From Aneurinibacillus sp. Ricciae_BoGa-3 (GTDB taxonomy: Bacteria; Bacillota; Bacilli; Aneurinibacillales; Aneurinibacillaceae): a stretch of 64,000 bases of DNA. The notes beneath the pieces are model-generated. The model worked only from the letters and a program-made list of their open reading frames with translations. It did not search any database and was not told where the DNA came from. This document shows positions 1 through 64,000 of this stretch, piece after piece (within the stretch, counting starts at the first letter, position 1; every line of letters starts with the position of its first letter). Location of the stretch: the NCBI RefSeq assembly GCF_028421645.1, contig NZ_CP116887.1:808001-872000 (forward strand), read 5' to 3'. The translations under genes and the position numbers were made by a program.

Positions 1-447
1 ATTCGTCTAGTAGATAAAATGGCCATATTATGTAAGGAACTTGCTCCCATGATTGTGATGTTCTTTGCGCCGCCGTATTACCCGCCAGTTAGTTCACGAA
101 TGGATGCATATATTCAGTCAGTGGTTGATGAAATGATTAGGTATGCGAAGAAGAAACATGACGTCGTCCTCTATAAGCAAAATTATTTTGCTGGTATATC
201 TGATTTAAGTTATACGGGGTTATCGCAGCCCATATCTTCCTTGCATACACTGATTTCGAATATGCCGCTTTGGGGCAAAGGGTACACATTACCTTTAGAA
301 GAATTGCGGGAGCTTAATTTGCCTGTCTTAAATATCGGGCCGGTCGGCAGGGATGCCCATAAGTGGACGGAGCGTCTGGACGTAGATTATGCGTTTGAAA
401 CACTTGTTGACATGTTAACTGCGGCTATCAATCTATTATTTCGATGA
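1..447 (+). CDS. rocB: RocB-like M20 peptidase, C-terminal part
   Basis: The frame is open from base 1, so the gene begins upstream of the window and only about 148 C-terminal residues are present. The text SRMDAY, GISDLSY, MPLWGKGY and VLNIGPVGRDAHKWTERLD is the conserved tail of RocB, the M20/M28-family peptidase-like protein of arginine use; DAHKWTERL holds a conserved metal-ligand-type His. It probably acts in the cytoplasm in arginine/ornithine catabolism, although the exact reaction of RocB is not well established. A strong terminator follows directly, so this is the last gene of its transcript. Confidence 0.85.
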   Translation: MRLVDKMAILCKELAPMIVMFFAPPYYPPVSSRMDAYIQSVVDEMIRYAKKKHDVVLYKQNYFAGISDLSYTGLSQPISSLHTLISNMPLWGKGYTLPLEELRELNLPVLNIGPVGRDAHKWTERLDVDYAFETLVDMLTAAINLLFR

Positions 448-460
448 GTAAAACCATATT

Positions 461-496
461 GCGCTTTTTCCGTACAACGGAAAAGGCGTTTTTTTT
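461..496 (+). terminator. rho-independent terminator after rocB
   Basis: CGCTTTTTCCG and CGGAAAAGGCG pair around the short loop TACAA and are followed by a run of eight T. It lies 14 nt after the rocB stop. Confidence 0.85.
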
Positions 497-560
497 GATT
501 GCCAGCATTGATTAGCAATATTATGAAACAGGCAATACTGTTAGAAAAAAGGCAGGTGTT

Positions 561-674
561 ATGATGTCTCTTATCAGGGCATTTCTGTGGGGAGTGTTCT
601 TCTCCGTATCTCTGTCGATTGGGGTTTTGACAGCTATTTATTTAACGTTTAAATTTGTGACTTTTAACTTTTAG
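561..674 (+). CDS. 37-residue single-pass membrane protein
   Basis: The small ORF begins MMSLIRAFLWGVFF and contains one hydrophobic helix (about residues 5-28) with a short aromatic tail ending in NF. An AGGCAGGTG ribosome binding site lies just upstream of ATG 561; ATG 564 would also fit. It sits alone between the rocB terminator and the convergent cysK terminator. I do not recognise a family. Coding status rests on the RBS, the start codon and the clean amphiphilic composition only. Confidence 0.5.
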   Translation: MMSLIRAFLWGVFFSVSLSIGVLTAIYLTFKFVTFNF

Positions 675-714
675 TAGACGATGTTGATAAAACGGGGCTC
701 TTAGTACCGGATAA

Positions 715-754
715 ATTATAAAGCTGCACTTACCGATTACTGCAGCTTTATAAT
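715..754. terminator. bidirectional terminator between the small ORF and cysK
   Basis: A perfect 14-bp inverted repeat (ATTATAAAGCTGCA and its complement) surrounds a 12-nt loop. It lies between converging genes and is AT-rich on both outer flanks, so it can end transcripts from either side; the minus-strand gene cysK ends 41 nt away. Confidence 0.7.
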
Positions 755-794
755 TTTGCACTTCAGTTAGTGACATAAAAGTTGTAGGCCTGCT

Positions 795-1730
795 TTATTC
801 TTCCTCGAAAAGAGGAGTGGATAAATAACGTTCTCCGGTATCCGGCAGTAGGACAACGATGGTTTTCCCTTTGTTTTCAGGCCGCTTCGCAACTTGAGTA
901 GCGGCAAATGCTGCAGCACCGGAGGAAATTCCCGTTAAGAGGCCTTCACTTCTGGCCAGCTGGCGCGTCGTATTTAGTGCTTCGTCATTTTTGACTTGAA
1001 AGATTTCGTCCACGACTGCCCGGTTAAAGTTATCGGGTACAAAACCGGCGCCGATGCCCTGAATCATGTGGGTTCCCCGTTTGCCTCCTGATAGAACAGG
1101 TGAGTCAAATGGCTCTACAGCAACTACCTGTACCGAAGGTTTTCTTTGTTTCAGCACTTCACCTACTCCGGTAATGGTTCCGCCCGTTCCGACTCCCCCA
1201 ATAAAGATGTCAACTGCGCCCTCGGAGTCCCGCCATATTTCTTCAGCAGTAGTTAGACGGTGAATCTCTGGGTTCGCAGGATTTTTAAATTGCTGTGGGA
1301 TAAAAGAATGGGGTATTTTGGAAGCTAATTCTTCTGCTTTCCGTATGGCACCTGCCATCCCTTCCGCAGCAGGCGTTAGCACAAGCTCTGCTCCAAGAGC
1401 TGTTAACAGCTTTCTGCGTTCTACACTAAAGGACTCTGGCAGGGTAATCACCAATTTATAGCCTAAGGCAGCAGCCGCAAAGGCGAGGCCTATTCCCGTG
1501 TTGCCGCTTGTCGGTTCAATTATAGTAGAATCCTGGTTAATGAGCCCTCTATCCTCGGCGTCTTTAATCATGGCATAGCCAATCCGGTCTTTCACACTTC
1601 CGGCGGGGTTAAAGTACTCGAGCTTGGCAACGATTTTAGCTTCAAGGCTATTTGCCTTATTATAATTGGAAAGCTCTAACAAGGGTGTATTACCAATTAA
1701 TTCTGTTAGGTTTTTTGCAATCTTAGCCAT
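795..1730 (-). CDS. cysK: cysteine synthase A (O-acetylserine sulfhydrylase)
   Basis: PLP enzyme that makes L-cysteine and acetate from O-acetyl-L-serine and sulfide in the cytoplasm. The lysine that binds PLP is K47 in NPAGSVKDR, and the phosphate/substrate loop TSGNTG is at residues 74-79; [10 protein letters not shown] binds the cofactor phosphate. The 311-residue length is typical of CysK. I start at ATG 1730 (MAKIAKN) rather than the longer frame because GGAGGGG lies 8 nt upstream of it. The gene is monocistronic and ends before a bidirectional hairpin. Regulation by a CymR-like repressor would be expected from Bacillus, but no operator was identified. Confidence 0.93.
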
Positions 1731-1881
1731 GAACAATTCCCCTCCAGTGAATAAAAAAATCAACTCCCATTATTTTTATTTTACTATAAGTTTGTACTTT
1801 CGATAAAATTTTACTTCAATATCCTTGCTGATGCGTTGTATGGAGATGATGATGTTGATGACGAATCAGACTGTATTTCGC

Positions 1882-1938
1882 AAAAAAAAGCCCCTTCTGG
1901 TTAAGAAGGGGTAAGGGGAGAGAGATAACTGGGTAAAG
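1882..1938 (-). ncRNA. putative small RNA / terminator-linked repeat, copy A
   Basis: Read on the minus strand: a C-rich segment containing CCCAGTTATCTCTC, then the hairpin CCCCTTCT-TAACC-AGAAGGGG and a run of eight T. No minus-strand gene precedes it, so the terminator has no obvious client. The 14-nt motif recurs at 48625-48638 (copy B), again followed by a GC hairpin and T run. A TATAAT lies about 10 nt upstream of the motif, but no well-spaced -35 is visible. A tiny (about 55 nt) C-rich RNA is one reading; a mobile repeat is another. No open frame with a start covers it. Confidence 0.4.
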
Positions 1939-2126
1939 AGATTATTATAATTGTTACCAAAAAGAACAATTTACATACGTACCATTTAGCGCCGTTATAC
2001 TTGAAACATAAGCAACTGCAAAATTTACAGTTTCAAGCCCCTAAAATAAGCCCGATACATCTATTGAAATACATAGGACACAAAATAGACAAATTTTTTT
2101 TAATGGAGACAAGGAGAATGACAAGT

Positions 2127-3878
2127 ATGTTCAAAAAAGGAATCGGATTCAAGTCTTTACGTACCAAACTCATCATCATGTGTTTGCTTATTCTGGCTAT
2201 TCCGGGTGTTGTTATTGGTACTGTAGGGTACAACATTTCCAAAACTGAATTAAATTCACAGGGACAAAAGCAATTAAAATTGAATGTCCATTTAGCTATT
2301 GCCATGATTGATTCGATGAACAAACAAGTCAAAGCAGGAAAGATTTCATTACAGGACGCTCAAGAACTAATTCGTCAACAAATACTAGGGCCAAAGGGAC
2401 CTGACAATAAGCGTTCCGTTAATAAGAATTTAACCATCGGAGATACCGGATACATTTTTGCAATCAACAGCACTGCTGTATCTGTTATGAATCCAAATAA
2501 TGAAGGGAAAAATATATCAAATGCCCAATCTCCAGATGGAGTCATGTACGGAAAGGAATTGGTTAATAAGGGTCTAAATGGGGGCGGGTTTGTTACTTAT
2601 AAATATAAACTGCCAAACTCCGATCAGTTAGCTACGAAAATCTCGTATATTGAACAAGACCCGAACTGGGGTTGGCTGGTTGGCCAAGGAGCATATGTAA
2701 CGGATTTCAATCAGGGGGCCAATCAAGTGCTTTATATACTTCTGATAACCCTTGGAATTTCTTTAGTTTTAGGTGCACTATTGGTTTGGTTCTTTGCGAG
2801 CCGTGTTACAAAGCCCATTGTTGCCATTGCAGAACAAACCGCACGCATTTCAAATGGCGATTTAACGGTTGAGCCCATTATCGTAAAAACCAAGGATGAA
2901 GTTGGAAGATTAGCGCGTGACTTTAAAACCATGGTAGAAAATCTAAGAAATTTAATCGGGCAGGTTTCCCTGCATGTTGAAAGTGTCGCCTCAACTTCCG
3001 AACAGTTTAGTGCGAGTGCAGAACAGGTGAAACAAGCCACACAAAATATAGCAACCACGATGCAAGAGGTAGCCATTGGAACAGATAGTCAGAACCATCA
3101 TGTCGAAGAATCGTCTGATATCATCAATCAAATGGTAGAAGGAATACAACATATTCATGAACATTCACAAAGTGTGTCATCTACCGCGGAAGAAGCTTCT
3201 ACTATCGTTGAAACAGGGAATACATCAATCAGAAAAACAGTTCATGAAATGGGAGAGATGCGTAAAATTATAGAAAATTTAGCTGTCTCTGTACAGGGAT
3301 TAGGACAACATTCAACTATGATAGGCAAGGCCATAGAGGTCATCCGATCCATAGCTGATCAAACCAATCTGCTGGCTTTAAATGCGGCAATTGAGGCAGC
3401 AAGGGCAGGCGAAAATGGTCGTGGTTTCGCCGTTGTAGCCGACGAGGTTCGAAAACTTGCAGAGCAATCTTCGGAATCAGCAAAACATATAGGAGAGTTG
3501 ATCAATACCATACAAAATGAAATTTCAAACGTCATTGCGTCTTCTGAAAAAGGAACGCAAGAATTCTTGGAGGGCATCGAATCGGTGCAAGAGGCAGGTG
3601 AATCGTTCGAACATATACAAAACGCTATACAGGAGGTCACTTCACAAATCCAGGAAGTTTCTGCATCTGTGCAACAGATCAGCTCAGGTACGGATCAAGT
3701 CGTACTTGTGATGGGCCAAATTACAACAGCGTCTCAAACAACGGCAGCAGGAACACAGACCGTTTCAGCTGCTACAGAAGAGCAATTAGCGTCGATGGAA
3801 GAGATCTCGGCATCTGCAAGTTCCTTGTCAAAAATGGCCGAAGAACTTCAACTATTAACTGGACAGTTTAAACTGTAG
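2127..3878 (+). CDS. methyl-accepting chemotaxis protein with sCache_2 sensor
   Basis: Transmembrane chemoreceptor that signals to CheA/CheW. Layout (583 residues): TM helix about 12-35, extracellular single-Cache domain about 40-195 (GDTGYIFAI ... [11 protein letters not shown]), TM helix about 200-223, HAMP domain to about 277 (SRVTKPI ... [10 protein letters not shown]), then a long coiled-coil signalling domain. Its hairpin tip reads [20 protein letters not shown], the CheA/CheW contact. AAGGAG at 2111-2116 is only 1 nt from ATG 2118 but 10 nt from ATG 2127 (MFKKG), so I use 2127. sCache_2 receptors often sense small organic acids; the ligand here is unknown. No chemotaxis partners lie nearby. 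Confidence 0.9.
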
Positions 3879-4047
3879 CTCATAAAAAAAGTTGCATTTG
3901 TGTTATTGTGTACAACCTTGGTTTCACAATGGAATATAGAAATTGGTACATTGTTCCAATCAAATCCCTAAGCATTTCTTTTGATATAATACATAATGTA
4001 ATTTTTTAAAAACTTTATATCGTTTAGGACATCTAGGGAGGACATGC

Positions 4048-4224
4048 GTGACCATTTCAGAGGCGATATCTTATTTAATCATTACATTGGATCAACTAGG
4101 TTACCCTTATAAGGAAATTATAAGGATAAGGAAAGAATATGAAAAGCAATTACAATTGTATAATAATGAAGATATTGAAATGCAAGCAGCGATTATCATT
4201 GCGAAATTAATTAAAGAAGGCTAA
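4048..4224 (+). CDS. 58-residue hypothetical protein
   Basis: GTG start at 4048 with AGGGAGG placed 6 nt upstream; an ATG four bases earlier is in another frame that closes soon. The product (TISEAISYLIITLDQLGYPYKEI...) looks like two amphipathic helices joined by a GYPYKE turn, and it ends KLIKEG. It is small, soluble and charged. I do not recognise a family. It lies 170 nt after the chemoreceptor gene and converges on the Spo0E-like gene, sharing a bidirectional terminator with it. Confidence 0.6.
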   Translation: MTISEAISYLIITLDQLGYPYKEIIRIRKEYEKQLQLYNNEDIEMQAAIIIAKLIKEG

Positions 4225-4254
4225 GGGCCCAAGCAAGCACTCATAAGTTAGCAC

Positions 4255-4297
4255 AAAAACAGCAGCCTCTTCTAATTTTGAATTGGCTGCTGTTTTT
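4255..4297. terminator. bidirectional terminator
   Basis: AAAAACAGCAGCC pairs with GGCTGCTGTTTTT, giving A and T tracts on both outer sides. It serves the plus-strand 58-residue gene and the minus-strand Spo0E-like gene, whose stop codon lies in the loop region. Confidence 0.85.
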
Positions 4298-4439
4298 GCA
4301 TGACCTCTACAATGAGAAGATCAAGTTTTTGGCTAATCTCCACGACTTTCGGGTGCTGAAAGTTAAAATCATGTTCTTCTGCTACATGTATCATTTGCTT
4401 TTTCATCTCGCAAATCTTTGTTGCAACAGAGACGGCCAT
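4272..4439 (-). CDS. Spo0E-like aspartyl-phosphate phosphatase
   Basis: Small helical-hairpin protein of the Spo0E family, which removes phosphate from Spo0A~P and so delays sporulation. The sequence has a first helix (ATKICEMKKQMIHVAEEH) and, after an HPKVVE turn, the family signature SQKLD (consensus SQ-L-D) leading into LLIVEVM. Length (55 residues) is typical. AAAGGA is adjacent to the upper ATG (4448) but 9 nt from ATG 4439, so I use 4439. The coding end overlaps the terminator. Its place within 8 kb of the spore cluster fits a sporulation role. Confidence 0.82.
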   Translation of the reverse strand: MAVSVATKICEMKKQMIHVAEEHDFNFQHPKVVEISQKLDLLIVEVMQKQQPIQN

Positions 4440-4530
4440 TTTACTCATTCCTTTTTTTGTTTATTACTTTATAAAGTTAATATTTACCTGCACCCGAATC
4501 AACTGCAAAATTTACACTTTACTTAAACGA

Positions 4531-4560
4531 GAAAAATCCGCCGCCGATCAAGGCAGCGGG
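4531..4560 (-). terminator. terminator of the mod operon
   Basis: On the minus strand CCGCTGCC pairs with GGCGGCGG around TTGAT, followed by ATTTTTC. It lies just after the modCA stop codon. Confidence 0.75.
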
Positions 4561-4576
4561 CTTCAGTCCATGTTAG

Positions 4577-6424
4577 TTAAGACGGATTGATCGGATCATA
4601 ATTGTATCTCTTAAAGATGGCTTGTCCCTGCGAAGACAGCATAAAGGCCATGATCTTCTTTCCTAAATCGGGGTGAGGGGCATTCTTAGGTACTGCAATA
4701 TAGTTGGTCGACGGTGCATTATATTTTTTCGGTATATCGATAATCTGCACCTGGCCCGCAAATCGTTTCGTGACATCAGAACGGTACACGATTCCAGCAT
4801 CTGCTTCTCCCAGTGCTACCTTTTGCAGTACTTGCTTCACGTCGGTTTCCATGGATACAACGTGTGAGAGGACTTGAACAGGGTACTGTGCCCCGAAGTC
4901 TTTGCTTGCGTTGTGGAAGACCTTTCGCGTGTATTTTCCAATCGGTACTGCCTCGACCCCAATAACAACTTTTAGCTGCTTCGTGGCAAGATCATGGATG
5001 GACCCTATGTGTTTTGGATTTCCCTTCTGTACGACCAATACCTCATGGCCCCGCGATACGGGTTTAAAATCTCCTACGTATCCTTCCTTTTGCAGTGCCG
5101 TGATATGAGACAAATCCGCGGATAGAAAAACATCCGCTTTAGCCCCGTTTTCCATCTGGGTGCGCAGCACCTGTGTTCCGGCGAAAGTGGATTCGATCTT
5201 AACATGCGGGTTGTCCTTCTCAATGATACCCGCCACTTCTCTAAACGGTTCGGTGGCATTCGCCGCAATAAAGGCGACAGCTTTATTTTGTGCAGGCGTG
5301 TTCCTGCCGCCGTTCGCGGACAAGCTGCTGATGCCGGCTATACATACAAGACCTGCGATAATCGCTGCAAGCCCAAAATTCCAGTTCAATTTCTTCTTTT
5401 GGTGCGAGTAGCTCACAGGCGTGGCGTTAATTTCTACTGCTTTCGTTTGCAGGCTTACATCCGGTAAGTATCGTGCATGTGCCTCTGAGACACTCGCATA
5501 CACTTCTTCCCCAATTTGATATTTCTGCTTTTCAAATTCTTCAAGCGAGATGTCGGCCTGAAAGGGATGCGGTCCCTCGATAAAGAGTCGGACAAATCCT
5601 CCCCACCGTGCTGTATCCCGAACAATCCCACTCCATTCATACACTGCGGATGTTTTCACCCGGGAAATAATCGTCTGCCATGGATCAAATGCGGCAACGC
5701 CTGATTGATAGGGGAGCATATTGGTCCCTGTGAACTCGGCTACAAAAGGGCTCGCCGGATACTTGGCGATTTCTTCAGCAGTGCCTGATTGAATGAATTC
5801 CCCTCTGTCCATAACCGCAATTTGATCGCCCAAAACACGTGCATCTTCGTAATCATGGGTGACGACAATGGCGGGAATGGATAATGCGTGCAGCAGCTCT
5901 TTCAGTTCGGTGCGTACATGGGACCGGGTAGATACATCCAACGCCGATAACGGTTCGTCAAGCAGCAGCAGTTTTGGATTCGTCACAAGCGCACGGGCTA
6001 ATGCGACGCGCTGTTTCTCACCGCCAGACAGCATCGCGGACTTCGCGCTGGCTAGAGCCTGCAGGCGCATCAGATTCATTGCGTCACGCACACGCTGGCC
6101 TTGCTCATTCTCCGGCAAATCCCGGATGCCATACGCGATATTTTCTTTAACGGTCAGGTGTGGGAATAGGGCATAATTTTGAAACACGTATCCGATGTTC
6201 CTGTTTTCAGGAAACAGATCGATATTTTTATCGCTATCGTAAAAAACAGACTCGCCTAACTCGATGCGGCCTTCATCGGGCTGCACCAGACCCGCCAGCA
6301 TCTGCAGGGTGGTGCTTTTACCACAGCCTGAATGCCCGATAAGCACAAGGGTTTTCGCCTGCATGGAATAATCGATGTCCACTGTGAAATCGCGTAATTT
6401 TTTTTTCAATTTAAAAGTTAACAA
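4577..6424 (-). CDS. ModC-ModA fusion: molybdate ABC ATPase joined to binding protein
   Basis: One 615-residue frame holds two transporter subunits. Residues 1-235 are an ABC ATPase: Walker A GHSGCGKST (30-38), Q-loop near 82, signature LSGGE (132-136), Walker B LLLLDEP (152-158), H-loop H190. A TOBE/mop-like region follows (about 255-330). A single hydrophobic helix (347-369) is followed by a ModA-type binding domain (381-611) with PFREVAG, FAGTQVLRTQ, ADVFLSAD and PIGKYTRKV. The helix would put the ATPase inside and ModA outside the cell. Start is TTG 6424, 7 nt after GAGGAGG, 18 nt downstream of modB. Tungstate is a possible alternative substrate. Confidence 0.88.
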   Translation of the reverse strand: MLTFKLKKKLRDFTVDIDYSMQAKTLVLIGHSGCGKSTTLQMLAGLVQPDEGRIELGESVFYDSDKNIDLFPENRNIGYVFQNYALFPHLTVKENIAYGIRDLPENEQGQRVRDAMNLMRLQALASAKSAMLSGGEKQRVALARALVTNPKLLLLDEPLSALDVSTRSHVRTELKELLHALSIPAIVVTHDYEDARVLGDQIAVMDRGEFIQSGTAEEIAKYPASPFVAEFTGTNMLPYQSGVAAFDPWQTIISRVKTSAVYEWSGIVRDTARWGGFVRLFIEGPHPFQADISLEEFEKQKYQIGEEVYASVSEAHARYLPDVSLQTKAVEINATPVSYSHQKKKLNWNFGLAAIIAGLVCIAGISSLSANGGRNTPAQNKAVAFIAANATEPFREVAGIIEKDNPHVKIESTFAGTQVLRTQMENGAKADVFLSADLSHITALQKEGYVGDFKPVSRGHEVLVVQKGNPKHIGSIHDLATKQLKVVIGVEAVPIGKYTRKVFHNASKDFGAQYPVQVLSHVVSMETDVKQVLQKVALGEADAGIVYRSDVTKRFAGQVQIIDIPKKYNAPSTNYIAVPKNAPHPDLGKKIMAFMLSSQGQAIFKRYNYDPINPS

Positions 6425-6442
6425 GAGCGTTCCTCCTCGTTT

Positions 6443-7213
6443 CTAGCTGCTGGAAAGCATGTTTCTGGCACGCTTATCAATGGCGCCAACGAACAGCAGC
6501 AGAATAAAAGCCAGTCCTAAGAGTAACGCGGAAATGGCGATTGCCACATGCGGGTCGGATTCCATGGCTGTGTAAATGGCAAGGGGAAGCGTCTGGGTTT
6601 TGCCGGGCAGGTTGCCCGCAAACATCATCGTGGCGCCGAATTCGCCTAAGGCCCGCGCCCAGCTCAGTGCAGTCCCGGAAAGCAGCCCTGGCATCGCTAA
6701 GGGAAATACAACCCGCCAGAACGTTCTCCATGGCGTTACGCCCAGCGTGCGGGAAACAGCAAACAATTGATCATCCACCGACTCGAAAGCCTGCTTGGCG
6801 GCCGCGATATAGAAGGGAGCGGACATAAAAATTTGGGCCAGTATAACGGCCGTAGAAGTAAATGACAGATTCATGCCGCCGAATATGCCTCTTTGGCCAA
6901 AGACTAGCAACAAGCCAACACCGGCCACGGCTGGGGGAGTAACAATGGGCAGCTGGAGAGCAACTTCCAGTACATGATTTCCCCGAAAAGCTCTTTTGGC
7001 CATTAAATAGGCAAGCGGCGTGCCGAAACATAAAATCACAAGAACGGCGATAACTGTTGTCTCAAGGCTCAACGTGAGCGCTTGAATGCAGATGGGGCTG
7101 CTAAGTTGCTGGATCAAATCCCCTGGCGTTTCCTGTACGAAAATCCAGGTTAAGGGCAAAAACAAAAAAACGAGCATAAGCCCAATGCTGCTCGTGAAGA
7201 GGGTTTTTATCAT
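6443..7213 (-). CDS. modB: molybdate ABC transporter permease
   Basis: Integral membrane subunit, 256 residues, five to six predicted helices. The coupling EAA loop is AVSRTLGVTPWRTFWRVVFPLAMPG and its neighbour RALGEFGATMMFAGN, the ModB/CysT-type signature of the ATPase docking site (split here for length). It should pair with the ModC half of the next gene to import molybdate. ATG 7213 (MIKTLF) is preceded by AGGAG at 11 nt spacing; the longer frame upstream lacks an RBS and runs through the promoter. It is the first gene of a two-gene operon and there is no free-standing modA nearby. Confidence 0.88.
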   Translation of the reverse strand: MIKTLFTSSIGLMLVFLFLPLTWIFVQETPGDLIQQLSSPICIQALTLSLETTVIAVLVILCFGTPLAYLMAKRAFRGNHVLEVALQLPIVTPPAVAGVGLLLVFGQRGIFGGMNLSFTSTAVILAQIFMSAPFYIAAAKQAFESVDDQLFAVSRTLGVTPWRTFWRVVFPLAMPGLLSGTALSWARALGEFGATMMFAGNLPGKTQTLPLAIYTAMESDPHVAIAISALLLGLAFILLLFVGAIDKRARNMLSSS

Positions 7214-7253
7214 TGCAGGATTCACTCCTATTAAGTAACTATGCACAACCATG

Positions 7254-7283
7254 ATTATAACAAAGTCCAACACATGCAGGCAA
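7254..7283 (-). promoter_or_regulatory. sigma-A-type promoter of the mod operon
   Basis: Minus strand: TTGCCT, 18 bp, TATAAT, ending about 40 nt upstream of modB. The leader is too short for a molybdenum-cofactor riboswitch. Confidence 0.55.
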
Positions 7284-7575
7284 TTGGGTCATTTGAGCCT
7301 TTGCAACCGTCCGGGTGCGCGTACATTGCTTGATATTTAGGGCACAAAACGGAACAAATAACTACAGCGGCAAGAGGTTGTTGCTAATAACTTATAGGGA
7401 GAAGATTTTCAGGGGGAACGTTTTTTTAGGCGCCCATTCAGACGTTTTCATCGAGTCTTCTTTCCTTTTCTATTTTTGTTTCCGTTTTTCCCTTTTATTT
7501 GATTAGCTTTCACCGATCCTGCATGCAATCTGGGAGCCATGGTTACAATGAGTCCCCCATACGTTAAGTAGGAAG
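7284..7575. other. intergenic stretch, nothing convincing
   Basis: Between the mod promoter and the terminator of the repeat-protein gene I see no ORF with an RBS, no clear hairpin and no known RNA motif. The only open frames are short and lack initiation signals. Confidence 0.5.
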
Positions 7576-7607
7576 AAACCCGATTCGGTCGTGCCGGATC
7601 GGGTTTT
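7576..7607 (-). terminator. terminator of the GPSAVSPAY repeat gene
   Basis: AACCCGAT pairs with ATCGGGTT around a CGG/CCG inner stem; on the minus strand it is followed by TTTCTTCC. It begins about 10 nt after the stop codon. Confidence 0.75.
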
Positions 7608-7616
7608 CAAAAATTA

Positions 7617-8093
7617 TTACGAGCTCTCGCCTGTACCTTGTTTTGGATACATAGAGGATCCTGGCGGGGCATACGACGGTGACACAGCGGACGGGCCATA
7701 AGGTGAATACATCGGCGCGTTCGGTCCCCCATAAGCTGGTGATACAGCGGACGGACCAAACGGTATGTTCATCGGTACGTTGGCTGTCGGTCCCATGTAC
7801 GCAGGCGATACTGCTGATGGTCCATACGGTACGTTCATTGGTACGTTTTCTGTCGGTCCCATGTACGCAGGCGATACTGCTGATGGCCCATACGGCACGT
7901 TCATTGGTACGTTTTCTGTGGGTGCGCTGTATGCTGGTGATACAGCGGACGGACCAAATGGTGCCTGCATTGGATACGTGGGCTGTGCTTCACCCATTCC
8001 ATATTGCCAGCATTTCTCCATGTGGAACACGTATTTTTCATAGTGATATTTGCATTTTGCTAAATGATAGTGGCATTTGTGATGATGAAACAT
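7617..8093 (-). CDS. Cys/His-rich protein with GPSAVSPAY tandem repeats, spore-coat-like
   Basis: 158 residues. The N-terminus (MFHHHKCHYHLAKCKYHYEK) is rich in His, Tyr and Cys and could bind metal or form cross-links. The rest is five tandem units of about 20-22 residues on the pattern P-Y/F-GPSAVSPAY-x-x-P-T-x-N-V-PMN, which at DNA level makes 66-bp direct repeats and spurious frames on the other strand. ATG 8093 follows GAGGAGGAGAAC. Composition (Pro, Tyr, Ser, Gly) and position beside other spore genes suggest a coat or crust protein; no enzymatic domain is visible. Function is inferred only from context. Confidence 0.7.
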   Translation of the reverse strand: MFHHHKCHYHLAKCKYHYEKYVFHMEKCWQYGMGEAQPTYPMQAPFGPSAVSPAYSAPTENVPMNVPYGPSAVSPAYMGPTENVPMNVPYGPSAVSPAYMGPTANVPMNIPFGPSAVSPAYGGPNAPMYSPYGPSAVSPSYAPPGSSMYPKQGTGESS

Positions 8094-8248
8094 GTTCTCC
8101 TCCTCATTTCTGTTTAATTTTGTCTCTTCCAATAGGTTAATACCTAACAGATAATTCAGGTTATGGCAGTTGTACCAGATAGGTGCTAGTCGGATGCCTA
8201 TTTTCTTTTCTGGTGGATACAAAAGTCGTTGCTTTTTCCCATTAGCAT

Positions 8249-8764
8249 TTATTGGCCTTTGGTTAGGCGAATCACATCAAGGAGGCTGATTTTCTGGTGT
8301 GTTCGCTGATGGAAGAGTTCCTTTTCCTGTACATGATCAACGAACAGTACGCCATTTAAATGATCGATTTCATGTTGAATACAGCGGGCAAGTGCACCTT
8401 TTGCCTGGAAGAAAATTTTCTCTCCTTTCCTGTTAAGACTTGTTACTTTAATGGATTTGGCTCTCTTTACTAGTCCCGCAAACTTTGGAAAAGATAAACA
8501 AGTCTCCAGGCCAGCCTGCTGCCCATGCCATTCGATAATTTCAGGATTTATCAGTTCAATTAATCCCTGTCCAACATCGACTACAATGATTCTTTGAAGA
8601 ACACCGATCTGAGGGGCGGCTAATCCCACGCCATTGCGGGCCGCGTACAGGGTATCGGCCATGTCATCAAGGAGTTGTAAAATTTTCGATGTTATTCGGG
8701 GAACCGGGCTGGCTACTGTTCTGAGTATCGGATCGCCAAACTGTATGATTGGTCTCTTTGCCAT
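8249..8764 (-). CDS. def: peptide deformylase
   Basis: Metalloenzyme that removes the formyl group from the initiating methionine of new proteins. Motif I is GVGLAAPQ (45-52), motif III is Q130-H131-E-x-D-H135 with the two metal-binding His and catalytic Glu. Motif II, normally EGCLS, reads E87-T-C-L-S, with the metal ligand Cys89 kept and Gly replaced by Thr. Length (171) is in the normal range for type I/II enzymes. Start ATG 8764 has GGGGG 8 nt upstream. It is not next to fmt, so it may be a second, accessory deformylase. Confidence 0.88.
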   Translation of the reverse strand: MAKRPIIQFGDPILRTVASPVPRITSKILQLLDDMADTLYAARNGVGLAAPQIGVLQRIIVVDVGQGLIELINPEIIEWHGQQAGLETCLSFPKFAGLVKRAKSIKVTSLNRKGEKIFFQAKGALARCIQHEIDHLNGVLFVDHVQEKELFHQRTHQKISLLDVIRLTKGQ

Positions 8765-8862
8765 GTTCTTTTCCCCCGCTATCTAAGCTTAGTGATACTG
8801 GCATCTTATTCGGATTACGCTCTATATGTTTTTTTATGTAAATTTACCTGTCTCGTTTAATA

Positions 8863-8888
8863 GAAAAAGCCGCCATGATTGGCGGCCT
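8863..8888 (-). terminator. terminator of the yjcZ-like gene
   Basis: Minus strand: GGCCGCC, short loop, GGCGGC, then five T. It lies 38 nt after the yjcZ-like stop. Confidence 0.8.
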
Positions 8889-8925
8889 CTTGCATTGGTT
8901 TTCAATGCAGAGAAATTATTGGCCC

Positions 8926-9018
8926 TTAACAACCGTCGCACGCACAAGCGATGATAACTAAGAGAATAAACAGAACCAGAATAACCGCGAAAGCTTCTTC
9001 TCCACCAAAAAAGCTCAT
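8926..9018 (-). CDS. YjcZ-family tiny membrane protein
   Basis: Thirty residues: MSFFGGEEAFAVILVLFILL followed by VIIACACDGC. It matches the tiny Bacillus transmembrane family (YjcZ type): a short Gly/Phe head, one hydrophobic helix rich in I/L/V, and a Cys-containing end. Such proteins are typically made in the spore-forming cell and sit in the membrane; their function is not known. GGGAGG lies 7 nt upstream of ATG 9018, and a terminator follows. Confidence 0.85.
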   Translation of the reverse strand: MSFFGGEEAFAVILVLFILLVIIACACDGC

Positions 9019-9132
9019 GTTATGACCTCCCGTGTATCACGTAATTGATTACACTTCATATTACGTAGGTAGGCATAGACAAGTGCTGGGCTGTTGCCTA
9101 AATTAGATAAATGCTTCCTCCATGGACAATCC

Positions 9133-9163
9133 AAAAAAGCCGCCTGATTCCTTCCAGGCAGCT
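9133..9163 (-). terminator. terminator of the Trp/His repeat gene
   Basis: Minus strand AGCTGCCTG pairs with CAGGCGGCT around an 8-nt loop, followed by six T. Confidence 0.85.
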
Positions 9164-9245
9164 GATTTCGTTTGCGTTGGCTTTTATGGTTAAACGTCAA
9201 ATTTTTGCCAGATGCATGGTATTGTCTACGGCAACTTCTGTGTCT

Positions 9246-9494
9246 TTACCGGTGGTACATCTGATGCCACTGCTGCCAGGTACCATGGGGATGGTGCTGG
9301 TGCCACTGCTGCCAGGGTACATAAGGATTTTGCTGATGCCACTGCTGCCAGGTGCCATGAGGATAATGCTGGTGCCACTGCTGCCAGGGGACATAAGGAT
9401 ACATATGGTGCCATTGCTGCCAGGTGCCATAGGGATGGTGGTGGTGCCACTGTTCCCAGGGGACATAAGAATAGTATGGTTGACGTTCTTGCAT
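9246..9494 (-). CDS. Trp/His/Gln-rich tandem-repeat protein, spore-coat-like
   Basis: 82 residues, MQERQPYYSYVPWEQWHHHH at the start, then alternating units P-Y-V-PWQQWHQ and P-H-G-TWQQWHQ, about 10-11 residues each, to the end MYHR. Nearly a quarter of the protein is His or Trp. I choose ATG 9494 because AAGGTG stands 5 nt upstream; the frame can extend to 9527 without an RBS. Several other frames across it on both strands are artefacts of the repeats. Low-complexity Trp/His/Tyr proteins of this kind occur in spore coats of Bacillales; that role is inferred from neighbours. Confidence 0.65.
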   Translation of the reverse strand: MQERQPYYSYVPWEQWHHHHPYGTWQQWHHMYPYVPWQQWHQHYPHGTWQQWHQQNPYVPWQQWHQHHPHGTWQQWHQMYHR

Positions 9495-9622
9495 ACAATC
9501 ACCTTCATTTATGGATTCGTTCTCCATAGTCTATGCGCAGGCGTACACAAAGAGCTTATTTATTCCAAATATAGGCAAAAACCAGATTGAACCCACTTAA
9601 TGCGATGATTGCCAGGTCCTCC

Positions 9623-9736
9623 TCACCATTCATCCGCAAAGCCTATGATTAGTAAGATCACACCAATAACGGTAAGTATCAGCCCGATTCGTTGTAAATT
9701 TTCAGGGACAAAAATGTCCTCTATATGGTTTGCCAT
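9623..9736 (-). CDS. 37-residue single-pass membrane protein
   Basis: MANHIEDIFVPENLQRIGLI begins the protein, and a hydrophobic helix runs from about residue 17 to 33 before the end FADEW. GAGGAGG lies 8 nt upstream of ATG 9736, an excellent RBS. It follows gerPE by 72 nt in the same direction, at the place where gerPF stands in Bacillus operons, but it is unrelated to GerPF. It may be co-transcribed with the gerP operon. Family not recognised. Confidence 0.7.
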   Translation of the reverse strand: MANHIEDIFVPENLQRIGLILTVIGVILLIIGFADEW

Positions 9737-9808
9737 CTGTGGCCTCCTCCTCAGATTTAACATCCCTACAGGATATGTTCACAGAGGAGAATTGCCCACA
9801 CAATAGAC

Positions 9809-10162
9809 TCACTCATGAATGGTTTTCTTTCGATCGTCGGTATGAACCGATTTGTTTGAGCCCACTTGAAAAATAGCGGATGCAGCAATATCCACAATGT
9901 GGACTTTTTTTACGTTAATCCAGGGAGATTTATTTTTGACACTCATGTGGAGATCCTCATCCACAATGGGTTGGGGAATGGGCCTCTTAAACAGAGGATA
10001 GTCGGAAAACTTCGGTTCATTTCCGATAAAAGTGGCCTTCCCCTGTTGTACCTCGATCTCTTGTGAACGGGGCCTAACATGCACAGCATCTCCCACTAAG
10101 ACAATGGCGCTTTCTGCAACCACTGCAATTTTAATGCTCTTGACTGCTGATATTCTATTCAT
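9809..10162 (-). CDS. gerPE: spore germination protein GerPE
   Basis: GerP proteins are made in the mother cell and help germinants pass the spore coat. This 117-residue protein begins MNRISAVKSIKIAVVAESA and has the GerPE layout: an N-terminal strand set similar to GerPD (IKI...SAIVLVGD), a central YPLFKRPIP segment and a second similar strand set (VHIVDIAASAIFQVGS). AAGGAG lies 9 nt before ATG 10162; the longer frame overlaps gerPD. It is fifth from the front of the run. Confidence 0.85.
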   Translation of the reverse strand: MNRISAVKSIKIAVVAESAIVLVGDAVHVRPRSQEIEVQQGKATFIGNEPKFSDYPLFKRPIPQPIVDEDLHMSVKNKSPWINVKKVHIVDIAASAIFQVGSNKSVHTDDRKKTIHE

Positions 10163-10175
10163 CGTTCTATACTCC

Positions 10176-10337
10176 TTACCGAGGAGGAACTTTTGCGGGC
10201 ACTTCCGGTGGCGCTTCAGATATCGAGGCACACGTAATAGTCCTCGTGTCGCCTATTAACAATACGGAAGAACTGGAAATTTCAATAATTTTGATGTTGC
10301 CCACTGAAATCTCTTTGTTGATTACCTTCATGTTCAT
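10176..10337 (-). CDS. gerPD: spore germination protein GerPD
   Basis: 53 residues, beginning MNMKVINKEISVGNIKIIEI and continuing SSSSVLLIGD, the short single-module GerP fold. Its ATG overlaps the gerPC stop as ATGA (10334-10337), which implies translational coupling. The gene is separated from gerPE by 13 nt. It is expected to act with the other GerP proteins in the spore coat. Confidence 0.85.
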   Translation of the reverse strand: MNMKVINKEISVGNIKIIEISSSSVLLIGDTRTITCASISEAPPEVPAKVPPR

Positions 10338-11074
10338 GAAATACCATTCCCCTCTTTAGATAGTTTACTTATATAATTTTCTACTGCGGTCCGCACGTCT
10401 CTCTTTACTTTTTTTACAATAATGTCCTTCGTTGATTCCCGATTGCCGGTGACGGAATCGCTGTTCGTATCATTTAGATAGTAATGGATACGATTGTCCA
10501 TCTGCTGGTTAATATCTTCAACAATAAACTCACGGGCTTCTTGATGTAATTTGTATCTGTATTTTCTCTCTAAAGCATGAATTTCTTTAGGCAATTCCCG
10601 ATTTATATAGTGGCCCACCTGATTTTTGATCTGCTGAAAAAGACGCGAAGGAGGAGGCTGAATGGGGACATCCTCTGCCGTTGTGTCATGGATGGCTAAT
10701 TCGTCAATGTTGCCTAAACTCTGCGGGGTGACTCCAATGTTTAACGTTCCTTCCAGTTTTTCAACTTTTAACTGGTCGAATTTATATTCCATTTTTTCCA
10801 CAATTACTGGACGCTGATTTTTTAACTGATTCACTTCATGCTGCAGCTGCTGAAGTGTCTGCTCTAGTTGATAAATGGGGATTTGTTGTTGGGCAAATTC
10901 ACGCTGTAGCTGCTGGATCCTTTGCTCAAGCTGGTGGGTGGGTGCTTCCTGCCGTTCCGTATCGCGGTTCTGCAGCTGCTGAATCTTCTGCTCTAATTCG
11001 TTTATTTTCTCTGCCTGCCAGTTAATATGGGCATAAATCTGTTGATAAAATGATTGCATGTCATTCTGGTGCAT
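10334..11074 (-). CDS. gerPC: spore germination protein GerPC
   Basis: 246 residues. An N-terminal coiled coil with Gln-rich heptads (about residues 5-95, for example KINELEQKIQQLQ and QLEQRIQQLQ) is followed by a globular part with KLEGTLNIGVTP and a charged helical tail. This is the GerPC organisation; the family protein is about 200 residues, so the coiled coil is slightly expanded. Start ATG 11074 has GAGGGGG 8 nt upstream. It overlaps gerPD by 4 nt. Confidence 0.85.
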   Translation of the reverse strand: MHQNDMQSFYQQIYAHINWQAEKINELEQKIQQLQNRDTERQEAPTHQLEQRIQQLQREFAQQQIPIYQLEQTLQQLQHEVNQLKNQRPVIVEKMEYKFDQLKVEKLEGTLNIGVTPQSLGNIDELAIHDTTAEDVPIQPPPSRLFQQIKNQVGHYINRELPKEIHALERKYRYKLHQEAREFIVEDINQQMDNRIHYYLNDTNSDSVTGNRESTKDIIVKKVKRDVRTAVENYISKLSKEGNGIS

Positions 11075-11154
11075 ATAACCGGCCCCCTCTGCTTCTATCC
11101 TATGCAAATTTGTATCTAGGTGTTAGCCCATGACAAATTTCATTTATATAAGAG

Positions 11155-11382
11155 TTATCGCGGAGGGGGCAGCGGCACTGAAAAATTCTGCATGGCCTGC
11201 GATGTTGCGGTTTTTGCGGAAGATCCCTCCTGTTTGCCTGCCTTTTGTTCCGTTGCATTGTGTACGGTAGACGCAGGCTTTATTATGCCGGCGCTTCCGA
11301 TTTGTAAAACGGAAGAGTTGGTCATTTCGTTGACGCGAACTGTGGTAATCACAATACTTTGATGAACCGTTAGACCAGGCAT
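11155..11382 (-). CDS. gerPB: spore germination protein GerPB
   Basis: 75 residues. The N-terminus MPGLTVHQSIVITTVRVNEM leads into TNSSVLQIGSAG, a typical GerPB sequence, and the tail is a flexible Ser/Lys/Gln stretch ending in PLPPPR. RBS AAGGAGG lies 8 nt before ATG 11382. It stands between the second GerPA/F paralogue and gerPC in the operon. Confidence 0.85.
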   Translation of the reverse strand: MPGLTVHQSIVITTVRVNEMTNSSVLQIGSAGIIKPASTVHNATEQKAGKQEGSSAKTATSQAMQNFSVPLPPPR

Positions 11383-11403
11383 TGTCCTCCCCTCCTTACA
11401 TAG

Positions 11404-11625
11404 TTACAAAGTGCCTGCAATGTTTGCATCCGCAAAATGCGGGTCGTTCACATTGGTAGCAGTGAAACGATTATCCAATTTTATTGTTTCAGACGTATTG
11501 AAGGAGCCTGCCCCGGCAAACGTTTTTGAAGTGCTTTTTGGTGACAGAACGAAAGCATCACCAAAGTTGACGATTGCGCTGTGATCGACGCTAACAATAT
11601 TTACCGCTCCAACGATGGAAGGCAT
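11404..11625 (-). CDS. GerPA/GerPF-family spore germination protein (second copy)
   Basis: 73 residues beginning MPSIVGAVNIVSVDHSAIVN and continuing FGDAFVLSPKSTSKTFAGAGSF, then FTATNVNDPHFADAN. GerPA and GerPF share this fold, so I cannot say which of the two it is. It is second in the operon, where Bacillus has gerPB, and no GerPA/F paralogue is found at the 3' end where gerPF usually stands. RBS AAAGGG lies 7 nt upstream of ATG 11625. Confidence 0.85.
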   Translation of the reverse strand: MPSIVGAVNIVSVDHSAIVNFGDAFVLSPKSTSKTFAGAGSFNTSETIKLDNRFTATNVNDPHFADANIAGTL

Positions 11626-11638
11626 TCATAACCACCCT

Positions 11639-11857
11639 TTACAGATCCTTAACATTTGCATCCGCAAAATGGGGATCGTTGTTATTGGTGACACTGGGGC
11701 CGTTCAAGATATTGAGTATGTTCACAGTATTACTGCCGCCTGATCCATTAAAGGATTTTGAAGCGCTTTTCGGACAAAGGATTTCAGTTTCATTGAGATT
11801 AACGATTGAGCTGTGATCCATGCTTACTATGTTTATACTTCCGACAAATGAAGGCAT
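11639..11857 (-). CDS. GerPA/GerPF-family spore germination protein (first copy)
   Basis: 72 residues, MPSFVGSINIVSMDHSSIVN at the start and NNDPHFADANVKDL at the end, about half identical to its downstream paralogue. It is first in the gerP operon, the gerPA position. I use ATG 11857 (AAGGATGG upstream) rather than 11887, whose extra residues (MNSNTKGWMS) lie outside the family pattern. The two paralogues are separated by 13 nt. A sigma-K-like promoter lies 35 nt upstream. Confidence 0.85.
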   Translation of the reverse strand: MPSFVGSINIVSMDHSSIVNLNETEILCPKSASKSFNGSGGSNTVNILNILNGPSVTNNNDPHFADANVKDL

Positions 11858-11891
11858 AGACATCCATCCTTTTGTATTGGAGTTCATGATG

Positions 11892-11919
11892 TATTGTATG
11901 ATGCATTTACCCAGAAGTT
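11892..11919 (-). promoter_or_regulatory. sigma-K-like promoter of the gerP operon
   Basis: Minus strand: AACT, 15 bp, CATACAATA. This fits the sigma-K pattern (mACm and CATAnnnTA) known to drive gerP in Bacillus, so expression should be in the late mother cell. Confidence 0.6.
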
Positions 11920-12207
11920 CATCTTTGCCGTACAGATTGAAAGGTTAAAGTTTATCTACATTTAAAAGGAGTAATTGTTCAAATTGTGGATAGAATAAGA
12001 CTATCGACTTTTGTTGTGTATCCGACCATAAAACTAGTAATGCTAGATTCCGTTGTGTGTACTGATCGAAAACTCATAATTATCTGCATCTATGCTCCCT
12101 TTCTGGCTTTTACGCAAGGGAGTGCATGACCTCATTGGAGAATAGTAACAAGGAAAATAGCTGGGTTGTTGTAATAATGTCATAAAAAAATTGAGAAAGG
12201 AGCGTTC

Positions 12208-12864
12208 GTGTATCACATGGGCACACGATTGTTTTTCTCATTGTTCGTTATTACTGGTTGCTTATTTTTCTCTATCGGACAAGTTACTAAGGTTCAGGCA
12301 TCTACACTTACATACGGCAGTAAAAGCCAAAATGTACGATATGTACAACTCCGCTTACAAAATCTCGGTTATTTTCATACCAACGTTACTGGTTTTTACG
12401 GTTCACAGACCCGTCAGGCGGTACTTCAGTTTCAGCGAGACAACCATATGAGGCCCGATGGCCGGGTTGGTCCGGCTACATGGACAAAACTCCAGCATGC
12501 AGGTTCCCGCAAGCAAAGCGAAATCGACCAGCTTGCCCACCTCATCTACGGGGAAGCACGCGGGGAATCTTATTGGGGGCAAGTAGCTGTTGGGGCAGTG
12601 GTGATGAACCGGCTCAAATCGCCTTACTTTCCTCATTCTATACCAGGCGTCATTTTTCAGCCGGGGGCATTTACCGCGGTCGCTGATAGGCAATATAATT
12701 TAACGCCAAATTTCAAAGCATACCGGGCGGCACTGGCTGCCTTTAACGGAGCGGATCCTACCCGGCATTCGTTGTATTATTTCAATCCGAAACTCGCGAC
12801 TTCTCGGTGGATTTGGTCGCGGCCAAGAACTGTAAGAATTGGAAAGCATGTATTTGCCCACTAA
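12208..12864 (+). CDS. sleB: spore cortex-lytic enzyme SleB
   Basis: Lytic transglycosylase that cuts muramic-lactam cortex peptidoglycan during germination. Layout (218 residues): signal peptide about 1-31, peptidoglycan-binding repeat about 36-96 (VRYVQLRLQNLGYF ... DGRVGPATW), then the SleB/CwlJ hydrolase domain with the catalytic Glu116 in HLIYGEARGES and the conserved end YFNP. GTG 12208 has AAAGGAG 5 nt upstream; ATG 12217 is an alternative. No ypeB partner follows, unlike the usual sleB-ypeB operon, so this may be a second SleB-like enzyme. It diverges from the gerP operon. Confidence 0.88.
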   Translation: MYHMGTRLFFSLFVITGCLFFSIGQVTKVQASTLTYGSKSQNVRYVQLRLQNLGYFHTNVTGFYGSQTRQAVLQFQRDNHMRPDGRVGPATWTKLQHAGSRKQSEIDQLAHLIYGEARGESYWGQVAVGAVVMNRLKSPYFPHSIPGVIFQPGAFTAVADRQYNLTPNFKAYRAALAAFNGADPTRHSLYYFNPKLATSRWIWSRPRTVRIGKHVFAH

Positions 12865-12869
12865 AATAG

Positions 12870-13160
12870 TTATAGTTTAATCATGACCTGGGTTCCATCC
12901 TGCAATTTGATGTCCACAAGTATAAGGTTTTTTCGCTGCTGTAATTCTTGGATGACGGAAGCGAGCAGAGGTTTAATCAGCTTTGGATCTGGTGGGGCAA
13001 TGAGAAAGGGCGACTTATCCATCTGGTGGTAGCCCCCTTTAATTGCCAGCCTCCATACAAATTTAGAAGATAGGATGGATGCACACACGCGCAGCATGCT
13101 GTAGGGTAGCGGAATGGTAAATTTGCGATTGTTATCGGTTTGAATTTTAACTTTAATCAT
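12870..13160 (-). CDS. hypothetical protein of the DUF2089/SHOCT-like operon
   Basis: 96 residues, MIKVKIQTDNNRKFTIPLPY at the start and LVDIKLQDGTQVMIKL at the end. The ends match those of the upstream gene product (VNLPIKLVKAV ... IVDIHSANGDTVAVTIE), so it looks like a stand-alone copy of that protein's C-terminal beta domain. It starts 7 nt after the upstream stop with a GAGTAGG site. Function unknown. It is the third gene of a three-gene operon and converges on sleB with a 5-nt gap. Confidence 0.75.
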   Translation of the reverse strand: MIKVKIQTDNNRKFTIPLPYSMLRVCASILSSKFVWRLAIKGGYHQMDKSPFLIAPPDPKLIKPLLASVIQELQQRKNLILVDIKLQDGTQVMIKL

Positions 13161-13167
13161 ATAAAAC

Positions 13168-13545
13168 CTACTCAATAGTAACTGCTACAGTGTCGCCATT
13201 AGCCGAGTGGATATCAACAATTTGCCCATCTAATTCATTTTCAATCGCATCGATTAGCAAATCAATGTCTAAATCTTTTACGTATTTTTCTGCCTGGGGT
13301 ACGTTCACCGCGATGCCGTGCCCCGCTTTTAACACGGCTTTCACCAGCTTAATCGGTAAGTTGACACTGACGTTGTCGTTTTCTTTTGAAACGATGCGTA
13401 TTTTTAGCGTTTTATCTAAATAGCCATGAGAAGCAGCCGGGACTGATCCTGTTTCTTTTAGGACGTTGATCAGTTCAGCCGCTTTATCCGTGTTGATTTT
13501 TCCTTCTTGGACCATCGCCAGTACCTTAGAGATTTCTTCCTTCAT
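13168..13545 (-). CDS. SHOCT-like / YvlB-type protein
   Basis: 125 residues. The N-terminus (MKEEISKVLAMVQEGKINTD, then KAAELINVL) is the helical SHOCT-like module found in YvlB and related envelope-stress proteins. The C-terminus is a beta-rich domain (KIRIVSKENDNVSVNLP ... DTVAVTIE). It lies between the DUF2089 gene and the beta-domain gene, a grouping seen in Firmicutes. ATG 13545 has GGGGG 7 nt upstream, within the 3' end of the preceding gene; 13548 is also possible. No membrane helix is present. Confidence 0.78.
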   Translation of the reverse strand: MKEEISKVLAMVQEGKINTDKAAELINVLKETGSVPAASHGYLDKTLKIRIVSKENDNVSVNLPIKLVKAVLKAGHGIAVNVPQAEKYVKDLDIDLLIDAIENELDGQIVDIHSANGDTVAVTIE

Positions 13546-13556
13546 CATACATCCCC

Positions 13557-13928
13557 CTATACATCTTTTAATAATTGAATGGCTTCTTCAGCCGTTATGT
13601 CACCGTTCTCCAACAGGGAAACAACTTTCTTGGCATCTCGCTGAGGTCTTTTCGGCGTACTCTTATCATCTGTAAGAGCCGAGACAATCTCATTTAATTT
13701 TCCGCGTACGGTTGGATAAGAAATACCGAGTTCTTTCTCCACTTCTTTAATGTTTCCTCTGCAGATCAGAAATGTCTCCACAAATTGCAACTGTTCTGCT
13801 GATAAAGAACCAATCTTTGATAATGTGAACGTATTTTCAATTGTTGTTTGGCAATGCGGGCACTGCAGTTTTGTCACATGCAATGAATGGCTGCATACCG
13901 GGCAGTTAGTCAAAACGGAATAGGGCAT
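13557..13928 (-). CDS. DUF2089 zinc-ribbon / HTH-like protein
   Basis: 123 residues. A zinc ribbon with Cys9, Cys12, Cys23 and Cys26 (NCPVC ... QCPHC) precedes a helix-turn-helix-like segment (FVETFLICRGNIKEVEKELG followed by ISYPTVRGKLNEI), then a SHOCT-like helix pair (SLLENGDITAEEAIQLL). This is the DUF2089 architecture, most likely a DNA-binding regulator of its own operon. RBS AAAGGAAA lies 5 nt before ATG 13928. The 5' flank is an AT-rich stretch of about 200 nt. Confidence 0.82.
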   Translation of the reverse strand: MPYSVLTNCPVCSHSLHVTKLQCPHCQTTIENTFTLSKIGSLSAEQLQFVETFLICRGNIKEVEKELGISYPTVRGKLNEIVSALTDDKSTPKRPQRDAKKVVSLLENGDITAEEAIQLLKDV

Positions 13929-14122
13929 GGCAATTTCCTTTCGCTTTATTTGAGTCGATTATATAATCAAAAATTAATAAAGTAAATATCATAATTAAAT
14001 TATTTTAGAAAAAATCCGTTAGTAATTAATATAATTCATTATTGTATTGAATAATTAAACACAATTGATGGTGTTAATGCCCTTTGTGCAGAAATGCGAA
14101 TTAATTCATAATAAATTTTACT

Positions 14123-14149
14123 CACTAAGCATGTGTTTAGTGGTACAAT
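14123..14149 (+). promoter_or_regulatory. promoter -10 and palindrome ahead of the c-di-GMP riboswitch
   Basis: TACAAT at 14144-14149 is a likely -10. Directly before it CACTAAGC-ATGT-GTTTAGTG (14123-14142) forms a near-perfect palindrome covering the spacer, a good place for a repressor. No strong -35 is visible. Confidence 0.45.
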
Positions 14150-14164
14150 ATACCCGACTGATTA

Positions 14165-14236
14165 GGGCAAACTTATCGAAAGGTAAGGACGCAAAACTAT
14201 AGGGGCTTATGTCTTTAGGCATGCTAGCCAGTTGCC
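14165..14236 (+). promoter_or_regulatory. c-di-GMP-I (GEMM-I) riboswitch
   Basis: The conserved GEMM-I parts are all present in order: GGGCAAAC, a GAAA tetraloop hairpin (CTTATC-GAAA-GGTAAG), GGACGCAAA, and the closing half GGCATGCTAGCC then TTGCC. P1 pairs GGCAA (14166-14170) with TTGCC (14232-14236). The AGGAGG of the next gene starts at 14237, touching P1, so ligand binding could control translation as well as, or instead of, transcription. I see no separate terminator between the aptamer and the gene. Confidence 0.9.
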
Positions 14237-14247
14237 AGGAGGAACAC

Positions 14248-14562
14248 ATGAAGGATACACAAGACAACTTAACAGGGGCATTACAGGAGTTTTTTTTCTT
14301 ATTAAAAAAATACCCGGACGATGTGAGATATGTTTCTGAGTTTCGAAACTTTTTGCGAAATTTTCTACGTATAAATTCCGGCAGGGATTCGCTCCCTACC
14401 ATGGAAGTTACTACGATTCTGAAAAATGATAAGCCTATTATTTTTAAAGTGATGCAGGAAAGCAAAGAAAATTGGTTGCATATTCTGACGCATGCGGTGA
14501 TGGACATTCATGAAGCGAGAAGCAGGATCGCGACAATCTTTGATAAAGATGAGGTAAGATAA
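14248..14562 (+). CDS. orphan protein under c-di-GMP riboswitch control
   Basis: 104 residues: MKDTQDNLTGALQEFFFLLK at the start, then a helical segment rich in Phe and Arg (FRNFLRNFLR), a short strand region (MEVTTILKNDKPIIFKVM) and a helical tail (LHILTHAVMDIHEARSRI). No signal peptide or membrane helix. I do not recognise a family. AGGAGG lies 5 nt before ATG 14248 and directly after the riboswitch. It is monocistronic, ending at a strong terminator. Because its expression is tied to c-di-GMP, a role in motility, biofilm or sporulation choice is a reasonable guess. Confidence 0.85.
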   Translation: MKDTQDNLTGALQEFFFLLKKYPDDVRYVSEFRNFLRNFLRINSGRDSLPTMEVTTILKNDKPIIFKVMQESKENWLHILTHAVMDIHEARSRIATIFDKDEVR

Positions 14563-14613
14563 ACTGAGACGAGAGGACTCTTCACAGTCTGGCAATAGAG
14601 CGTATTTGTTATC

Positions 14614-14643
14614 AAGCCACTCCCGGAGTGGCTTTTCTTTTTT
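14614..14643 (+). terminator. terminator after the c-di-GMP-controlled gene
   Basis: AGCCACTCC pairs with GGAGTGGCT, followed by TTTCTTTTTTT. Confidence 0.9.
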
Positions 14644-14763
14644 TGCCCTTACGTCAATAGAGATGTTCATGATAAGATAGGTAGGTTAATTATGGTTCTA
14701 CTTATTAAAGTACATGTTCCTCAACTTTAGTAAGTTAGTGGATTTCCCCGGGAAAGGCGGTTG

Positions 14764-15942
14764 ATGCTTATGAAGAAAAGCTTGATAGTTTATATTGTTT
14801 CGTTTGCGGCATTTTTTGGACCGTTTACGCAGACGATTTATACACCGATGCTGCCGGAGATTCAGCAGCAGTTTCAGACATCTGGATTTCTGGTAAATCT
14901 GACAATTTCGATTTTTACCTTTGTACTGGCACTTATGCAGATTATCTACGGCCCGTTTACGGACAAATATGGCAGGCGCAAAGTACTTCTGCCAAGTATA
15001 TTGGTGTATGTAGTGGCCTCCATTGGTGCTGCACTATCCCCATCGATCTCGCTTCTTTTAATTTTCCGTGCCCTGCAAGCTGCCGGAATCGCCGCAGGTT
15101 CGGTTGTTGCAACAACGGTTATTGGCGACCTGTTTGAAGGCAAACAGATGGGGCGTGCCATGGGAACATTTCAGATGCTTGTTGCGCTGGGTCCGGTGGT
15201 AGGTCCTGTAGTCGGTGGATTCGTAGGCGAAATAGCCGGTTTTCACGGCGTGTTCTGGGTGCTGGCCGTGACAGCCCTTCTAATGTGGGCCGTCAATGCC
15301 AGATTTTTACCCGAGACGAAGCCGGAAATCGGAAAAGGAAAACGATTCAGCGTAAGGGATTTCTCGTCCGTCTTATCTGATCGGAGAGGTTCGGCCGTCA
15401 TCGTTCTGGGATTTGTGCAGTATTATACCTTCTATAATTTCCTGGTTTTTCTGCCGCAGCTTCTTACGAGCTTCTATGGTCTGTCTGCAAGTCAGAAAGG
15501 ACTGGTCTTCCTGCCGATGTCGCTGTTCCTGGTCGCAGGCAGTTTCTTCGGCGGCCGGCTTCAGGGCAGGTTTAATAACCATAAGTATCTGATTGTGACG
15601 GCTACTCTAAATGTGGCCGCAACCGTGCTGTTTGACCTTGTATCTCCGGTTTCGCTGGCGATGCTGATTGCTAGCATCTCCCTGTTCGGCCTGTGTCTGG
15701 GCTTATCGCTTCCGGTGCAGACCACGCTGCTTGCTGGTTCCTTTCAAAACAATCGTGCGACCGCAATTGGCGTGTATAATTTCTTTCGGTACCTGGGCAT
15801 GGCAGGAGGGCCAATGGTTGGGTCGCTCTTTTACAAACTTAACAACCGGGTGGAGTTTTTGTTTGCAGCTCTTCTATTCGGAGGTGTGGTGTTGTTCTGC
15901 CTGCGCCAGTTCTTCCTCCCAGCCAAAGAGGCGGCTATATAG
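14764..15942 (+). CDS. MFS transporter, DHA1 drug-exporter type
   Basis: 392-residue membrane protein with twelve predicted helices. The loop 2-3 motif A reads GPFTDKYGRRKVL, and motif C (GPVVGPVVGGFVG) in helix 5 marks an antiporter of the drug:H+ family (Bcr/CflA-like). It should export a small molecule against protons; the substrate cannot be told. ATG 14764 follows AAAGGCGG by a few bases; TTG 14761 and ATG 14770 are alternatives. It converges on the SNF2 gene. No regulator gene is adjacent. Confidence 0.85.
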   Translation: MLMKKSLIVYIVSFAAFFGPFTQTIYTPMLPEIQQQFQTSGFLVNLTISIFTFVLALMQIIYGPFTDKYGRRKVLLPSILVYVVASIGAALSPSISLLLIFRALQAAGIAAGSVVATTVIGDLFEGKQMGRAMGTFQMLVALGPVVGPVVGGFVGEIAGFHGVFWVLAVTALLMWAVNARFLPETKPEIGKGKRFSVRDFSSVLSDRRGSAVIVLGFVQYYTFYNFLVFLPQLLTSFYGLSASQKGLVFLPMSLFLVAGSFFGGRLQGRFNNHKYLIVTATLNVAATVLFDLVSPVSLAMLIASISLFGLCLGLSLPVQTTLLAGSFQNNRATAIGVYNFFRYLGMAGGPMVGSLFYKLNNRVEFLFAALLFGGVVLFCLRQFFLPAKEAAI

Positions 15943-16088
15943 ATTGCGGTGTTTATACACGATGATTGGGGATGGATCATCAAAATATTGTAGGCTACTT
16001 CGGGGAATATTTCGATTAAGTATATGCGTAGCAAGATTGCGTCGAGGGACTTGCACAAACAAAAACGAGAGGGTTAACAGCAACCCTC

Positions 16089-19000
16089 TCACGATCCAAT
16101 CATCAGCAATTCCCGTATTTCTTTTTCTGTCAGGGTGGACAATGCTTGTTCACCCGGTTGGATTACCTGGTCAATTAAATCCCTTTTTCGCTGCTGTAAT
16201 TCGTACATCTTTTCTTCTATTGTGCCTTCTGTAACGAGCCGGATAACCTGCACGACATTTTTCTGACCGATGCGGTGCGCCCTGTCTGCGGCTTGCTGCT
16301 CGACCGCGGGATTCCACCATAAGTCATACAGGATGACGGTGTCTGCTCCGGTCAGATTAAGCCCGGTTCCACCAGCTTTTAAAGAAATCAGAAAGATGTT
16401 CTCTTCTCCTTCATTAAACCGCCGGCATAGCTCCACCCGTTCTAAAGAGGGCGTTTTGCCATCCAGATAGAAACAGGATAAGCCTTTTTCTTCGAGTTTC
16501 CGCCGTATGATCCCCAGCATTTCCGTAAACTGAGAAAAAATGAGCATTCGTCTTCCGCCGAGAAGACCTTCCTCGATAAGGTCCATTAGTTGGTTCAACT
16601 TTCCTGAATTGCCGCGATAGTTCTCCACAAACAACGAAGGATGGCAGCATATCTGGCGTAATCGGGTAAGCCCCGCGAGAATTTTCATCCGGCTCTTCTG
16701 AAAGCCATCCGCTTGTAAGTCTTCGATGGTTTCTTGCTGCAGCTTCGATAGGTATGCTGCATATAATGTTTTCTGTTCCTTGGATAAATCGGGTGATTGT
16801 ATCGTTTCTATTTTCTCCGGCAGTTCCTTAAGAACATCGGTTTTCATTCGGCGTAAAATGAACGGGCGTACCCGTACGGCGATTTGTTCGCGGGAAAGCG
16901 TGGAAAACGCCTTTTTACTGGAGAATAGTTCAGGGAATATCGCGTCGAATATCGACCAAAGTTCATCCAGCGAATTCTCCACAGGCGTTCCAGTCAAGGC
17001 AAAACGATGCTTGGCCTGGATAGCTTTGACGGATTGTGCGGTCTGGGTCGTCCGGTTTTTGAACGCCTGTGCTTCGTCGAGAATCAGAGTGTGGAAACGT
17101 TGATTTTCATACAACTCCAGGTCTCTGCGCAGCAAAGGATACGACGTAATCAATACATCCACGTTTGCCACATCGCTTAAAAATTCGCTGCGCTCCTTCT
17201 TGTCACCAGCGACTACTAAGGTTTTCAAATCAGGCGCAAATTTTATTAATTCGTTCTTCCAGTTATAAACTAAGGAAGCTGGAGATACAATTAATACCGG
17301 CAGTCCGTCTGGTTTCTTCTCCTGGAGTTCCGATTGGATAAAGGCAATGCTCTGCAGAGTTTTGCCAAGTCCCATATCATCGGCCAGGATGCCCCCGAAG
17401 CGGTAGTAGGCAAGAGTTTTCATCCATTGGAAGCCAAATTTTTGATAATCCCGCAGCACTGGGGCTAGCTTCTCCGGAATCGCAAAATCCAGGTTGTCCG
17501 GGTTTCTCAAGTTTTCAAGCAAATGGCGGAGCGATTTTCCAAACTTAATGCTGTGGGCTTTTTCGCTTGCATCCAATAAAGAAAATCCACGAACCACCGG
17601 CAGCTGGATTCGTCTTCCTTTGATCTCTGATTTTCGGACAGACATTTTGTCCATAAGCTGCGCCATTTCCTGAAACCCGTTTTCCTCTAATGACAGAAAT
17701 GAGCCGTTTGGCAAGCGGTGGTATTTCTTTTTCTCCACCACGGATAAGAGGATATTGCGAATTTCTTGTTCTTCGATGCCTTCCAGATCGAAATGGATTT
17801 CCAACCACTCCGTTTTAGAATCGACATCTACAGAGGCTTTCGGCCGACGGGATGTCTGGTGAATGGCCGATTTCAATGCCGGGGTAATATAAACCTCCCC
17901 AAGTTTTTGTAATTGAGGAACAACATGATAAAGAAAGTTATAAATGGATTCCTCTTCATCGATGTAAAGTTCACTGGTATTTATTTTGAATGCAGAGTCT
18001 TCAAACAATCTCATAATCCGGTTCTCTTGCTCGGCATCCCGGATAAGAATGCGGTCTGAACGGTTGCTATTTCCGCTGTTAGGGCGCATAGGTTCAATCA
18101 TGATATCCCCGTATACGTATTCCAGCCTGGCTTGCAGCCGTTCATCCTCTTGATCCAGATAAATCTTGGCCTGTAAAGCCGGACTTACAATCCGATCTGA
18201 GATTTGCGCAGCGATGTCAACGGTGCCGAGTTTTTTTAACCCCGGGACTACCTTCTCCATAAAGGGCTGGATTTGATCCGGCGAAATCAGTGTTTGGGAG
18301 TGTGACATATATTGAAACATTTTTTTTAGTTCCGCCAGTCTTTTTGATTGGGTCTGATCGGATTTCCACAAATACCCTCCGACCACGATATACCCGTAGT
18401 TCTCCATCACGGTTATATCCTCCAACCCTTGGATAACCAATTTATATCCCTTGGATGCAGTTTTATTTAATTTAAAACCGAGAGGAATTGGCCCCTCTAT
18501 TATTTTGATTTGGTCATACTTTTCGGATTTGTGTTCAAGCTTAACGTTTGAATTCGATAAATTTAGCAGCAACCTCTCCCATGCAATTGGAGGAATGAAT
18601 ATGGCCCGCTCATTGCCGATCATAAAGTTGCTGGGAGAGTAGCTCATATTTTGACGATAAGCTTCTTCGTTTTTATTTAATTCGATTAACTGTTGAATAA
18701 TGGCCCAATCCGTGTCTTTAAAGGCGTGTTCGGTAGGATCGAAGGTAAAGTGTTTAGAGAAAACATAGGGCGTCTGGCTCTCGATTTCAGATAGAAATTC
18801 CTTAATTTTCTTGACAACGTACAAACGCTTGGCGCCGATTTTCATCTCTATCGTAAACATGTTCTTCCCCGACGGTAAGCTGTTAGCATTACAGATAAAC
18901 TCTACGTCAACCAGCTGCTTGCTTTGCCCAGATGGTTCGGCTGCGGGAGAAACGGACGTATTGTCAAAGAGCGATAGAAAGGTATTCGTCAACTGTAAAT

Positions 19001-19328
19001 CTTTACTTGAGACCGCAGTTTCCTGGGAATTTTTGTTTCCTTCATCATCTTCGTTAATCTCGAGAAGCACGGCTGCAATATGCTTACAATAGGTATCATA
19101 GGTATGGTAGGCAGGGCAGCTGCACTCCGCATGCACATTGCCAAAGCCATCAAATAAGACGTGGACGTTGTACCGTTTGCTGCCCAGGACAACGGCGTCA
19201 TACCGCAGATTCTCCGGGTCGTAATTTAGCCTGGTAACCCGATGTGATCTGTAGTACGCTTCTCCTCGCTGGTAGGAAGTTGCGCCGCATAATAATTTGA
19301 TAATTTTTTGGGATAATCCATAACTCAT
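16089..19328 (-). CDS. SWIM zinc-finger SNF2-family helicase
   Basis: 1079 residues. An N-terminal SWIM finger (Cys69, Cys71, Cys81, His83) is followed by a bacterial SNF2-associated region and, in the C-terminal 45 percent, a complete SNF2 ATPase: ILADDMGLGKT (motif I), LILDEAQ (II), LTGTPVENS (III), then KAGGTGLNL (V) and ADRAHRIGQ (VI). Such proteins translocate on double-stranded DNA and remodel bound proteins or polymerase; the SWIM finger probably adds nucleic-acid or protein contact. GAGGATGG precedes ATG 19328. It lies 35 nt downstream of the SEC-C gene and is surely co-transcribed. Confidence 0.9.
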   Translation of the reverse strand: MSYGLSQKIIKLLCGATSYQRGEAYYRSHRVTRLNYDPENLRYDAVVLGSKRYNVHVLFDGFGNVHAECSCPAYHTYDTYCKHIAAVLLEINEDDEGNKNSQETAVSSKDLQLTNTFLSLFDNTSVSPAAEPSGQSKQLVDVEFICNANSLPSGKNMFTIEMKIGAKRLYVVKKIKEFLSEIESQTPYVFSKHFTFDPTEHAFKDTDWAIIQQLIELNKNEEAYRQNMSYSPSNFMIGNERAIFIPPIAWERLLLNLSNSNVKLEHKSEKYDQIKIIEGPIPLGFKLNKTASKGYKLVIQGLEDITVMENYGYIVVGGYLWKSDQTQSKRLAELKKMFQYMSHSQTLISPDQIQPFMEKVVPGLKKLGTVDIAAQISDRIVSPALQAKIYLDQEDERLQARLEYVYGDIMIEPMRPNSGNSNRSDRILIRDAEQENRIMRLFEDSAFKINTSELYIDEEESIYNFLYHVVPQLQKLGEVYITPALKSAIHQTSRRPKASVDVDSKTEWLEIHFDLEGIEEQEIRNILLSVVEKKKYHRLPNGSFLSLEENGFQEMAQLMDKMSVRKSEIKGRRIQLPVVRGFSLLDASEKAHSIKFGKSLRHLLENLRNPDNLDFAIPEKLAPVLRDYQKFGFQWMKTLAYYRFGGILADDMGLGKTLQSIAFIQSELQEKKPDGLPVLIVSPASLVYNWKNELIKFAPDLKTLVVAGDKKERSEFLSDVANVDVLITSYPLLRRDLELYENQRFHTLILDEAQAFKNRTTQTAQSVKAIQAKHRFALTGTPVENSLDELWSIFDAIFPELFSSKKAFSTLSREQIAVRVRPFILRRMKTDVLKELPEKIETIQSPDLSKEQKTLYAAYLSKLQQETIEDLQADGFQKSRMKILAGLTRLRQICCHPSLFVENYRGNSGKLNQLMDLIEEGLLGGRRMLIFSQFTEMLGIIRRKLEEKGLSCFYLDGKTPSLERVELCRRFNEGEENIFLISLKAGGTGLNLTGADTVILYDLWWNPAVEQQAADRAHRIGQKNVVQVIRLVTEGTIEEKMYELQQRKRDLIDQVIQPGEQALSTLTEKEIRELLMIGS

Positions 19329-19363
19329 CCTTTGGTTCCATCCTCTTTATGTTTTTGCCACAT

Positions 19364-20521
19364 TCACTTTTTGCTTCTTCGAGATACACTTGCTGATGTT
19401 TGCTTCTTCAACCAGTTCATCAGTTCAGGGTTTTCCCACCATAACATAACGTGCTCCTGGGCATAGGAAACAGCGTCAGTCTTATCGCCAAAGCCAATGA
19501 ATTCGGGAACTTCTTCGGGGATTCGCTTTTTACCTAGTATATAATCGACTACGTGTGGATTTTGCTCGACGGCGTCTTGCAAAAGGGAAGTAAGCTTACG
19601 TGTGATTCCATTTTTCCCGTATTCTATCAAAATCCTGTTGTAGTTAAAAATGGCGGTCTCATCTTCCTCATACGCATCTATAAGTTTTAAAGCTGCGTCG
19701 TATTTGTTCTCTTCCATATAAATTTTTAGCAAAAGGTAGCGAATGCCCTGGTTATCATTCGGGTTTAATTCCAGCAGTTCTTTGCATTGCTGTATTGCTT
19801 CTTTTGTATTGCCCATGTATAGCAGGCAATTGGCATAACCTGCTTTGGATTGCATATAGGGGCGGGTTTCGATTAATCCCCAGAAATGGCCTTTGTTCTC
19901 CTGAAAAAAAGCCTGTCCCAGCTCCCGCTCTCCTGCGATCATGCCCTGTTTATAATAGGCAAGTAATTCTTCCGGGCTACCAGTAAACTCTGCAAGGTCG
20001 TCGATACCTTCATTCTTTCGTTCTTCTGCCTGTTTTAAAGTAAACTCCCACAGTTGATTGGCACGTTGGGAAATCGTACCGACAGACAAATTGTACTTCT
20101 GAGCAAGCATTCCCTGGGTTACATCGGTTCTGCCGGCAAGCTGGGCAATTGCATATTCAACAGCGGCAGGGTACACATCCACCTTTCGAGTTATCGGCTG
20201 GTTCTCTAATGAATAAGCATTCCATAAGAAAATACCTGTCGCAATCGCTGCAGCATCGTATTCAGCAATCATATTGTCTAAGATTCTTTTTCCAACTAAT
20301 TGATAAAGGGTATTCATCCAATTTAATTCCTCTTCAATTAAAACCGCAAGCGCTGCATAATCGATCTGTTTAGGGTCTACATCAGAAAGCCACTTGTTTT
20401 CCCCGTCACTCTCGGGCGCAATTCGGGTTACATTGTTGTGCTTATCGTTTTCAAGGCAACAGCGCTTGTATTTTTTACCGCTGCCGCAGGGGCATGGATC
20501 GTTCTTTCCTACTTTTATCAT
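19364..20521 (-). CDS. SEC-C motif protein with TPR-like repeats
   Basis: 385 residues. The N-terminus holds a SEC-C metal-binding motif (NDPCPCGSGKKYKRCC, Cys10, Cys12, Cys21, Cys22). The middle has a helix-turn-helix-like segment (LAQKYNLSVGTISQRANQLW), and the region from about 215 on is TPR-like (GYANCLLYMGNTKEAIQQCK then ELLELNPNDNQG). It is probably an adaptor or DNA/RNA-associated partner of the SNF2 helicase encoded next. ATG 20521 has GGAGATGG upstream. Function not known. Confidence 0.8.
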   Translation of the reverse strand: MIKVGKNDPCPCGSGKKYKRCCLENDKHNNVTRIAPESDGENKWLSDVDPKQIDYAALAVLIEEELNWMNTLYQLVGKRILDNMIAEYDAAAIATGIFLWNAYSLENQPITRKVDVYPAAVEYAIAQLAGRTDVTQGMLAQKYNLSVGTISQRANQLWEFTLKQAEERKNEGIDDLAEFTGSPEELLAYYKQGMIAGERELGQAFFQENKGHFWGLIETRPYMQSKAGYANCLLYMGNTKEAIQQCKELLELNPNDNQGIRYLLLKIYMEENKYDAALKLIDAYEEDETAIFNYNRILIEYGKNGITRKLTSLLQDAVEQNPHVVDYILGKKRIPEEVPEFIGFGDKTDAVSYAQEHVMLWWENPELMNWLKKQTSASVSRRSKK

Positions 20522-20935
20522 TTGGATCCATCTCCTTTGTCCGTTTGGTTTCTTTGATTACTATTATAGGATTTCCAACAGCGTACAAGCAAAGTTTATT
20601 TGCGGTAATACTTGTTGAAACCTGAACAGGAGTCTTGTGTTATGGCAAGCAGGTTCTTAAAAAAGGGGTTAACAGTTGCTAAAATCAGGCACAGATTATT
20701 GCATAATTGCGAATACATATGTAGCACTTTTGCTGGCACTACATATGATGGTAACAGGTAGAAAACAATCTGCACCTCCTATAGCGGATAAGAAAGTATA
20801 AAGCGCTTTCTTATTGGCATAAGCCCAGATAAAGATGAAGGCTAACTACTCTGCGCAGAAGGCTGGTCAGAACCTGTTTTCAAACTAAACCGCTATCATC
20901 AAATGAAAGGAAGTGCTTAAAAGGTGTTCTGGGTT
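20522..20935. other. intergenic stretch with two inverted repeats
   Basis: CATATGTAG (20716-20724) is repeated inverted at 20739-20747, and ATAAGAAAG (20788-20796) inverted at 20806-20814; neither is followed by a T run, so they are not plain terminators. A 39-codon frame (20642-20761) with AGGAG upstream covers the first repeat; its product resembles nothing known and I do not call it. No other gene is visible. Confidence 0.45.
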
Positions 20936-21172
20936 ATGTGGGCCATCGTTAGTATTGTTGTGTGGGGCGTCATGAACTTCCTGATGACAGGCGAAGTAGC
21001 CGGTAAAGACTGGTGGGCATCGCTGCTTGCCACGCTCATTGGCGGCTGGCTCGGGGACTTGCTGCTGGGTCACTGGCTGTGGGTTTTTGCCGGATATAAC
21101 ATCATCGCCGGAGCTATCGGTGCCATCGTCTTCAACTGGCTGTGGAGCTTAGTGCGCCGCAACATGTACTAA
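20936..21172 (+). CDS. GlsB/YeaQ/YmgE-family stress membrane protein
   Basis: 78 residues, three predicted helices with Gly-rich packing motifs (TLIGGWLGDLLLG and NIIAGAIGAIVFNWL), the transglycosylase-associated/GlsB family. These are small envelope proteins linked to general or envelope stress. AAGGTG lies 9 nt before ATG 20936; GTG 20924 with AGGAAG upstream is the alternative start (82 residues). A terminator follows closely, so the gene stands alone. Confidence 0.82.
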   Translation: MWAIVSIVVWGVMNFLMTGEVAGKDWWASLLATLIGGWLGDLLLGHWLWVFAGYNIIAGAIGAIVFNWLWSLVRRNMY

Positions 21173-21195
21173 TAGTAAAATTATCAAACAAATAA

Positions 21196-21230
21196 TAGCC
21201 GTGTTACCCTAAGGGGGGCACGGCATCTTT
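21196..21230 (+). terminator. probable terminator after glsB-like gene
   Basis: GCCGTG-x-x-ACCC pairs with GGGGG-CACGGC, followed by ATCTTTATG; the T run is weak. Confidence 0.55.
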
Positions 21231-21366
21231 ATGTTGTATGAACACGCCGCTATCTACTTTTTTCTTTCGGATTCATGTCATTTCTATCACTTTTTTAAAA
21301 AGATATATACCAATAAACTAATGTAGTATAATAATTTTGAAATTAATTTATTTTGTGATAATACAG

Positions 21367-21395
21367 TTGAATTTGCACAAATTCTGTTGTATATT
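21367..21395 (+). promoter_or_regulatory. likely promoter of the acetate permease-acsA unit
   Basis: TTGAAT, 17 bp, TATATT. The site TGTGATAATACA just upstream resembles the TGTTATATAATACA repeats ahead of aceB. Confidence 0.45.
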
Positions 21396-21487
21396 AAAAT
21401 ATGTAGTCTACATTGGGCCCAATGAACTACTAAATAAGCAATCATTTTCTTTGTTTGGAGAAAAATTTCTGATAGGAGAGATGAAAT

Positions 21488-22096
21488 ATGATAGAGAAGA
21501 AAGTTTCCATTGCGGATCCCGGCCCACTAGGGTTGGCTGCTTTTGCCCTAACTACGTTTGTTTTAAGCTGTGTGAATGCTCACCTTGTTCCTCCATCTAT
21601 CGCAGCTGTATTTTTAACGGCAGGGCTATTCTATGGTGGTCTGGCTCAATTGCTTGCTGGAATGTGGGAGTTTAGAAAAGGCAACACCTTTGCCGCAACA
21701 GCGTTTACATCCTATGGTGCTTTTTGGGTCTCCTTATCTTCTATGGTATATTTCGAATTGACCGGGGTTTTAAAATTTGGCACTGATGCAAACATAGCAA
21801 CAGGATTGTTTTTAGTTGCGTGGACCATCTTTACCTTCTATATGTGGATTGGCACTTTCCGTTTAAATCGTATTTTAAATATAACGTTTAGCCTGCTGCT
21901 TATCACTTTCATCTTATTGGATTTAACGGAATTCAAAATTATTTCCGGTCCCATTGCCGGGTATTTTGGGATAGCAACTGCTTTTGCGGCCTGGTATGGA
22001 TCGGCGGCGGGTATTTTAAATCCACTATTTAACCAAGATATTCTTCCTGTTGGCGAGTTCAAAGCCAATCGGGAGAGCTTGCAAAAAACTGCATAA
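21488..22096 (+). CDS. acetate uptake transporter, SatP/YaaH (GPR1/FUN34) family
   Basis: 202 residues, six predicted helices. The N-terminal signature is DPGPLGLAAFALTTF, a variant of the family NPxGL motif with Asp for Asn. The family imports acetate and succinate with protons. The next gene, acsA, begins 68 nt downstream in the same direction, and the glyoxylate-shunt genes follow, so acetate is the likely substrate. Start ATG 21488 has a GGAGAG site upstream. The C-terminus (GEFKANRESLQKTA) is cytoplasmic. Confidence 0.88.
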   Translation: MIEKKVSIADPGPLGLAAFALTTFVLSCVNAHLVPPSIAAVFLTAGLFYGGLAQLLAGMWEFRKGNTFAATAFTSYGAFWVSLSSMVYFELTGVLKFGTDANIATGLFLVAWTIFTFYMWIGTFRLNRILNITFSLLLITFILLDLTEFKIISGPIAGYFGIATAFAAWYGSAAGILNPLFNQDILPVGEFKANRESLQKTA

Positions 22097-22164
22097 CTTA
22101 ATTGTATTTACCAGCAGAAGTAAGTTCAAAATCAAGTAAAATACCCCATTAGGAGTTGAGCAGA

Positions 22165-23880
22165 TTGAAGGCGGCAACACTTCTGATTTTTCAAGGTACA
22201 CACAATCTAGTAAACTACGAGGAAACCTACCAAAACTTCGATTGGAAAGAAGTTGAAAAGAACTTCTCTTGGTATGAGACGGGCAAAGTTAATATGGCAC
22301 ATGAAGCAATCGATCGGCATGTGGGCACAGCCAATGAAAATAAGGTGGCCCTTTATTATAGTAATGCAATGCGCGATGAAGCCTATACATTTGCAGAAAT
22401 GAAAACGCTATCTGATAAATTTGGTAATGTGCTGCGCAATCTAGGAATTGCTAAAGGGGATCGGGTATTTATCTTTATGCCGCGTGCACCTGAACTTTAT
22501 GTAAGCCTTCTTGGTGCGGTGAAAGTCGGCGCTATCGTCGGCCCGTTGTTTGAAGCATTCATGGAGGGGGCTGTGCGCGACCGTCTGGAAGATAGCGAAG
22601 CGGTAGCCATCATTACAACTCCGGACCAGCTACCTCGGGTACCGGTTAAAGATTTGCCGGCTCTCAAACATGTGATTCTTATTGGCAGCGATGGCAACCT
22701 GGAGGAAGGCCAGGTAAGTTATGAAAAAGAGATGAACAAAGCTTCTGCTGATTTCGAAATTGAGTGGGTAGATCGTGAAGATGGACTTCTTCTTCACTAT
22801 ACATCAGGTTCAACGGGTAAACCAAAAGGTGTTTTTCATGTTCATAACATGATGATCCAGCACTATCAGACAGCGAAGTGGGTACTGGATTTACAAGAAG
22901 AAGATGTTTATTGGTGCACGGCCGATCCAGGCTGGGTAACAGGCACAGCCTATGGCATATTCGGTCCGTGGCTCAATGGGGCTACCAACGTGGTTCGCGG
23001 CGGCCGTTTCAGCCCGCAGGACTGGTATTCTACGATTGAGAAATATAATGTAACAGTCTGGTACAGTGCACCGACATCATTCCGGATGCTGATGAGTGCG
23101 GGTGATGAAGTGGTGAAGCAGTTCGATCTATCCACCCTCCGTCATATTCTAAGTGTAGGAGAACCGTTAAATCCGGAAGTTGTACACTGGGGAATGAAAG
23201 CATTTGACAAGCGTATCCATGATACATGGTGGATGACTGAAACAGGCGGTCAGCTTATCTGTAACTACCCGAGTATGCCGATTAAGCCAGGCTCTATGGG
23301 TAAACCATTTCCAGGCATCGTAGCAGCCATTGTGGATGACGAGGGCAACGAATTACCGCCGAACCGAATGGGCAACCTGGCTATTAAGGTCGGCTGGCCT
23401 TCTATGATGCGTAAGATTTGGAATAATTCCGCTAAATATGAGGAGTATTTTCTTCTCAAGGGCTGGTATGTATCGGGCGACTCTGCATATATGGATGAAG
23501 AAGGCTACTTCTGGTTCCAGGGACGTGTAGATGATGTGATTATGACCGCAGGCGAACGTGTCGGTCCGTTCGAAGTGGAAAGTAAGCTTCTGGAGCATCC
23601 CGCAGTTGCAGAGGCCGGTGTTATCGGTAAACCGGATGCGATTCGTGGTGAAATTATTAAAGCATTCATTGCGCTTCGCAATGGGTATGAGGCTTCAGAT
23701 GAGTTGCTGGAGGAAATTCGAAAATTTGTAAAAGAAGGATTTGCTGCGCATGCAGCACCTCGTGAAATTGAAGTGCGTGACAAACTGCCGAAAACACGTT
23801 CCGGTAAAATTATGCGCCGCGTATTGAAGGCATGGGAGCTTGGATTACCAACAGGCGATTTATCCACCATGGAAGATTAG
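22165..23880 (+). CDS. acsA: acetyl-CoA synthetase (acetate-CoA ligase)
   Basis: AMP-forming enzyme that turns acetate, ATP and CoA into acetyl-CoA. 571 residues, close to B. subtilis AcsA in length and text. ATP/AMP motif LHYTSGSTGKPKG, acetyl-pocket region WCTADPGWVTGTAYG, hinge WFQGRVDDVIMTAGERVGP, and the acetylatable Lys in RSGKIMRR near the C-terminus; ends GDLSTMED. I use TTG 22165 because AGGAG (22151-22155) stands 9 nt upstream; the TTG at 22156 is directly against it. Likely co-transcribed with the acetate transporter. Confidence 0.92.
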   Translation: MKAATLLIFQGTHNLVNYEETYQNFDWKEVEKNFSWYETGKVNMAHEAIDRHVGTANENKVALYYSNAMRDEAYTFAEMKTLSDKFGNVLRNLGIAKGDRVFIFMPRAPELYVSLLGAVKVGAIVGPLFEAFMEGAVRDRLEDSEAVAIITTPDQLPRVPVKDLPALKHVILIGSDGNLEEGQVSYEKEMNKASADFEIEWVDREDGLLLHYTSGSTGKPKGVFHVHNMMIQHYQTAKWVLDLQEEDVYWCTADPGWVTGTAYGIFGPWLNGATNVVRGGRFSPQDWYSTIEKYNVTVWYSAPTSFRMLMSAGDEVVKQFDLSTLRHILSVGEPLNPEVVHWGMKAFDKRIHDTWWMTETGGQLICNYPSMPIKPGSMGKPFPGIVAAIVDDEGNELPPNRMGNLAIKVGWPSMMRKIWNNSAKYEEYFLLKGWYVSGDSAYMDEEGYFWFQGRVDDVIMTAGERVGPFEVESKLLEHPAVAEAGVIGKPDAIRGEIIKAFIALRNGYEASDELLEEIRKFVKEGFAAHAAPREIEVRDKLPKTRSGKIMRRVLKAWELGLPTGDLSTMED

Positions 23881-23982
23881 TCGCACGAAAGCCGGCAGAT
23901 ATAGCTGCTCAGCCTTTTGGTGAAGTGGGTTACCATGAAAAAGTTCCATTAGACATACTGTTGTTTAAATCGATCTAGAACT

Positions 23983-24030
23983 AAGCCTACGAATTTCTGT
24001 TATTAACGGAATACGTAGGCTTTCTTTTAT
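23983..24030 (+). terminator. terminator after acsA
   Basis: AAGCCTACG and CGTAGGCTT form a 9-bp stem around a 22-nt loop, followed by TCTTTTATC. Confidence 0.8.
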
Positions 24031-24123
24031 CTATTTAATTTGAATCATTACCTCTTTAAAACCCTCACACATCTAGCCTTCTTAAACAATTTTTAATTAA
24101 TAAAAAATTTTTAATACATCCAC

Positions 24124-24186
24124 TTGTCAAAAATAAAATTACTGTTATATAATACATTTAGATAAATTAAATGTTATATAATACAG
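24124..24186 (+). promoter_or_regulatory. aceBA promoter with direct repeat TGTTATATAATACA
   Basis: TTGTCA (24124-24129), 18 bp, TATAAT (24148-24153). The 14-mer TGTTATATAATACA occurs over the -10 (24143-24156) and again 29 bp downstream (24172-24185). Each copy is itself near-palindromic (TGT-N8-ACA), so the pair could bind a repressor that controls the glyoxylate shunt. Confidence 0.55.
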
Positions 24187-24220
24187 AATTGAAAAAGATG
24201 ACGGAGAGGTGATGTAATTC

Positions 24221-25822
24221 ATGAACAGAACAACCGATGTAGCAGGCGTAGAGGTTCTTGAAACGATTTCTGAATCTTATGCCGACATTCTTACCCCTGA
24301 GGCTTTAGCCATGATAGCCAAGTTGCAAAGAGCTTTCAATTCCAGACGAATCTCTCTCTTGGAAAGGCGAGAAGAGAGGCAGAAAGAAATTGATGCAGGG
24401 AAAATGCCGGATTTTCTGCCGGAAACAGAACATATACGAAACAGTGATTGGACGATTGGGCTTCTTCCACTTGACCTTCAAGATCGAAGGGTAGAGATTA
24501 CTGGACCTGCAGGTGACCGAAAAATGGTCATTAATGCCTTAAATTCCGGCGCTAAGATGTTTATGGCGGATTTCGAAGACGCAAACTCTCCTACTTGGAG
24601 CAATACAATCGAAGGCCAAATCAATTTAAGAGATGCGATTCGAAGAACCATTCGTTTTGTTAATCCCGAAGGCAAGCAATACTCGTTGAATGAAAATATG
24701 GCAACCATCATCGTTCGCCCGCGTGGATGGCATCTGGAAGAAAAAAATGTATTAATCGATGGAGAACCTGTATCGGGGAGTCTGTTCGATTTTGGCCTTT
24801 ATTTCTACCATAATGCGGAGATTCTACTGCAGAATGGATCGGGTCCTTATTTTTATCTTCCTAAGATGGAGAGCCATCTGGAAGCAAGATTGTGGAATGA
24901 TGTGTTTGTTATGGCACAGAACGAGTTGGTGATTCCACAAGGAACGATTAAGGCAACCGTTCTCATTGAAACGATTCTGGCCTCCTTTGAAATGGATGAA
25001 ATCCTCTACGAGTTACGTGAGCACTCAGCGGGGCTAAACTGTGGGCGTTGGGATTACATTTTCAGCTACATCAAGAAGTTTCGCAACCAACCGGATGTCA
25101 TCCTGCCCGATCGAGCCTCTGTTACGATGACTGTACCTTTTATGGATGCATATACGCAATTAACAATTAAAACTTGTCATCGTCGAAATGCTCCTGCCAT
25201 TGGTGGGATGGCGGCTCAAATCCCCATTAAGGGCGATCCGGCAGCCAATGAAGAGGCGTTTAACAAAGTTCGCTTAGATAAGGAGCGAGAAGCAAGAAAC
25301 GGCCATGATGGAACATGGGTGGCGCATCCAGGTTTAGTTCCTGTAGCGATGGAAGTATTCGACAGCATCATGCCGAGGCCAAATCAAATTGAAAACAAAC
25401 GGGAAGATGTACAGGTTACAGCGAAAGATTTACTTGCCGTCCCTAAAGGTTCCATTACAGAAGAAGGTGTTCGTACCAATATCAGCGTAGGGATTCAATA
25501 CATCGAGGCTTGGCTTCGTGGTTACGGTGCGGTACCTATTTTTAACTTGATGGAAGATGCCGCTACCGCAGAGATTTCCCGAGCGCAGGTTTGGCAGTGG
25601 ATACGCCATCCAAAAGGGATCCTTGAAGATGGACGGAAGGTCACGGCTCAGCTATTTGACCAAATACTCAAAGAAGAGCTGGACAAAATTGAAGAAGTTA
25701 TAGGAGAAGAACGTTATCATTCCGGTAAGTACCAGTTGGCGAGTGAGTTGTTTTCTCAGCTTATACTTGACGATAAGTTTGAAAACTTCTTAACTCTCCC
25801 TGGATACAAATATATACATTAA
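24221..25822 (+). CDS. aceB: malate synthase A
   Basis: Condenses glyoxylate and acetyl-CoA to malate in the glyoxylate shunt. 533 residues, the usual length of the A isoform. Conserved blocks: [13 protein letters not shown], the metal-site region [32 protein letters not shown], and the catalytic Asp region [13 protein letters not shown] near the C-terminus. Start ATG 24221 has a GAGAGGTGA site upstream. The isocitrate lyase gene follows after 21 nt, so the two form an aceBA operon. Confidence 0.94.
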
Positions 25823-25843
25823 TTTAGAAAGGGTGGATGAGAA

Positions 25844-27136
25844 ATGTTAGAACATTACGCTGTGCAATTAGAACAAAATTGGAAAGAGAGCCGTTGGGAC
25901 GGAATTGAGAGACCGTATTCAGCTGAGGATGTTATCAAGCTTAGGGGATCGGTTCAAATTGAGTATACACTGGCCCGCATGGGTGCAAGACGTCTGTGGA
26001 ATCTGGTAAATACTGAAGACTATGTGAATGCACTTGGCGCCTTAACAGGAAATCAAGCGGTTCAACAGGTAAAAGCCGGTTTAAAAGCCATTTACTTAAG
26101 TGGTTGGCAAGTTGCAGCTGATGCGAACCTTTCTGGACATATGTATCCTGACCAAAGTTTATATCCGGCAAACAGCGTGCCTTCCGTTGTAAAACGCATA
26201 AACCAGGCTCTCCAGCGTGCGGATCAAATCCATTATTCAGAGGGGAAGGATGACATTCATTGGTTTGCTCCAATTGTTGCAGATATGGAGGCAGGGTTCG
26301 GGGGCTCATTAAATGTATTTGAACTGACCAAAGCGATGATTGAAGCAGGTGCATCCGGGGTTCACCTTGAAGACCAACTATCCTCCGAGAAAAAATGCGG
26401 CCATTTAGGCGGGAAAGTTCTGCTGCCCACACAAACTTCCGTACGAAACTTGGTTGCTGCTCGATTAGCGGCTGACGTGATGGATGTGCCTACTGTACTC
26501 ATTGCAAGAACTGATGCAAATGCAGCAAACCTCATCACCAGTGATGCCGACCCATATGATGCGCCGTTTATTACGGGTGAGCGCACGTCAGAAGGGTTTT
26601 ATAGAACAAAAGCCGGCCTGGATCAGGCGATTGCGCGAGGGCTTGCTTACGCACCATATGCAGACATGATTTGGTGTGAAACTTCTGAACCAAATATGGA
26701 AGAGGCTCGGCGTTTTGCAGAAGCCATCCATGAAAAGTTCCCTGGAAAACTGCTGGCTTATAATTGCTCGCCGTCCTTTAACTGGAAGAAAAAATTGGAT
26801 GATGAATCCATTGCCAAATTCCAGATTGAATTGGGGAAAATGGGATACAAATTCCAGTTCGTTACGCTTGCCGGCTTCCATGCGCTTAATCACAGCATGT
26901 TTGAATTAGCTCGTGGATATAAAGAAAAAGGAATGGCAGCATATTCCGAATTACAACAGGCAGAGTTCGCTGCTGAACAATACGGCTATACTGCCACTAG
27001 ACACCAGCGCGAAGTAGGAACAGGCTATTTTGACGAAGTGTCCCAGGTTATTGCGGGTGGGACATCTTCTACGGTTGCTCTTGCAGGATCAACCGAAGCG
27101 GAACAGTTCACAGCTGAACACACCACAAAAGTATAA
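25844..27136 (+). CDS. aceA: isocitrate lyase
   Basis: Splits isocitrate to glyoxylate and succinate. 430 residues, a typical bacterial length. The catalytic loop is [12 protein letters not shown], with the active-site Cys; [15 protein letters not shown] and [13 protein letters not shown] are also conserved. AAAGGGTGG precedes ATG 25844. It is the second gene of aceBA. With acsA and the acetate permease it allows growth on acetate. Confidence 0.95.
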
Positions 27137-27296
27137 ACTGCTTTTCCTATATACTAAGCGCTGTGAAATTAAGGTTATTAGAAGTATATAACAATAGATA
27201 GAAAATTACAAATCAAGAGGTATGGAACGCGGGAAAACGGTTTTATGGAAAAAACCAAATATAAATAATACATTATTTCTTTATCGGTTTCCTCTC

Positions 27297-27322
27297 AGGA
27301 TAGGGCTATCAAGCTCTATCCT
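27297..27322 (+). terminator. hairpin between aceA and lrgA
   Basis: AGGATAG-G-GCT pairs with AGC-T-CTATCCT around ATCA; AAAGTTTTAT follows. It may end aceBA transcripts or attenuate the lrgAB genes, whose start is only 34 nt away. Confidence 0.5.
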
Positions 27323-27355
27323 AAAGTTTTATATAAACACACTGGAGTGGGAGAG

Positions 27356-27739
27356 ATGAGAAGAAAAGTAATCATTGCGGCACGCTTAGTGGTTCAAATT
27401 ATTATTTTATATGTCCTGAATGTAGTAGGAGACCTGATTGTCAAGGTTCTTCACATTCCTATCCCTGGAAATCTTGTTGGTTTGTTTCTACTGTTTCTTT
27501 TATTGATGACAAGAATCATTTCACTACAATGGCTTGAAGAAGGGGCCGCGCTTCTTTTGAAGCATTTGTCTCTATTCTTTATCCCTATTGCAGTGGGCTT
27601 AATGAGTTATGGAAACCTACTCATGCATGAAGGATGGCTGTTGTTTGTTTCGATTTTGGCAAGTTTATGGATTGGAATTTACACAACGGGAAGAATCTCA
27701 CAATATTTTGCCCGTGAAAAGGAGTCCAATCAAGAGTAA
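27356..27739 (+). CDS. CidA/LrgA-family holin-like protein
   Basis: 127 residues, four predicted helices, with the family text IPIPGNLVGLFLLFLLL and FFIPIAVGLMSYG. In Firmicutes LrgA/CidA work with LrgB/CidB in control of autolysis, and as pyruvate or similar overflow-metabolite transporters. ATG 27356 (MRRKV) has a GGAGTGGGAG site; GTG 27347 is further upstream. lrgB follows 21 nt downstream. Its placement after acetate genes agrees with an overflow-metabolism role. Confidence 0.85.
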   Translation: MRRKVIIAARLVVQIIILYVLNVVGDLIVKVLHIPIPGNLVGLFLLFLLLMTRIISLQWLEEGAALLLKHLSLFFIPIAVGLMSYGNLLMHEGWLLFVSILASLWIGIYTTGRISQYFAREKESNQE

Positions 27740-27760
27740 TGTTCAAAAAGAGGTGATGAT

Positions 27761-28450
27761 ATGGATGTAGCCATTACAATTTATACGCTAATCGTGACCA
27801 TTGTGGTTTATATAGGCAGCCTTTTGTTAAATAAGCGCGTTCCTTCCCCTTTTACCCACCCGGTTTTTGTGAGTACACTACTGATTATCTTTGTACTTAT
27901 ATCAACCCATATTCACTATAAGCAATATGAAGGGACGAAGGAAATTCTCAGCTTTTTTCTCGGACCTGCTACTGTAGGGCTTGCGATCCCTTTATATCAA
28001 AATCGAGCTCTTTTATTACGAAACATTTTACCTTCTTTTACAGGGATTATCGTCGGCTCAATCGTGAGTATAACAGCTACGATTATAATGGTGGATGGCT
28101 TTCATTTGTCGTCTGACATTATTCGTTCCATAAGTTTAAAAACGATTACCACCCCGATGGCGATCGACGTTGCTTCCATCATTCACGGGGATCCCATTCT
28201 AACGTCCGTTTTTGTGGTGTTAACCGGGATGCTGGGAGCGATGACAGGTCCTTGGTTAATGAACAAAATGGGAATCCATAACCCATTAGCTAGGGGACTT
28301 GCTCTTGGCGTGCAAGCCCATGGGATTGGAACAGCCCAGGCAGCAGCAGAAGGCAAACTGCAGGCTGCTATTGCGGGTGTAGCGATGGGGATTAATGGGG
28401 TTTTTGTTTCTATCATTATCCCCATTATGATTCCGTGGATCGCGAATTGA
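27761..28450 (+). CDS. CidB/LrgB-family membrane protein
   Basis: 229 residues, seven or so helices. Conserved LrgB blocks: ILSFFLGPATVGLAIPLYQN, LKTITTPMAIDVA and the Gly/Ala-rich QAHGIGTAQAAAEG. AGAGGTGATG precedes ATG 27761. The last residues (IPWIAN) and the TGA stop coincide with the right end of an IS605-type relic (the stop lies in TTGAACC), so the original 3' end of the gene may have been altered by the insertion. Confidence 0.87.
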   Translation: MDVAITIYTLIVTIVVYIGSLLLNKRVPSPFTHPVFVSTLLIIFVLISTHIHYKQYEGTKEILSFFLGPATVGLAIPLYQNRALLLRNILPSFTGIIVGSIVSITATIIMVDGFHLSSDIIRSISLKTITTPMAIDVASIIHGDPILTSVFVVLTGMLGAMTGPWLMNKMGIHNPLARGLALGVQAHGIGTAQAAAEGKLQAAIAGVAMGINGVFVSIIIPIMIPWIAN

Positions 28451-28475
28451 ACCTCTCACAACTAAAGTCGCGATA
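28447..28475 (-). mobile_element. right end of an IS605/TnpB-type element
   Basis: Read on the minus strand: TCGCGAC-TTTA-GTTGTGA hairpin, then GAGGTTCAA. TnpB-only (IS1341-like) elements of Bacillales end in just such a hairpin with a TTTA loop followed by GGTTCAA, the 3' end of the omega RNA. The end overlaps the last codons of lrgB. Confidence 0.5.
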
Positions 28476-28626
28476 CTAACCTTTCGCCGTACCACCTGGC
28501 TTTGTATTCCTCCATCGAACGAAACACCGACCCACTTGCATCGGAGATGCTCTTGGCCAGACTATGGTTTTTGACCATAGGGGGAGTCGGATAAACTCTG
28601 AATTTGAACGCTTTATGATGAATCAT
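28462..28626 (-). pseudogene. internally deleted tnpB relic
   Basis: The frame joins the N-terminus of TnpB ([14 protein letters not shown]) straight to a segment from its C-terminal half ([20 protein letters not shown] then KARWYG), and stops before the zinc-finger and last catalytic Asp. An intact TnpB has roughly 370-400 residues; only 54 codons remain here. A GGTGGTGAT ribosome binding site is still in place. It cannot encode an active nuclease. The adjacent right-end hairpin survives, so the element was once complete. Confidence 0.8.
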
Positions 28627-28677
28627 CGTATCACCACCACGGTTTTTTTCTTCAGATTGCATCTAAAATAGGTAATT

Positions 28678-28730
28678 CAAAAAAATAGTACCTTGTCGAT
28701 CCCTAATTTTAAGGGAAAAACAAGGTACTA
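28678..28730 (-). terminator. terminator of the yhfH-like gene
   Basis: TAGTACCTTGT and ACAAGGTACTA form an 11-bp perfect stem; on the minus strand seven T follow. A CCCT/AGGG inner stem closes the loop. Confidence 0.85.
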
Positions 28731-28763
28731 ATCTGTTCTTTCTATTGTCATTTACTCACCCTG

Positions 28764-28892
28764 TTACTCATGTTTACGACTGAAGCAACGCTCACATTCC
28801 TGAAGGTAGGACTCAGCCTGCTCTTCAAAATACTCTCCGCACTCACAGCATTGTTTTCTCGGCAGATTTTTGTAAAACTCCAAGTTTGTCAT
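28764..28892 (-). CDS. YhfH-family small zinc-ribbon-like protein
   Basis: 42 residues: MTNLEFYKNLPRKQCCECGE, then YFEEQAESYLQECERC and FSRKHE. The Cys pairs (CCEC and CERC) look like a tiny zinc ribbon, and the EFxxNLPxKxC-xCG pattern is that of the YhfH family of Bacillales. Function unknown. GGAGGATG lies 7 nt upstream of ATG 28892, and a good promoter and terminator frame the gene, so it is monocistronic. Confidence 0.85.
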   Translation of the reverse strand: MTNLEFYKNLPRKQCCECGEYFEEQAESYLQECERCFSRKHE

Positions 28893-28939
28893 CAATTTTC
28901 ATCCTCCATTTGTTTATATTCTGAATTATCTTTATTTTT

Positions 28940-28969
28940 ATTGTATTATAACAGATGCTTTTTTGTCAA
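28940..28969 (-). promoter_or_regulatory. promoter of the yhfH-like gene
   Basis: Minus strand TTGACA, 18 bp, TACAAT. The palindrome GTTATATAAC stands just upstream of the -35. Confidence 0.65.
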
Positions 28970-29086
28970 CCGTTGTTATATAACTTTTCTGATTTTGTGT
29001 TTTAAGGATACTTCATCGGAAGCGTATTTTTGCTAGCAGACTTTTATTTGTACTCTTGGTGGTTTTAGCTGTTCAATAGGAAATAA

Positions 29087-29110
29087 AAAAGGATGCCGAA
29101 GCATCCTTTT
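29087..29110. terminator. bidirectional hairpin
   Basis: AAAAGGATGC-CGAA-GCATCCTTTT, a perfect stem with A/T tracts on both sides, in the gap between yhfH and the racemase gene. Confidence 0.7.
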
Positions 29111-29180
29111 CCAGGTTGTAGAAAAATCCCAATTTAAGCAGTGAAATGTATAACCATCTTAAAATTTCACCTGAACTATT

Positions 29181-29219
29181 TAAAGTCACAAAAACATTGA
29201 TGCCCACTTTGTTTGTGAC
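29181..29219 (-). terminator. probable terminator of the racemase gene
   Basis: GTCACAAA pairs with TTTGTGAC around a 19-nt loop, with TTTAAAT beyond on the minus strand. It starts 15 nt after the stop. Confidence 0.5.
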
Positions 29220-29234
29220 CATTGCCGTAGAATC

Positions 29235-29927
29235 TTACATTTGTAAGCTGAAATTCAAAGCAGACTCCACATGAATCGCTGTGGTGTCAAAAAGGGATAG
29301 ATCGAGGTGCTGGGGCTGAAGAATCATAGCAAGCTCTGTACACCCGAGAATAACTCCTTTTATTCCACGTTCTTTGTTCCTTGAAATGATATTCATGAGA
29401 CAATCACGGGAAGAATCCATAACCCGACCAAGGCACAATTCTTCGTATATTATTCGATTTACACTCGAAATGTCGTCGGTATCGGGGACAACGATATTTA
29501 GACCTAAATTTGAAAGGTGATCAGTTAAAAACGGCTGTTCCATTGTATATCGAGTACCAAGAAGAAGAACTCGTTTTGTCCCAGATTCGAGAACTGCTTT
29601 TGCTGTAGCATCGCCGATATGGATGAGCGGAATAGATATAGCCCTTTTCACATAATTCGCCACTTTGTGCATGGTATTTGCAGCTATCAGCACACATTCT
29701 GCCCCTCCTCGATCAAGCCTGCCGGCTATGTCTGCAAAAATCTCACCGGCCCGTTCCCAATCACCCGCTCTCTGTAAAGCTTCAATTTCAGCAAAGTCAA
29801 CGCTCCATAATAAAATTCTCGCTGAATGAAGCCCGCCAAGACGCTCTTTAACACCTTGATTTAAGGAAGAGTAATAATGGGCTGTAGACTCCCAACTGAT
29901 ACCCCCGATAATACCAATGCATTTCAT
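29235..29927 (-). CDS. aspartate/glutamate racemase family protein (YgeA/RacD-like)
   Basis: 230 residues, PLP-independent racemase fold. Text such as IGIIGGISWESTAHYY, VDFAEIEALQRAGDW, LLGTRYTMEQPFL and HVESAL matches YgeA-type racemases. The second catalytic Cys is present (GCTEL), but the first position reads A-N-T rather than C-N-T, as in the T-N-T subgroup. That asymmetry implies a substrate other than plain aspartate, possibly broad specificity. ATG 29927 has a GGGGGAACG site. Monocistronic. D-amino acids would fit wall or spore metabolism. Confidence 0.83.
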   Translation of the reverse strand: MKCIGIIGGISWESTAHYYSSLNQGVKERLGGLHSARILLWSVDFAEIEALQRAGDWERAGEIFADIAGRLDRGGAECVLIAANTMHKVANYVKRAISIPLIHIGDATAKAVLESGTKRVLLLGTRYTMEQPFLTDHLSNLGLNIVVPDTDDISSVNRIIYEELCLGRVMDSSRDCLMNIISRNKERGIKGVILGCTELAMILQPQHLDLSLFDTTAIHVESALNFSLQM

Positions 29928-30072
29928 CTATCGTTCCCCCTTTTCTCTTAATAATAGATTAATTTTGGCTTTTTAATTCACTAAAATGAAACCTCCCTGT
30001 AAAAAGGAAAAAATGACATCGAGAAGAATTTATTCAAATAGGGTGTTTAAATCACATAAGGAGTGGTGACGA

Positions 30073-31488
30073 ATGGCGGTACAACAAATCGGTGTAATAG
30101 GTTTAGCAGTTATGGGCAGGAATCTTGCCTTGAATATTGAAAGCCGGGGCTACTCTGTTAGTGTTTATAACCGATCATCCGAAAAAACAGAAGAATTTTT
30201 AAAAACGGAAGCGGAAGGCAAAAACTTTGTCGGCACTTATTCTATTGAAGAGTTTGTCAATTCATTGGAAAAGCCACGCAAAATTTTATTAATGGTAAAA
30301 GCAGGTGCGCCAACGGATGCAACCATTGAGTCATTGAAACCTTTTCTTGAGGAAGGGGACATTCTAATCGATGGCGGAAATACATTTTTCCAAGATACAA
30401 TCAGGAGAAATAAAGAATTAGAAGCAGCCGGCATTCATTTTATTGGGACTGGTGTGTCAGGCGGAGAGGAAGGAGCGTTAAAAGGTCCTTCCATTATGCC
30501 GGGCGGCCAGAAAGAAGCGTATGAGCTTGTCGAACCGATTCTAAAGGCGATTTCTGCGAAAGTGAATGGCGATCCTTGCTGTACGTATATTGGCCCGAAT
30601 GGTGCAGGCCATTACGTAAAAATGGTTCATAACGGAATCGAATATGGGGACATGCAGCTTATTTCTGAAGCCTATTTTATTATGAAGCATGTTCTTGGCT
30701 TAGATGCCAATGAACTTCATGAAGTGTTTGCAGAATGGAATAAAGGTGAATTAGATAGTTATTTAATAGAAATTACAGCCGACATCTTTACAAAGGTAGA
30801 CGAGGAAACAGGTAAACCGCTTGTGGATGTGATTTTAGATACAGCAGGCCAAAAAGGTACAGGCAAGTGGACGAGTCAGAGCGCTTTAGACTTAGGCGTG
30901 CCCCTGCCCATTATTACGGAATCTGTGTTTGCCCGCTTTATCTCTGCTATGAAAGAAGAGCGTGTAAAAGCAAGCAAGCTTTTGAAAGGTCCAGAAACAA
31001 AAGGGTTTGACGGCAGCAAGGAAGAGATAATCGAAGCGGTTCGTAAAGCGTTATATATGAGTAAAATTTGTTCGTATGCGCAGGGCTTTGCCCAAATGCG
31101 TGCGGCTTCTGAAGAATATGAATGGAATTTGCGATACGGTGACATCGCAATGATTTTCCGCGGGGGTTGTATCATTCGTGCACAATTCCTACAAAAAATA
31201 AAAGATGCTTATGACCGTGACCATGGTTTGGCCAACTTATTGTTAGACCCCTACTTTAAAGAAATTGCGGAAAGCTATCAATCTGCACTGCGTGAGGTTC
31301 TTGGAATTGCTATTCAGCGGGGCATTCCGGTGCCATCGTTCTCCAGCGCTTTAGCGTACTATGACAGCTACCGCACTGAAACATTACCGGCTAACCTGCT
31401 TCAAGCGCAACGTGATTATTTTGGCGCACACACCTACCAGCGTGTCGATAAGGAAGGGATTTTCCATACAGAATGGCTTCAAAAATAA
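30073..31488 (+). CDS. gnd: 6-phosphogluconate dehydrogenase, decarboxylating
   Basis: Oxidises 6-phosphogluconate to ribulose 5-phosphate and CO2 with NADP+ or NAD+, the last oxidative step of the pentose phosphate pathway. 471 residues, standard length. Rossmann start [20 protein letters not shown], substrate-binding GVSGGEEGA, catalytic region [20 protein letters not shown] and [11 protein letters not shown] 30073 follows AAGGAGTGG. Monocistronic with its own terminator; no opcA or zwf nearby. Confidence 0.95.
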
Positions 31489-31504
31489 GTTTAACGAGTT
31501 GTTA

Positions 31505-31536
31505 GCCTAACCTTAAAGTGGTTAGGCGTTTTTATT
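31505..31536 (+). terminator. terminator after gnd
   Basis: GCCTAACC and GGTTAGGC form an 8-bp stem, followed by GTTTTTATTTT. Confidence 0.88.
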
Positions 31537-31608
31537 TTATTTAAGTAATGTGAGTCGACGCAGATAGTCATATTGAACAATCGTTCCCCGTAAGCAGAAC
31601 AACCTATT

Positions 31609-32844
31609 TTATTCGTACTTTTTTAGAATAATGACCGCATTGTGACCACCGAAACCAAACGAATTGGATAGCCCTATCTTAAGATCAGCTTTTCGTGCAA
31701 CGTTCGGTACATAGTCTAAATCACATAAGGGGTCATGTCGTTCTTGATTGATTGTTGGAGGAATGATGCCTTCTTGAAGAACTTTGGCTAACGCAATCGC
31801 TTCCACTCCTCCTGATGCCCCCAACATATGACCTGTAACAGATTTATTAGCTGTTACCGGAATCTGATATGCCTGTGTTCCAAACAGTTTTTTAATAGCT
31901 ATTGTTTCAGATATATCACCCACTGTTGTACTCGTTGCATGAGCACTAATGATATTGATTTGTTCCGTAGAAATGCTGGCATCCTTTAAAGCCATTTTCA
32001 TAGCAAGATAGGCTCCCTTTCCTTCTGGATGTGGAGCTACCATGTGATGGGCATCTGAACTCGCTCCATACCCAATAACTTCTGCATAGATATGTGCATT
32101 TCTGCGTTTTGCGTGAGACAATGATTCGAGTATTAAAATGCCTGCTCCTTCTGACATGACGAATCCATCCCGATTTGCATCAAATGGACGACTTGCTTTA
32201 GTCGGGTCATCATTCCTCGTGGATAAAACGGTAGCATTACCAAAACTAGCTAAAGACAAGTCTGTTATGGCTGCTTCTGCCCCACCTGCAAAAATGATAT
32301 CAGCCACTCCATAACGAATCACTTTTAACGCCTCGCCAATGGCGGTATTTCCAATGGCACAAGCAGAAACTGGCGACATAGTAGGACCCATTGCACCCCA
32401 TTTAATACTAATTTGTGCTGAAGCAGCATTTGAAATCATTGCAGGTACCAGTGTTGGACTAACCCTGCTCGGCCCTCTCTCTCGAAGAATATCGACGTTT
32501 TGAATAAACGTCGATATTCCGCCTATTCCTGAGCCAACATATACTCCAAGACGTTCTGGGTCGATATCATGAATATTTAGATTGGCATCAGCCCATGCTT
32601 GTTCGGCAGCAACTAAAGCAAATTGACAAAATCTATCTAAACGCTTGGCATCTTTACGTCCAAGAAGTTCGTCAGCATTAAAATCTTTCACGATTCCTGC
32701 AATTTTGGTCTTATGGTTACTTACATCGAATGTATCAATGTAAGAAATACCTGACTTACCTTCAACTAGATTTCTCCAAAACTTTTCCACTTCATTTCCT
32801 AGTGGTGAGACTACTCCCATTCCAGTGATGACTACTCTTTCCAA
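31609..32844 (-). CDS. fabF: beta-ketoacyl-ACP synthase II
   Basis: Condensing enzyme of fatty acid elongation: acyl-ACP plus malonyl-ACP gives 3-ketoacyl-ACP and CO2. 411 residues. Catalytic Cys lies in PVSACAIGNTAIGEA (the usual text is SACATG), His in AHATSTTVGD and in KSVTGHMLGASG; it ends SNSFGFGGHNAVIILKKYE. All three catalytic residues are kept. It stands alone, not beside fabH, and is divergent from an MmyB-type regulator, so it may be an inducible second FabF. Start ATG 32844 has GGAGGAATC upstream. Confidence 0.92.
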   Translation of the reverse strand: MERVVITGMGVVSPLGNEVEKFWRNLVEGKSGISYIDTFDVSNHKTKIAGIVKDFNADELLGRKDAKRLDRFCQFALVAAEQAWADANLNIHDIDPERLGVYVGSGIGGISTFIQNVDILRERGPSRVSPTLVPAMISNAASAQISIKWGAMGPTMSPVSACAIGNTAIGEALKVIRYGVADIIFAGGAEAAITDLSLASFGNATVLSTRNDDPTKASRPFDANRDGFVMSEGAGILILESLSHAKRRNAHIYAEVIGYGASSDAHHMVAPHPEGKGAYLAMKMALKDASISTEQINIISAHATSTTVGDISETIAIKKLFGTQAYQIPVTANKSVTGHMLGASGGVEAIALAKVLQEGIIPPTINQERHDPLCDLDYVPNVARKADLKIGLSNSFGFGGHNAVIILKKYE

Positions 32845-32902
32845 CGATGATTCCTCCTAACACAATAGGTTCTTTCTATATTTTTGCATGATGATTATCC
32901 TA

Positions 32903-32961
32903 TTACAAGTTGTTGGTTATCCTAGTATAATTACTACTATGATATTTTTCCTATGATAGGA
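32903..32961 (+). promoter_or_regulatory. promoter and palindrome of the MmyB-type regulator gene
   Basis: TTACAA, 17 bp, TATAAT (32903-32931). TCCTATGATAGGA (32949-32961) is a perfect palindrome over the ribosome binding site, a plausible autoregulatory operator shared with fabF. Confidence 0.5.
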
Positions 32962-32971
32962 GAGTGGAACG

Positions 32972-33817
32972 TTGAATAAGCAAACCAGATACGAAGCACT
33001 ATCTGCATTTTTAAAGTCAAAACGTGCGAATATTAACCCGCAATCTGTCGGATTGCCAATGGGGACTAGGAGAAGAACTCCAGGTTTGAGAAGAGAGGAA
33101 GTGGCTCAAATCGCAGGAGTCAGTACCACTTGGTACACTTGGTTAGAACAAGGACGAGACATTCAAGTTTCATCATCCGTGTTAGAATCCATTGCAGCAG
33201 CCCTACAGTTAAATAATGATGAAAGAAAGTACCTATTTGACTTAAGCTTTGAAGTGAATCCAAATGTTTCTGAGCTAGAAGTCCAACAAATAAAAATCTC
33301 CTCTTCTTTAGAGAAAATACTATCCGAACTGAAACATTGTCCTACAATCATCACAGATCGGCACTTCCAAATTGTCGGATGGAATCGTGCATCAGCCCAT
33401 GTTTTTTTGAATTTTGAACAGATTTCCTGGGAGCACCGAAACTTAATTCGTCTGGTGTTTACACGAAAAGAACTGAGAACATTAGCTGTTAATTGGGAGC
33501 ATTTTGTAAAAGGGTTTCTTGCTATTTTTCGTGCTTACTACGGTCAATATGTGGGTGATGAATGGTACAACCGATTCCTTGAAGAAATGACCGATCTTCA
33601 CCCGGAGTTTCAATCTCTGTGGCAAGAAAGTCAAGTAAGTATTGCACCAGAGGTTCAAATTGAATTTAGACATGCTAAAGCAGGGAAAATGCTTTTTAAC
33701 CTAACATCTCTGCAAGTACAAGGTGATATGGATTTACGGTGCAGTGTGTATACCCCAGTAGAGGAATCCTCTACTGAACTGAAACTAAAACGATTGATGG
33801 AAAAAAGCGACGACTAA
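32972..33817 (+). CDS. XRE-family regulator with MmyB-like ligand domain
   Basis: 281 residues. N-terminal helix-turn-helix of the XRE type (RTPGLRREEVAQIAGVSTTW then YTWLEQGRD) followed from about residue 105 by the MmyB-like domain (PTIITDRHFQIVGWNRASAH). MmyB proteins bind fatty acids in their PAS-like domain. TTG 32972 has AGGAG 10 nt upstream. It diverges from fabF with a 127-bp gap, so it most likely controls fabF in response to an acyl ligand; that link is inferred from position. Confidence 0.87.
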   Translation: MNKQTRYEALSAFLKSKRANINPQSVGLPMGTRRRTPGLRREEVAQIAGVSTTWYTWLEQGRDIQVSSSVLESIAAALQLNNDERKYLFDLSFEVNPNVSELEVQQIKISSSLEKILSELKHCPTIITDRHFQIVGWNRASAHVFLNFEQISWEHRNLIRLVFTRKELRTLAVNWEHFVKGFLAIFRAYYGQYVGDEWYNRFLEEMTDLHPEFQSLWQESQVSIAPEVQIEFRHAKAGKMLFNLTSLQVQGDMDLRCSVYTPVEESSTELKLKRLMEKSDD

Positions 33818-33852
33818 ATTACCAATTGTTAATTTTTTATCGAGTTCAATTA

Positions 33853-33901
33853 AAGGGATTACTATCCGATTATTTTATTCACAGATTGTAATCCCCTTTT
33901 T
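33853..33901. terminator. terminator after the MmyB-type gene
   Basis: AGGGATTAC and GTAATCCCC pair around a 25-nt loop, followed by TTTTT. Confidence 0.75.
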
Positions 33902-33965
33902 CCACTAAATGCCACCCATCACAATTATCTCACCATTTTGCGAAACAAACATTTTCCGGAATATG

Positions 33966-34538
33966 TTAATGTTTTGGGTTTATCATTCCATTCTGTTTTC
34001 TGTTCAGTGTATAAACTACAACCTTTACAAAACAAGCCATTAAAATATAAATGGGAAATGAGTATATGTATTTCCACTTGTAAATTTGATAAACGCCCAT
34101 CCAATTCAGGAGTGGCTCGGCTCCAAAAGAAAAAACAGCAGCAGCAATTGCAAAACCTATAATGGATTTTATCCAACTCTCCCCATAACGTTGATATACG
34201 AGCATAAAAGATACAGGGATATAGGTGAGGTCAAATGGTAATAAAGGCGGAATGAAAGCCCAATATAAACGAATGGGGTATGCCCAAGCCGTATGATTCA
34301 TTCCAACCATATCAAAGATGAACGCAATGATTCCAATAGTTAAACCGTAGTTAAGTATTTCATGGATTCGTGTCTTCTCAAGGAACTTCCACCATACAAC
34401 CCAAAATAAAATTACGGTGAGTAAAAGTGTCCACCATTGCCATGTTAGAAATACGTGTTTGAGCCAATATACATGATATGCATTCAAAAAATTTCTTCGT
34501 AATTGATTTACATCTTCAAATGAAGGATTATTCGTCAA
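33966..34538 (-). CDS. CBO0543-family membrane protein
   Basis: 190 residues, five to six predicted helices with many Trp (HVFLTWQWWTLLLTVILFWV), then DMVGMNHTAWAYPIRLYWAF and the polar LPFDLTYIPVSFMLVYQR. This is the CBO0543-type integral membrane family common in Bacillales, of unknown function. The start is TTG 34538 with GGGGG 8 nt upstream. No co-transcribed neighbour is evident; the phosphoesterase gene ends 128 nt further in the same direction. Confidence 0.78.
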   Translation of the reverse strand: MTNNPSFEDVNQLRRNFLNAYHVYWLKHVFLTWQWWTLLLTVILFWVVWWKFLEKTRIHEILNYGLTIGIIAFIFDMVGMNHTAWAYPIRLYWAFIPPLLPFDLTYIPVSFMLVYQRYGESWIKSIIGFAIAAAVFSFGAEPLLNWMGVYQIYKWKYIYSFPIYILMACFVKVVVYTLNRKQNGMINPKH

Positions 34539-34666
34539 AGTGTTAACCCCCTGCTTCCATATTCATTCTCTCCCTTAATTAAATTATCAAACTCTTAAAT
34601 AATCAATTTTGAACTAATAGTTGAATAACAAAAAACAAATAAAAACCCATCTTAATTACACGGACA

Positions 34667-37069
34667 TTAAGGTTGAGCTGGCGTCTTAGGATATGGCTGG
34701 TTTCCCTTGGTAGCCTGCCAAACGATACGGTTAACAGCGTCCTCTGAATTAAGATCAGGCCTCGACCAATTCATTTGTGCTGATTGTGCGGCACCAGGAG
34801 AGCTTGCGGTGTTTGTTTCGTTAAGCGCGATATTCTCCTGCGCAGCGTCGTACGGTGCGAAGTTCGGTGTAGATGTAAATGTGTTCAGCATCGGAATAGC
34901 CGATCCATCGAATTGATTCAATGGGTGCATGCCAAGAATCATTTCCATTGTCCGATTCATAGAGTCTTGATCATAAAATGTGCTATCGACTTTGCCAGTT
35001 TGTGTATAAGGGCTGATGACCAATGCCTCCGTGCGGTGTGCATCCACATGATCAGCGCCTGCCTGAGGATCGTCCTCCACAATAAAAATCGCTGTATCCT
35101 TCCAATATTTCGAGTGGCTTACCGTATCGACCAAACTGCCTACTGCAAGATCGTTTTGCGCAACCATTGCCTGTGGAGTTGGAGTGCCAGGCGTGGTCGC
35201 TTTGGTGTGATCGTTCGGCAAATAGACCATTTCGAATTGAGGCAGGTTATCATTCTGTTCGAATTGATGAAATTCATTCTGCCATTCGTTATAACGCGTC
35301 ATGTCTGAAATATCTAGATTCCATCCTGGGTAAAGGGGGTCGTAATACCCGTTTAAAGCTGGATCGTCCGGCATCCATCCCTTACCCGATGTTGGGCTTT
35401 CCCAGTAGTTAATGTACTCGCCATAGTCGCGAAAACTGATGCCATCTTTTAGCGCGGCATCCCATAGATATCCTCCTGAAGACTTAAGAGCGGGAATATC
35501 CACACTAAACTGTTTCCGGTTCGAATAATCTGCCGGCCATGTTTTTTCGGAATAATCGTTTGATATACCTGAGTCCGCCCATTGATGACCCGGGTCGCTT
35601 ACTTCTCCATCACAATAAAAGTTGTCAAGAAGTGCAAATTGATTGGCTAATTTATGAAGATTGGGCGTGTTCGCTTCTCCGAATTCTGTCAGTAATGGAT
35701 CGCCATTGCCTTTGCTAATGTCGCCAAAGATTTGATCGTAGGTTCGATTTTCTTTGATAACATAAATCACATGTTTAATTGGCGATTTTTGAGCCGGATT
35801 ACGAGGAATAGCAAAATTCTGCTCACCTGTGGAGCTCGTATAGGTTTCAAACTGCGATGTACCTGGTACTGTGTTGTTTTGGTTTACCTGCTGTGTATAC
35901 GCTTGAAGTTGTTGTGCATCGGGAACTTGTACAAATGACATCGTACCATTCATCATGTTGCCAATGTATTGGTGCGCAGCGTTCGGACCAGCACCAAGCC
36001 CCTTAGCATTCAGCACCATCAATTGATTTCCATCCTTCGTCATCGCAAGCGCAGTAGGATACCAGGCTGTCGGAATGAGTCCTTGTGCCTTAGGAGCAGC
36101 ACCTGTGAGATCGACTACCGAAATATCGTTGCAGCCTGCATTCGCAACATATAACGTATGGCCATCTGGACTAACCGTCAGTGCGTTTGGCGTATTGCCT
36201 TCAAGTATTCCTGTAGGCTGAGTTAAAGAGATGGTTTGAGAAACTGTTTGTGATTGAGGATCAATGACTGACACAGTGTTATTGTCCGAATTGGCCACAT
36301 ATAACAACCCTGTGATTGGATTTTCGGTTATGGCATTGGGGTGTAATCCAACAGAAATTGTCTTTTTGACTGTCATGGTTTGCGGATCCAATACAGTAAC
36401 GCTGCTTTCTCCCCAGTTGGGCACATATAAGGAATCGCCTTTTTTATTGAGGTAGGCGGTATATGGATCTTTTCCTACAGCAACCGTTGAAACCATCTGT
36501 CCATCACTAACATTTATTTTAGAGACAGAATTGTTCCGGTTATTAGCAACAAAAAGAAGTTTACCATCTGAGGAGACACCTAATCCTGAGGGAGTAAAGT
36601 CGGTATTTTGGGCATCTTTCATTTGGATTGGTGTTTGTTCCACCAGGTTTCCAGCAAGGAAATGGTAAACACGGATCTTATTGTTTCCACCTGCAGAAGC
36701 ATAAAGAGTAGAACCGTCCGGACTGAATGACAGACCGACGAATAATCCCTCAGTAGGGGCATACGGAATCGTCTGGACGACCTGCTGTGTCTGAACATCC
36801 ACAACTTGCAGGGATTGTATGCCCTGTCCATCGTTCGTAACCACAAGATATTTGCCGTCAGGGCTTAACGCACAGTTGATTGGAAAATCTCCTAAAGTTA
36901 GCTGCTTCCCTGCAGGCGTCAAAGTCCAACCGTGCGGAGTTATACCTGTTCCATCAGGTTTTGGCCCTGGATTGATCATGCCTGTTGCAAATGCTGTACC
37001 TGTACCTAAAAGCATGACTGCAATCGAAGCGCCAATCATAAGCTTTTTACGTCTTGAAATCCTTTTCAT
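34667..37069 (-). CDS. secreted YncE-like beta-propeller / phosphoesterase fusion
   Basis: 800 residues. Signal peptide about 1-29 (KRISRRKKLMIG... AFATG). Residues about 50-400 form a seven-bladed YVTN/YncE propeller with repeated patterns such as SPDGHTLYVANAGCNDISVV. The C-terminal half is an alkaline-phosphatase/phospholipase-C-type phosphoesterase (KHVIYVIKENRTYDQIFGD, DPGHQWADSGIS, FIVEDDPQAGADHVDAHR). Enzymes of this type remove phosphate from extracellular esters. ATG 37069 has AAAGGAGG upstream; the longer frame includes an N-terminal tail without an RBS. Confidence 0.9.
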   Translation of the reverse strand: MKRISRRKKLMIGASIAVMLLGTGTAFATGMINPGPKPDGTGITPHGWTLTPAGKQLTLGDFPINCALSPDGKYLVVTNDGQGIQSLQVVDVQTQQVVQTIPYAPTEGLFVGLSFSPDGSTLYASAGGNNKIRVYHFLAGNLVEQTPIQMKDAQNTDFTPSGLGVSSDGKLLFVANNRNNSVSKINVSDGQMVSTVAVGKDPYTAYLNKKGDSLYVPNWGESSVTVLDPQTMTVKKTISVGLHPNAITENPITGLLYVANSDNNTVSVIDPQSQTVSQTISLTQPTGILEGNTPNALTVSPDGHTLYVANAGCNDISVVDLTGAAPKAQGLIPTAWYPTALAMTKDGNQLMVLNAKGLGAGPNAAHQYIGNMMNGTMSFVQVPDAQQLQAYTQQVNQNNTVPGTSQFETYTSSTGEQNFAIPRNPAQKSPIKHVIYVIKENRTYDQIFGDISKGNGDPLLTEFGEANTPNLHKLANQFALLDNFYCDGEVSDPGHQWADSGISNDYSEKTWPADYSNRKQFSVDIPALKSSGGYLWDAALKDGISFRDYGEYINYWESPTSGKGWMPDDPALNGYYDPLYPGWNLDISDMTRYNEWQNEFHQFEQNDNLPQFEMVYLPNDHTKATTPGTPTPQAMVAQNDLAVGSLVDTVSHSKYWKDTAIFIVEDDPQAGADHVDAHRTEALVISPYTQTGKVDSTFYDQDSMNRTMEMILGMHPLNQFDGSAIPMLNTFTSTPNFAPYDAAQENIALNETNTASSPGAAQSAQMNWSRPDLNSEDAVNRIVWQATKGNQPYPKTPAQP

Positions 37070-37250
37070 ATATAAATCCTCCTTTGGTAAACTCGCTCCC
37101 ACAGAAACCAAAAAAAATGTGGCACTGATGCGGGAAAATAAGCTAGCCATCTGCCTGGTTCTATCATATCTTCGCAATATTTAGTTCCCGTTGTTAAATT
37201 ATTAATGATTTTTTATCGTTGGATTTTTTAATGGACTCATAGATTACAAT

Positions 37251-37280
37251 TTGACATGCAGATAAATGGTTGCATATAAT
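37251..37280 (+). promoter_or_regulatory. strong promoter of the ArsR-SRPBCC operon, leaderless
   Basis: TTGACA, 18 bp, TATAAT. The start codon ATG begins seven bases after the -10, so transcription should start at or next to the A of AUG. Confidence 0.75.
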
Positions 37281-37286
37281 TGTTAC

Positions 37287-37595
37287 ATGGATAAGATATT
37301 TAAGGCTCTCGCCGATTCGAGCCGAAGGCGGCTCCTTGACGAGCTCTTTAAGAAAAACGGTCAAACATTAAGTGAACTGTGTGACCATCTTGAAATGACC
37401 CGTCAATCGGTAACAAAACATCTTCTTATATTGGAGCAGGCGAATCTTATTATTGTTGAATGGCATGGACGAAATAAAATTCATTATCTAAATGCCGCTC
37501 CTATCGGAGAGATTTATGACCGCTGGATAGGAAAATATGCAAGTCATCGCATCGAAGCACTGAGTGAACTCAAAAAAAGTCTTGAGGAGGAATAA
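37287..37595 (+). CDS. ArsR-family repressor
   Basis: 102 residues, a winged helix with the pattern LADSSRRRLLDELFKKNGQT and recognition helix MTRQSVTKHLLILEQANLI. It lacks the cysteine metal sites of classical ArsR proteins, so it is of the non-metal type often paired with SRPBCC genes. ATG 37287 has no ribosome binding site; the -10 hexamer ends at 37280, which suggests a leaderless message. The SRPBCC gene starts 1 nt after its stop. Confidence 0.87.
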   Translation: MDKIFKALADSSRRRLLDELFKKNGQTLSELCDHLEMTRQSVTKHLLILEQANLIIVEWHGRNKIHYLNAAPIGEIYDRWIGKYASHRIEALSELKKSLEEE

Positions 37596-37596
37596 A

Positions 37597-38055
37597 ATGA
37601 CAGGCACAACTTTCGTTTATGTTACCTATATTGCTACGACACCGGAAAAGCTGTGGGAAGCGCTAACTAGCGGAGACTTTACAAAAAAATATTGGTTTGG
37701 ACACGAGGTGCAATCTGATTGGGCAGAAGGTTCAACTGTTAATTACGTGGACAAGAATGGGAATGTGGTAGACTATGGCACAGTATTAAAGAGTGAGCCA
37801 TATCGTCTTCTTTCTTTTACTTTTAATTGGTTGGAGGATAAAACGGTACGCGAACGCACCCCAAGGGTGATCTTTGAACTACAACCAATGGAGTCGACTG
37901 TAAAGTTAACGCTCAAACATGAAGATTTGTTGCCTACAGATTACCGTGATGAAAGCGAAGGATTTTATGGTTATAATAATGGCTGGCCAGCAATCCTGAG
38001 CAATTTGAAAAGTTTGCTGGAAACCGGACGCACTCTGCCGCCAATTGCGGTATAA
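37597..38055 (+). CDS. SRPBCC (AHSA1-type) domain protein
   Basis: 152 residues, a START-like lipid/ligand-binding fold: VYVTYIATTPEKLWEALTSG at the start, KKYWFGHEVQSDWAEGSTV and a helical end with GWPAILSNLKSLLETGR. Ligand unknown. Its GGAGGAATAAA site is made by the last codons of the ArsR gene, so translation is coupled. ArsR plus SRPBCC pairs are widespread; the SRPBCC protein may bind the signal molecule. Confidence 0.87.
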   Translation: MTGTTFVYVTYIATTPEKLWEALTSGDFTKKYWFGHEVQSDWAEGSTVNYVDKNGNVVDYGTVLKSEPYRLLSFTFNWLEDKTVRERTPRVIFELQPMESTVKLTLKHEDLLPTDYRDESEGFYGYNNGWPAILSNLKSLLETGRTLPPIAV

Positions 38056-38431
38056 ATCTATTTCACTACTAGGGATCATTACTTAAGAAGGCAGCCTCGG
38101 CAGCCTCTTTCTTATTTTAATTCATCTAAAATTTCACATACCCATTCTGTAATGTCTTCTCCTTTTCTTTCGATAATGAAATGAATTTATTTTTAGTAGT
38201 TTTAAAACTTTAAAACTATTGTACAAATTGTATAGCCATAAATCAACATAATTGTACTTATCTCGGGCAGTTTGGTTTGAAAATGTCAACTAAGCTTCTT
38301 TAGTGGAACCAAACAAAGCTCCCTAAGCACCATTAAGGAACAGTTGATTTTCGATAACGAGTTTTTTTTGAGACTATGTGTTGGTGATTTTGGAAAAAAT
38401 AGTATTACATTATGGGAAAGGAGTGACCTGT
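38056..38431. other. intergenic stretch with possible structured leader
   Basis: Contains a weak hairpin after the SRPBCC gene (about 38085-38118), then from 38270 to 38369 mutually exclusive pairings (GTTTGGTT with AACCAAAC; GAAAATGTCAACT with AGTTGATTTTC) and a run of eight T (38362-38369). A 23-codon minus-strand segment (38119-38187) reads like a protein end but has no start. No gene is called. Confidence 0.45.
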
Positions 38432-38608
38432 GTGGAAGTCAGTATGAGTTCAGATGAGGTTTTGAATCAAATTAAGCAATTACAGACTGGTGGAGGAGAT
38501 TTAAGTAAGAAAAAAGTTAAACAAGCACATCCAGACCTCATGAGAAGTGCACTTTTTTACTTTCCGAGTTGGGAACAAGCGATTCTAAATGCCAACGCGT
38601 TGGGTTGA
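38432..38608 (+). CDS. small protein with homing-endonuclease-associated-type repeat
   Basis: 58 residues. GTG 38432 follows AAAGGAG by 7 nt. The body reads EVLNQIKQLQTGGGDLSKKK, VKQAHPDLMRSALFYFPSWE and QAILNANALG, which follows the pattern I-x-I-x-x-L-G-x-x-L-S-V-P-L-x-A-x-x-FGSWxxAL seen as repeats in some Firmicute DNA-associated and homing-endonuclease-like proteins. Only one repeat is present, so this is either a small stand-alone DNA-binding unit or a remnant of a larger gene. Followed after 170 nt by a terminator. Confidence 0.55.
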   Translation: MEVSMSSDEVLNQIKQLQTGGGDLSKKKVKQAHPDLMRSALFYFPSWEQAILNANALG

Positions 38609-38784
38609 CGATATGCACCTAACGGATTGGGATCGAAAGTTTCTTGAAACGGATGTACAATTAGAAGTTACATATAGGCACTTACGAGAAGCATATAGGA
38701 ACCAAGTCGATGAAGGAGTACACCAACCTTATTTATTATCAAAATACTGGGGATTTGATTTGAAATTGAATATTTTTAAACTGC

Positions 38785-38816
38785 AGCCGTTCTACCCTGG
38801 AACGGCTTTTTCTTTT
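38785..38816 (+). terminator. terminator upstream of the HssRS-like operon
   Basis: AGCCGTTC pairs with GAACGGCT around TACCCTG, followed by TTTTCTTTT. It lies inside a long plus-strand frame (38589-38957), which argues against that frame being a gene. Confidence 0.85.
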
Positions 38817-38865
38817 GCCTTTTTTTCGTACCTACAGGACCTATCAGATGGAGCGATTATTTATG

Positions 38866-38900
38866 GTTCAGTTCATATTGAGTTCACAAAGCTGGTTTAT
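38866..38900 (+). promoter_or_regulatory. HssR-type direct-repeat operator, site 1
   Basis: GTTCA then GTTCATATT (38871-38879), 2 nt, GTTCACAAA (38882-38890), 3 nt, GGTTTAT. The known HssR site is GTTCATATT-N2-GTTCATATT. Site 2 at 41671 has identical core, spacing and GGTTTAT. It lies 59 nt upstream of the first gene of the operon that encodes the response regulator, so autoregulation is likely. Confidence 0.75.
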
Positions 38901-38958
38901 TGTGGCCATAGAATCAGTAATCCAACACCAACAATTATGATTGTGAGGAGTGGTTGAA

Positions 38959-39558
38959 ATGGGTAAATGGCTCATATTTGATAAATGGGTAATCGCGTCC
39001 ATTCTTTATGTGGCGATAGTGATCGGTGGTTTTGCCGTGTATGACCAGTTTTTTGCGGATAAAACCCAGGCTGTATCTGCGGCGAAACATGAACATGCAA
39101 GCGACGATTCAGCACATAAGCAGACTAGTGAGGTAAATGCATTTGTTCAAGCTGATCCAGACAAAATAAAGATTTTCTTAAAAGATAAGATAGGAAATCC
39201 AGCTAACGATTTAGAATTAAATCACGAGAAGCTTAAGCCTGACAACAATTTTATTCAGAATATAGACGGAGAAACAGTGAAACTAAATCTGAGTTCTACC
39301 CAGGCCAACGAACCCGTAACGTTAACATTCAATTTAGATAAAACCAATCTATCTCCTTATTTGGGAGCGATGGGGCATGTAGTCATTCTTGATGAAAACG
39401 CCCAAGACTTTCTTCATGTTCATCCAGCCAATGATAAGGAACCGATTTTTGAAACGCAGTTCAAGCAGCCTGGTATATATAAAATATGGGCTGAATTCAA
39501 ACAAAATGGAAAAGTAAGAGCGTTCCCGTTTGTAGTCGAAATAAAAGGGGAGAATTAA
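38959..39558 (+). CDS. membrane-anchored protein with MGH...HVH putative metal site
   Basis: 199 residues. N-terminal helix (about 9-27) anchors it, with the rest outside; a His-rich spacer (KHEHASDDSAH) follows. The C-terminal beta-sandwich carries YLGAMGH (134-140) and FLHVHP (H153, H155), a pattern found in extracellular domains of copper or heavy-metal proteins. GAGGAG lies 8 nt before ATG 38959. It is the first gene of the operon and is separated from the response regulator by 2 nt. It may bind or buffer the ligand sensed by the kinase. Function inferred. Confidence 0.75.
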   Translation: MGKWLIFDKWVIASILYVAIVIGGFAVYDQFFADKTQAVSAAKHEHASDDSAHKQTSEVNAFVQADPDKIKIFLKDKIGNPANDLELNHEKLKPDNNFIQNIDGETVKLNLSSTQANEPVTLTFNLDKTNLSPYLGAMGHVVILDENAQDFLHVHPANDKEPIFETQFKQPGIYKIWAEFKQNGKVRAFPFVVEIKGEN

Positions 39559-39560
39559 AT

Positions 39561-40235
39561 TTGCCGAAGGTACTAGTGGTGGATGATGAAGCCCACATTC
39601 GTGAGTTAGTTTCATTGTACTTGAAAGATGAAGGGTTTGACATCGTTGAAAAATCGAATGGAGCGGATGCGTTGCACTATGCGGAGAATCATTCTTTTGA
39701 TTTGGCGATTTTGGATATTATGATGCCACACATGGATGGCTGGGTTTTATGCACAAAACTCCGGGAGCTGGGGGATTTCCCCATTTTGATGATTACCGCG
39801 AAGGGGCAGGCGCAGGATAGAATTCGTGGATTTAGGCTTGGAACGGATGATTATTTGGTAAAGCCATTTGATCCGGTGGAGCTTGTTCTTCGTGTGAAGG
39901 CTCTGCTAAAGCGGTATCGCATTTCTACTTCCAATATCGTTAAACTCGGAAACATATCGTTAGACCGCTCGAGTTATCAGGTTCTATACGAGAACGGCAA
40001 AACGATGACACTTCCTATGAAAGAATTCGAATTGCTGTACAAACTGGGCAGCTATTCCGGGCAGTTGTTTACCCGGGATAATCTCATTGAGCAAATATGG
40101 GGCATTGATTATGAAGGTGACGAGCGGACGGTGGATGTTCACATTAAGCGGCTTAGAGAGCGATTTGCTGGGTTCGAGTCCGATTTCCGCATTGTCACCA
40201 TCCGCGGGCTTGGTTATCGGTTGGAGGTGCAATAA
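39561..40235 (+). CDS. HssR-like OmpR-family response regulator
   Basis: 224 residues. Receiver domain with acidic pair VVDDE, phospho-acceptor Asp52 (LDIMMP), Thr (MITAKG) and Lys (DDYLVKPF), then the winged helix with WGIDYEGDERTVDVHIKRLR. The text tracks HssR of Staphylococcus and Bacillus, including the YEGDERTVDVHIKRLR end of the DNA-binding domain. Start is TTG 39561 with AAAGGGGAG upstream. It should bind the GTTCATATT repeats at 38866 and 41662. The kinase follows with no gap. Confidence 0.9.
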   Translation: MPKVLVVDDEAHIRELVSLYLKDEGFDIVEKSNGADALHYAENHSFDLAILDIMMPHMDGWVLCTKLRELGDFPILMITAKGQAQDRIRGFRLGTDDYLVKPFDPVELVLRVKALLKRYRISTSNIVKLGNISLDRSSYQVLYENGKTMTLPMKEFELLYKLGSYSGQLFTRDNLIEQIWGIDYEGDERTVDVHIKRLRERFAGFESDFRIVTIRGLGYRLEVQ

Positions 40236-40236
40236 C

Positions 40237-41598
40237 ATTAAGTCGCTATATACTCGTGTTGTATTCATATTTGTCGGCATTGTCATGTTGAGTCTGTTCA
40301 CCGCTGTTATGGTTAGTTCTTATCTGTATCAGGATCGAATTAAAAGTTTGGTAGAAGAAGTTCTAATGACGAACGCTAATAAAATGATACAAACCTATCA
40401 ATCGACACCATCTGCTGATTTGATACCGTTTATGCAAAACGTGTCCGGAATTTCCCATACCCTTCTTCAACTTTACAATAAGGATGGCAAGCCCATCCTT
40501 GCCCAAAAAGAGTGGCCCATGCAGGTTGACCCTCATGATATTAAGCAGGTGCTCGCCGGTGAAAAGGTTCGCCATTTCGATAACGTAGACCTTGCTCATT
40601 TGCACATGCCTCCACTACCTTTAGTCGGCCTTCCAATTCAGGTAGATGGGCAGCCTTACGCGTTATTTGTCACCATGAAGCAAAATCCCGTGGAGAATGA
40701 AATCATGAATTCCATTCATGTTACGTACATGATTATTCTATTTCTCGGCAGTTTGCTGATTGTCGTTGCTGCGCGTTATATCGTAAATCCCATTGTGCGT
40801 TTGACAGAAGCAACTAAGAGGATGGCGAAGGGAACATTCGATTTGGAGCTGCCTACCAAACGCAAGGATGAAATTGGTGTCTTAACGGTTAGTTTTAACG
40901 AAATGGCGAAGGAGCTATCTAAGCTGGATCGAATGCGGCAGGATTTCGTTTCGAACGTCTCACATGAAATTCAATCGCCTTTAACTTCCATTCGAGGGTT
41001 TAGTAAGGCACTACAGCAGAAGAAAATGAGCGAGGAGAGCCGTCACCATTATTTGACCATCATCGAAAAGGAGAGCGAGAGGTTATCCCGATTAAGCCAA
41101 AATTTGCTTCGGCTGTCCTATCTGCAGCAGGAGAATCATCCGTTAAAGGTAAGTACGTATCGACTGGATGAGCAGCTGCGCAAGGTTGTCATTGCGCTTG
41201 AGCCTCAATGGACACAGAAAGAAATCGAAATCGATCTTCAACTTGAGCCTCTTACTGTTCATGCAGATGAAGACCAATTCTATCAGGTATGGACCAATTT
41301 ACTGAGTAATAGCATCAAATTCACGCCAGCACACGGTAAGATTGCTATTGAGGCTTTCATGAAAGATAATCAGAACATCGTGTCCATCACGGATAATGGT
41401 ATCGGGATTCCTGAAGAAGAACGGGCGGATATTTTTAAGCCGTTCCATAAAGTGGATAAAGCGCGCGACCCTTCCGTTAAGGGCAACGGGCTCGGCCTAT
41501 CAATCGTTAAAAAAATTATTGATATTCATAAAGGAGATATTCGAGTATCAGGAAAACTGGGAACAGGTGCAACTTTCGAAGTGACACTGCTGCAGTGA
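40237..41598 (+). CDS. HssS-like sensor histidine kinase (probable ATT start)
   Basis: 453 residues from ATT 40237. TM1 about 8-30, extracellular sensor about 31-160, TM2 about 162-180, HAMP to about 233 (KDEIGVLTVSFNEMAKEL), phospho-acceptor His243 in VSHEIQSPLTS, and an ATPase with N box NLLSNSIKFTP, ITDNGIGIP and GLGLSIVKKI. GGAGGTG at 40223-40229 is exactly 7 nt before ATT AAG TCG; no ATG or GTG lies in frame nearby, and TTG 40210 has no RBS. AUU initiation is rare and notable. It pairs with the regulator just upstream. Confidence 0.87.
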   Translation: MKSLYTRVVFIFVGIVMLSLFTAVMVSSYLYQDRIKSLVEEVLMTNANKMIQTYQSTPSADLIPFMQNVSGISHTLLQLYNKDGKPILAQKEWPMQVDPHDIKQVLAGEKVRHFDNVDLAHLHMPPLPLVGLPIQVDGQPYALFVTMKQNPVENEIMNSIHVTYMIILFLGSLLIVVAARYIVNPIVRLTEATKRMAKGTFDLELPTKRKDEIGVLTVSFNEMAKELSKLDRMRQDFVSNVSHEIQSPLTSIRGFSKALQQKKMSEESRHHYLTIIEKESERLSRLSQNLLRLSYLQQENHPLKVSTYRLDEQLRKVVIALEPQWTQKEIEIDLQLEPLTVHADEDQFYQVWTNLLSNSIKFTPAHGKIAIEAFMKDNQNIVSITDNGIGIPEEERADIFKPFHKVDKARDPSVKGNGLGLSIVKKIIDIHKGDIRVSGKLGTGATFEVTLLQ

Positions 41599-41628
41599 TC
41601 CAGGTATCTTGAATCGACAATAATCATC

Positions 41629-41657
41629 GAAATACCGCCATATGGCGGTATTTTTTA
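41629..41657 (+). terminator. terminator of the HssRS-like operon
   Basis: AATACCGCCA-TA-TGGCGGTATT, a near-perfect palindrome followed by TTTTAAA. Confidence 0.9.
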
Positions 41658-41661
41658 AATC

Positions 41662-41700
41662 GTTCATTTCGTTCATATTGCGTTCACAAAGAGGGTTTAT
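41662..41700 (+). promoter_or_regulatory. HssR-type direct-repeat operator, site 2
   Basis: GTTCATTTC, then GTTCATATT (41671-41679), 2 nt, GTTCACAAA (41682-41690), 3 nt, GGTTTAT (41694-41700). Three half-sites in a row. The core matches site 1 base for base, apart from the spacers. It lies 156 nt upstream of the DJ-1/PfpI gene. Confidence 0.75.
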
Positions 41701-41855
41701 ATTTTCCTTATCGAGGGTGATTATTAAAAATGGTTTATAGGGGGACACAGTGGTTGTGACATTGGTTACAACCGGATGGTAGTCTACGTATTTTTAAAAG
41801 TTTAATACCTTACCAAGGTATAGTAAAAAGAAAATAATTGGAGGAGGAAAATGAA

Positions 41856-43235
41856 ATGAAAAAATTATTGCTACGTTTGGTTGTTTATGTGCTAAGTTTT
41901 GTTGTGTTTGTGGGAGGGATTGGGATGCTCGGGCTTATGCGTTCACAGAATGATTTTTACGGGACAGTCCGCCATGAGCCAGTTCCTTACCTACAAGGTG
42001 TTCATCCACCAAAGTATGATGCAACTAAACCTACAGTAGCCGTTCTACTGGCGAATGTGGACACTGAGGTATTTGATTTTATGATTCCATACGATTTGTT
42101 TTCTAGAACAAACGCTTTTAATGTGTTTGCCGTTGCCCCAGACCATGGTGTAAAGTCGTTATCGGGTGGATTGGATGTGGTACCGCATTACTCTTATAAA
42201 GAATTAGATAAGTTATTAGGTAAAAGCCCCGACATAATCGTGGTCCCTTACATGCCGATCGTTGATGAAAAGAAATATCAACCAACTCGTGAATGGATTA
42301 AACAACATTCCAGCAGTAAAACCACTCTCCTAAGTATTTGTGGTGGATCAGGGAATCTAGCCGACGCAGGCTTGTTAAAAGGTAAATCAGCCGCCACACA
42401 CTGGCAAGCGATCCCTGGAATAAGCTGGCAATATCCGGACACTCATTGGGAAGAGAACCTAAGGTATGTTCACGAAGGAAACATCATAACTTCCGCCGGC
42501 CAAACTGCAGGTATCGATGCCGTACTGTACATGATAGCTCAAAAACTAGGAGAACCCATAGCGGCAAAAATAGCGAAAGAAATTAATTATCCTTCGTACC
42601 ACTTCGTCCAAAATCCAAAAGTAGACCCTTTCCACATGGACATAAAATTTTCGACATATGTACTAAACAATGCATTCCATTGGAATAAGAAACAAATGGG
42701 CGTACTACTGTATAACGGCATGGATGAAATATCATTATCTTCTATATTTGACAGCTACGCAGACACCGGAACAACTCAAGTCTTGACCGTCTCGAGCTCA
42801 GATGCTCCAGTGGTGACAAAACATCATCTTAATATAGTGGCTAGGCATCAAATAGCGAATGCTCCAAAATTGGATAAAATGATCGTTCCAGGTGGCAACG
42901 CAAAAACACTCGCTGCAGCAGACGTAAAACTTTGGAGTGAAAAAGGCAATGCTAATGAGACTCTCCTCATTCATAGCGACTCACCAAACAGATATGCATT
43001 TGAAGCACCATTGGAAGACTTAGCTAAGCAAGAGGACCTTCTAACTGCCAAGCATGCTGTCAAACGACTCGAGTATCGTGCAAATCATATCCATCTTGAA
43101 GGCAAACCGTTCCCGCTAGAAACATACAGCAATATGCTTTTAACCGGTTTACTAACTTTGTTGATAGCTTTCTTTATTGACAGACGGTTCATTATGAAGA
43201 AAACCATATTCAAATCGCATAAACAAGCTAGTTAA
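41856..43235 (+). CDS. membrane-tethered double DJ-1/PfpI-domain protein
   Basis: 459 residues: TM helix about 8-28, first DJ-1/PfpI domain about 58-240 with nucleophile-elbow Cys162 (SICGGSGNLADAGLL), second related domain about 255-400 without an obvious elbow Cys (KMIVPGGNAKTL), and a C-terminal TM helix about 425-443. Both domains would face outside. DJ-1 proteins act as proteases, glyoxalases, or transcription regulators (AraC N-domains). RBS GGAGGAGG precedes ATG 41856. The operator matches that of the HssRS-like operon, so it is the likely target of that system. Confidence 0.83.
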   Translation: MKKLLLRLVVYVLSFVVFVGGIGMLGLMRSQNDFYGTVRHEPVPYLQGVHPPKYDATKPTVAVLLANVDTEVFDFMIPYDLFSRTNAFNVFAVAPDHGVKSLSGGLDVVPHYSYKELDKLLGKSPDIIVVPYMPIVDEKKYQPTREWIKQHSSSKTTLLSICGGSGNLADAGLLKGKSAATHWQAIPGISWQYPDTHWEENLRYVHEGNIITSAGQTAGIDAVLYMIAQKLGEPIAAKIAKEINYPSYHFVQNPKVDPFHMDIKFSTYVLNNAFHWNKKQMGVLLYNGMDEISLSSIFDSYADTGTTQVLTVSSSDAPVVTKHHLNIVARHQIANAPKLDKMIVPGGNAKTLAAADVKLWSEKGNANETLLIHSDSPNRYAFEAPLEDLAKQEDLLTAKHAVKRLEYRANHIHLEGKPFPLETYSNMLLTGLLTLLIAFFIDRRFIMKKTIFKSHKQAS

Positions 43236-43265
43236 TCACTACCGCCATAGGGCTCTATAGAGGCT

Positions 43266-43307
43266 AAAAATCCCTGCCAATTCTGCGGCAGGGATATACT
43301 TTTTTTA
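43266..43307. terminator. bidirectional terminator between DJ-1 gene and hydrolase
   Basis: ATCCCTGCC and GGCAGGGAT form a 9-bp stem; TTTTTTT follows on the plus strand and TTTTTAGCC on the minus strand. Confidence 0.85.
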
Positions 43308-44801
43308 ATACGGATCAACATCATTGCCCGTAGCCAAATCTTTTACTTTGACTGTATCGGCAGGTGTTTGGTATGTCTGGCTTGTTGGAGGCTGCTTATG
43401 ATCCTCAACCCATTTCACAAGAAGGTCAAAACTCTGGTGGGCATACGGTAGAAGCGGCTGAAGTTCTTTATTCGGATCGGATTTACTCCAAACCAGGCTA
43501 TCCACATGGTTGCCTTTGTCAATCATGTACAGGCGGTGTAAATCTCCTTTCCCTGCTTTTTTCACAAGATTATCGTAAGCGGTTGCATGGACATCCGGGA
43601 AAATCAGAGAATCCCAAGTCCCGGCAATACTGATTAAAGGAGCATGCAAATTGCCGGTATTTTCAATCTTTTCGACATTGTTCTTAACATAGCCGGGCCG
43701 TTTAGTATAGTCGTAGCCGATGAAGGCGCTATCTTTCGAACGGTCACGCTGCCCGTTGGCGCTGAAGTTCAGGTAATCACGCCAGTTCAGCTTACCAGGA
43801 GCGTTCGGATCGAATTCATCCCGGTATATATTAAGCGTGACAAACCAGTACACCTGGTCATGGTACGGCCATAAGGTTTCCGATCCTTTCGGTACACCGG
43901 CCTTATAAAGGGCTTCTTTTGCTTTTTGCTGCTCAGTTCCTGTCCCATATATGGCTTTGTCCGCATTGTTTACCACAGTAGTTAGCGAAGTAATGAGGTT
44001 AGGTTCCTTCGCCCGCCACAAGACACCTTCCCAGTCGACCCCGCCGTCATAAAGCGCAGGCTCTCCCGTCTGCTTCGGATCGTCATGTTCAAGCGCATAC
44101 CGAACGACATACCCCCCGTTGGAGATGCCTACCGCATACGTTGTAATCGGATGGTCTTTATTAACTTTCCCTGTCAGCTTGTCACCATAGTTGTCGACCA
44201 GGTACTTCTGTGCCGCCTTGGTTAGCTGTCTGAACCGGGCATGCCATTCGGCAACCGAATCATCAGGTGAGACGAGCGCATCTTTTACTTTGGCAAACGG
44301 GTCTTTCGGATCGATTTCTCCCTGCGTTCCTTTGTCGGTCGCCGCAAAAGCATACCCTTTACCCAACACATAATCACTGAAAAGTAAATCGGTCGATGTC
44401 TCATTCCGGGTGGCCGGAGCTCCTGTTACTACGAGCTTTCCATTCCAGTTATCAGGTACTCGAATGACAAACTTTGCATCACCAAACATTCCGTTGACCT
44501 GGGTTCCAGTAACAGGTTTAGGGTCATTCATCTTATACCATCCGGTTCCCTTGTCCTTCTCCCCCCAGTTGTATGGTGCCAGGCCTGCGTTGCCAAATAC
44601 GGTTGCAGCCGCATACTGAGTCGGATTCTTCGTTGTCAGCCAATTGCCATCTTGTCCGTTAAAGGAGGTTACCACGACGCTTTGAGCACCTGGAATAACC
44701 GGAGAGAAGGCTGCCTGGGCTACTGTGTGCGACCACAATGGAATAGAAACAGGACAAACAAGTGCTGCACTGATTACACAAGCGGCTAATTTGTTTTTCA
44801 C
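43305..44801 (-). CDS. secreted alpha/beta hydrolase (tannase / hydroxybutyrate-oligomer hydrolase-like)
   Basis: 498 residues with a signal peptide (about 1-30, ending VAQA). The nucleophile elbow is GISNGG in [18 protein letters not shown], and a catalytic His is probable in DKGNHVDSL. Text such as [20 protein letters not shown] is shared with extracellular hydrolases annotated as 3-hydroxybutyrate oligomer hydrolase or tannase/feruloyl esterase; the real ester substrate is unknown. GTG 44801 has AAAGGAAG 7 nt upstream, better than GTG 44807. Monocistronic. Confidence 0.75.
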
Positions 44802-44940
44802 ATACACACTTCCTTTCGTATGGTAAATGTACCCTTTTATTATAGTTAAAAATATTCAGTATATTAATAGGGAAATGGGCTGTTTTATTATTTTTTTATC
44901 TAATAGGAAAAATTAGTATAGAAGATATGAATGGTAACTA

Positions 44941-44990
44941 AAAAGGCATCTCCTCATGTAATCTAGTACATTTGGAGGTGCCTTTTAATT
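44941..44990. terminator. terminator downstream of mqnD
   Basis: AAAAGGCATCTCC pairs with GGAGGTGCCTTTT around a 20-nt loop; T tracts flank both ends. Confidence 0.8.
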
Positions 44991-45011
44991 TCGAAAACGA
45001 GTAGGTAGTGG

Positions 45012-45851
45012 TTAACGCAGTAGGGACCAATCCACTTTCGGAACAAGCCCTTCATCTGAAGCCCGGCCGAGCAGGGCCTCGATCGCGCCATAACCGGCTT
45101 CGCCCAGATCCGCAGTAAACTTGTTTACGTACAGGTCAATGTGAGCCTGCGCTACTTCAGGGGCCAGCTCCTGGGAATGGCTGAGCACATAACCGCGCGA
45201 TTCTTCGGGATTTGCCCAGGCGTATTCAACAGAAGAGCGAATCCAGCCGGCGAGCGAATTTAAGTCCAGTGATCGCTTGGCGATGATGGCCCCAAGCGGA
45301 ATCGGCAGGCCTGTATCTGTTTCCCACCAACTGCCTAAGTCAACCAGCAGATTTAACCCATACGACGGATAAGTGAAGCGCGCTTCATGGATGACGAGGC
45401 CGGCGTCGATCAACCCATCGCGCACAGCAGGCATAATTTCGTTAAACGGCATAATCACAATCTCGCCAACACCGCCGGGGACGTTCTGGGCCGCCCACAA
45501 TCTAAAAAGCAGGTAAGCGGTGGATCGCTCACTTGGGACTGCAACCCGGCGGCCGGAAAGCAGTGATGGATCGTTCGTGTCGGACAAACCGTTTTTCGTT
45601 AGCACGAGAGGGCCGCAGCCTCTTCCCAATGCCCCGCCTGTTGGAAGGAGGGCATAGTTAGATAATACCCATGGCAGCGCTGCGTAGGAAATCTTCAGCA
45701 CTTCGGGACCATTTGGTTTTGTAGCCAGACTGTTCGTGATGTCGATGTCCGCGAACGTGACGTCAAATTTTGGTGCTCCGGGTACAAGCCCGTGTACTAA
45801 AGCATGGAAAACAAACGTGTCGTTCGGACACGGAGAAAAAGCGATCTTCAT
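45012..45851 (-). CDS. mqnD: 1,4-dihydroxy-6-naphthoate synthase
   Basis: Last committed step of the futalosine menaquinone route: converts cyclic dehypoxanthinyl futalosine to 1,4-dihydroxy-6-naphthoate. 279 residues with the MqnD start FSPCPNDTFVFHALVHG, DIDITNSLA, KISYAALPWVL, and the binding-protein-like PSERSTAYLLFRLW. Its ATG shares a base with the mqnB stop (TAATG), so translation is coupled. GC content here is higher than in most neighbouring genes. Confidence 0.92.
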   Translation of the reverse strand: MKIAFSPCPNDTFVFHALVHGLVPGAPKFDVTFADIDITNSLATKPNGPEVLKISYAALPWVLSNYALLPTGGALGRGCGPLVLTKNGLSDTNDPSLLSGRRVAVPSERSTAYLLFRLWAAQNVPGGVGEIVIMPFNEIMPAVRDGLIDAGLVIHEARFTYPSYGLNLLVDLGSWWETDTGLPIPLGAIIAKRSLDLNSLAGWIRSSVEYAWANPEESRGYVLSHSQELAPEVAQAHIDLYVNKFTADLGEAGYGAIEALLGRASDEGLVPKVDWSLLR

Positions 45852-46552
45852 TATAATACCTCCAATAATACTGCACTTGCTGCTTCTAGGGTGTGTAATG
45901 CATCTGGAATACGCCAGGCGGAACGGTCGCGCGGTCCTACAGCGTTAGAGATGGCGCGAATTTCAAGAACAGGTACACCACGCTGCTGAGCGGCGGTGGC
46001 CACGCCATAACCTTCCATCGCCTCGGCTGCGGCTTCAGGTATGCGGGCAGCCAGTTCCATAGCGGTCTCAGCGGTTCCTGTGACGGTCGATAACGTCAGC
46101 ACAGGACCAGAAGTGACAGGCAATCCGGCTTCTTGGAACGACTGTAGGATCCGAGCGGCCAGACTTGCATCCACCGGCACATGCGCGGAGCCGAAGCCGA
46201 GTTTATCCAGACTTTGAAAGCCGTCCGGAGTCTCTGCTCCCAGGTCGGCGGCGATAATTTCACTTGCCACCACAAGGGAGCCCACATCCGCCCGGCCGGT
46301 AAAACCACCGGCTATGCCAGCATTTACAACAAGGTCATACTCAGCTGTTGCCAGAGCCGAAGCTGTACTGGCTGCGGCAGCTGCGGGACCGACGCCCGCC
46401 ACCAGTACTTCAAATCTGCTTGAGCCGCGCAGCCCGCGCAGCACGGCATCCCTTTCTGCCGCTACAGATGTCATGACAAGAACCCGCATCTTTGGGGCTC
46501 GCTCACTGGAAGGGGAGACAGCGGCAGTTTTCTTAGTTGAATGCATATCCAT
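45851..46552 (-). CDS. mqnB: futalosine hydrolase
   Basis: Removes hypoxanthine from futalosine. 233 residues, nucleoside phosphorylase fold: VLVMTSVAAERDAVLRGL, VAGVGPAAAAAST, NAGIAGGF, and EAMEGYGVATAA with the substrate-binding Glu. AAGGGG lies 9 nt before ATG 46552, which gives a 20-residue N-terminal tail before MRVLVMTSV. The route needs MqnA and MqnC as well, so those genes should be elsewhere in the genome. Confidence 0.9.
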   Translation of the reverse strand: MDMHSTKKTAAVSPSSERAPKMRVLVMTSVAAERDAVLRGLRGSSRFEVLVAGVGPAAAAASTASALATAEYDLVVNAGIAGGFTGRADVGSLVVASEIIAADLGAETPDGFQSLDKLGFGSAHVPVDASLAARILQSFQEAGLPVTSGPVLTLSTVTGTAETAMELAARIPEAAAEAMEGYGVATAAQQRGVPVLEIRAISNAVGPRDRSAWRIPDALHTLEAASAVLLEVL

Positions 46553-46604
46553 TTTGGGAATCCCCTTATGTGTTTGGTAATACGTGATGTTCCACGTGAT
46601 ACAC

Positions 46605-47600
46605 TTACAATTCGTTTTTAGCCGGCGGCGCCATAAATTCAGGACCTACAGGATCTTTAATCCTATCATGTAAAATGCGATTGATTTCGGTTTTATCATC
46701 ATCGGTCAACTTCCAACCCATAATATCCGTTGTCGCTTCCACCTGGTCAGGACGGCGTGCGCCCCAGAGAGCGATGCCTGCGCCGGGCTGGTCTAAAATC
46801 CAGCGGACGGCTAAATGAATAACCGATTTATTGTAGCGGTCTTTTGCGAGCTGGCCTAACTGTTTGACCGCCTCTAAGTACTGGCTGAAGCGCGGCTGCC
46901 GGAATTTAGGATCAGCTTTACGCAGGTCATCGCCGGTAAATTGGCTCTCACTGCTCATTTTTCCGGATAGTAATCCCCGGCATAAGCTGCCGTATAGCAG
47001 TGTCGTGATGCCGTGCTCTTTACAATAAGGAAGCACGTCTTTTTCTATTTCTCGCTCGAATAGATTATAGGGAGGCTGGGCCGTATGTAAGGGGGCAACT
47101 TGCCGAAATGTATCCATCTGATCGGGTGAGAAGTTGCTGACGCCGATCGCGCGAATTTTGCCCGCGTCATAAAGGCTTTTCATCGCTACTGCTGTTTCTT
47201 CTATCGGTGTTAGCGGGTCCGGCCAGTGTATTTGATAGATATCAATATAATCGGTCTGCAGCCTTCTGAGAGAGTCATCAATTTCCTTTGTGATTCGCTC
47301 TTTGGACGCATTGCGGAACGGCCGCTCATTCTTCCAATCTAAAGCAGTCTTTGTTGCCAAGACAATCGTGTCGCGTTTGCCGTATTGTTTTATAGCTTTC
47401 CCGATAATTTCTTCAGATGTTCCAAATCCATACACAGGAGCGGTATCAATGAGGTTGATGCCTTTATCTAAAGCAGTATGAATGGTTTTAATAGAATTAT
47501 CTTCATTTGTTCCGCCCCACATCCAACCGCCGATGGCCCACGTTCCCAGGCCAATCCTCGAAGACTTTATGCCTGTATTTGCTATCTGAGTATATTCCAT
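46605..47600 (-). CDS. aldo/keto reductase
   Basis: 331 residues, TIM barrel NADPH-dependent oxidoreductase. Catalytic tetrad Asp52, Tyr57, Lys84, His125 (IDTAPVYG, ATKTA, YQIHWPD), with the cofactor-phosphate region LWGARRPDQVEA. Most similar in style to YhdN/YccK-type reductases of Bacillus. Substrate unknown. It lies 52 nt from mqnB in the same direction but is not a known menaquinone gene. A second, different aldo/keto reductase is at 54948. Confidence 0.88.
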   Translation of the reverse strand: MEYTQIANTGIKSSRIGLGTWAIGGWMWGGTNEDNSIKTIHTALDKGINLIDTAPVYGFGTSEEIIGKAIKQYGKRDTIVLATKTALDWKNERPFRNASKERITKEIDDSLRRLQTDYIDIYQIHWPDPLTPIEETAVAMKSLYDAGKIRAIGVSNFSPDQMDTFRQVAPLHTAQPPYNLFEREIEKDVLPYCKEHGITTLLYGSLCRGLLSGKMSSESQFTGDDLRKADPKFRQPRFSQYLEAVKQLGQLAKDRYNKSVIHLAVRWILDQPGAGIALWGARRPDQVEATTDIMGWKLTDDDKTEINRILHDRIKDPVGPEFMAPPAKNEL

Positions 47601-47721
47601 TGCCGATTACACTCCTTTAGTAGACATGTGGATTTTTTTATTACCAGTCAACTTAAAGTTAGCAGCTGTGTTATTTTAATGATAACACTCCTTATGTATC
47701 TGCACAAAAAAGAAGTGTTCG

Positions 47722-48480
47722 TCAAAAATTACTCCGAGATTGTCCGCCATCCACATTTAAGGTAGCACCAACGACCCAGGAGGCTTTATCAGAAGCGAGG
47801 AACACGGCGACATTGGCTACTTCTTCCACGCTTCCGAAGCGCCCTGCCGGGATTTCTTGTTTCACAAATGCCTGGATTTTCTCGGGATTTTGTTCCAATC
47901 GTTTTTGCCAGTTTCCTGTGGGATGAAGAATGGAACCAGGCGCAACACCATTCACCCTGATCCCCTCTTTAATCATTTCATCAGCGAATGCCTTGGTAAA
48001 GCTGATCAAAGCGGCTTTGCTGTTGTTGTATGTAATTTTCCCGCCTGATTCTCTGCCGAAGACGGAGGAGATGTTCACAATGGAGCCGCCTCCTGTTTTC
48101 CTCATGACTTCCGCAGCCAACTGGCTGAAATGCACAGCGGAGAGGTAGTTCAACTGCATCGCTTGCTCAAACTGGAAAAGCTCCGTTTCCATCGCAAGCC
48201 CCCCGCTGCTTCCGCCCACGTTATTGATCAGAATATCGATTCGGCCATACGTGCGGATGAGTGCGTCAAACACCTGCTCTCTGTCCGCCGCCATGGCTAA
48301 ATTCCCACTATAAATGCTCACGTTTCCAAGCTCTTGTTGAGCGCGTTCTAAATCTTCTTTTCCCCGTGCTGCAATCGCAACCCGGGCTCCTTCCTCTACA
48401 AACGCTTTGGCGATGGCTTTGCCGATTCCTTTTGATCCTCCGGTAACTAATACGACTTTTCCTGACAAACCAAGATCCAA
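47722..48480 (-). CDS. short-chain dehydrogenase/reductase
   Basis: 252 residues, classical SDR fold. Cofactor motif TGGSKGIG (13-20), NNVGG (86-90), catalytic Ser in NISSV (near 138), Tyr151 and Lys155 (YNNSK), and PGS after. The C-terminal GRFGSVEEVANVAVFLASDK and GATLNVDGGQSRS are typical of 3-ketoacyl reductase or glucose-dehydrogenase-like SDRs. Substrate unknown. It lies 121 nt upstream of the aldo/keto reductase in the same direction. Confidence 0.88.
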   Translation of the reverse strand: MDLGLSGKVVLVTGGSKGIGKAIAKAFVEEGARVAIAARGKEDLERAQQELGNVSIYSGNLAMAADREQVFDALIRTYGRIDILINNVGGSSGGLAMETELFQFEQAMQLNYLSAVHFSQLAAEVMRKTGGGSIVNISSVFGRESGGKITYNNSKAALISFTKAFADEMIKEGIRVNGVAPGSILHPTGNWQKRLEQNPEKIQAFVKQEIPAGRFGSVEEVANVAVFLASDKASWVVGATLNVDGGQSRSNF

Positions 48481-48582
48481 TGGTAAACCTCCTTTGTTTG
48501 CGCTAGGTGCTTCTTATCCTATCATATCCTCTTTTGAGCATTTTTTTGTGGTCCTCCGGCACACAGCTCATATTCTACCACT

Positions 48583-48660
48583 AAAAAAGGCCGGCAAGCG
48601 CCGGCAATTCCTAAGGAGTGTGTTGAGAGATAACTGGGGAGGTGTCACCCTAAATATAGC
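48583..48660 (-). ncRNA. putative small RNA / terminator-linked repeat, copy B
   Basis: Minus strand: CCCAGTTATCTCTC (same 14-mer as copy A), 19 nt, hairpin GCCGGC-GCTT-GCCGGC, then six T. A promoter TCGACG, 17 bp, TATATT lies just upstream (about 48654-48682), so a transcript of roughly 65 nt would result. There is no open frame with a start. Reads as an sRNA of the same family as 1882-1938; a mobile repeat remains possible. The rest of the gap to 48851 shows nothing else. Confidence 0.4.
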
Positions 48661-48851
48661 CAGTTTGGGGATGGTCGTCGAGAAAAATGAAAGATTATCT
48701 GACAGCGGAAATTTCATGTTAGAAAATATTACACAGAAGTTCCACAATGCTATCGGCTGTATCATAATCTTGTTAGAACATTCAGAGCACACATCACGAA
48801 CTGCAAACTTGTTCTCAGATACCAAAAATATGAATAGTAGGAGGAATTCAA

Positions 48852-49853
48852 ATGCCAGTAGGATCAATCTCGAGTTCAAGGGACACCGTTGGGGTAGCCG
48901 TCGTTAACTACCAGGTGCCGGTGTTAGAGTCGAAGGAGGAAGTCATAAAGAATTGCCATCGAATTGCGGAATTTGTAGATGGGGTCAAACTTGGCTATCC
49001 AGGGTTGGATCTGATTATCTTCCCAGAGTACTCAACTCAGGGATTCCACCCTACGAAATGGGAGGAACTATGCACAACCGTCCCGGGTCCTGAAACCGCA
49101 ATTTTTGCGGAAGCTTGCCGTCGTAATAAAGTCTGGGGTGTATTCTCTATCACAGGGGAACTTAACCCAATTGGAAATCCTTTTAATAGTTTTGTTCTGA
49201 TTAATGATCAAGGCGAGATCGTCCTTAATTATCATAAGATTAATCCGTGGGTTCCAAAGGAGCCATGGTACCCGGGAGACGAAACCATGGTAGTGGAAGG
49301 CCCTAAAGGGTTAAAGATTGGGGCAAACATTTGCTATGATTCAAATCTTCCCGAGATCGTCCGTGACACGGTGATGAAGGGAGCCGAACTGGTTGTCCGG
49401 ATTCAGGGGTATATGTATCCTTCCAAAGAGCAGCAAATAAAGTTGGCCAGCATTCGTGCATGGGAGAACTTAGCCTATTTTGCAGTAGCGAATATGGCGG
49501 GCCGGGATAAAGTCTATTCCTATTTTGGCCATTCAAACATTGTGAATTTCGATGGAACCACGTTAGCTGAATGCGGAACGACGCCTGACGAAGTCACATA
49601 CGCCGAACTTTCCATCTCCGCCATCCGAAATGCCAGGAAAAACTGGACAGCGGAAAACCATCTTTATAATTTAACGCACCGCGGCTATTCAGCTGTGAAA
49701 AATGGCGTCGCAAATAATCCGTACTCTTTCTATGAAACATGGGTGAACGACGCTGAAAAAGCGAGAAAAATATGTGAATCGCTCACCCGCTCCACACCTG
49801 AACAACCGGAAGAAAAACCGGTGGAAGTTGAGGAGATTTTACTGAAAAACTAG
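48852..49853 (+). CDS. aliphatic amidase, AmiE-like nitrilase-superfamily enzyme
   Basis: 333 residues (AmiE about 345). The catalytic triad of the nitrilase fold is present: Glu59 (FPEYSTQG), Lys129 (YHKINPW), Cys161 (ANICYDSN). The start DTVGVAVVNYQVP and the end YETWVNDAEKARKICESLTR track AmiE. It should hydrolyse short-chain amides such as acetamide or propionamide to acid and ammonia; formamide is also possible. RBS TAGGAGGAATTCAA precedes ATG 48852. First gene of a three-gene operon. Confidence 0.9.
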   Translation: MPVGSISSSRDTVGVAVVNYQVPVLESKEEVIKNCHRIAEFVDGVKLGYPGLDLIIFPEYSTQGFHPTKWEELCTTVPGPETAIFAEACRRNKVWGVFSITGELNPIGNPFNSFVLINDQGEIVLNYHKINPWVPKEPWYPGDETMVVEGPKGLKIGANICYDSNLPEIVRDTVMKGAELVVRIQGYMYPSKEQQIKLASIRAWENLAYFAVANMAGRDKVYSYFGHSNIVNFDGTTLAECGTTPDEVTYAELSISAIRNARKNWTAENHLYNLTHRGYSAVKNGVANNPYSFYETWVNDAEKARKICESLTRSTPEQPEEKPVEVEEILLKN

Positions 49854-49889
49854 ATTGAATTTCAATATTAAGCAAAGGGAGGCCCAAAC

Positions 49890-51590
49890 ATGTCTGAAAG
49901 AGCAACCTCAGATAACATTAGCGTTCCTTATGAAAATGTGCCAAAAGCGAAACGCAAGTTTAATTCCTGGGTTAATAACCCTGTTTTAGAAGATTACGCA
50001 CTTCGTTATGCACCGAAATCCTTTCGGAAATGGAGCGAATATGCCGTAGCTACATCGGCAATGGGTGGTCTTGCGTTTCTGGCGGATTTTGCTATCGGGG
50101 GCTCCCTTGGCATTTCTTATGGATTTACGAATGCCTTCTGGGGAATTATAGCGGCAGCGTTAATAATCTTTCTCACGGGAATTCCCATCGCCTATTATGC
50201 TTCTAAATATAATATCGATATGGATCTTCTCACTCGAGGTGCCGGATTCGGTTACCTCGGGTCAACCTTAACATCATTGGTTTATGCCTCGTTTACCTTT
50301 ATTTACTTTTCTTTAGAAGGGGCGATAATGGCCCAGGCCATACAGCTCTACTTTGGCATTCCGCTGGCTATCGGGTATCTGGTTAGTTCATTATTGGTAA
50401 TTCCACTCGTTCTTTTTGGCATGACGCTATTATCCCGCTTACAGGTCTGGACCCAGCCTATCTGGTTGCTGCTTATGGTTGCCCCTTTGCTGGGGATTGT
50501 CATAAAAGATCCAACTTCATTGACCGCCTGGACTCACTTTGCGGGTGAATCTCCATCCGGTACCTCGTTTAATCCTATGCTATTTGCCATGGCGGCAGGC
50601 GTTGTACTATCTCTCATTTCGCAGATCGGGGAACAGGTAGATTATCTGCGATTTATGCCAAACCGAACTGCCAGAAATCATCGCAAATGGCTCTGGGCAG
50701 TTGTGCTGGCCGGTCCAGGATGGGTGTTATTAGGCGCGTTTAAACAACTCGGCGGTTCGTTTCTTGTCTCTTATATCGCACCGCATATCGGATTCAAATC
50801 CGCAGATGAACCGATCCAAATGTTTACGATAGCCTTCCATCAATTTATACCGAATACCTTCGCCGTGTTGACTATTGCTACGTTTTTCGTTTTGCTATCC
50901 CAAATCAAAATCAATGTGACTAATGCTTACTCCGGTTCACTGTCCTGGTCAAACTTTTTCTCGCGGCTCTTTCACTTCCACCCTGGACGCGTAGTCTGGC
51001 TATTTTTCCAAATAGGGGTTGCGATTTGTTTGATGGAAGGGGGCGTATTCGATTTTCTGAACAAAGTTCTCGGGTTCTATTCAAATGTAGCGGTGGCCTG
51101 GGTCGGTGCGATTGTCTCCGATTTAACCATTAATAAAAAAATCCTCAAGATTAGCCCTTCTTATATTGAATTTAAACGGGCGCACCTTTACAACTTTAAC
51201 CCTGTAGGATTTGGTTCGATGATTATTGCTTCCGCAGTGTCAATCATTGCTTATTTCGGAGCTTTTGGCCCGATGCTGCAGGCTTTCTCACCCTTTCTTT
51301 CACTTGCGTTGGCCTTTATACTTGCTCCCATCATCGCCATCGTAACGAAGGGCAAATATTATATCGCGCGGGAAAATCCAGATGCGCAACCGGCAGTCGT
51401 TACGTTCTCTTTGCATGACCAAATTCATGATCATGCAAAGCCAGAGATGACTTGCTCAGCATGTGATTACAGTTATGAAAGGGAAGACACCACCTATTGT
51501 CCTTATCATGAAGGCACGATCTGCTCCCTGTGTTGCAGTCTTGAAAAAGATTGCCACGATATGTGTAAGGAAAACCAAAATATCGTATAA
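49890..51590 (+). CDS. NCS1-family permease with Cys-rich zinc-binding-like tail
   Basis: 566 residues, about 12 helices of the purine/cytosine/allantoin/hydantoin permease family (LTRGAGFGYLGS, FTFIYFSLEG). After the last helix, residues 518-559 form a cytoplasmic Cys/His cluster (Cys522, 525, 537, 545, 548, 549, 555, 559; His540, His556) reading ICSLCCSLEKDCHDMC. In proteobacteria a related element joins such permeases to kinase or cyclase domains; here it ends the protein. Position between two amidases suggests that it imports an amide substrate. RBS AGGGAGG. Confidence 0.88.
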   Translation: MSERATSDNISVPYENVPKAKRKFNSWVNNPVLEDYALRYAPKSFRKWSEYAVATSAMGGLAFLADFAIGGSLGISYGFTNAFWGIIAAALIIFLTGIPIAYYASKYNIDMDLLTRGAGFGYLGSTLTSLVYASFTFIYFSLEGAIMAQAIQLYFGIPLAIGYLVSSLLVIPLVLFGMTLLSRLQVWTQPIWLLLMVAPLLGIVIKDPTSLTAWTHFAGESPSGTSFNPMLFAMAAGVVLSLISQIGEQVDYLRFMPNRTARNHRKWLWAVVLAGPGWVLLGAFKQLGGSFLVSYIAPHIGFKSADEPIQMFTIAFHQFIPNTFAVLTIATFFVLLSQIKINVTNAYSGSLSWSNFFSRLFHFHPGRVVWLFFQIGVAICLMEGGVFDFLNKVLGFYSNVAVAWVGAIVSDLTINKKILKISPSYIEFKRAHLYNFNPVGFGSMIIASAVSIIAYFGAFGPMLQAFSPFLSLALAFILAPIIAIVTKGKYYIARENPDAQPAVVTFSLHDQIHDHAKPEMTCSACDYSYEREDTTYCPYHEGTICSLCCSLEKDCHDMCKENQNIV

Positions 51591-51632
51591 AAAATTTTGA
51601 CTATTATTGATTTATTTATAGGAGGATCTAAC

Positions 51633-52646
51633 ATGGGAAGCATCGGAAGCATGAGTAAACCAACAGAAGGCTTTTTAGCCGCCTTAATCCAATATCCGGT
51701 TCCAGTAGTAAATTCACGTGCTGACATTGATTTTCAAATTAGCCAGATTGTAAAGACCATTCATTCCACTAAAGCTGGTTATCCAGGTATGGAATTAATC
51801 GTATTTCCCGAATACAGCACTCAGGGGTTAAATACAGCAAAATGGACTACGGATGAGTTTTTATGTACGGTTCCCGGACCTGAGACCGACCTATTTGCTC
51901 AGGCCTGTATGGAGGCTGAAGTTTACGGGGTCTTCTCCATCATGGAGAAAAACCCTGATGGCGGTTCACCCTACAATACAGCTGTGATCATCGACCCAAA
52001 TGGGGATATCATCCTTAAATATCGGAAATTGAATCCGTGGGTTCCAGTTGAGCCGTGGCAGGCAGGAGATCTGGGGATGCCCATTTGCGATGGGCCAGGC
52101 GGAAGCAAATGGGCCGTTTGTATCTGCCACGATGGTATGTTTCCTGAAATTGCAAGAGAAGCAGCCTACAAAGGAGCCAATGTTCTGATTCGTATCTCCG
52201 GTTATAGCACCCAGGTTAATGAACAATGGATATTAACCAATCGTTCCAATGCCTGGCATAATTTGATGTATACCATGTCGGTAAATTTGGCGGGATATGA
52301 TGGTGTGTTCTACTATTTCGGAGAAGGGCAAGTTTGCAATTTTGATGGCACTGTACTGGTTCAGGGACATCGCAACCCCTGGGAAATCGTTACGGCCGAA
52401 ATCTATCCGAGATTGGCCGATCAAGCCCGCACGGATTGGGGTCTGGAGAATAATATTTATAATTTAGGGACAAGGGGATATGTAGCGACTCCGGGAGGAA
52501 TCAAGGAGAATCCGTATACTTTTGTTAAGGATTTAGCTGCAGGAAATTATAGGCTGCCTTGGGAAAACCAAATTAAAATCAAAGACGGCTCCATATATGG
52601 TTATCCCGTCAAAGAAGTAGATTCCCCTGTTAAAGTGACAAAATAA
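51633..52646 (+). CDS. amiF: formamidase
   Basis: Hydrolyses formamide to formate and ammonia. 337 residues, very close to AmiF of Helicobacter pylori along its whole length ([14 protein letters not shown] at the start, [30 protein letters not shown] and [10 protein letters not shown] at the end). Triad Glu60, Lys132, Cys165. ATG 51633 has AGGAGG 7 nt upstream. Third gene after the NCS1 permease, 42 nt downstream. The two amidases differ in substrate, probably acetamide-type and formamide. Confidence 0.93.
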
Positions 52647-52707
52647 GGCAGAGTAAACCTTGCTTTTTTCTGTCGAAGTGTCAGTTGATCATTAACTGGA
52701 TTTTTAC

Positions 52708-52780
52708 AAAAACGCCCGCGGCTCCTCTTGAATGTTTTGGTGGCACGACATTCCAGACTGGCTCTCGCGGGTGTTTTCTC
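52708..52780. terminator. long hairpin after amiF
   Basis: AAAACGCCCGCG...GGCTC pairs with GGCTC...CGCGGGTGTTTT and encloses a smaller GAATGT/ACATTC stem. It probably ends the amidase operon on the plus strand. Confidence 0.6.
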
Positions 52781-52858
52781 GTGTGCTTTTGAACAAAATG
52801 CATATGCTATAATGAAGGAGAAATCAGCCGGATTAGGAATAGGCAGGAAGGAGAGCAC

Positions 52859-53029
52859 ATGCTGCATAAATTCACGATCCAGACGTCCAAGCGTGATGAA
52901 ATGTTGGATGTGACTTCGCGAATCAGGGAAGTGGTCCTTCATGAAGGGATTCAAGATGGCATGGTCGTCGTATATTGTCCGCACACGACCGCTGGGATTA
53001 CCATCAACGAAAACGCTGGAGGTGTATAA
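52859..53029 (+). pseudogene. truncated YjbQ/UPF0047-family gene
   Basis: 56 codons: MLHKFTIQTSKRDEMLDVTS ... VVVYCPHTTAGITINENA, then GGV and a TAA stop. This is the N-terminal 40 percent of a YjbQ protein (about 130-140 residues); the rest, with later conserved His/Asp residues, is missing. AAGGAG precedes ATG 52859 and is still perfect. The next gene begins 2 nt after the stop and uses a GGAGGTG site made by the last codons, so a deletion seems to have fused the two. It could now serve as a translated leader. Confidence 0.75.
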
Positions 53030-53031
53030 CC

Positions 53032-53742
53032 ATGAAAATTGAAATTTGGTCTGATTATGTTTGACCGTTTTGCTATATTGGCGAACGCCGGCTGGATGCC
53101 GTGCTAAAGAGTTTTCCCCACAGCGATCAGGTCGAAATTAGTTACCGCTGCTTTGAACTTGATCCCGATGCAGAGCGGGATGTAGATTACAATTATTACG
53201 ACAAGCTGGCCATGAAGTATGGGATGAGCCGTGAGCAGGCAATTGCGGCCAGCAACAATACCAAACGCCAGGCTGAGATGGTCGGCCTTGAGTTTAACTA
53301 TGACACCATGGTGTTGACCAACACGTTTGATGCTCACCGACTGACATTGCTGGCAGCTAAGCATGGGAAAATGCTAGAAATAAGTGAACGCTTATTCCGC
53401 GCCTTTTTTACCGAATCGAGACATATCGGCGACCATAAGACGCTGGTGCAACTGGCCGTTGAAGTCGGCCTCGACCCGGCCGAGTCGGCGGCAGTCCTTG
53501 AAAGCGATGCGTTTGCCGGGGACGTACGTGCCGATGAACAGGAAGCGATGGATCTGGGAGTTACTGGGGTGCCGTTCTTTGTGATCAACCGTAAATACGC
53601 GATCTCGGGCGCACAGCGAAGTGAAGTGTTCCTGGACGCCTTGCAAAGGGCATGGCAGGAAGAGCAGCCTTTAACCATTCTGGGCGGAGATGGCGAGATC
53701 TGTGACGAGAACGGATGCCGCATTCCGGATAAAAAGGAATAG
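53032..53742 (+). CDS. FrnE-like DsbA-family oxidoreductase with in-frame TGA (candidate selenoprotein)
   Basis: ATG 53032 reads MKIEIWSDYV-(TGA)-PFCYIGERRLDAVL and stays open to 53742: 236 residues, the normal FrnE length. The FrnE active site is CPWCYIG; here the first Cys codon is TGA (53062-53064) and the second (Cys14) is intact. Recoding as selenocysteine would give U-P-F-C. A small hairpin with a GAAC loop (53078-53091) lies 16 nt beyond the TGA, where a bacterial SECIS could be. If not recoded, the shorter frame from GTG 53101 would lack the active site. FrnE proteins are cytosolic thiol-disulfide oxidoreductases. Confidence 0.8.
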
Positions 53743-53748
53743 CGCGAC

Positions 53749-53795
53749 AAAAAGAGTATGAGTAATAGGTTCAACCCTACTCATACTCTTTTTTA
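53749..53795. terminator. bidirectional terminator between frnE-like and DUF3231 genes
   Basis: AAAAAGAGTATGAGTA pairs with ACTCATACTCTTTTTT; A and T tracts flank both sides. Confidence 0.88.
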
Positions 53796-53826
53796 TGCCG
53801 TTTATGTCGTTCATCGTATTTGGTAC

Positions 53827-54849
53827 CTACACTCTTACAAGTTCATCACGGTTATTGGCTTTTGGCATTTCCTCTAGCCATCCATGTTTAATCATGATAT
53901 TGGCTGTATCTTCTGCGTATCGAAGAAAATCATCCATTAGCGTCGCGTATTGTGCTACAAGATCACGCCTAAAGGTTACAGCCATACTTCCTCCATAATT
54001 CATAACGGTAATGGACATAAGAGACGCCACATGAAACGCCATGATTTTATCTGAAAACGGGGAATCCTTAGCGTCTGTTACATCCGTGTCCCAGGACATC
54101 GGTACGGGCAGGTTGTCTTTACTGAATAGGTCACTAAATTTTTGAATTTGCTTCTTGCACAAATCTCTTCCCCTGATAAAGAATTCCCGAAGTTCCTCGG
54201 ACTTCGCTACTTGACTAAAGCCCATAAGCAACGCTTTAGCAAGATTGTTGGATTGAATGTTTAGATAATAATGGGTGATTTCTGTGGCATTAAGCGGTCT
54301 TGCCACACGGAATATCCCCCCTAGATAGCTCTGATCCCTCACATAGTGAATCTCGTCCGGTACATCAATATAAGGCGGACGGATATAAAGGCCTTTGGCT
54401 AACAATACCTCAGTTGCTTTGTTATGGGTTTCTCTCGAGAAGTTGAGCAAGTCGTTATACAAAGAACGAATATCTGAGCGGGCTGATAAAGTTAAATAAT
54501 TTCCATGTAAGAGGACACCAATCCTGGACATCTGATGGATATAATTAAGGAAAAACGTATCCGAATACAAACGGGGAGCATTTGTATTCACATCATCTTT
54601 TCCAAAACCATGTGGGATTGGAATTTTGTCCTCTTTAAAGATTTGCGTTACACGTTCTATTTGTTTCTGAGCCTGATTTAACGCAAGCTTTATCACTTGT
54701 TTTATTTCGGTCTCCTCAACTTTTTCTAAAAAATAACTGAGAAAACAAGTCGTTACACTATCTGACATATAGGTATTCCACAGACTAGACAACTCTACTG
54801 ATGTTAGGCGTATTTTGTGTTTTTTACTCGCTTCGTTATGTTTCTCCAT
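53827..54849 (-). CDS. DUF3231-family protein
   Basis: 340 residues in two tandem halves, each a four-helix ferritin-like bundle with GFGKDDVNTNAPRLYSDTFF and SWDTDVTDAKDSPFSDKIMA as matching loops. This is the DUF3231 family, found almost only in Bacillales and often linked to sporulation; function unknown. Start ATG 54849 has GGAGGG upstream. It converges on the frnE-like gene. Confidence 0.85.
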   Translation of the reverse strand: MEKHNEASKKHKIRLTSVELSSLWNTYMSDSVTTCFLSYFLEKVEETEIKQVIKLALNQAQKQIERVTQIFKEDKIPIPHGFGKDDVNTNAPRLYSDTFFLNYIHQMSRIGVLLHGNYLTLSARSDIRSLYNDLLNFSRETHNKATEVLLAKGLYIRPPYIDVPDEIHYVRDQSYLGGIFRVARPLNATEITHYYLNIQSNNLAKALLMGFSQVAKSEELREFFIRGRDLCKKQIQKFSDLFSKDNLPVPMSWDTDVTDAKDSPFSDKIMAFHVASLMSITVMNYGGSMAVTFRRDLVAQYATLMDDFLRYAEDTANIMIKHGWLEEMPKANNRDELVRV

Positions 54850-54947
54850 TCTATCCCTCCGTCCTATGCTCCTTTTATTTTGCTACCTGAATTGTAAAGT
54901 ATGCGCGTTTATTTTTGAATGAGATACAAGGTGAGGGAAGGGATGTT

Positions 54948-55859
54948 TTAACGATGAGATTCATACCTGTTGGCTTTCGACCATTGTTGAATTTGCCGAA
55001 TTTCTTCCACAGTTAATGGCAAAGCTTTTGCTGCTTTTACATTTTCGTATACTTGTTCCAATCGGCTCGCTCCAGGGATCACCGTCGCTACGGCCGGGTG
55101 TGCTAAGGCGAACCTTAAAGCGATCTGGGATACACTTCTATCTGCTGTTGACAGCGCTTTTAAGCGTTTGACGAGGTCTACGATCTCCTCTGCATGATAG
55201 TCCAAGTATCCGTTATCAATCGGCTTGTTCAATACTTTGTCGGACAAGTTTCCTTTTGCTACAGGGCCACGGGCAATAAGACTGATCTGATTCTTCTGAA
55301 GCAGCCCAAGTACTTCTTCCTCCGAGCGGCGATCGAGAATACTATACTGTGACATCACACTAACAATGTTGGAACGGTGTACATACTCTCGGATAACATT
55401 AGGCCGAATAGAGGAAATTCCGTAATAGCGAATAAGGCCTTCCTGCTTTAATTCTTCAAATGCTTCAATTGTTTCCTCAATCGGATCCTCCAAAGTCCCA
55501 CCGTGCAGCTGATAAAGGTCTATGTAATCTGTCTGCAGGCGGCTGAGGCTTTTTTTTACAGCCTCCTTTATGTACGCTTTGGAAGGATCCCAAAACCATC
55601 CTTCTTTGTTTTCATGCCATCGGTTGCCAACCTTAGTAGATAAGATCACATCCTGGCGTTTTCCTTTCAAAGCCTGCCCAACGATCTCTTCATTTCTTCC
55701 GAAGTCATAAAGGTCAGCAGTGTCTAAAAAATTAATCCCCTGGTCAAGTGCCTCATGAATGAGCCGTATTCCTTGTGCTTCTATGGTACCAATGGACATA
55801 CAGCCAAAGCCTATTTCCGTCACATAAAGAACAGAACTTCCGAGCTGGTTCTTTTTCAC
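54948..55859 (-). CDS. aldo/keto reductase (YqkF/YcsN-like)
   Basis: 303 residues, NADPH-dependent TIM-barrel oxidoreductase. Catalytic residues Asp46, Tyr51, Lys76, His119 (LDTADLYDFG, LSTKVG, YQLHGG), cofactor end TVIPGASRLEQVYEN. Clearly distinct from the other aldo/keto reductase at 46605. Substrate unknown. AGGAGG lies before ATG 55859. Monocistronic. Confidence 0.88.
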   Translation of the reverse strand: MKKNQLGSSVLYVTEIGFGCMSIGTIEAQGIRLIHEALDQGINFLDTADLYDFGRNEEIVGQALKGKRQDVILSTKVGNRWHENKEGWFWDPSKAYIKEAVKKSLSRLQTDYIDLYQLHGGTLEDPIEETIEAFEELKQEGLIRYYGISSIRPNVIREYVHRSNIVSVMSQYSILDRRSEEEVLGLLQKNQISLIARGPVAKGNLSDKVLNKPIDNGYLDYHAEEIVDLVKRLKALSTADRSVSQIALRFALAHPAVATVIPGASRLEQVYENVKAAKALPLTVEEIRQIQQWSKANRYESHR

Positions 55860-56006
55860 AATTAGCCTCCTTGGTTTATCTGCTTATATAGTAACTATCA
55901 TACATGATAACTAGACAGGTACGGTATACATGAAACGGCACTGAGATGGTCCCAATGCTTTTTACTTTCTAGTGATATTGCGATTCCTATAAAGGTCGCA
56001 AATAAA

Positions 56007-56043
56007 GAAACCCCCGTATACCGAATGGTACGTACGGGGGTGT
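56007..56043 (-). terminator. terminator of the prsA-like gene
   Basis: Minus strand CACCCCCGTA pairs with TACGGGGGT around a 16-nt loop, followed by TTCTTTATT. Confidence 0.85.
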
Positions 56044-56080
56044 GACAGGTGGGGGAGAGTACAGTCCCTCTGCTAATCGA

Positions 56081-56968
56081 TTATGGTTGTTGCGGAGGCA
56101 TAGTAGCCGCCGGTTGGGCAGTTAGGGCATTCGCCAGGTCTTTATCTTTGATGTTAACCTTGTCTTTTTTCACAAGTTCGTCCAGAACAGGCTGGACCGG
56201 TTTTGCCTGCTTTTCTAATAGCTGGCGACGGAGGTCTTTTTCCATATCGGCATACGCAAGAACGCGCTTCTGCGTAACTTTAATGATATGATAGCCGAAT
56301 TGCGTTTTAACAGGAGCGCTAATCTTTCCAACAGGAAGAGAGAAGGCGGCCTTTTCAAATTCCGGCGTCATTAAGCCTTTGCCGAAGAAGCCAAGATCGC
56401 CGCCGTTTGCAGCACTCGATGTGTCGGTAGAATATTGTTTTGCAAGGGTGGCGAAATCTTGACCCTGGTTGAGTTTCGCCTCAATATCGTTCGCCGTCTT
56501 TAGATCCTTTACAAGGATGTGAGAAGCGCGTACCTGTACTTTATTTTGTTCATACAGTTTTTTCACATCCGCGTCGGATACCTTGGCATCTTTTGTAGCG
56601 GCTTTTAATTGCAGGAGGTTCTCTCGAATCTTCTGCTTAAGTTCAGTTTCGTCTTTAATCCCATTCTGCGCTAATGCCTGGTTGAAAGCATCCGTGCTCG
56701 TATAGCTTTTTTTCAAACGCTGAACCTCGTCGTTGACTTCCTGATCCGATACAGGAAAGTTCTTTTCGAGAAGTTTTGTGTATATCATCTGCTGAAGCAC
56801 TTGATTACCATATTGCTTCTTCATCTCATTATATAAATCATCTTTCGTAATCTGTCCAACGCTGGTGTCCACGACTACATTGTTGGTGCCGGTGCTTGTG
56901 CTGTATGCGATAACCGGTATTGCAGCAAAAACACACGCAACTAAAACCCATAAAACCGTTTTTTTCAA
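56081..56968 (-). CDS. PrsA/SurA-like extracytoplasmic peptidyl-prolyl isomerase
   Basis: 295 residues. N-terminal signal or anchor helix (about 3-21), SurA/PrsA-type chaperone helices, then a parvulin domain (about 145-235: RASHILVKDLKTANDIEAKL, GGDLGFFGKG, QFGYHIIKVT). It assists folding of exported proteins. PrsA is usually a lipoprotein; here LVAC12 is lipobox-like but early and followed by more hydrophobic residues, so lipid attachment is uncertain. Start TTG 56968 follows AAGGAGG by 9 nt. The end is Pro/Gln-rich. Confidence 0.86.
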   Translation of the reverse strand: MKKTVLWVLVACVFAAIPVIAYSTSTGTNNVVVDTSVGQITKDDLYNEMKKQYGNQVLQQMIYTKLLEKNFPVSDQEVNDEVQRLKKSYTSTDAFNQALAQNGIKDETELKQKIRENLLQLKAATKDAKVSDADVKKLYEQNKVQVRASHILVKDLKTANDIEAKLNQGQDFATLAKQYSTDTSSAANGGDLGFFGKGLMTPEFEKAAFSLPVGKISAPVKTQFGYHIIKVTQKRVLAYADMEKDLRRQLLEKQAKPVQPVLDELVKKDKVNIKDKDLANALTAQPAATMPPQQP

Positions 56969-57125
56969 CGTACAAATCCTCCTTGTTTGAATGTAGCAAT
57001 AATTAAGCCCCATACATACCGTACCAGATTACAAAACAAATGTGTCATAATAATGTCAGGGAAACTGTTTCCAGCAATTCGGCGGTATCAAAAAATACTT
57101 TATGTCAGACTTTTAAAAGCACGCG

Positions 57126-57158
57126 AAAACCCCCTGTAACGATTGCCACAGGGGGTTC
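57126..57158 (-). terminator. terminator of the DUF1292 gene
   Basis: Minus strand AACCCCCTGT pairs with ACAGGGGGTT, then TTCGCG; the T run is short. Confidence 0.75.
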
Positions 57159-57184
57159 TTGTAATGACTGTATCTTGGTTGGTA

Positions 57185-57445
57185 TTATTGCAGTTCTGCC
57201 GGTTCGGCCTCTACAGCAATTTGATAGGCGGACAGAATAGCGTCCAGCTCTTCAGGGTCAGAAATCCCAACAAGCTGCTGGTCTTCTCCTTCGCCGGTAA
57301 TGCGCATCGCTATGGTTTCGTCACCCGATGATAGCAGGGCATAAGATTTATCTTCCATGGTAAACATGGCTTCCACCGCGAACTCCTTTTCTGCTCCTTC
57401 ATTATCGATAACGGTAATGTAATCTCTTACCTCATCATGATTCAC
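57185..57445 (-). CDS. DUF1292 (YrzB-like) protein
   Basis: 86 residues, acidic: DYITVIDNEGAEKEFAVEAM, then FTMEDKSYALLSSGDETIAM and the end AYQIAVEAEPAELQ. The F-x-M/Y-D-x-x-Y-x-L-L pattern is DUF1292, a small cytoplasmic family of Firmicutes without a defined function. I use GTG 57445 with GGGAGGG 8 nt upstream; the ATG at 57463 has none. Monocistronic. Confidence 0.83.
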   Translation of the reverse strand: MNHDEVRDYITVIDNEGAEKEFAVEAMFTMEDKSYALLSSGDETIAMRITGEGEDQQLVGISDPEELDAILSAYQIAVEAEPAELQ

Positions 57446-57590
57446 TTCAACATCCCTCCCCATCGGTTTGTTAGTGATACTATGCCCGTTAAAATCTGTG
57501 GTTATGAGGACGCAAGGGATGGAATGTAGCGTAGATGAGGTTCAGCCAAAAAAATTCATTACTTTATCGCTTTCTCTTGATAAACAAAGT

Positions 57591-57616
57591 TAAAAGTTTT
57601 GGTAATTCCGGTATAA
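57591..57616 (+). promoter_or_regulatory. possible sigma-B-like promoter of the SGNH gene
   Basis: GTTAAA, 14 bp, CGGTAT, near the sigma-B pattern GTTTAA/GGGTAT; TATAAT overlaps the -10 so a sigma-A reading is also possible. Confidence 0.35.
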
Positions 57617-57677
57617 TAAGAATAAACGGACAACTTTAGAAGTCCGCACTACGCCTAAATCAGGAGCAGGGATCAAA

Positions 57678-58361
57678 ATGAAAATTGTTTGTTTTGGTGA
57701 CAGTATTACCAAGGGTGTCACGTACATCAAAGGCCGTCTGCGCATCGTGAAGGAAAACTATCCGTCTTTTCTGCAGAATTTCTTCTCTGAGAATGCTGCA
57801 GCGGATGTTACGGTGCTAAATAAAGGGGTATTTAATGATAACTCCAATTTGCTCGTGAAGCGACTGGATAAGGATGTCCTCTCTGAAGAGCCTGATTACG
57901 TCATTATTGGAATCGGAGGAAATGATTGCAATTTTAATTGGGGAGAAGTGGCTGAACATCCTGAACAGGAACACGAGGCAACAGTGCCGCTTGACCGTTA
58001 TCTGGATAATGTGAAGAATATTGTATTCAGGATTAAAGAATGCGGAATTACGCCTATCGTCCTTACGCTGCCACCGCTTGATCCTGTCCGTTACTATAAA
58101 GCGATCTCAGTCGCCTATGACAAATCGATCAGCCACTGGATCAGCATGTGCGGTGGAATCGAGCACTGGCATGGTTTATACAACCGCAGCTTGAACAGCC
58201 TCATTTCAGAATTGGATGTTTTAAAGGTAGATATTCGCACTGCAATCAAAAACGCCGGGGATTTCTCTGCGCTAATTAGCGATGACGGGATCCATCTGAC
58301 TCCGCAAGGTTATAAAGAAATGGGCGGTGCTATTTTTACAAATTTATCGTGGATTAAATAA
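57678..58361 (+). CDS. SGNH/GDSL-family hydrolase
   Basis: 227 residues. Block I FGDSIT with nucleophile Ser9, block III GIGGNDCNF, block V DDGIHLTPQGY with the Asp/His pair. No signal peptide, so probably cytoplasmic. Family members are esterases or lipases with wide substrates. GGAGCAGGG precedes ATG 57678. The acyl-CoA dehydrogenase gene follows 65 nt downstream and may be co-transcribed. Confidence 0.88.
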   Translation: MKIVCFGDSITKGVTYIKGRLRIVKENYPSFLQNFFSENAAADVTVLNKGVFNDNSNLLVKRLDKDVLSEEPDYVIIGIGGNDCNFNWGEVAEHPEQEHEATVPLDRYLDNVKNIVFRIKECGITPIVLTLPPLDPVRYYKAISVAYDKSISHWISMCGGIEHWHGLYNRSLNSLISELDVLKVDIRTAIKNAGDFSALISDDGIHLTPQGYKEMGGAIFTNLSWIK

Positions 58362-58426
58362 CCCAATACATAATCGGCAAAGAAACAAAATAACAAAAAC
58401 CTTAAGTGTGAAAGAAGGTCTTGTAT

Positions 58427-59605
58427 GTGGGAAGGAAAGAAATCGATTATTTTATCCGCAATGAACGGGAAGCTGAGTTGGCTGCATTAGCCGATGGATT
58501 AGCGGAGCGGTTTAAGGAACGCGCACCCATCCATGATGCGGAAGGCTCCTTTCCGTTTGAGAACTTCGAGGAATTAAAACAATCAGGCTACCTCAAGTTA
58601 ACCACGCCAAAAGAATACGGCGGCGAAGAAATATCCTTATACGAGATGCTGCTGGCACAGGAGCGGATTGCGCGCGGCGACGGGTCGACTGCCCTGGCTG
58701 TAGGGTGGCATATGGGTTTGATGCTGAACCTACGTATTACGCGCCCATGGCCGGAAGAATTGTTTGCAAAGTTCTGCCGGGATGTCGTGGAGAACGGGGC
58801 TATGATCAACAGCTTTGCGAGCGAGCCAGTGACCGGAAGCCCTACCCGTGGCGGAAAACCGGCGACGACTGCTGAGCGCACAGATAGTGGCTGGGTAATA
58901 ACAGGGAGAAAAACATACAGTTCACTCAGTCCCATCCTCGATCAATTTATTGTGTCAGCCAGCATTGCCGGAGAAGATAAGGTTGCCGAGTTTTTAATCC
59001 GCAAGTCGGATCGGGTGCATATTGAAGAAACGTGGAATACACTGGGCATGCGTGCCACGGGAAGCCACGATATCATCCTGGACCACGCTGAAGTTCCAGC
59101 CAACGCTTTTATAAGAGAGTTTATTCCAGGCAAATCAAAAGGCGATTCGCGGGGCAACGGCTGGCTGCTTCATATTCCGGCCTGCTACCTCGGAATTGCG
59201 GTTGCCGCACGCGATTTCGCGCTCAATTTTGTGCGCAGCTATCGGCCGAACAGCCTACAGAAGCCCATTGCAGAGCTGCCACACATTCAGGAGAAAATCG
59301 GACAGATGGAAGCGGAGCTAAAAACTGCCCGCACCCTGATGTACGCGGTTGCCGCACGCTGGGATGATAACCCTGGCGAACGGGGCGACTTAGCTGATGA
59401 ACTTGGGCTTGTAAAATACACAGCGACGAATTCAGCCATCTCGATCGTAGACAAAGCAATGCGGGTTGTCGGCGGTGCAAGCCTGTACCGGACGTATCCG
59501 CTGGAGCGGATGTTTAGGGATGTGCGCGCAGGCCTGCACAACCCGCCGATGGATGATGCGGTTATACGCAACCTTGCTCTTTCGGCACTGAACGAAAAAA
59601 AGTAA
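58427..59605 (+). CDS. acyl-CoA dehydrogenase family flavoprotein
   Basis: 392 residues. N-terminal helical domain ([20 protein letters not shown]), FAD-binding middle strand domain ([20 protein letters not shown] and [19 protein letters not shown]), C-terminal helical bundle ([20 protein letters not shown]). It oxidises an acyl-CoA or acyl-like substrate; the group contains both beta-oxidation enzymes and monooxygenases. GTG 58427 has AAGAAGG 8 nt upstream; TTG 58421 is too close to it. Confidence 0.87.
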
Positions 59606-59622
59606 ATTATCTCACAGTCGTC

Positions 59623-59651
59623 CCCTCCGCGCAATCCGTGGAGGGGATTCT
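59623..59651 (+). terminator. terminator after the acyl-CoA dehydrogenase gene
   Basis: CCCCTCC-GCGCAATCCGT-GGAGGGG, then ATTCTTT. Confidence 0.8.
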
Positions 59652-59694
59652 TTACGCGATTTTTGCAAAAAGTATACACAAATCATAATTTTAA

Positions 59695-59749
59695 TTGACG
59701 AAAGATGTATATACATCTTAAAATATAAGTATAACTTGTATATACATGT
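59695..59749 (+). promoter_or_regulatory. trehalose operon promoter with two TreR-type operators
   Basis: TTGACG (59695-59700), 18 bp, TAAAAT (59719-59724). The perfect palindrome AAGATGTATATACATCTT (59702-59719) fills the spacer, and a second TGTATATACA copy lies at 59737-59746. TreR of Bacillus binds such TGTATATACA sites, so repression by steric block is expected, relieved by trehalose 6-phosphate. Confidence 0.8.
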
Positions 59750-59783
59750 TCTAAAAATGAAAGCGGTTTAGAGGAGGAATTTC

Positions 59784-60284
59784 ATGTTTAAAAATTTATT
59801 TGGCAAAAAAGATAAGCAGACGGAAGAAACGATTTTAGCGCCTCTTACCGGAAAAGTTGTCAATCTTGATCAGGTCCCAGACCCTGTATTCTCTCAAAAA
59901 ATGATGGGTGACGGCTTGGCGATAGAACCTGCAGAGGGAACGGTTGTAGCTCCGGTGGACGGGGAAATCGTTCAGTTCTTTCATACAAAACATGCGATTG
60001 GCCTTCGTTCAAAAACCGGCCTGGAAATTCTTATTCACATTGGATTGGAAACGGTAACACTTGAAGGTGAAGGATTCGAAGGACACGTAAAAGAGGGCGA
60101 CAAAGTTAAGGAGGGAGACCGACTTATTACGTTCGATCTTGATTTCATCAAGGAAAAGGCCAAAAGCGCCGTAACCCCGATCATCATCACAAATGGGGAT
60201 CGCGTTGAATCACTGGATAAACAGGCCAATATGCGGGTTACCAAAGGCGATACAGAAATTATGAATGTCCACTTAAAACAATAG
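59784..60284 (+). CDS. PTS EIIA component, glucose family (stand-alone)
   Basis: 166 residues, Crr-like EIIA domain. The phosphoryl-carrying His85 is in [13 protein letters not shown], preceded by the partner His70 ([15 protein letters not shown]); [20 protein letters not shown] is the typical start. It should pass phosphate from HPr to TreP, which lacks its own EIIA. RBS GGAGGAATTTC precedes ATG 59784. First gene of the operon. Confidence 0.92.
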
Positions 60285-60334
60285 TACAGAAAAACGTCCT
60301 TTGTTTTGGGTGTGACTGCAGGAGGAGAAGCAGT

Positions 60335-61741
60335 ATGAATACGAAGCAATCAGCTGAACAAATTGTTCAGGCTATTGGCGGCAGGGAAAACATTGCTGCT
60401 GCAACACATTGTGTAACGCGGCTTCGCTTTGCGCTTAAAGACGAAGGCAAAGTGGATAAAGAAGCGCTCGATAATGTCGATCTGGTAAAAGGCTTTTTCT
60501 CAACAAACGGGCAGTTCCAGGTTGTTATCGGCCAGGGAACCGTTGATAAAGTCTACAATGACATGGTTGACCTTACCGGTGTAGGCCGCGCCTCCAAACA
60601 GGAGATGAAAGATGAAGCGGCCAAGAAGCTTAATACGCTTCAGCGTGCTATTAAAACGCTGGCGGATATTTTTATCCCGATTCTTCCGGCGATTGTAACC
60701 GCTGGTCTACTAATGGGGATCAACAACGTATTAACAGGCAAGGACATTTTCTATGCAGGCAAAGCGTTTGTAGATGTTCATGCCAGCTGGAAGGACGTCG
60801 CCGATATTATTAACCTCATCGCGAACACGGCGTTTACCTTCCTGCCGGCCCTCATTGGCTGGTCAGCTGTGAAAAAGTTCGGCGGCAGCGAGCTGCTCGG
60901 TGTCGTACTTGGGTTGATCCTTGTGCATCCTGCGCTGTTGAATGCGTGGAGTTACGGGGATGCGCTGGCTAAAGGTACCATTCCGCACTGGAATTTATTC
61001 GGATTGCAGGTTCAAAAGATTGGTTATCAAGGACAGGTTCTGCCGGTATTATTCGCTTCTTACTTACTAGCTAAAATTGAAGTGGCATTAAATAAACGGG
61101 TGCCGGATGCGTTTAAAATGCTCGTTGTGGCCCCAATCGCACTGCTTGTGACAGGTTTTCTATCTTTTATTGTTATCGGGCCGATTACGTTTGCAATCGG
61201 ACAGGCGATTACGCATGCGCTTGTTGCTGTGTTCGGTTCATTCGCCGCATTAGGCGGACTTATCTATGGGGCGATTTACGCACCGCTTGTTATTACAGGG
61301 ATGCACCATACGTTTCTCGCAGTGGACTTACAGCTTATCGGAAGCACAGGCGGAACGTTCTTATGGCCGATTCTTGCACTTTCTAACATTGCACAGGGTT
61401 CAGCGGCGCTCGCCGTAATGACCATTACGAAAGATGAAAAAGTAAAAGGGCTCTCATTGACATCCGCGATATCCGCTTATCTGGGTATTACGGAGCCGGC
61501 GATGTTCGGTGTGAACTTACGTTTCCGCTATCCGTTCATCTGTGCGATTGTCGGCTCAGCAATTGGCGGTATGTTCATTACGATGAATAAAGTATTGGCA
61601 CCATCCGTAGGGATTGGCGGTCTGCCGGCATTCCTCTCGATTTTCCCACGAAGCTGGGGTCCGTTCTTCATCGGTATGGCCATTGCCGTTGTGATTCCGT
61701 TCATCCTGACTTTCGTTTATGCAAAAGTTCGAAGAAAGTAA
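60335..61741 (+). CDS. treP: PTS trehalose-specific EIIBC
   Basis: 468 residues. EIIB domain (1-about 90) with phospho-Cys26 in THCVTRLRF, then EIIC with ten or so helices, including the substrate/gate text [18 protein letters not shown] and [14 protein letters not shown]. It imports trehalose as trehalose 6-phosphate. RBS GGAGGAGAAG precedes ATG 60335. No EIIA domain is fused, consistent with the upstream stand-alone EIIA. Confidence 0.92.
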
Positions 61742-61787
61742 ATAATATGAAGCACTAAACAACTAGAACAGAATGGTGAGGCTAACA

Positions 61788-63473
61788 ATGGAACAACCTT
61801 GGTGGAAGAAGTCTGTTGTCTATCAGATTTATCCGAAAAGCTTTAAAGATACTACCGGAGACGGTGTTGGTGACCTGCAGGGAATTATAGAGAAGCTTGA
61901 TTATTTAAAAGAACTTGGGGTCGATGTTATCTGGATTACACCTATCTATCGATCTCCGCAGAAAGACAACGGGTATGATATTAGCGACTACTACACAATT
62001 TACGAAAAATACGGCAGCATGGAAGACTTTGAACGGCTGCTTGCCGAAGGGCATAAGCGCGGTATTCGCATCATTATGGATATCGTCGTCAACCATACAT
62101 CGACCGAGCATGAATGGTTCCGCAAAGCGCGGGAATCTGAGGATAGCCCTTACAGGGACTTTTACATCTGGAAAGAAGGAAAAGACGGGCAGGAACCGAC
62201 GAACTGGCAGTCCAAGTTCGGCGGGCCCGCCTGGGAATTTGACGAAAAAACAGGCAAATATTATCTTCACTTGTTTGACGTGACCCAGGCCGATTTGAAT
62301 TGGGAGAACGAAGATCTTCGCCAGGAACTGTATAACATGATGCACTTCTGGTTTAAGAAAGGCGTCGATGGTTTCCGACTTGATGTTATCAACCTGATTT
62401 CAAAGGATCAGCGTTTTCCTGATGATGATGGCTCCATTCCCCCCGGTGACGGAAGAAGGTTTTATACAGACGGGCCACGGGTGCATGAATTCATTCGGGA
62501 GATGAATGAGGAAGTATTCTCCAAGTACGAGAGCATGACAGTAGGCGAGATGTCCTCGACTACGCTTGAGAACTGTATTCAATACACCAATCCAGAGAGC
62601 AAGGAGCTTTCCATGACGTTTAATTTCCACCATCTTAAGGTGGACTATCCGAATGGGGAGAAATGGGCATTGGCGGAATTTGATTTCCTTGCTTTGAAAA
62701 GAATCCTCTCAACGTGGCAGACGGGTATGCATCAGGGCAACGGTTGGAATGCTTTATTCTGGTGTAACCACGATCAGCCGCGCGTCGTAACCCGGTATGG
62801 GAATGATGGAGAATTCCGGGTGCAGTCCGCCAAGATGCTGGCAACCGTAATCCATATGATGCAGGGGACGCCTTATATTTACCAGGGTGAAGAGATTGGG
62901 ATGACCGATCCGAAGTTTGATCGGATCGAACAGTACCGCGATGTAGAAACCCTCAATATGTATCGGCTGAAACAGGAACACGGAATGTCTCCTGAGGAAG
63001 TGATGGAGGTAATCAAACGCAGGTCCCGTGATAACTCTCGTACGCCTATGCAGTGGAATGACGGCCCGCAGGCCGGGTTTACCGGTGGAACGCCATGGAT
63101 AGGAATTCCAGCCAATTATGAGTCAATTAATGTGGAGTCCGCTTTGGCCGATCCGGATTCTATCCTCTATCACTACAAGAAGCTGATAAGCCTGAGAAAA
63201 GAACTGGACATCGTGACCTGGGGCGATTATCAGCTGCTGGCTGAAGAAGATCCGCGTATTTTTGCGTATACGAGGAACTATAACGGTGAAACGCTGCTTG
63301 TCGTTAACAACTTCTATGGCAAGGACGCGACATTCAACCCGCAGGCTGAATTAGCAGAAGACGAACGTAAATGTGAGATTCTGCTATCTAACTATGCGGA
63401 CTCCCCAATGCTTTCTACTGGGGTGGATCTTCGCCCGTACGAGTCGGTCGTTTATTATCTATCAGCCAGATGA
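61788..63473 (+). CDS. treC: alpha,alpha-phosphotrehalase
   Basis: Splits trehalose 6-phosphate into glucose and glucose 6-phosphate. 561 residues, GH13 (alpha)8 barrel: VYQIYPKSFKDTTGDGVGDL, DIVVNHTS, the nucleophile Asp in GFRLDVINLI, acid/base Glu in VGEMSS, and NHDQPR. ATG 61788 (MEQPWWKK) has GGTGAGG 6 nt upstream; the longer frame lacks an RBS. In Bacillus it is called TreA or TreC. Third gene of the operon. Confidence 0.92.
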   Translation: MEQPWWKKSVVYQIYPKSFKDTTGDGVGDLQGIIEKLDYLKELGVDVIWITPIYRSPQKDNGYDISDYYTIYEKYGSMEDFERLLAEGHKRGIRIIMDIVVNHTSTEHEWFRKARESEDSPYRDFYIWKEGKDGQEPTNWQSKFGGPAWEFDEKTGKYYLHLFDVTQADLNWENEDLRQELYNMMHFWFKKGVDGFRLDVINLISKDQRFPDDDGSIPPGDGRRFYTDGPRVHEFIREMNEEVFSKYESMTVGEMSSTTLENCIQYTNPESKELSMTFNFHHLKVDYPNGEKWALAEFDFLALKRILSTWQTGMHQGNGWNALFWCNHDQPRVVTRYGNDGEFRVQSAKMLATVIHMMQGTPYIYQGEEIGMTDPKFDRIEQYRDVETLNMYRLKQEHGMSPEEVMEVIKRRSRDNSRTPMQWNDGPQAGFTGGTPWIGIPANYESINVESALADPDSILYHYKKLISLRKELDIVTWGDYQLLAEEDPRIFAYTRNYNGETLLVVNNFYGKDATFNPQAELAEDERKCEILLSNYADSPMLSTGVDLRPYESVVYYLSAR

Positions 63474-63496
63474 TACAATGATCACGGTGATAAACG

Positions 63497-64000
63497 ATGA
63501 AAAATAAATATTTGGCGATTTATAACCAAATTGTACGCCAAATTCAGAACGGCTCCATCGAGCCAAATACCACGCTCCCCTCGGAAAATGATCTTGGGGA
63601 ACATTATGGGGCGTCCAGAGAAACAATCCGTAAGGCTTTGCTTCTCCTGGCACAGAACGGCTACATTCATAAAATAAAAGGGAAGGGATCCGTTGTCCTC
63701 GATGTCAGCAAGCTTGATTTCCCCATTTCAGGGCTGGTTAGCTTTAAAGAAATCGCCCGAAAAATGGGGAAACCATCAAAAACGCTTGTACCTGAGCTAA
63801 CCCTGATAAAGCCCGATAAATTCCTCATGAACAGATTGAGTGTTTCTAGAGATGATGAAGTATGGAAAGTCGTCAGGGTGAGGGTGATTGAGGATGAACG
63901 GATTATCCTTGATAAGGATTTCTTCAACAAACAATTTGTACCTACTTTAACGAAAGAAGTGTGCGAGGACTCCATTTATGAATACCTGGAGAATGAAGTT
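63497..64000 (+). CDS. treR: TreR repressor (GntR/UTRA), N-terminal part
   Basis: The frame runs open to the end of the window (168 codons), so the gene continues outside it. GntR-type winged helix: YNQIVRQIQNGSIEPNTTLP, then ASRETIRKALLLLAQNGYIH with KIKGKGS, followed by the start of the UTRA effector domain (SGLVSFKEIARKMGKPSKT). It should repress the operon through the palindromes at 59702-59746 and release on trehalose 6-phosphate. RBS CACGGTGATAAACG precedes ATG 63497, 23 nt after treC. Confidence 0.9.
   Translation, partial: MKNKYLAIYNQIVRQIQNGSIEPNTTLPSENDLGEHYGASRETIRKALLLLAQNGYIHKIKGKGSVVLDVSKLDFPISGLVSFKEIARKMGKPSKTLVPELTLIKPDKFLMNRLSVSRDDEVWKVVRVRVIEDERIILDKDFFNKQFVPTLTKEVCEDSIYEYLENEV

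Follow-up and report, generated by a model that had tools for sequence, protein, structure and literature searches.

The window, a stretch of 64,000 nucleotides from Aneurinibacillus sp. Ricciae_BoGa-3, contains an HssR-like two-component system whose operon carries the same operator as a nearby gene for a membrane-anchored tandem DJ-1/PfpI protein. In our reading, which we hold at a probability of about 60%, this locus would be an autoregulated stress regulon of the HssR/HitR family with a copper or envelope trigger, and its outputs would be the DJ-1 protein and a second membrane protein with an HVHP motif (the HVHP protein). All features described below lie on the + strand.

Two copies of one operator

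The direct repeat GTTCATATTNNGTTCACAAA was found twice in the window with 0 mismatches. Operator 1 (38871..38890, GTTCATATT-GA-GTTCACAAA) heads the operon of the HVHP protein, the response regulator and the histidine kinase, and operator 2 (41671..41690, GTTCATATT-GC-GTTCACAAA) heads the tandem DJ-1 gene. A -10-like hexamer follows at an equal distance 3' of both, TATTGT at 38898-38903 and TATATT at 41698-41703. Shuffling of the window gave a mean of 0.07 matches to GTTCATATTNNGTTCACAAA at up to 3 mismatches. The earlier note had described the same operator with identical spacing at two units, and two outputs under it; both points held, as the HVHP unit and the DJ-1 unit are each headed by a perfect copy (at 38871 and 41671).

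A hairpin with a T-run lies 5' of operator 1 (38785..38807, -14.0 kcal/mol) and is likely the terminator of the preceding unit. Another one lies 3' of the kinase gene (41629..41654, -16.1 kcal/mol, z -5.05) and is likely a terminator between the two transcription units. Because such a strong hairpin and T-run precedes each operator, the HVHP-regulator-kinase operon is probably transcribed separately from the DJ-1 gene, and the promoters of the two units match. Only sub-threshold chance matches were obtained from Rfam, which lends no support to a structured leader of any known family.

In the 5.70 Mb genome, the perfect 20-mer GTTCATATT-N2-GTTCACAAA has exactly 2 copies, both in the window (0.0004 expected from base composition), and the 3 other genomic matches each need 3 mismatches. 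The genome-wide search thus returned two perfect sites and not many unrelated promoters. The third-best genomic match, upstream of zwf, does not have the -10 spacing and was regarded as a chance hit.

DJ-1 homologs were detected in 35 of the 399 genomes sampled from the class, and also in named Brevibacillus, Paenibacillus, Aneurinibacillus, Neobacillus, Cohnella, Ammoniphilus and Tumebacillus genomes. Counting the window with the fetched loci, there are 35 distinct operator sites of identical spacing, with the consensus GTTCATATTGAGTTCACAAAGC-G-TTTATAGT and a fixed layout of repeat, 2 nt, repeat, 7 nt and TATAGT. These sites precede HVHP-regulator-kinase operons, DJ-1 genes, c7-DJ-1 and HVHP-DJ-1 pairs, a pair of tyrosine phosphatase and DJ-1, an ABC-2 transporter gene and two genes of PAF-acetylhydrolase-like proteins. 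The c7 gene encodes a membrane protein of 110 aa that has a CC motif. Across the 35 DJ-1-bearing genomes, a degenerate operator pattern matched 45 times, and its reversed control matched once.

The operator was present in 12 of 13 genomes with an ortholog of the regulator (at least 74% identity, clearly set off from the next group, which reached 64% at most) versus 4 of 22 genomes without one (Fisher p=4e-5). Because of this distribution, the operator most likely belongs to the regulator of the HVHP-regulator-kinase operon. Sequence comparison supports this link well, as it does the operator itself and its conservation among relatives. What is known of HssR-type regulators concerns mainly heme export. 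The operator-bearing branch described here spans Aneurinibacillus, Brevibacillus, Ammoniphilus and other Bacilli, and would control proteins unlike the heme exporter.

From this layout we infer that the sensor would detect its signal and the phosphorylated regulator would then bind the 9-bp direct repeat with the 2-nt gap. Both promoters have a -10 and lack a -35 element; the repeat, at about -39 to -20, would stand in for the missing element in the manner of class II OmpR-type activation. The regulator would in this way activate both its own operon, headed by the membrane-anchored HVHP protein, and the separate unit for the membrane-anchored, outward-facing tandem DJ-1/PfpI protein.

Family placement and the heme question

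The regulator (39561..40235, TTG start) is an OmpR-family response regulator of the HssR-like subfamily. The sensor histidine kinase (40237..41598, ATT start codon) has two transmembrane segments and an extracytoplasmic domain of ~140 residues. HssRS-hrtAB loci for comparison were taken from staphylococcal genomes, where they were found by their own box. In a maximum-likelihood tree of 38 regulators, from which HitR itself was left out, the window regulator and HssR fell in one clade (support 100/96), consistent with the earlier claim that the regulator resembles HssR. It belongs there to a separate DJ-1-associated subclade (100/99), apart from the hrtAB-linked HssR, and the sisters of this subclade are ABC-transporter-linked and other regulators (97/91). 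This well-supported placement suggests that the two-component system is most likely a third branch of the HssR/HitR family. The branch is apparently undescribed, and no relevant paper on this system was found in the open-access literature.

HssRS-HrtAB of Staphylococcus, Bacillus and Listeria resembles the window system in several respects. The regulators share a well-supported clade; the first half-site, the 2-nt gap and the 7-nt distance to the -10 are all identical; and both sensors have two transmembrane segments and an extracytoplasmic domain that can be aligned. The description of repeat and promoter layout as HssR type was therefore borne out, the spacing being common to the staphylococcal hrtAB promoters. 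In contrast, the second half-site here is GTTCACAAA rather than that of a GTTCATATT-N2-GTTCATATT-type repeat, and binding by the regulator is predicted. The two-component system also lies under its own operator, and the membrane proteins HVHP and DJ-1 are its outputs, with no HrtAB.

Could the system be a true HssRS that senses heme and drives alternative outputs in place of HrtAB? The identical first half-site, the equal promoter layout, the 44-48% identity of the regulator to staphylococcal HssR and the alignable sensor domain would fit such a system. However, activation of HssS requires Arg94, Arg163, Phe25 and Phe128 (PMC11237747), and none of the 14 sensor orthologs, the window included, has R94 or R163, while F128 is absent in 13 and kept in only one, a residue case against heme that is strong but not final as the alignment of the sensor loop is uncertain. 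The position of R94 is occupied by W, G, T or a gap and that of R163 by M or E; R94 is present in 6/6 of the hrt-linked HssS compared. The separate subclade of the regulator also speaks against a true HssRS. The absence of HrtAB from the locus, seen earlier, extends to the whole genome: an hrtAB pair elsewhere under the same operator was looked for, and no HrtB ortholog was found in the genome, where the best match has 24% identity over 138 aa (E=1e-4). Since there is no HrtB ortholog and the heme-anchoring R94 and R163 are absent, heme sensing is unsupported. Heme is an unlikely signal, and we consider a true HssRS at this locus very improbable.

The other relative is HitPQRS of Bacillus anthracis, a system for cell-envelope stress. 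HssR and HitR recognize near-identical repeats, and HitRS responds to envelope-active compounds (PMC3968170). Both HitPQRS and the window system have an HssR-like regulator and a near-identical direct repeat, the operator in both heads an operon containing the two-component system, and the sister ABC-linked regulators are the closest in the tree. HitS, however, is a sensor of the intramembrane type and has only a short extracellular loop (PMC7790381), whereas the sensor here has its extracytoplasmic domain of ~140 residues. The Hit output is an ABC transporter, whereas the operon here contains no ABC genes and the outputs are DJ-1 and HVHP proteins.

This relationship makes a general envelope-damage response of the HitRS kind possible, though we regard it as doubtful. 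Here membrane or cell-wall perturbation would be sensed, copper would be one of many inducers, and the DJ-1, lipase-like and HVHP proteins would repair or shield the membrane. It fits the ABC-transporter-linked, HitR-like regulators as nearest sisters (in the tree without HitR), the answer of HitRS to envelope-active compounds through its near-identical repeat, the operators in front of PAF-acetylhydrolase-like, ABC-2 transporter and tyrosine-phosphatase genes, and a sensor without conserved metal ligands. It leaves unexplained why copper genes recur next to both output proteins, and the short loop of HitS does not match the HssS-like extracytoplasmic domain here.

The HVHP protein and copper neighbourhoods

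The first gene of the operon (38959..39558) encodes a membrane-anchored, distantly YtkA-like protein of 199 aa with an MGH...HVHP motif (MGH at residue 138, HVH at 153). Its relatives have two beta-sandwich domains (model with pLDDT 77, good in the domains) and one conserved His set per domain, H102/H107/H120/H122 and H226/H239/H241 in the numbering of one relative (L078). The window copy is a shortened form, in which the core of the first domain is missing and one of the two ancestral beta-sandwich domains is thus lost. The MGH/HVH metal-type motifs reported earlier were found as described, but in a protein that lost its first domain. Fold searches gave generic Ig/FnIII matches only (Z ~9 or less) and were uninformative on function. 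The window protein had no match to Pfam YtkA (PF13115), and its best relative reached 20.3 bits against a cut-off of 25.9 (E=0.0009).

YtkA/CtaK is involved in CuA assembly in Bacillus subtilis, and a YtkA domain is part of the copper importer YcnJ. Both YtkA/CtaK and the HVHP proteins are small, membrane-anchored extracytoplasmic proteins tied to copper. The HVHP proteins differ in that they stay below the Pfam cut-off, have paired GH...HxHP motifs, and occur in copper-resistance operons as well as in an HssR-like regulon. B. subtilis YtkA/CtaK, which serves copper assembly (PMC13344008), can be taken as a distant analogue.

Copper genes recur around plasmid-borne HVHP relatives. One lies in a CsoR-CopA-CopZ operon on an S. 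haemolyticus plasmid, one with CopZ-CopA-multicopper oxidase on a Mesobacillus plasmid, and one in a CopY-CopZ-CopA-...-MCO-CueP array on an Exiguobacterium plasmid. A Hymenobacter relative has a P-ATPase/heavy-metal context, one relative is near a copper-binding four-helix protein and another near a multicopper oxidase. Of the eight plasmid-borne relatives sampled, two had no copper gene nearby. In one genome (locus L058), a single open frame contains both the HVHP part and the end of a CopA-like ATPase. The HVHP protein is also present on about 100 staphylococcal plasmids, with the annotation 'hypothetical' only, and this plasmid-borne protein gains a plausible copper role.

The DJ-1 gene has copper neighbours as well. 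CsoR lies within 5 kb of it in 5 of 32 genomes versus 0.27 expected (p=1e-5, or p=0.003 if three cases from one family count once, giving 3 independent events). CsoR or CopA neighbours the DJ-1 gene in several genera, and further Paenibacillus loci have the order DJ-1-CsoR-CopA-HVHP, or HVHP-CopA adjoining DJ-1 (L254, L229). At the same time, more than 50 of 79 DJ-1 loci adjoin neither this two-component system nor copper genes, and 11 of 79 adjoin a different two-component system with a NarL-type regulator and a PAS kinase. Copper is perhaps one of several contexts, because of these loci.

The regulon is probably a response to copper or to envelope damage, and not to heme. The trigger would most likely be copper stress, or redox stress of the copper type, at the envelope, and the HVHP protein may bind copper outside the membrane. 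The earlier note had left a heme-, metal- or oxidant-response module open; the recurrent copper neighbours favour the metal option, and heme lost ground through the missing R94/R163 and HrtB. Further observations go against the copper reading. The sensor orthologs have no conserved Cys/His/Met set fit for a metal site in the sensor domain, and a metal site in the sensor, considered as a candidate, is unsupported for this reason. The operator-led lipase-like (PAF-acetylhydrolase-like), ABC-2 transporter and tyrosine phosphatase genes suggest general membrane damage. In the HVHP protein of the window, half of the putative metal-binding part is missing.

The DJ-1 protein and the make-up of the module

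The DJ-1/PfpI superfamily is normally cytosolic, and the physiological substrates of its members are disputed. The gene behind operator 2 (41856..43235) encodes a tandem DJ-1/PfpI protein of 459 aa with N- and C-terminal transmembrane helices. Since both helices and a positively charged C-tail are present (43/43 DJ-1 homologs have them), both domains are predicted to be outside the membrane. Domain 1 (residues 56-266, 42021..42653) scored 83.6 bits against Pfam PF01965 (cut-off 26.6), and its Asp74 and Cys162 are invariant in 43-47 sequences. Domain 2 (~residues 277-410, 42684..43085) is degenerate and has no Cys, with H373, E387, Q392, R404, E406 and R408 invariant. The membrane-bound tandem seen earlier was therefore right in its two domains and transmembrane helices, but the second domain is degenerate and without a nucleophile Cys.

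An AlphaFold model of the protein, made from an alignment of 43 homologs, reached a pLDDT of 91.9. In this model, the fold of domain 1 matches isocyanide hydratase, 3mgk and human DJ-1 (Z 21-24), and Cys162 is placed at the nucleophile elbow. Manual alignment puts Asp74, by the FDFMIP/LDLTGP motif, at the family acid of isocyanide hydratase. The fold and the Asp/Glu-Cys pair are thus common to the superfamily, including isocyanide hydratase/InhA and human DJ-1 (PARK7). These proteins differ from the window protein, which has tandem domains with a degenerate second one, is anchored at both ends and predicted to be extracytoplasmic, and shares only ~25% sequence identity with them. The residue after the Cys is Gly here and Thr in isonitrile (isocyanide) hydratase, and a hydratase activity is putative. 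No relevant paper on this DJ-1 family was found in the open-access literature. A phage origin of the gene was considered and dropped, as no relative was found in viral contigs.

DJ-1/PfpI proteins include methylglyoxalases (PMC11987610), and with the invariant acid/Cys pair of the superfamily the protein might be a surface glyoxalase in a response to reactive electrophiles of the methylglyoxal type or to oxidants, the metal link being incidental. We consider this improbable: the neighbourhood has no sign of carbonyl metabolism, methylglyoxal arises in the cytosol whereas the protein is predicted outside, and Cys162 is followed by Gly where PfpI-type enzymes have His, so the protein does not have their Cys-His pair.

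Under the copper or envelope-stress reading, the Cys162/Asp74 pair of domain 1 would act at the cell surface, where it would remove a reactive product or repair it. A more specific form of it can be offered only tentatively, namely a third HssR-family system whose dedicated output is a surface DJ-1 enzyme acting on a copper/redox-damage product or on small molecules that bind copper, isonitriles for example, partnered with a copper-binding HVHP protein at the surface. Because most DJ-1 genes stand alone and 11/79 adjoin the NarL-type regulator and PAS kinase, the role of the DJ-1 protein is probably not confined to one kind of envelope stress. With a membrane-anchored DJ-1 protein that is predicted outside and has a defined inducible promoter, the role of such a protein could be approached directly by genetics.

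The module appears accessory and mosaic, since one genome of the same genus (G009) has neither the regulator nor the DJ-1 gene and the nearest relatives of the two proteins differ. The window regulator shares 94% identity with the A. tyrosinisolvens regulator, whereas the window DJ-1 protein has its nearest matches in Neobacillus (82%) and shares only 67-68% with the A. tyrosinisolvens copies.

Start codon of the sensor kinase

The sensor kinase starts with ATT (window 40237-40239), which lies directly after the stop codon of the HssR-like response regulator and has GGAGGTG upstream of it. ATT also occupied the kinase start position in 12 of 14 ortholog rows, and in several of these rows it overlapped the regulator stop codon (ATTAA). 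This conservation of a rare start codon suggests that translation of the kinase is low and coupled.

The HVHP gene and its relatives

The membrane-anchored HVHP protein heads the operon that encodes the regulator and kinase. Compared with its counterpart in Aneurinibacillus danicus (L078), the window copy (38959-39558) lacks about 85 residues, corresponding to the first of the two HVHP domains, and the loss is a clean in-frame deletion. The HVHP gene of A. tyrosinisolvens (L042) is broken into two frames. A relative annotated as 'hypothetical' was also found on about 100 staphylococcal plasmids; on Staphylococcus haemolyticus plasmid pBNF01A (L283) it (4810-5466) lies immediately behind csoR-copA-copZ.

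DJ-1 loci and other operator-preceded genes

A different two-component system adjoined the tandem DJ-1/PfpI gene in 11 of the 79 DJ-1 homolog loci (L208, L223, L227, L235 and others). It consists of a 218-aa NarL-type response regulator and a PAS-domain kinase, and it is apparently a second wiring of the same DJ-1 output. Genes for an ABC ATPase, an 828-aa FtsX-like permease and an HVHP lipoprotein repeatedly flank DJ-1 genes (L214, L241, L208, L229).

In two Brevibacillus panacihumi genomes (L046, L047), the DJ-1 gene is present in triple tandem copies. The array is divergent from the HVHP-regulator-kinase operon, and its copies are 54-66% identical to that of the window.

The operator shared by the two window units also precedes a secreted PAF-acetylhydrolase-like lipase gene in two genomes (L110, 3061-4353; L114, 4087-5376), and this lipase possibly acts on damaged membrane lipids.
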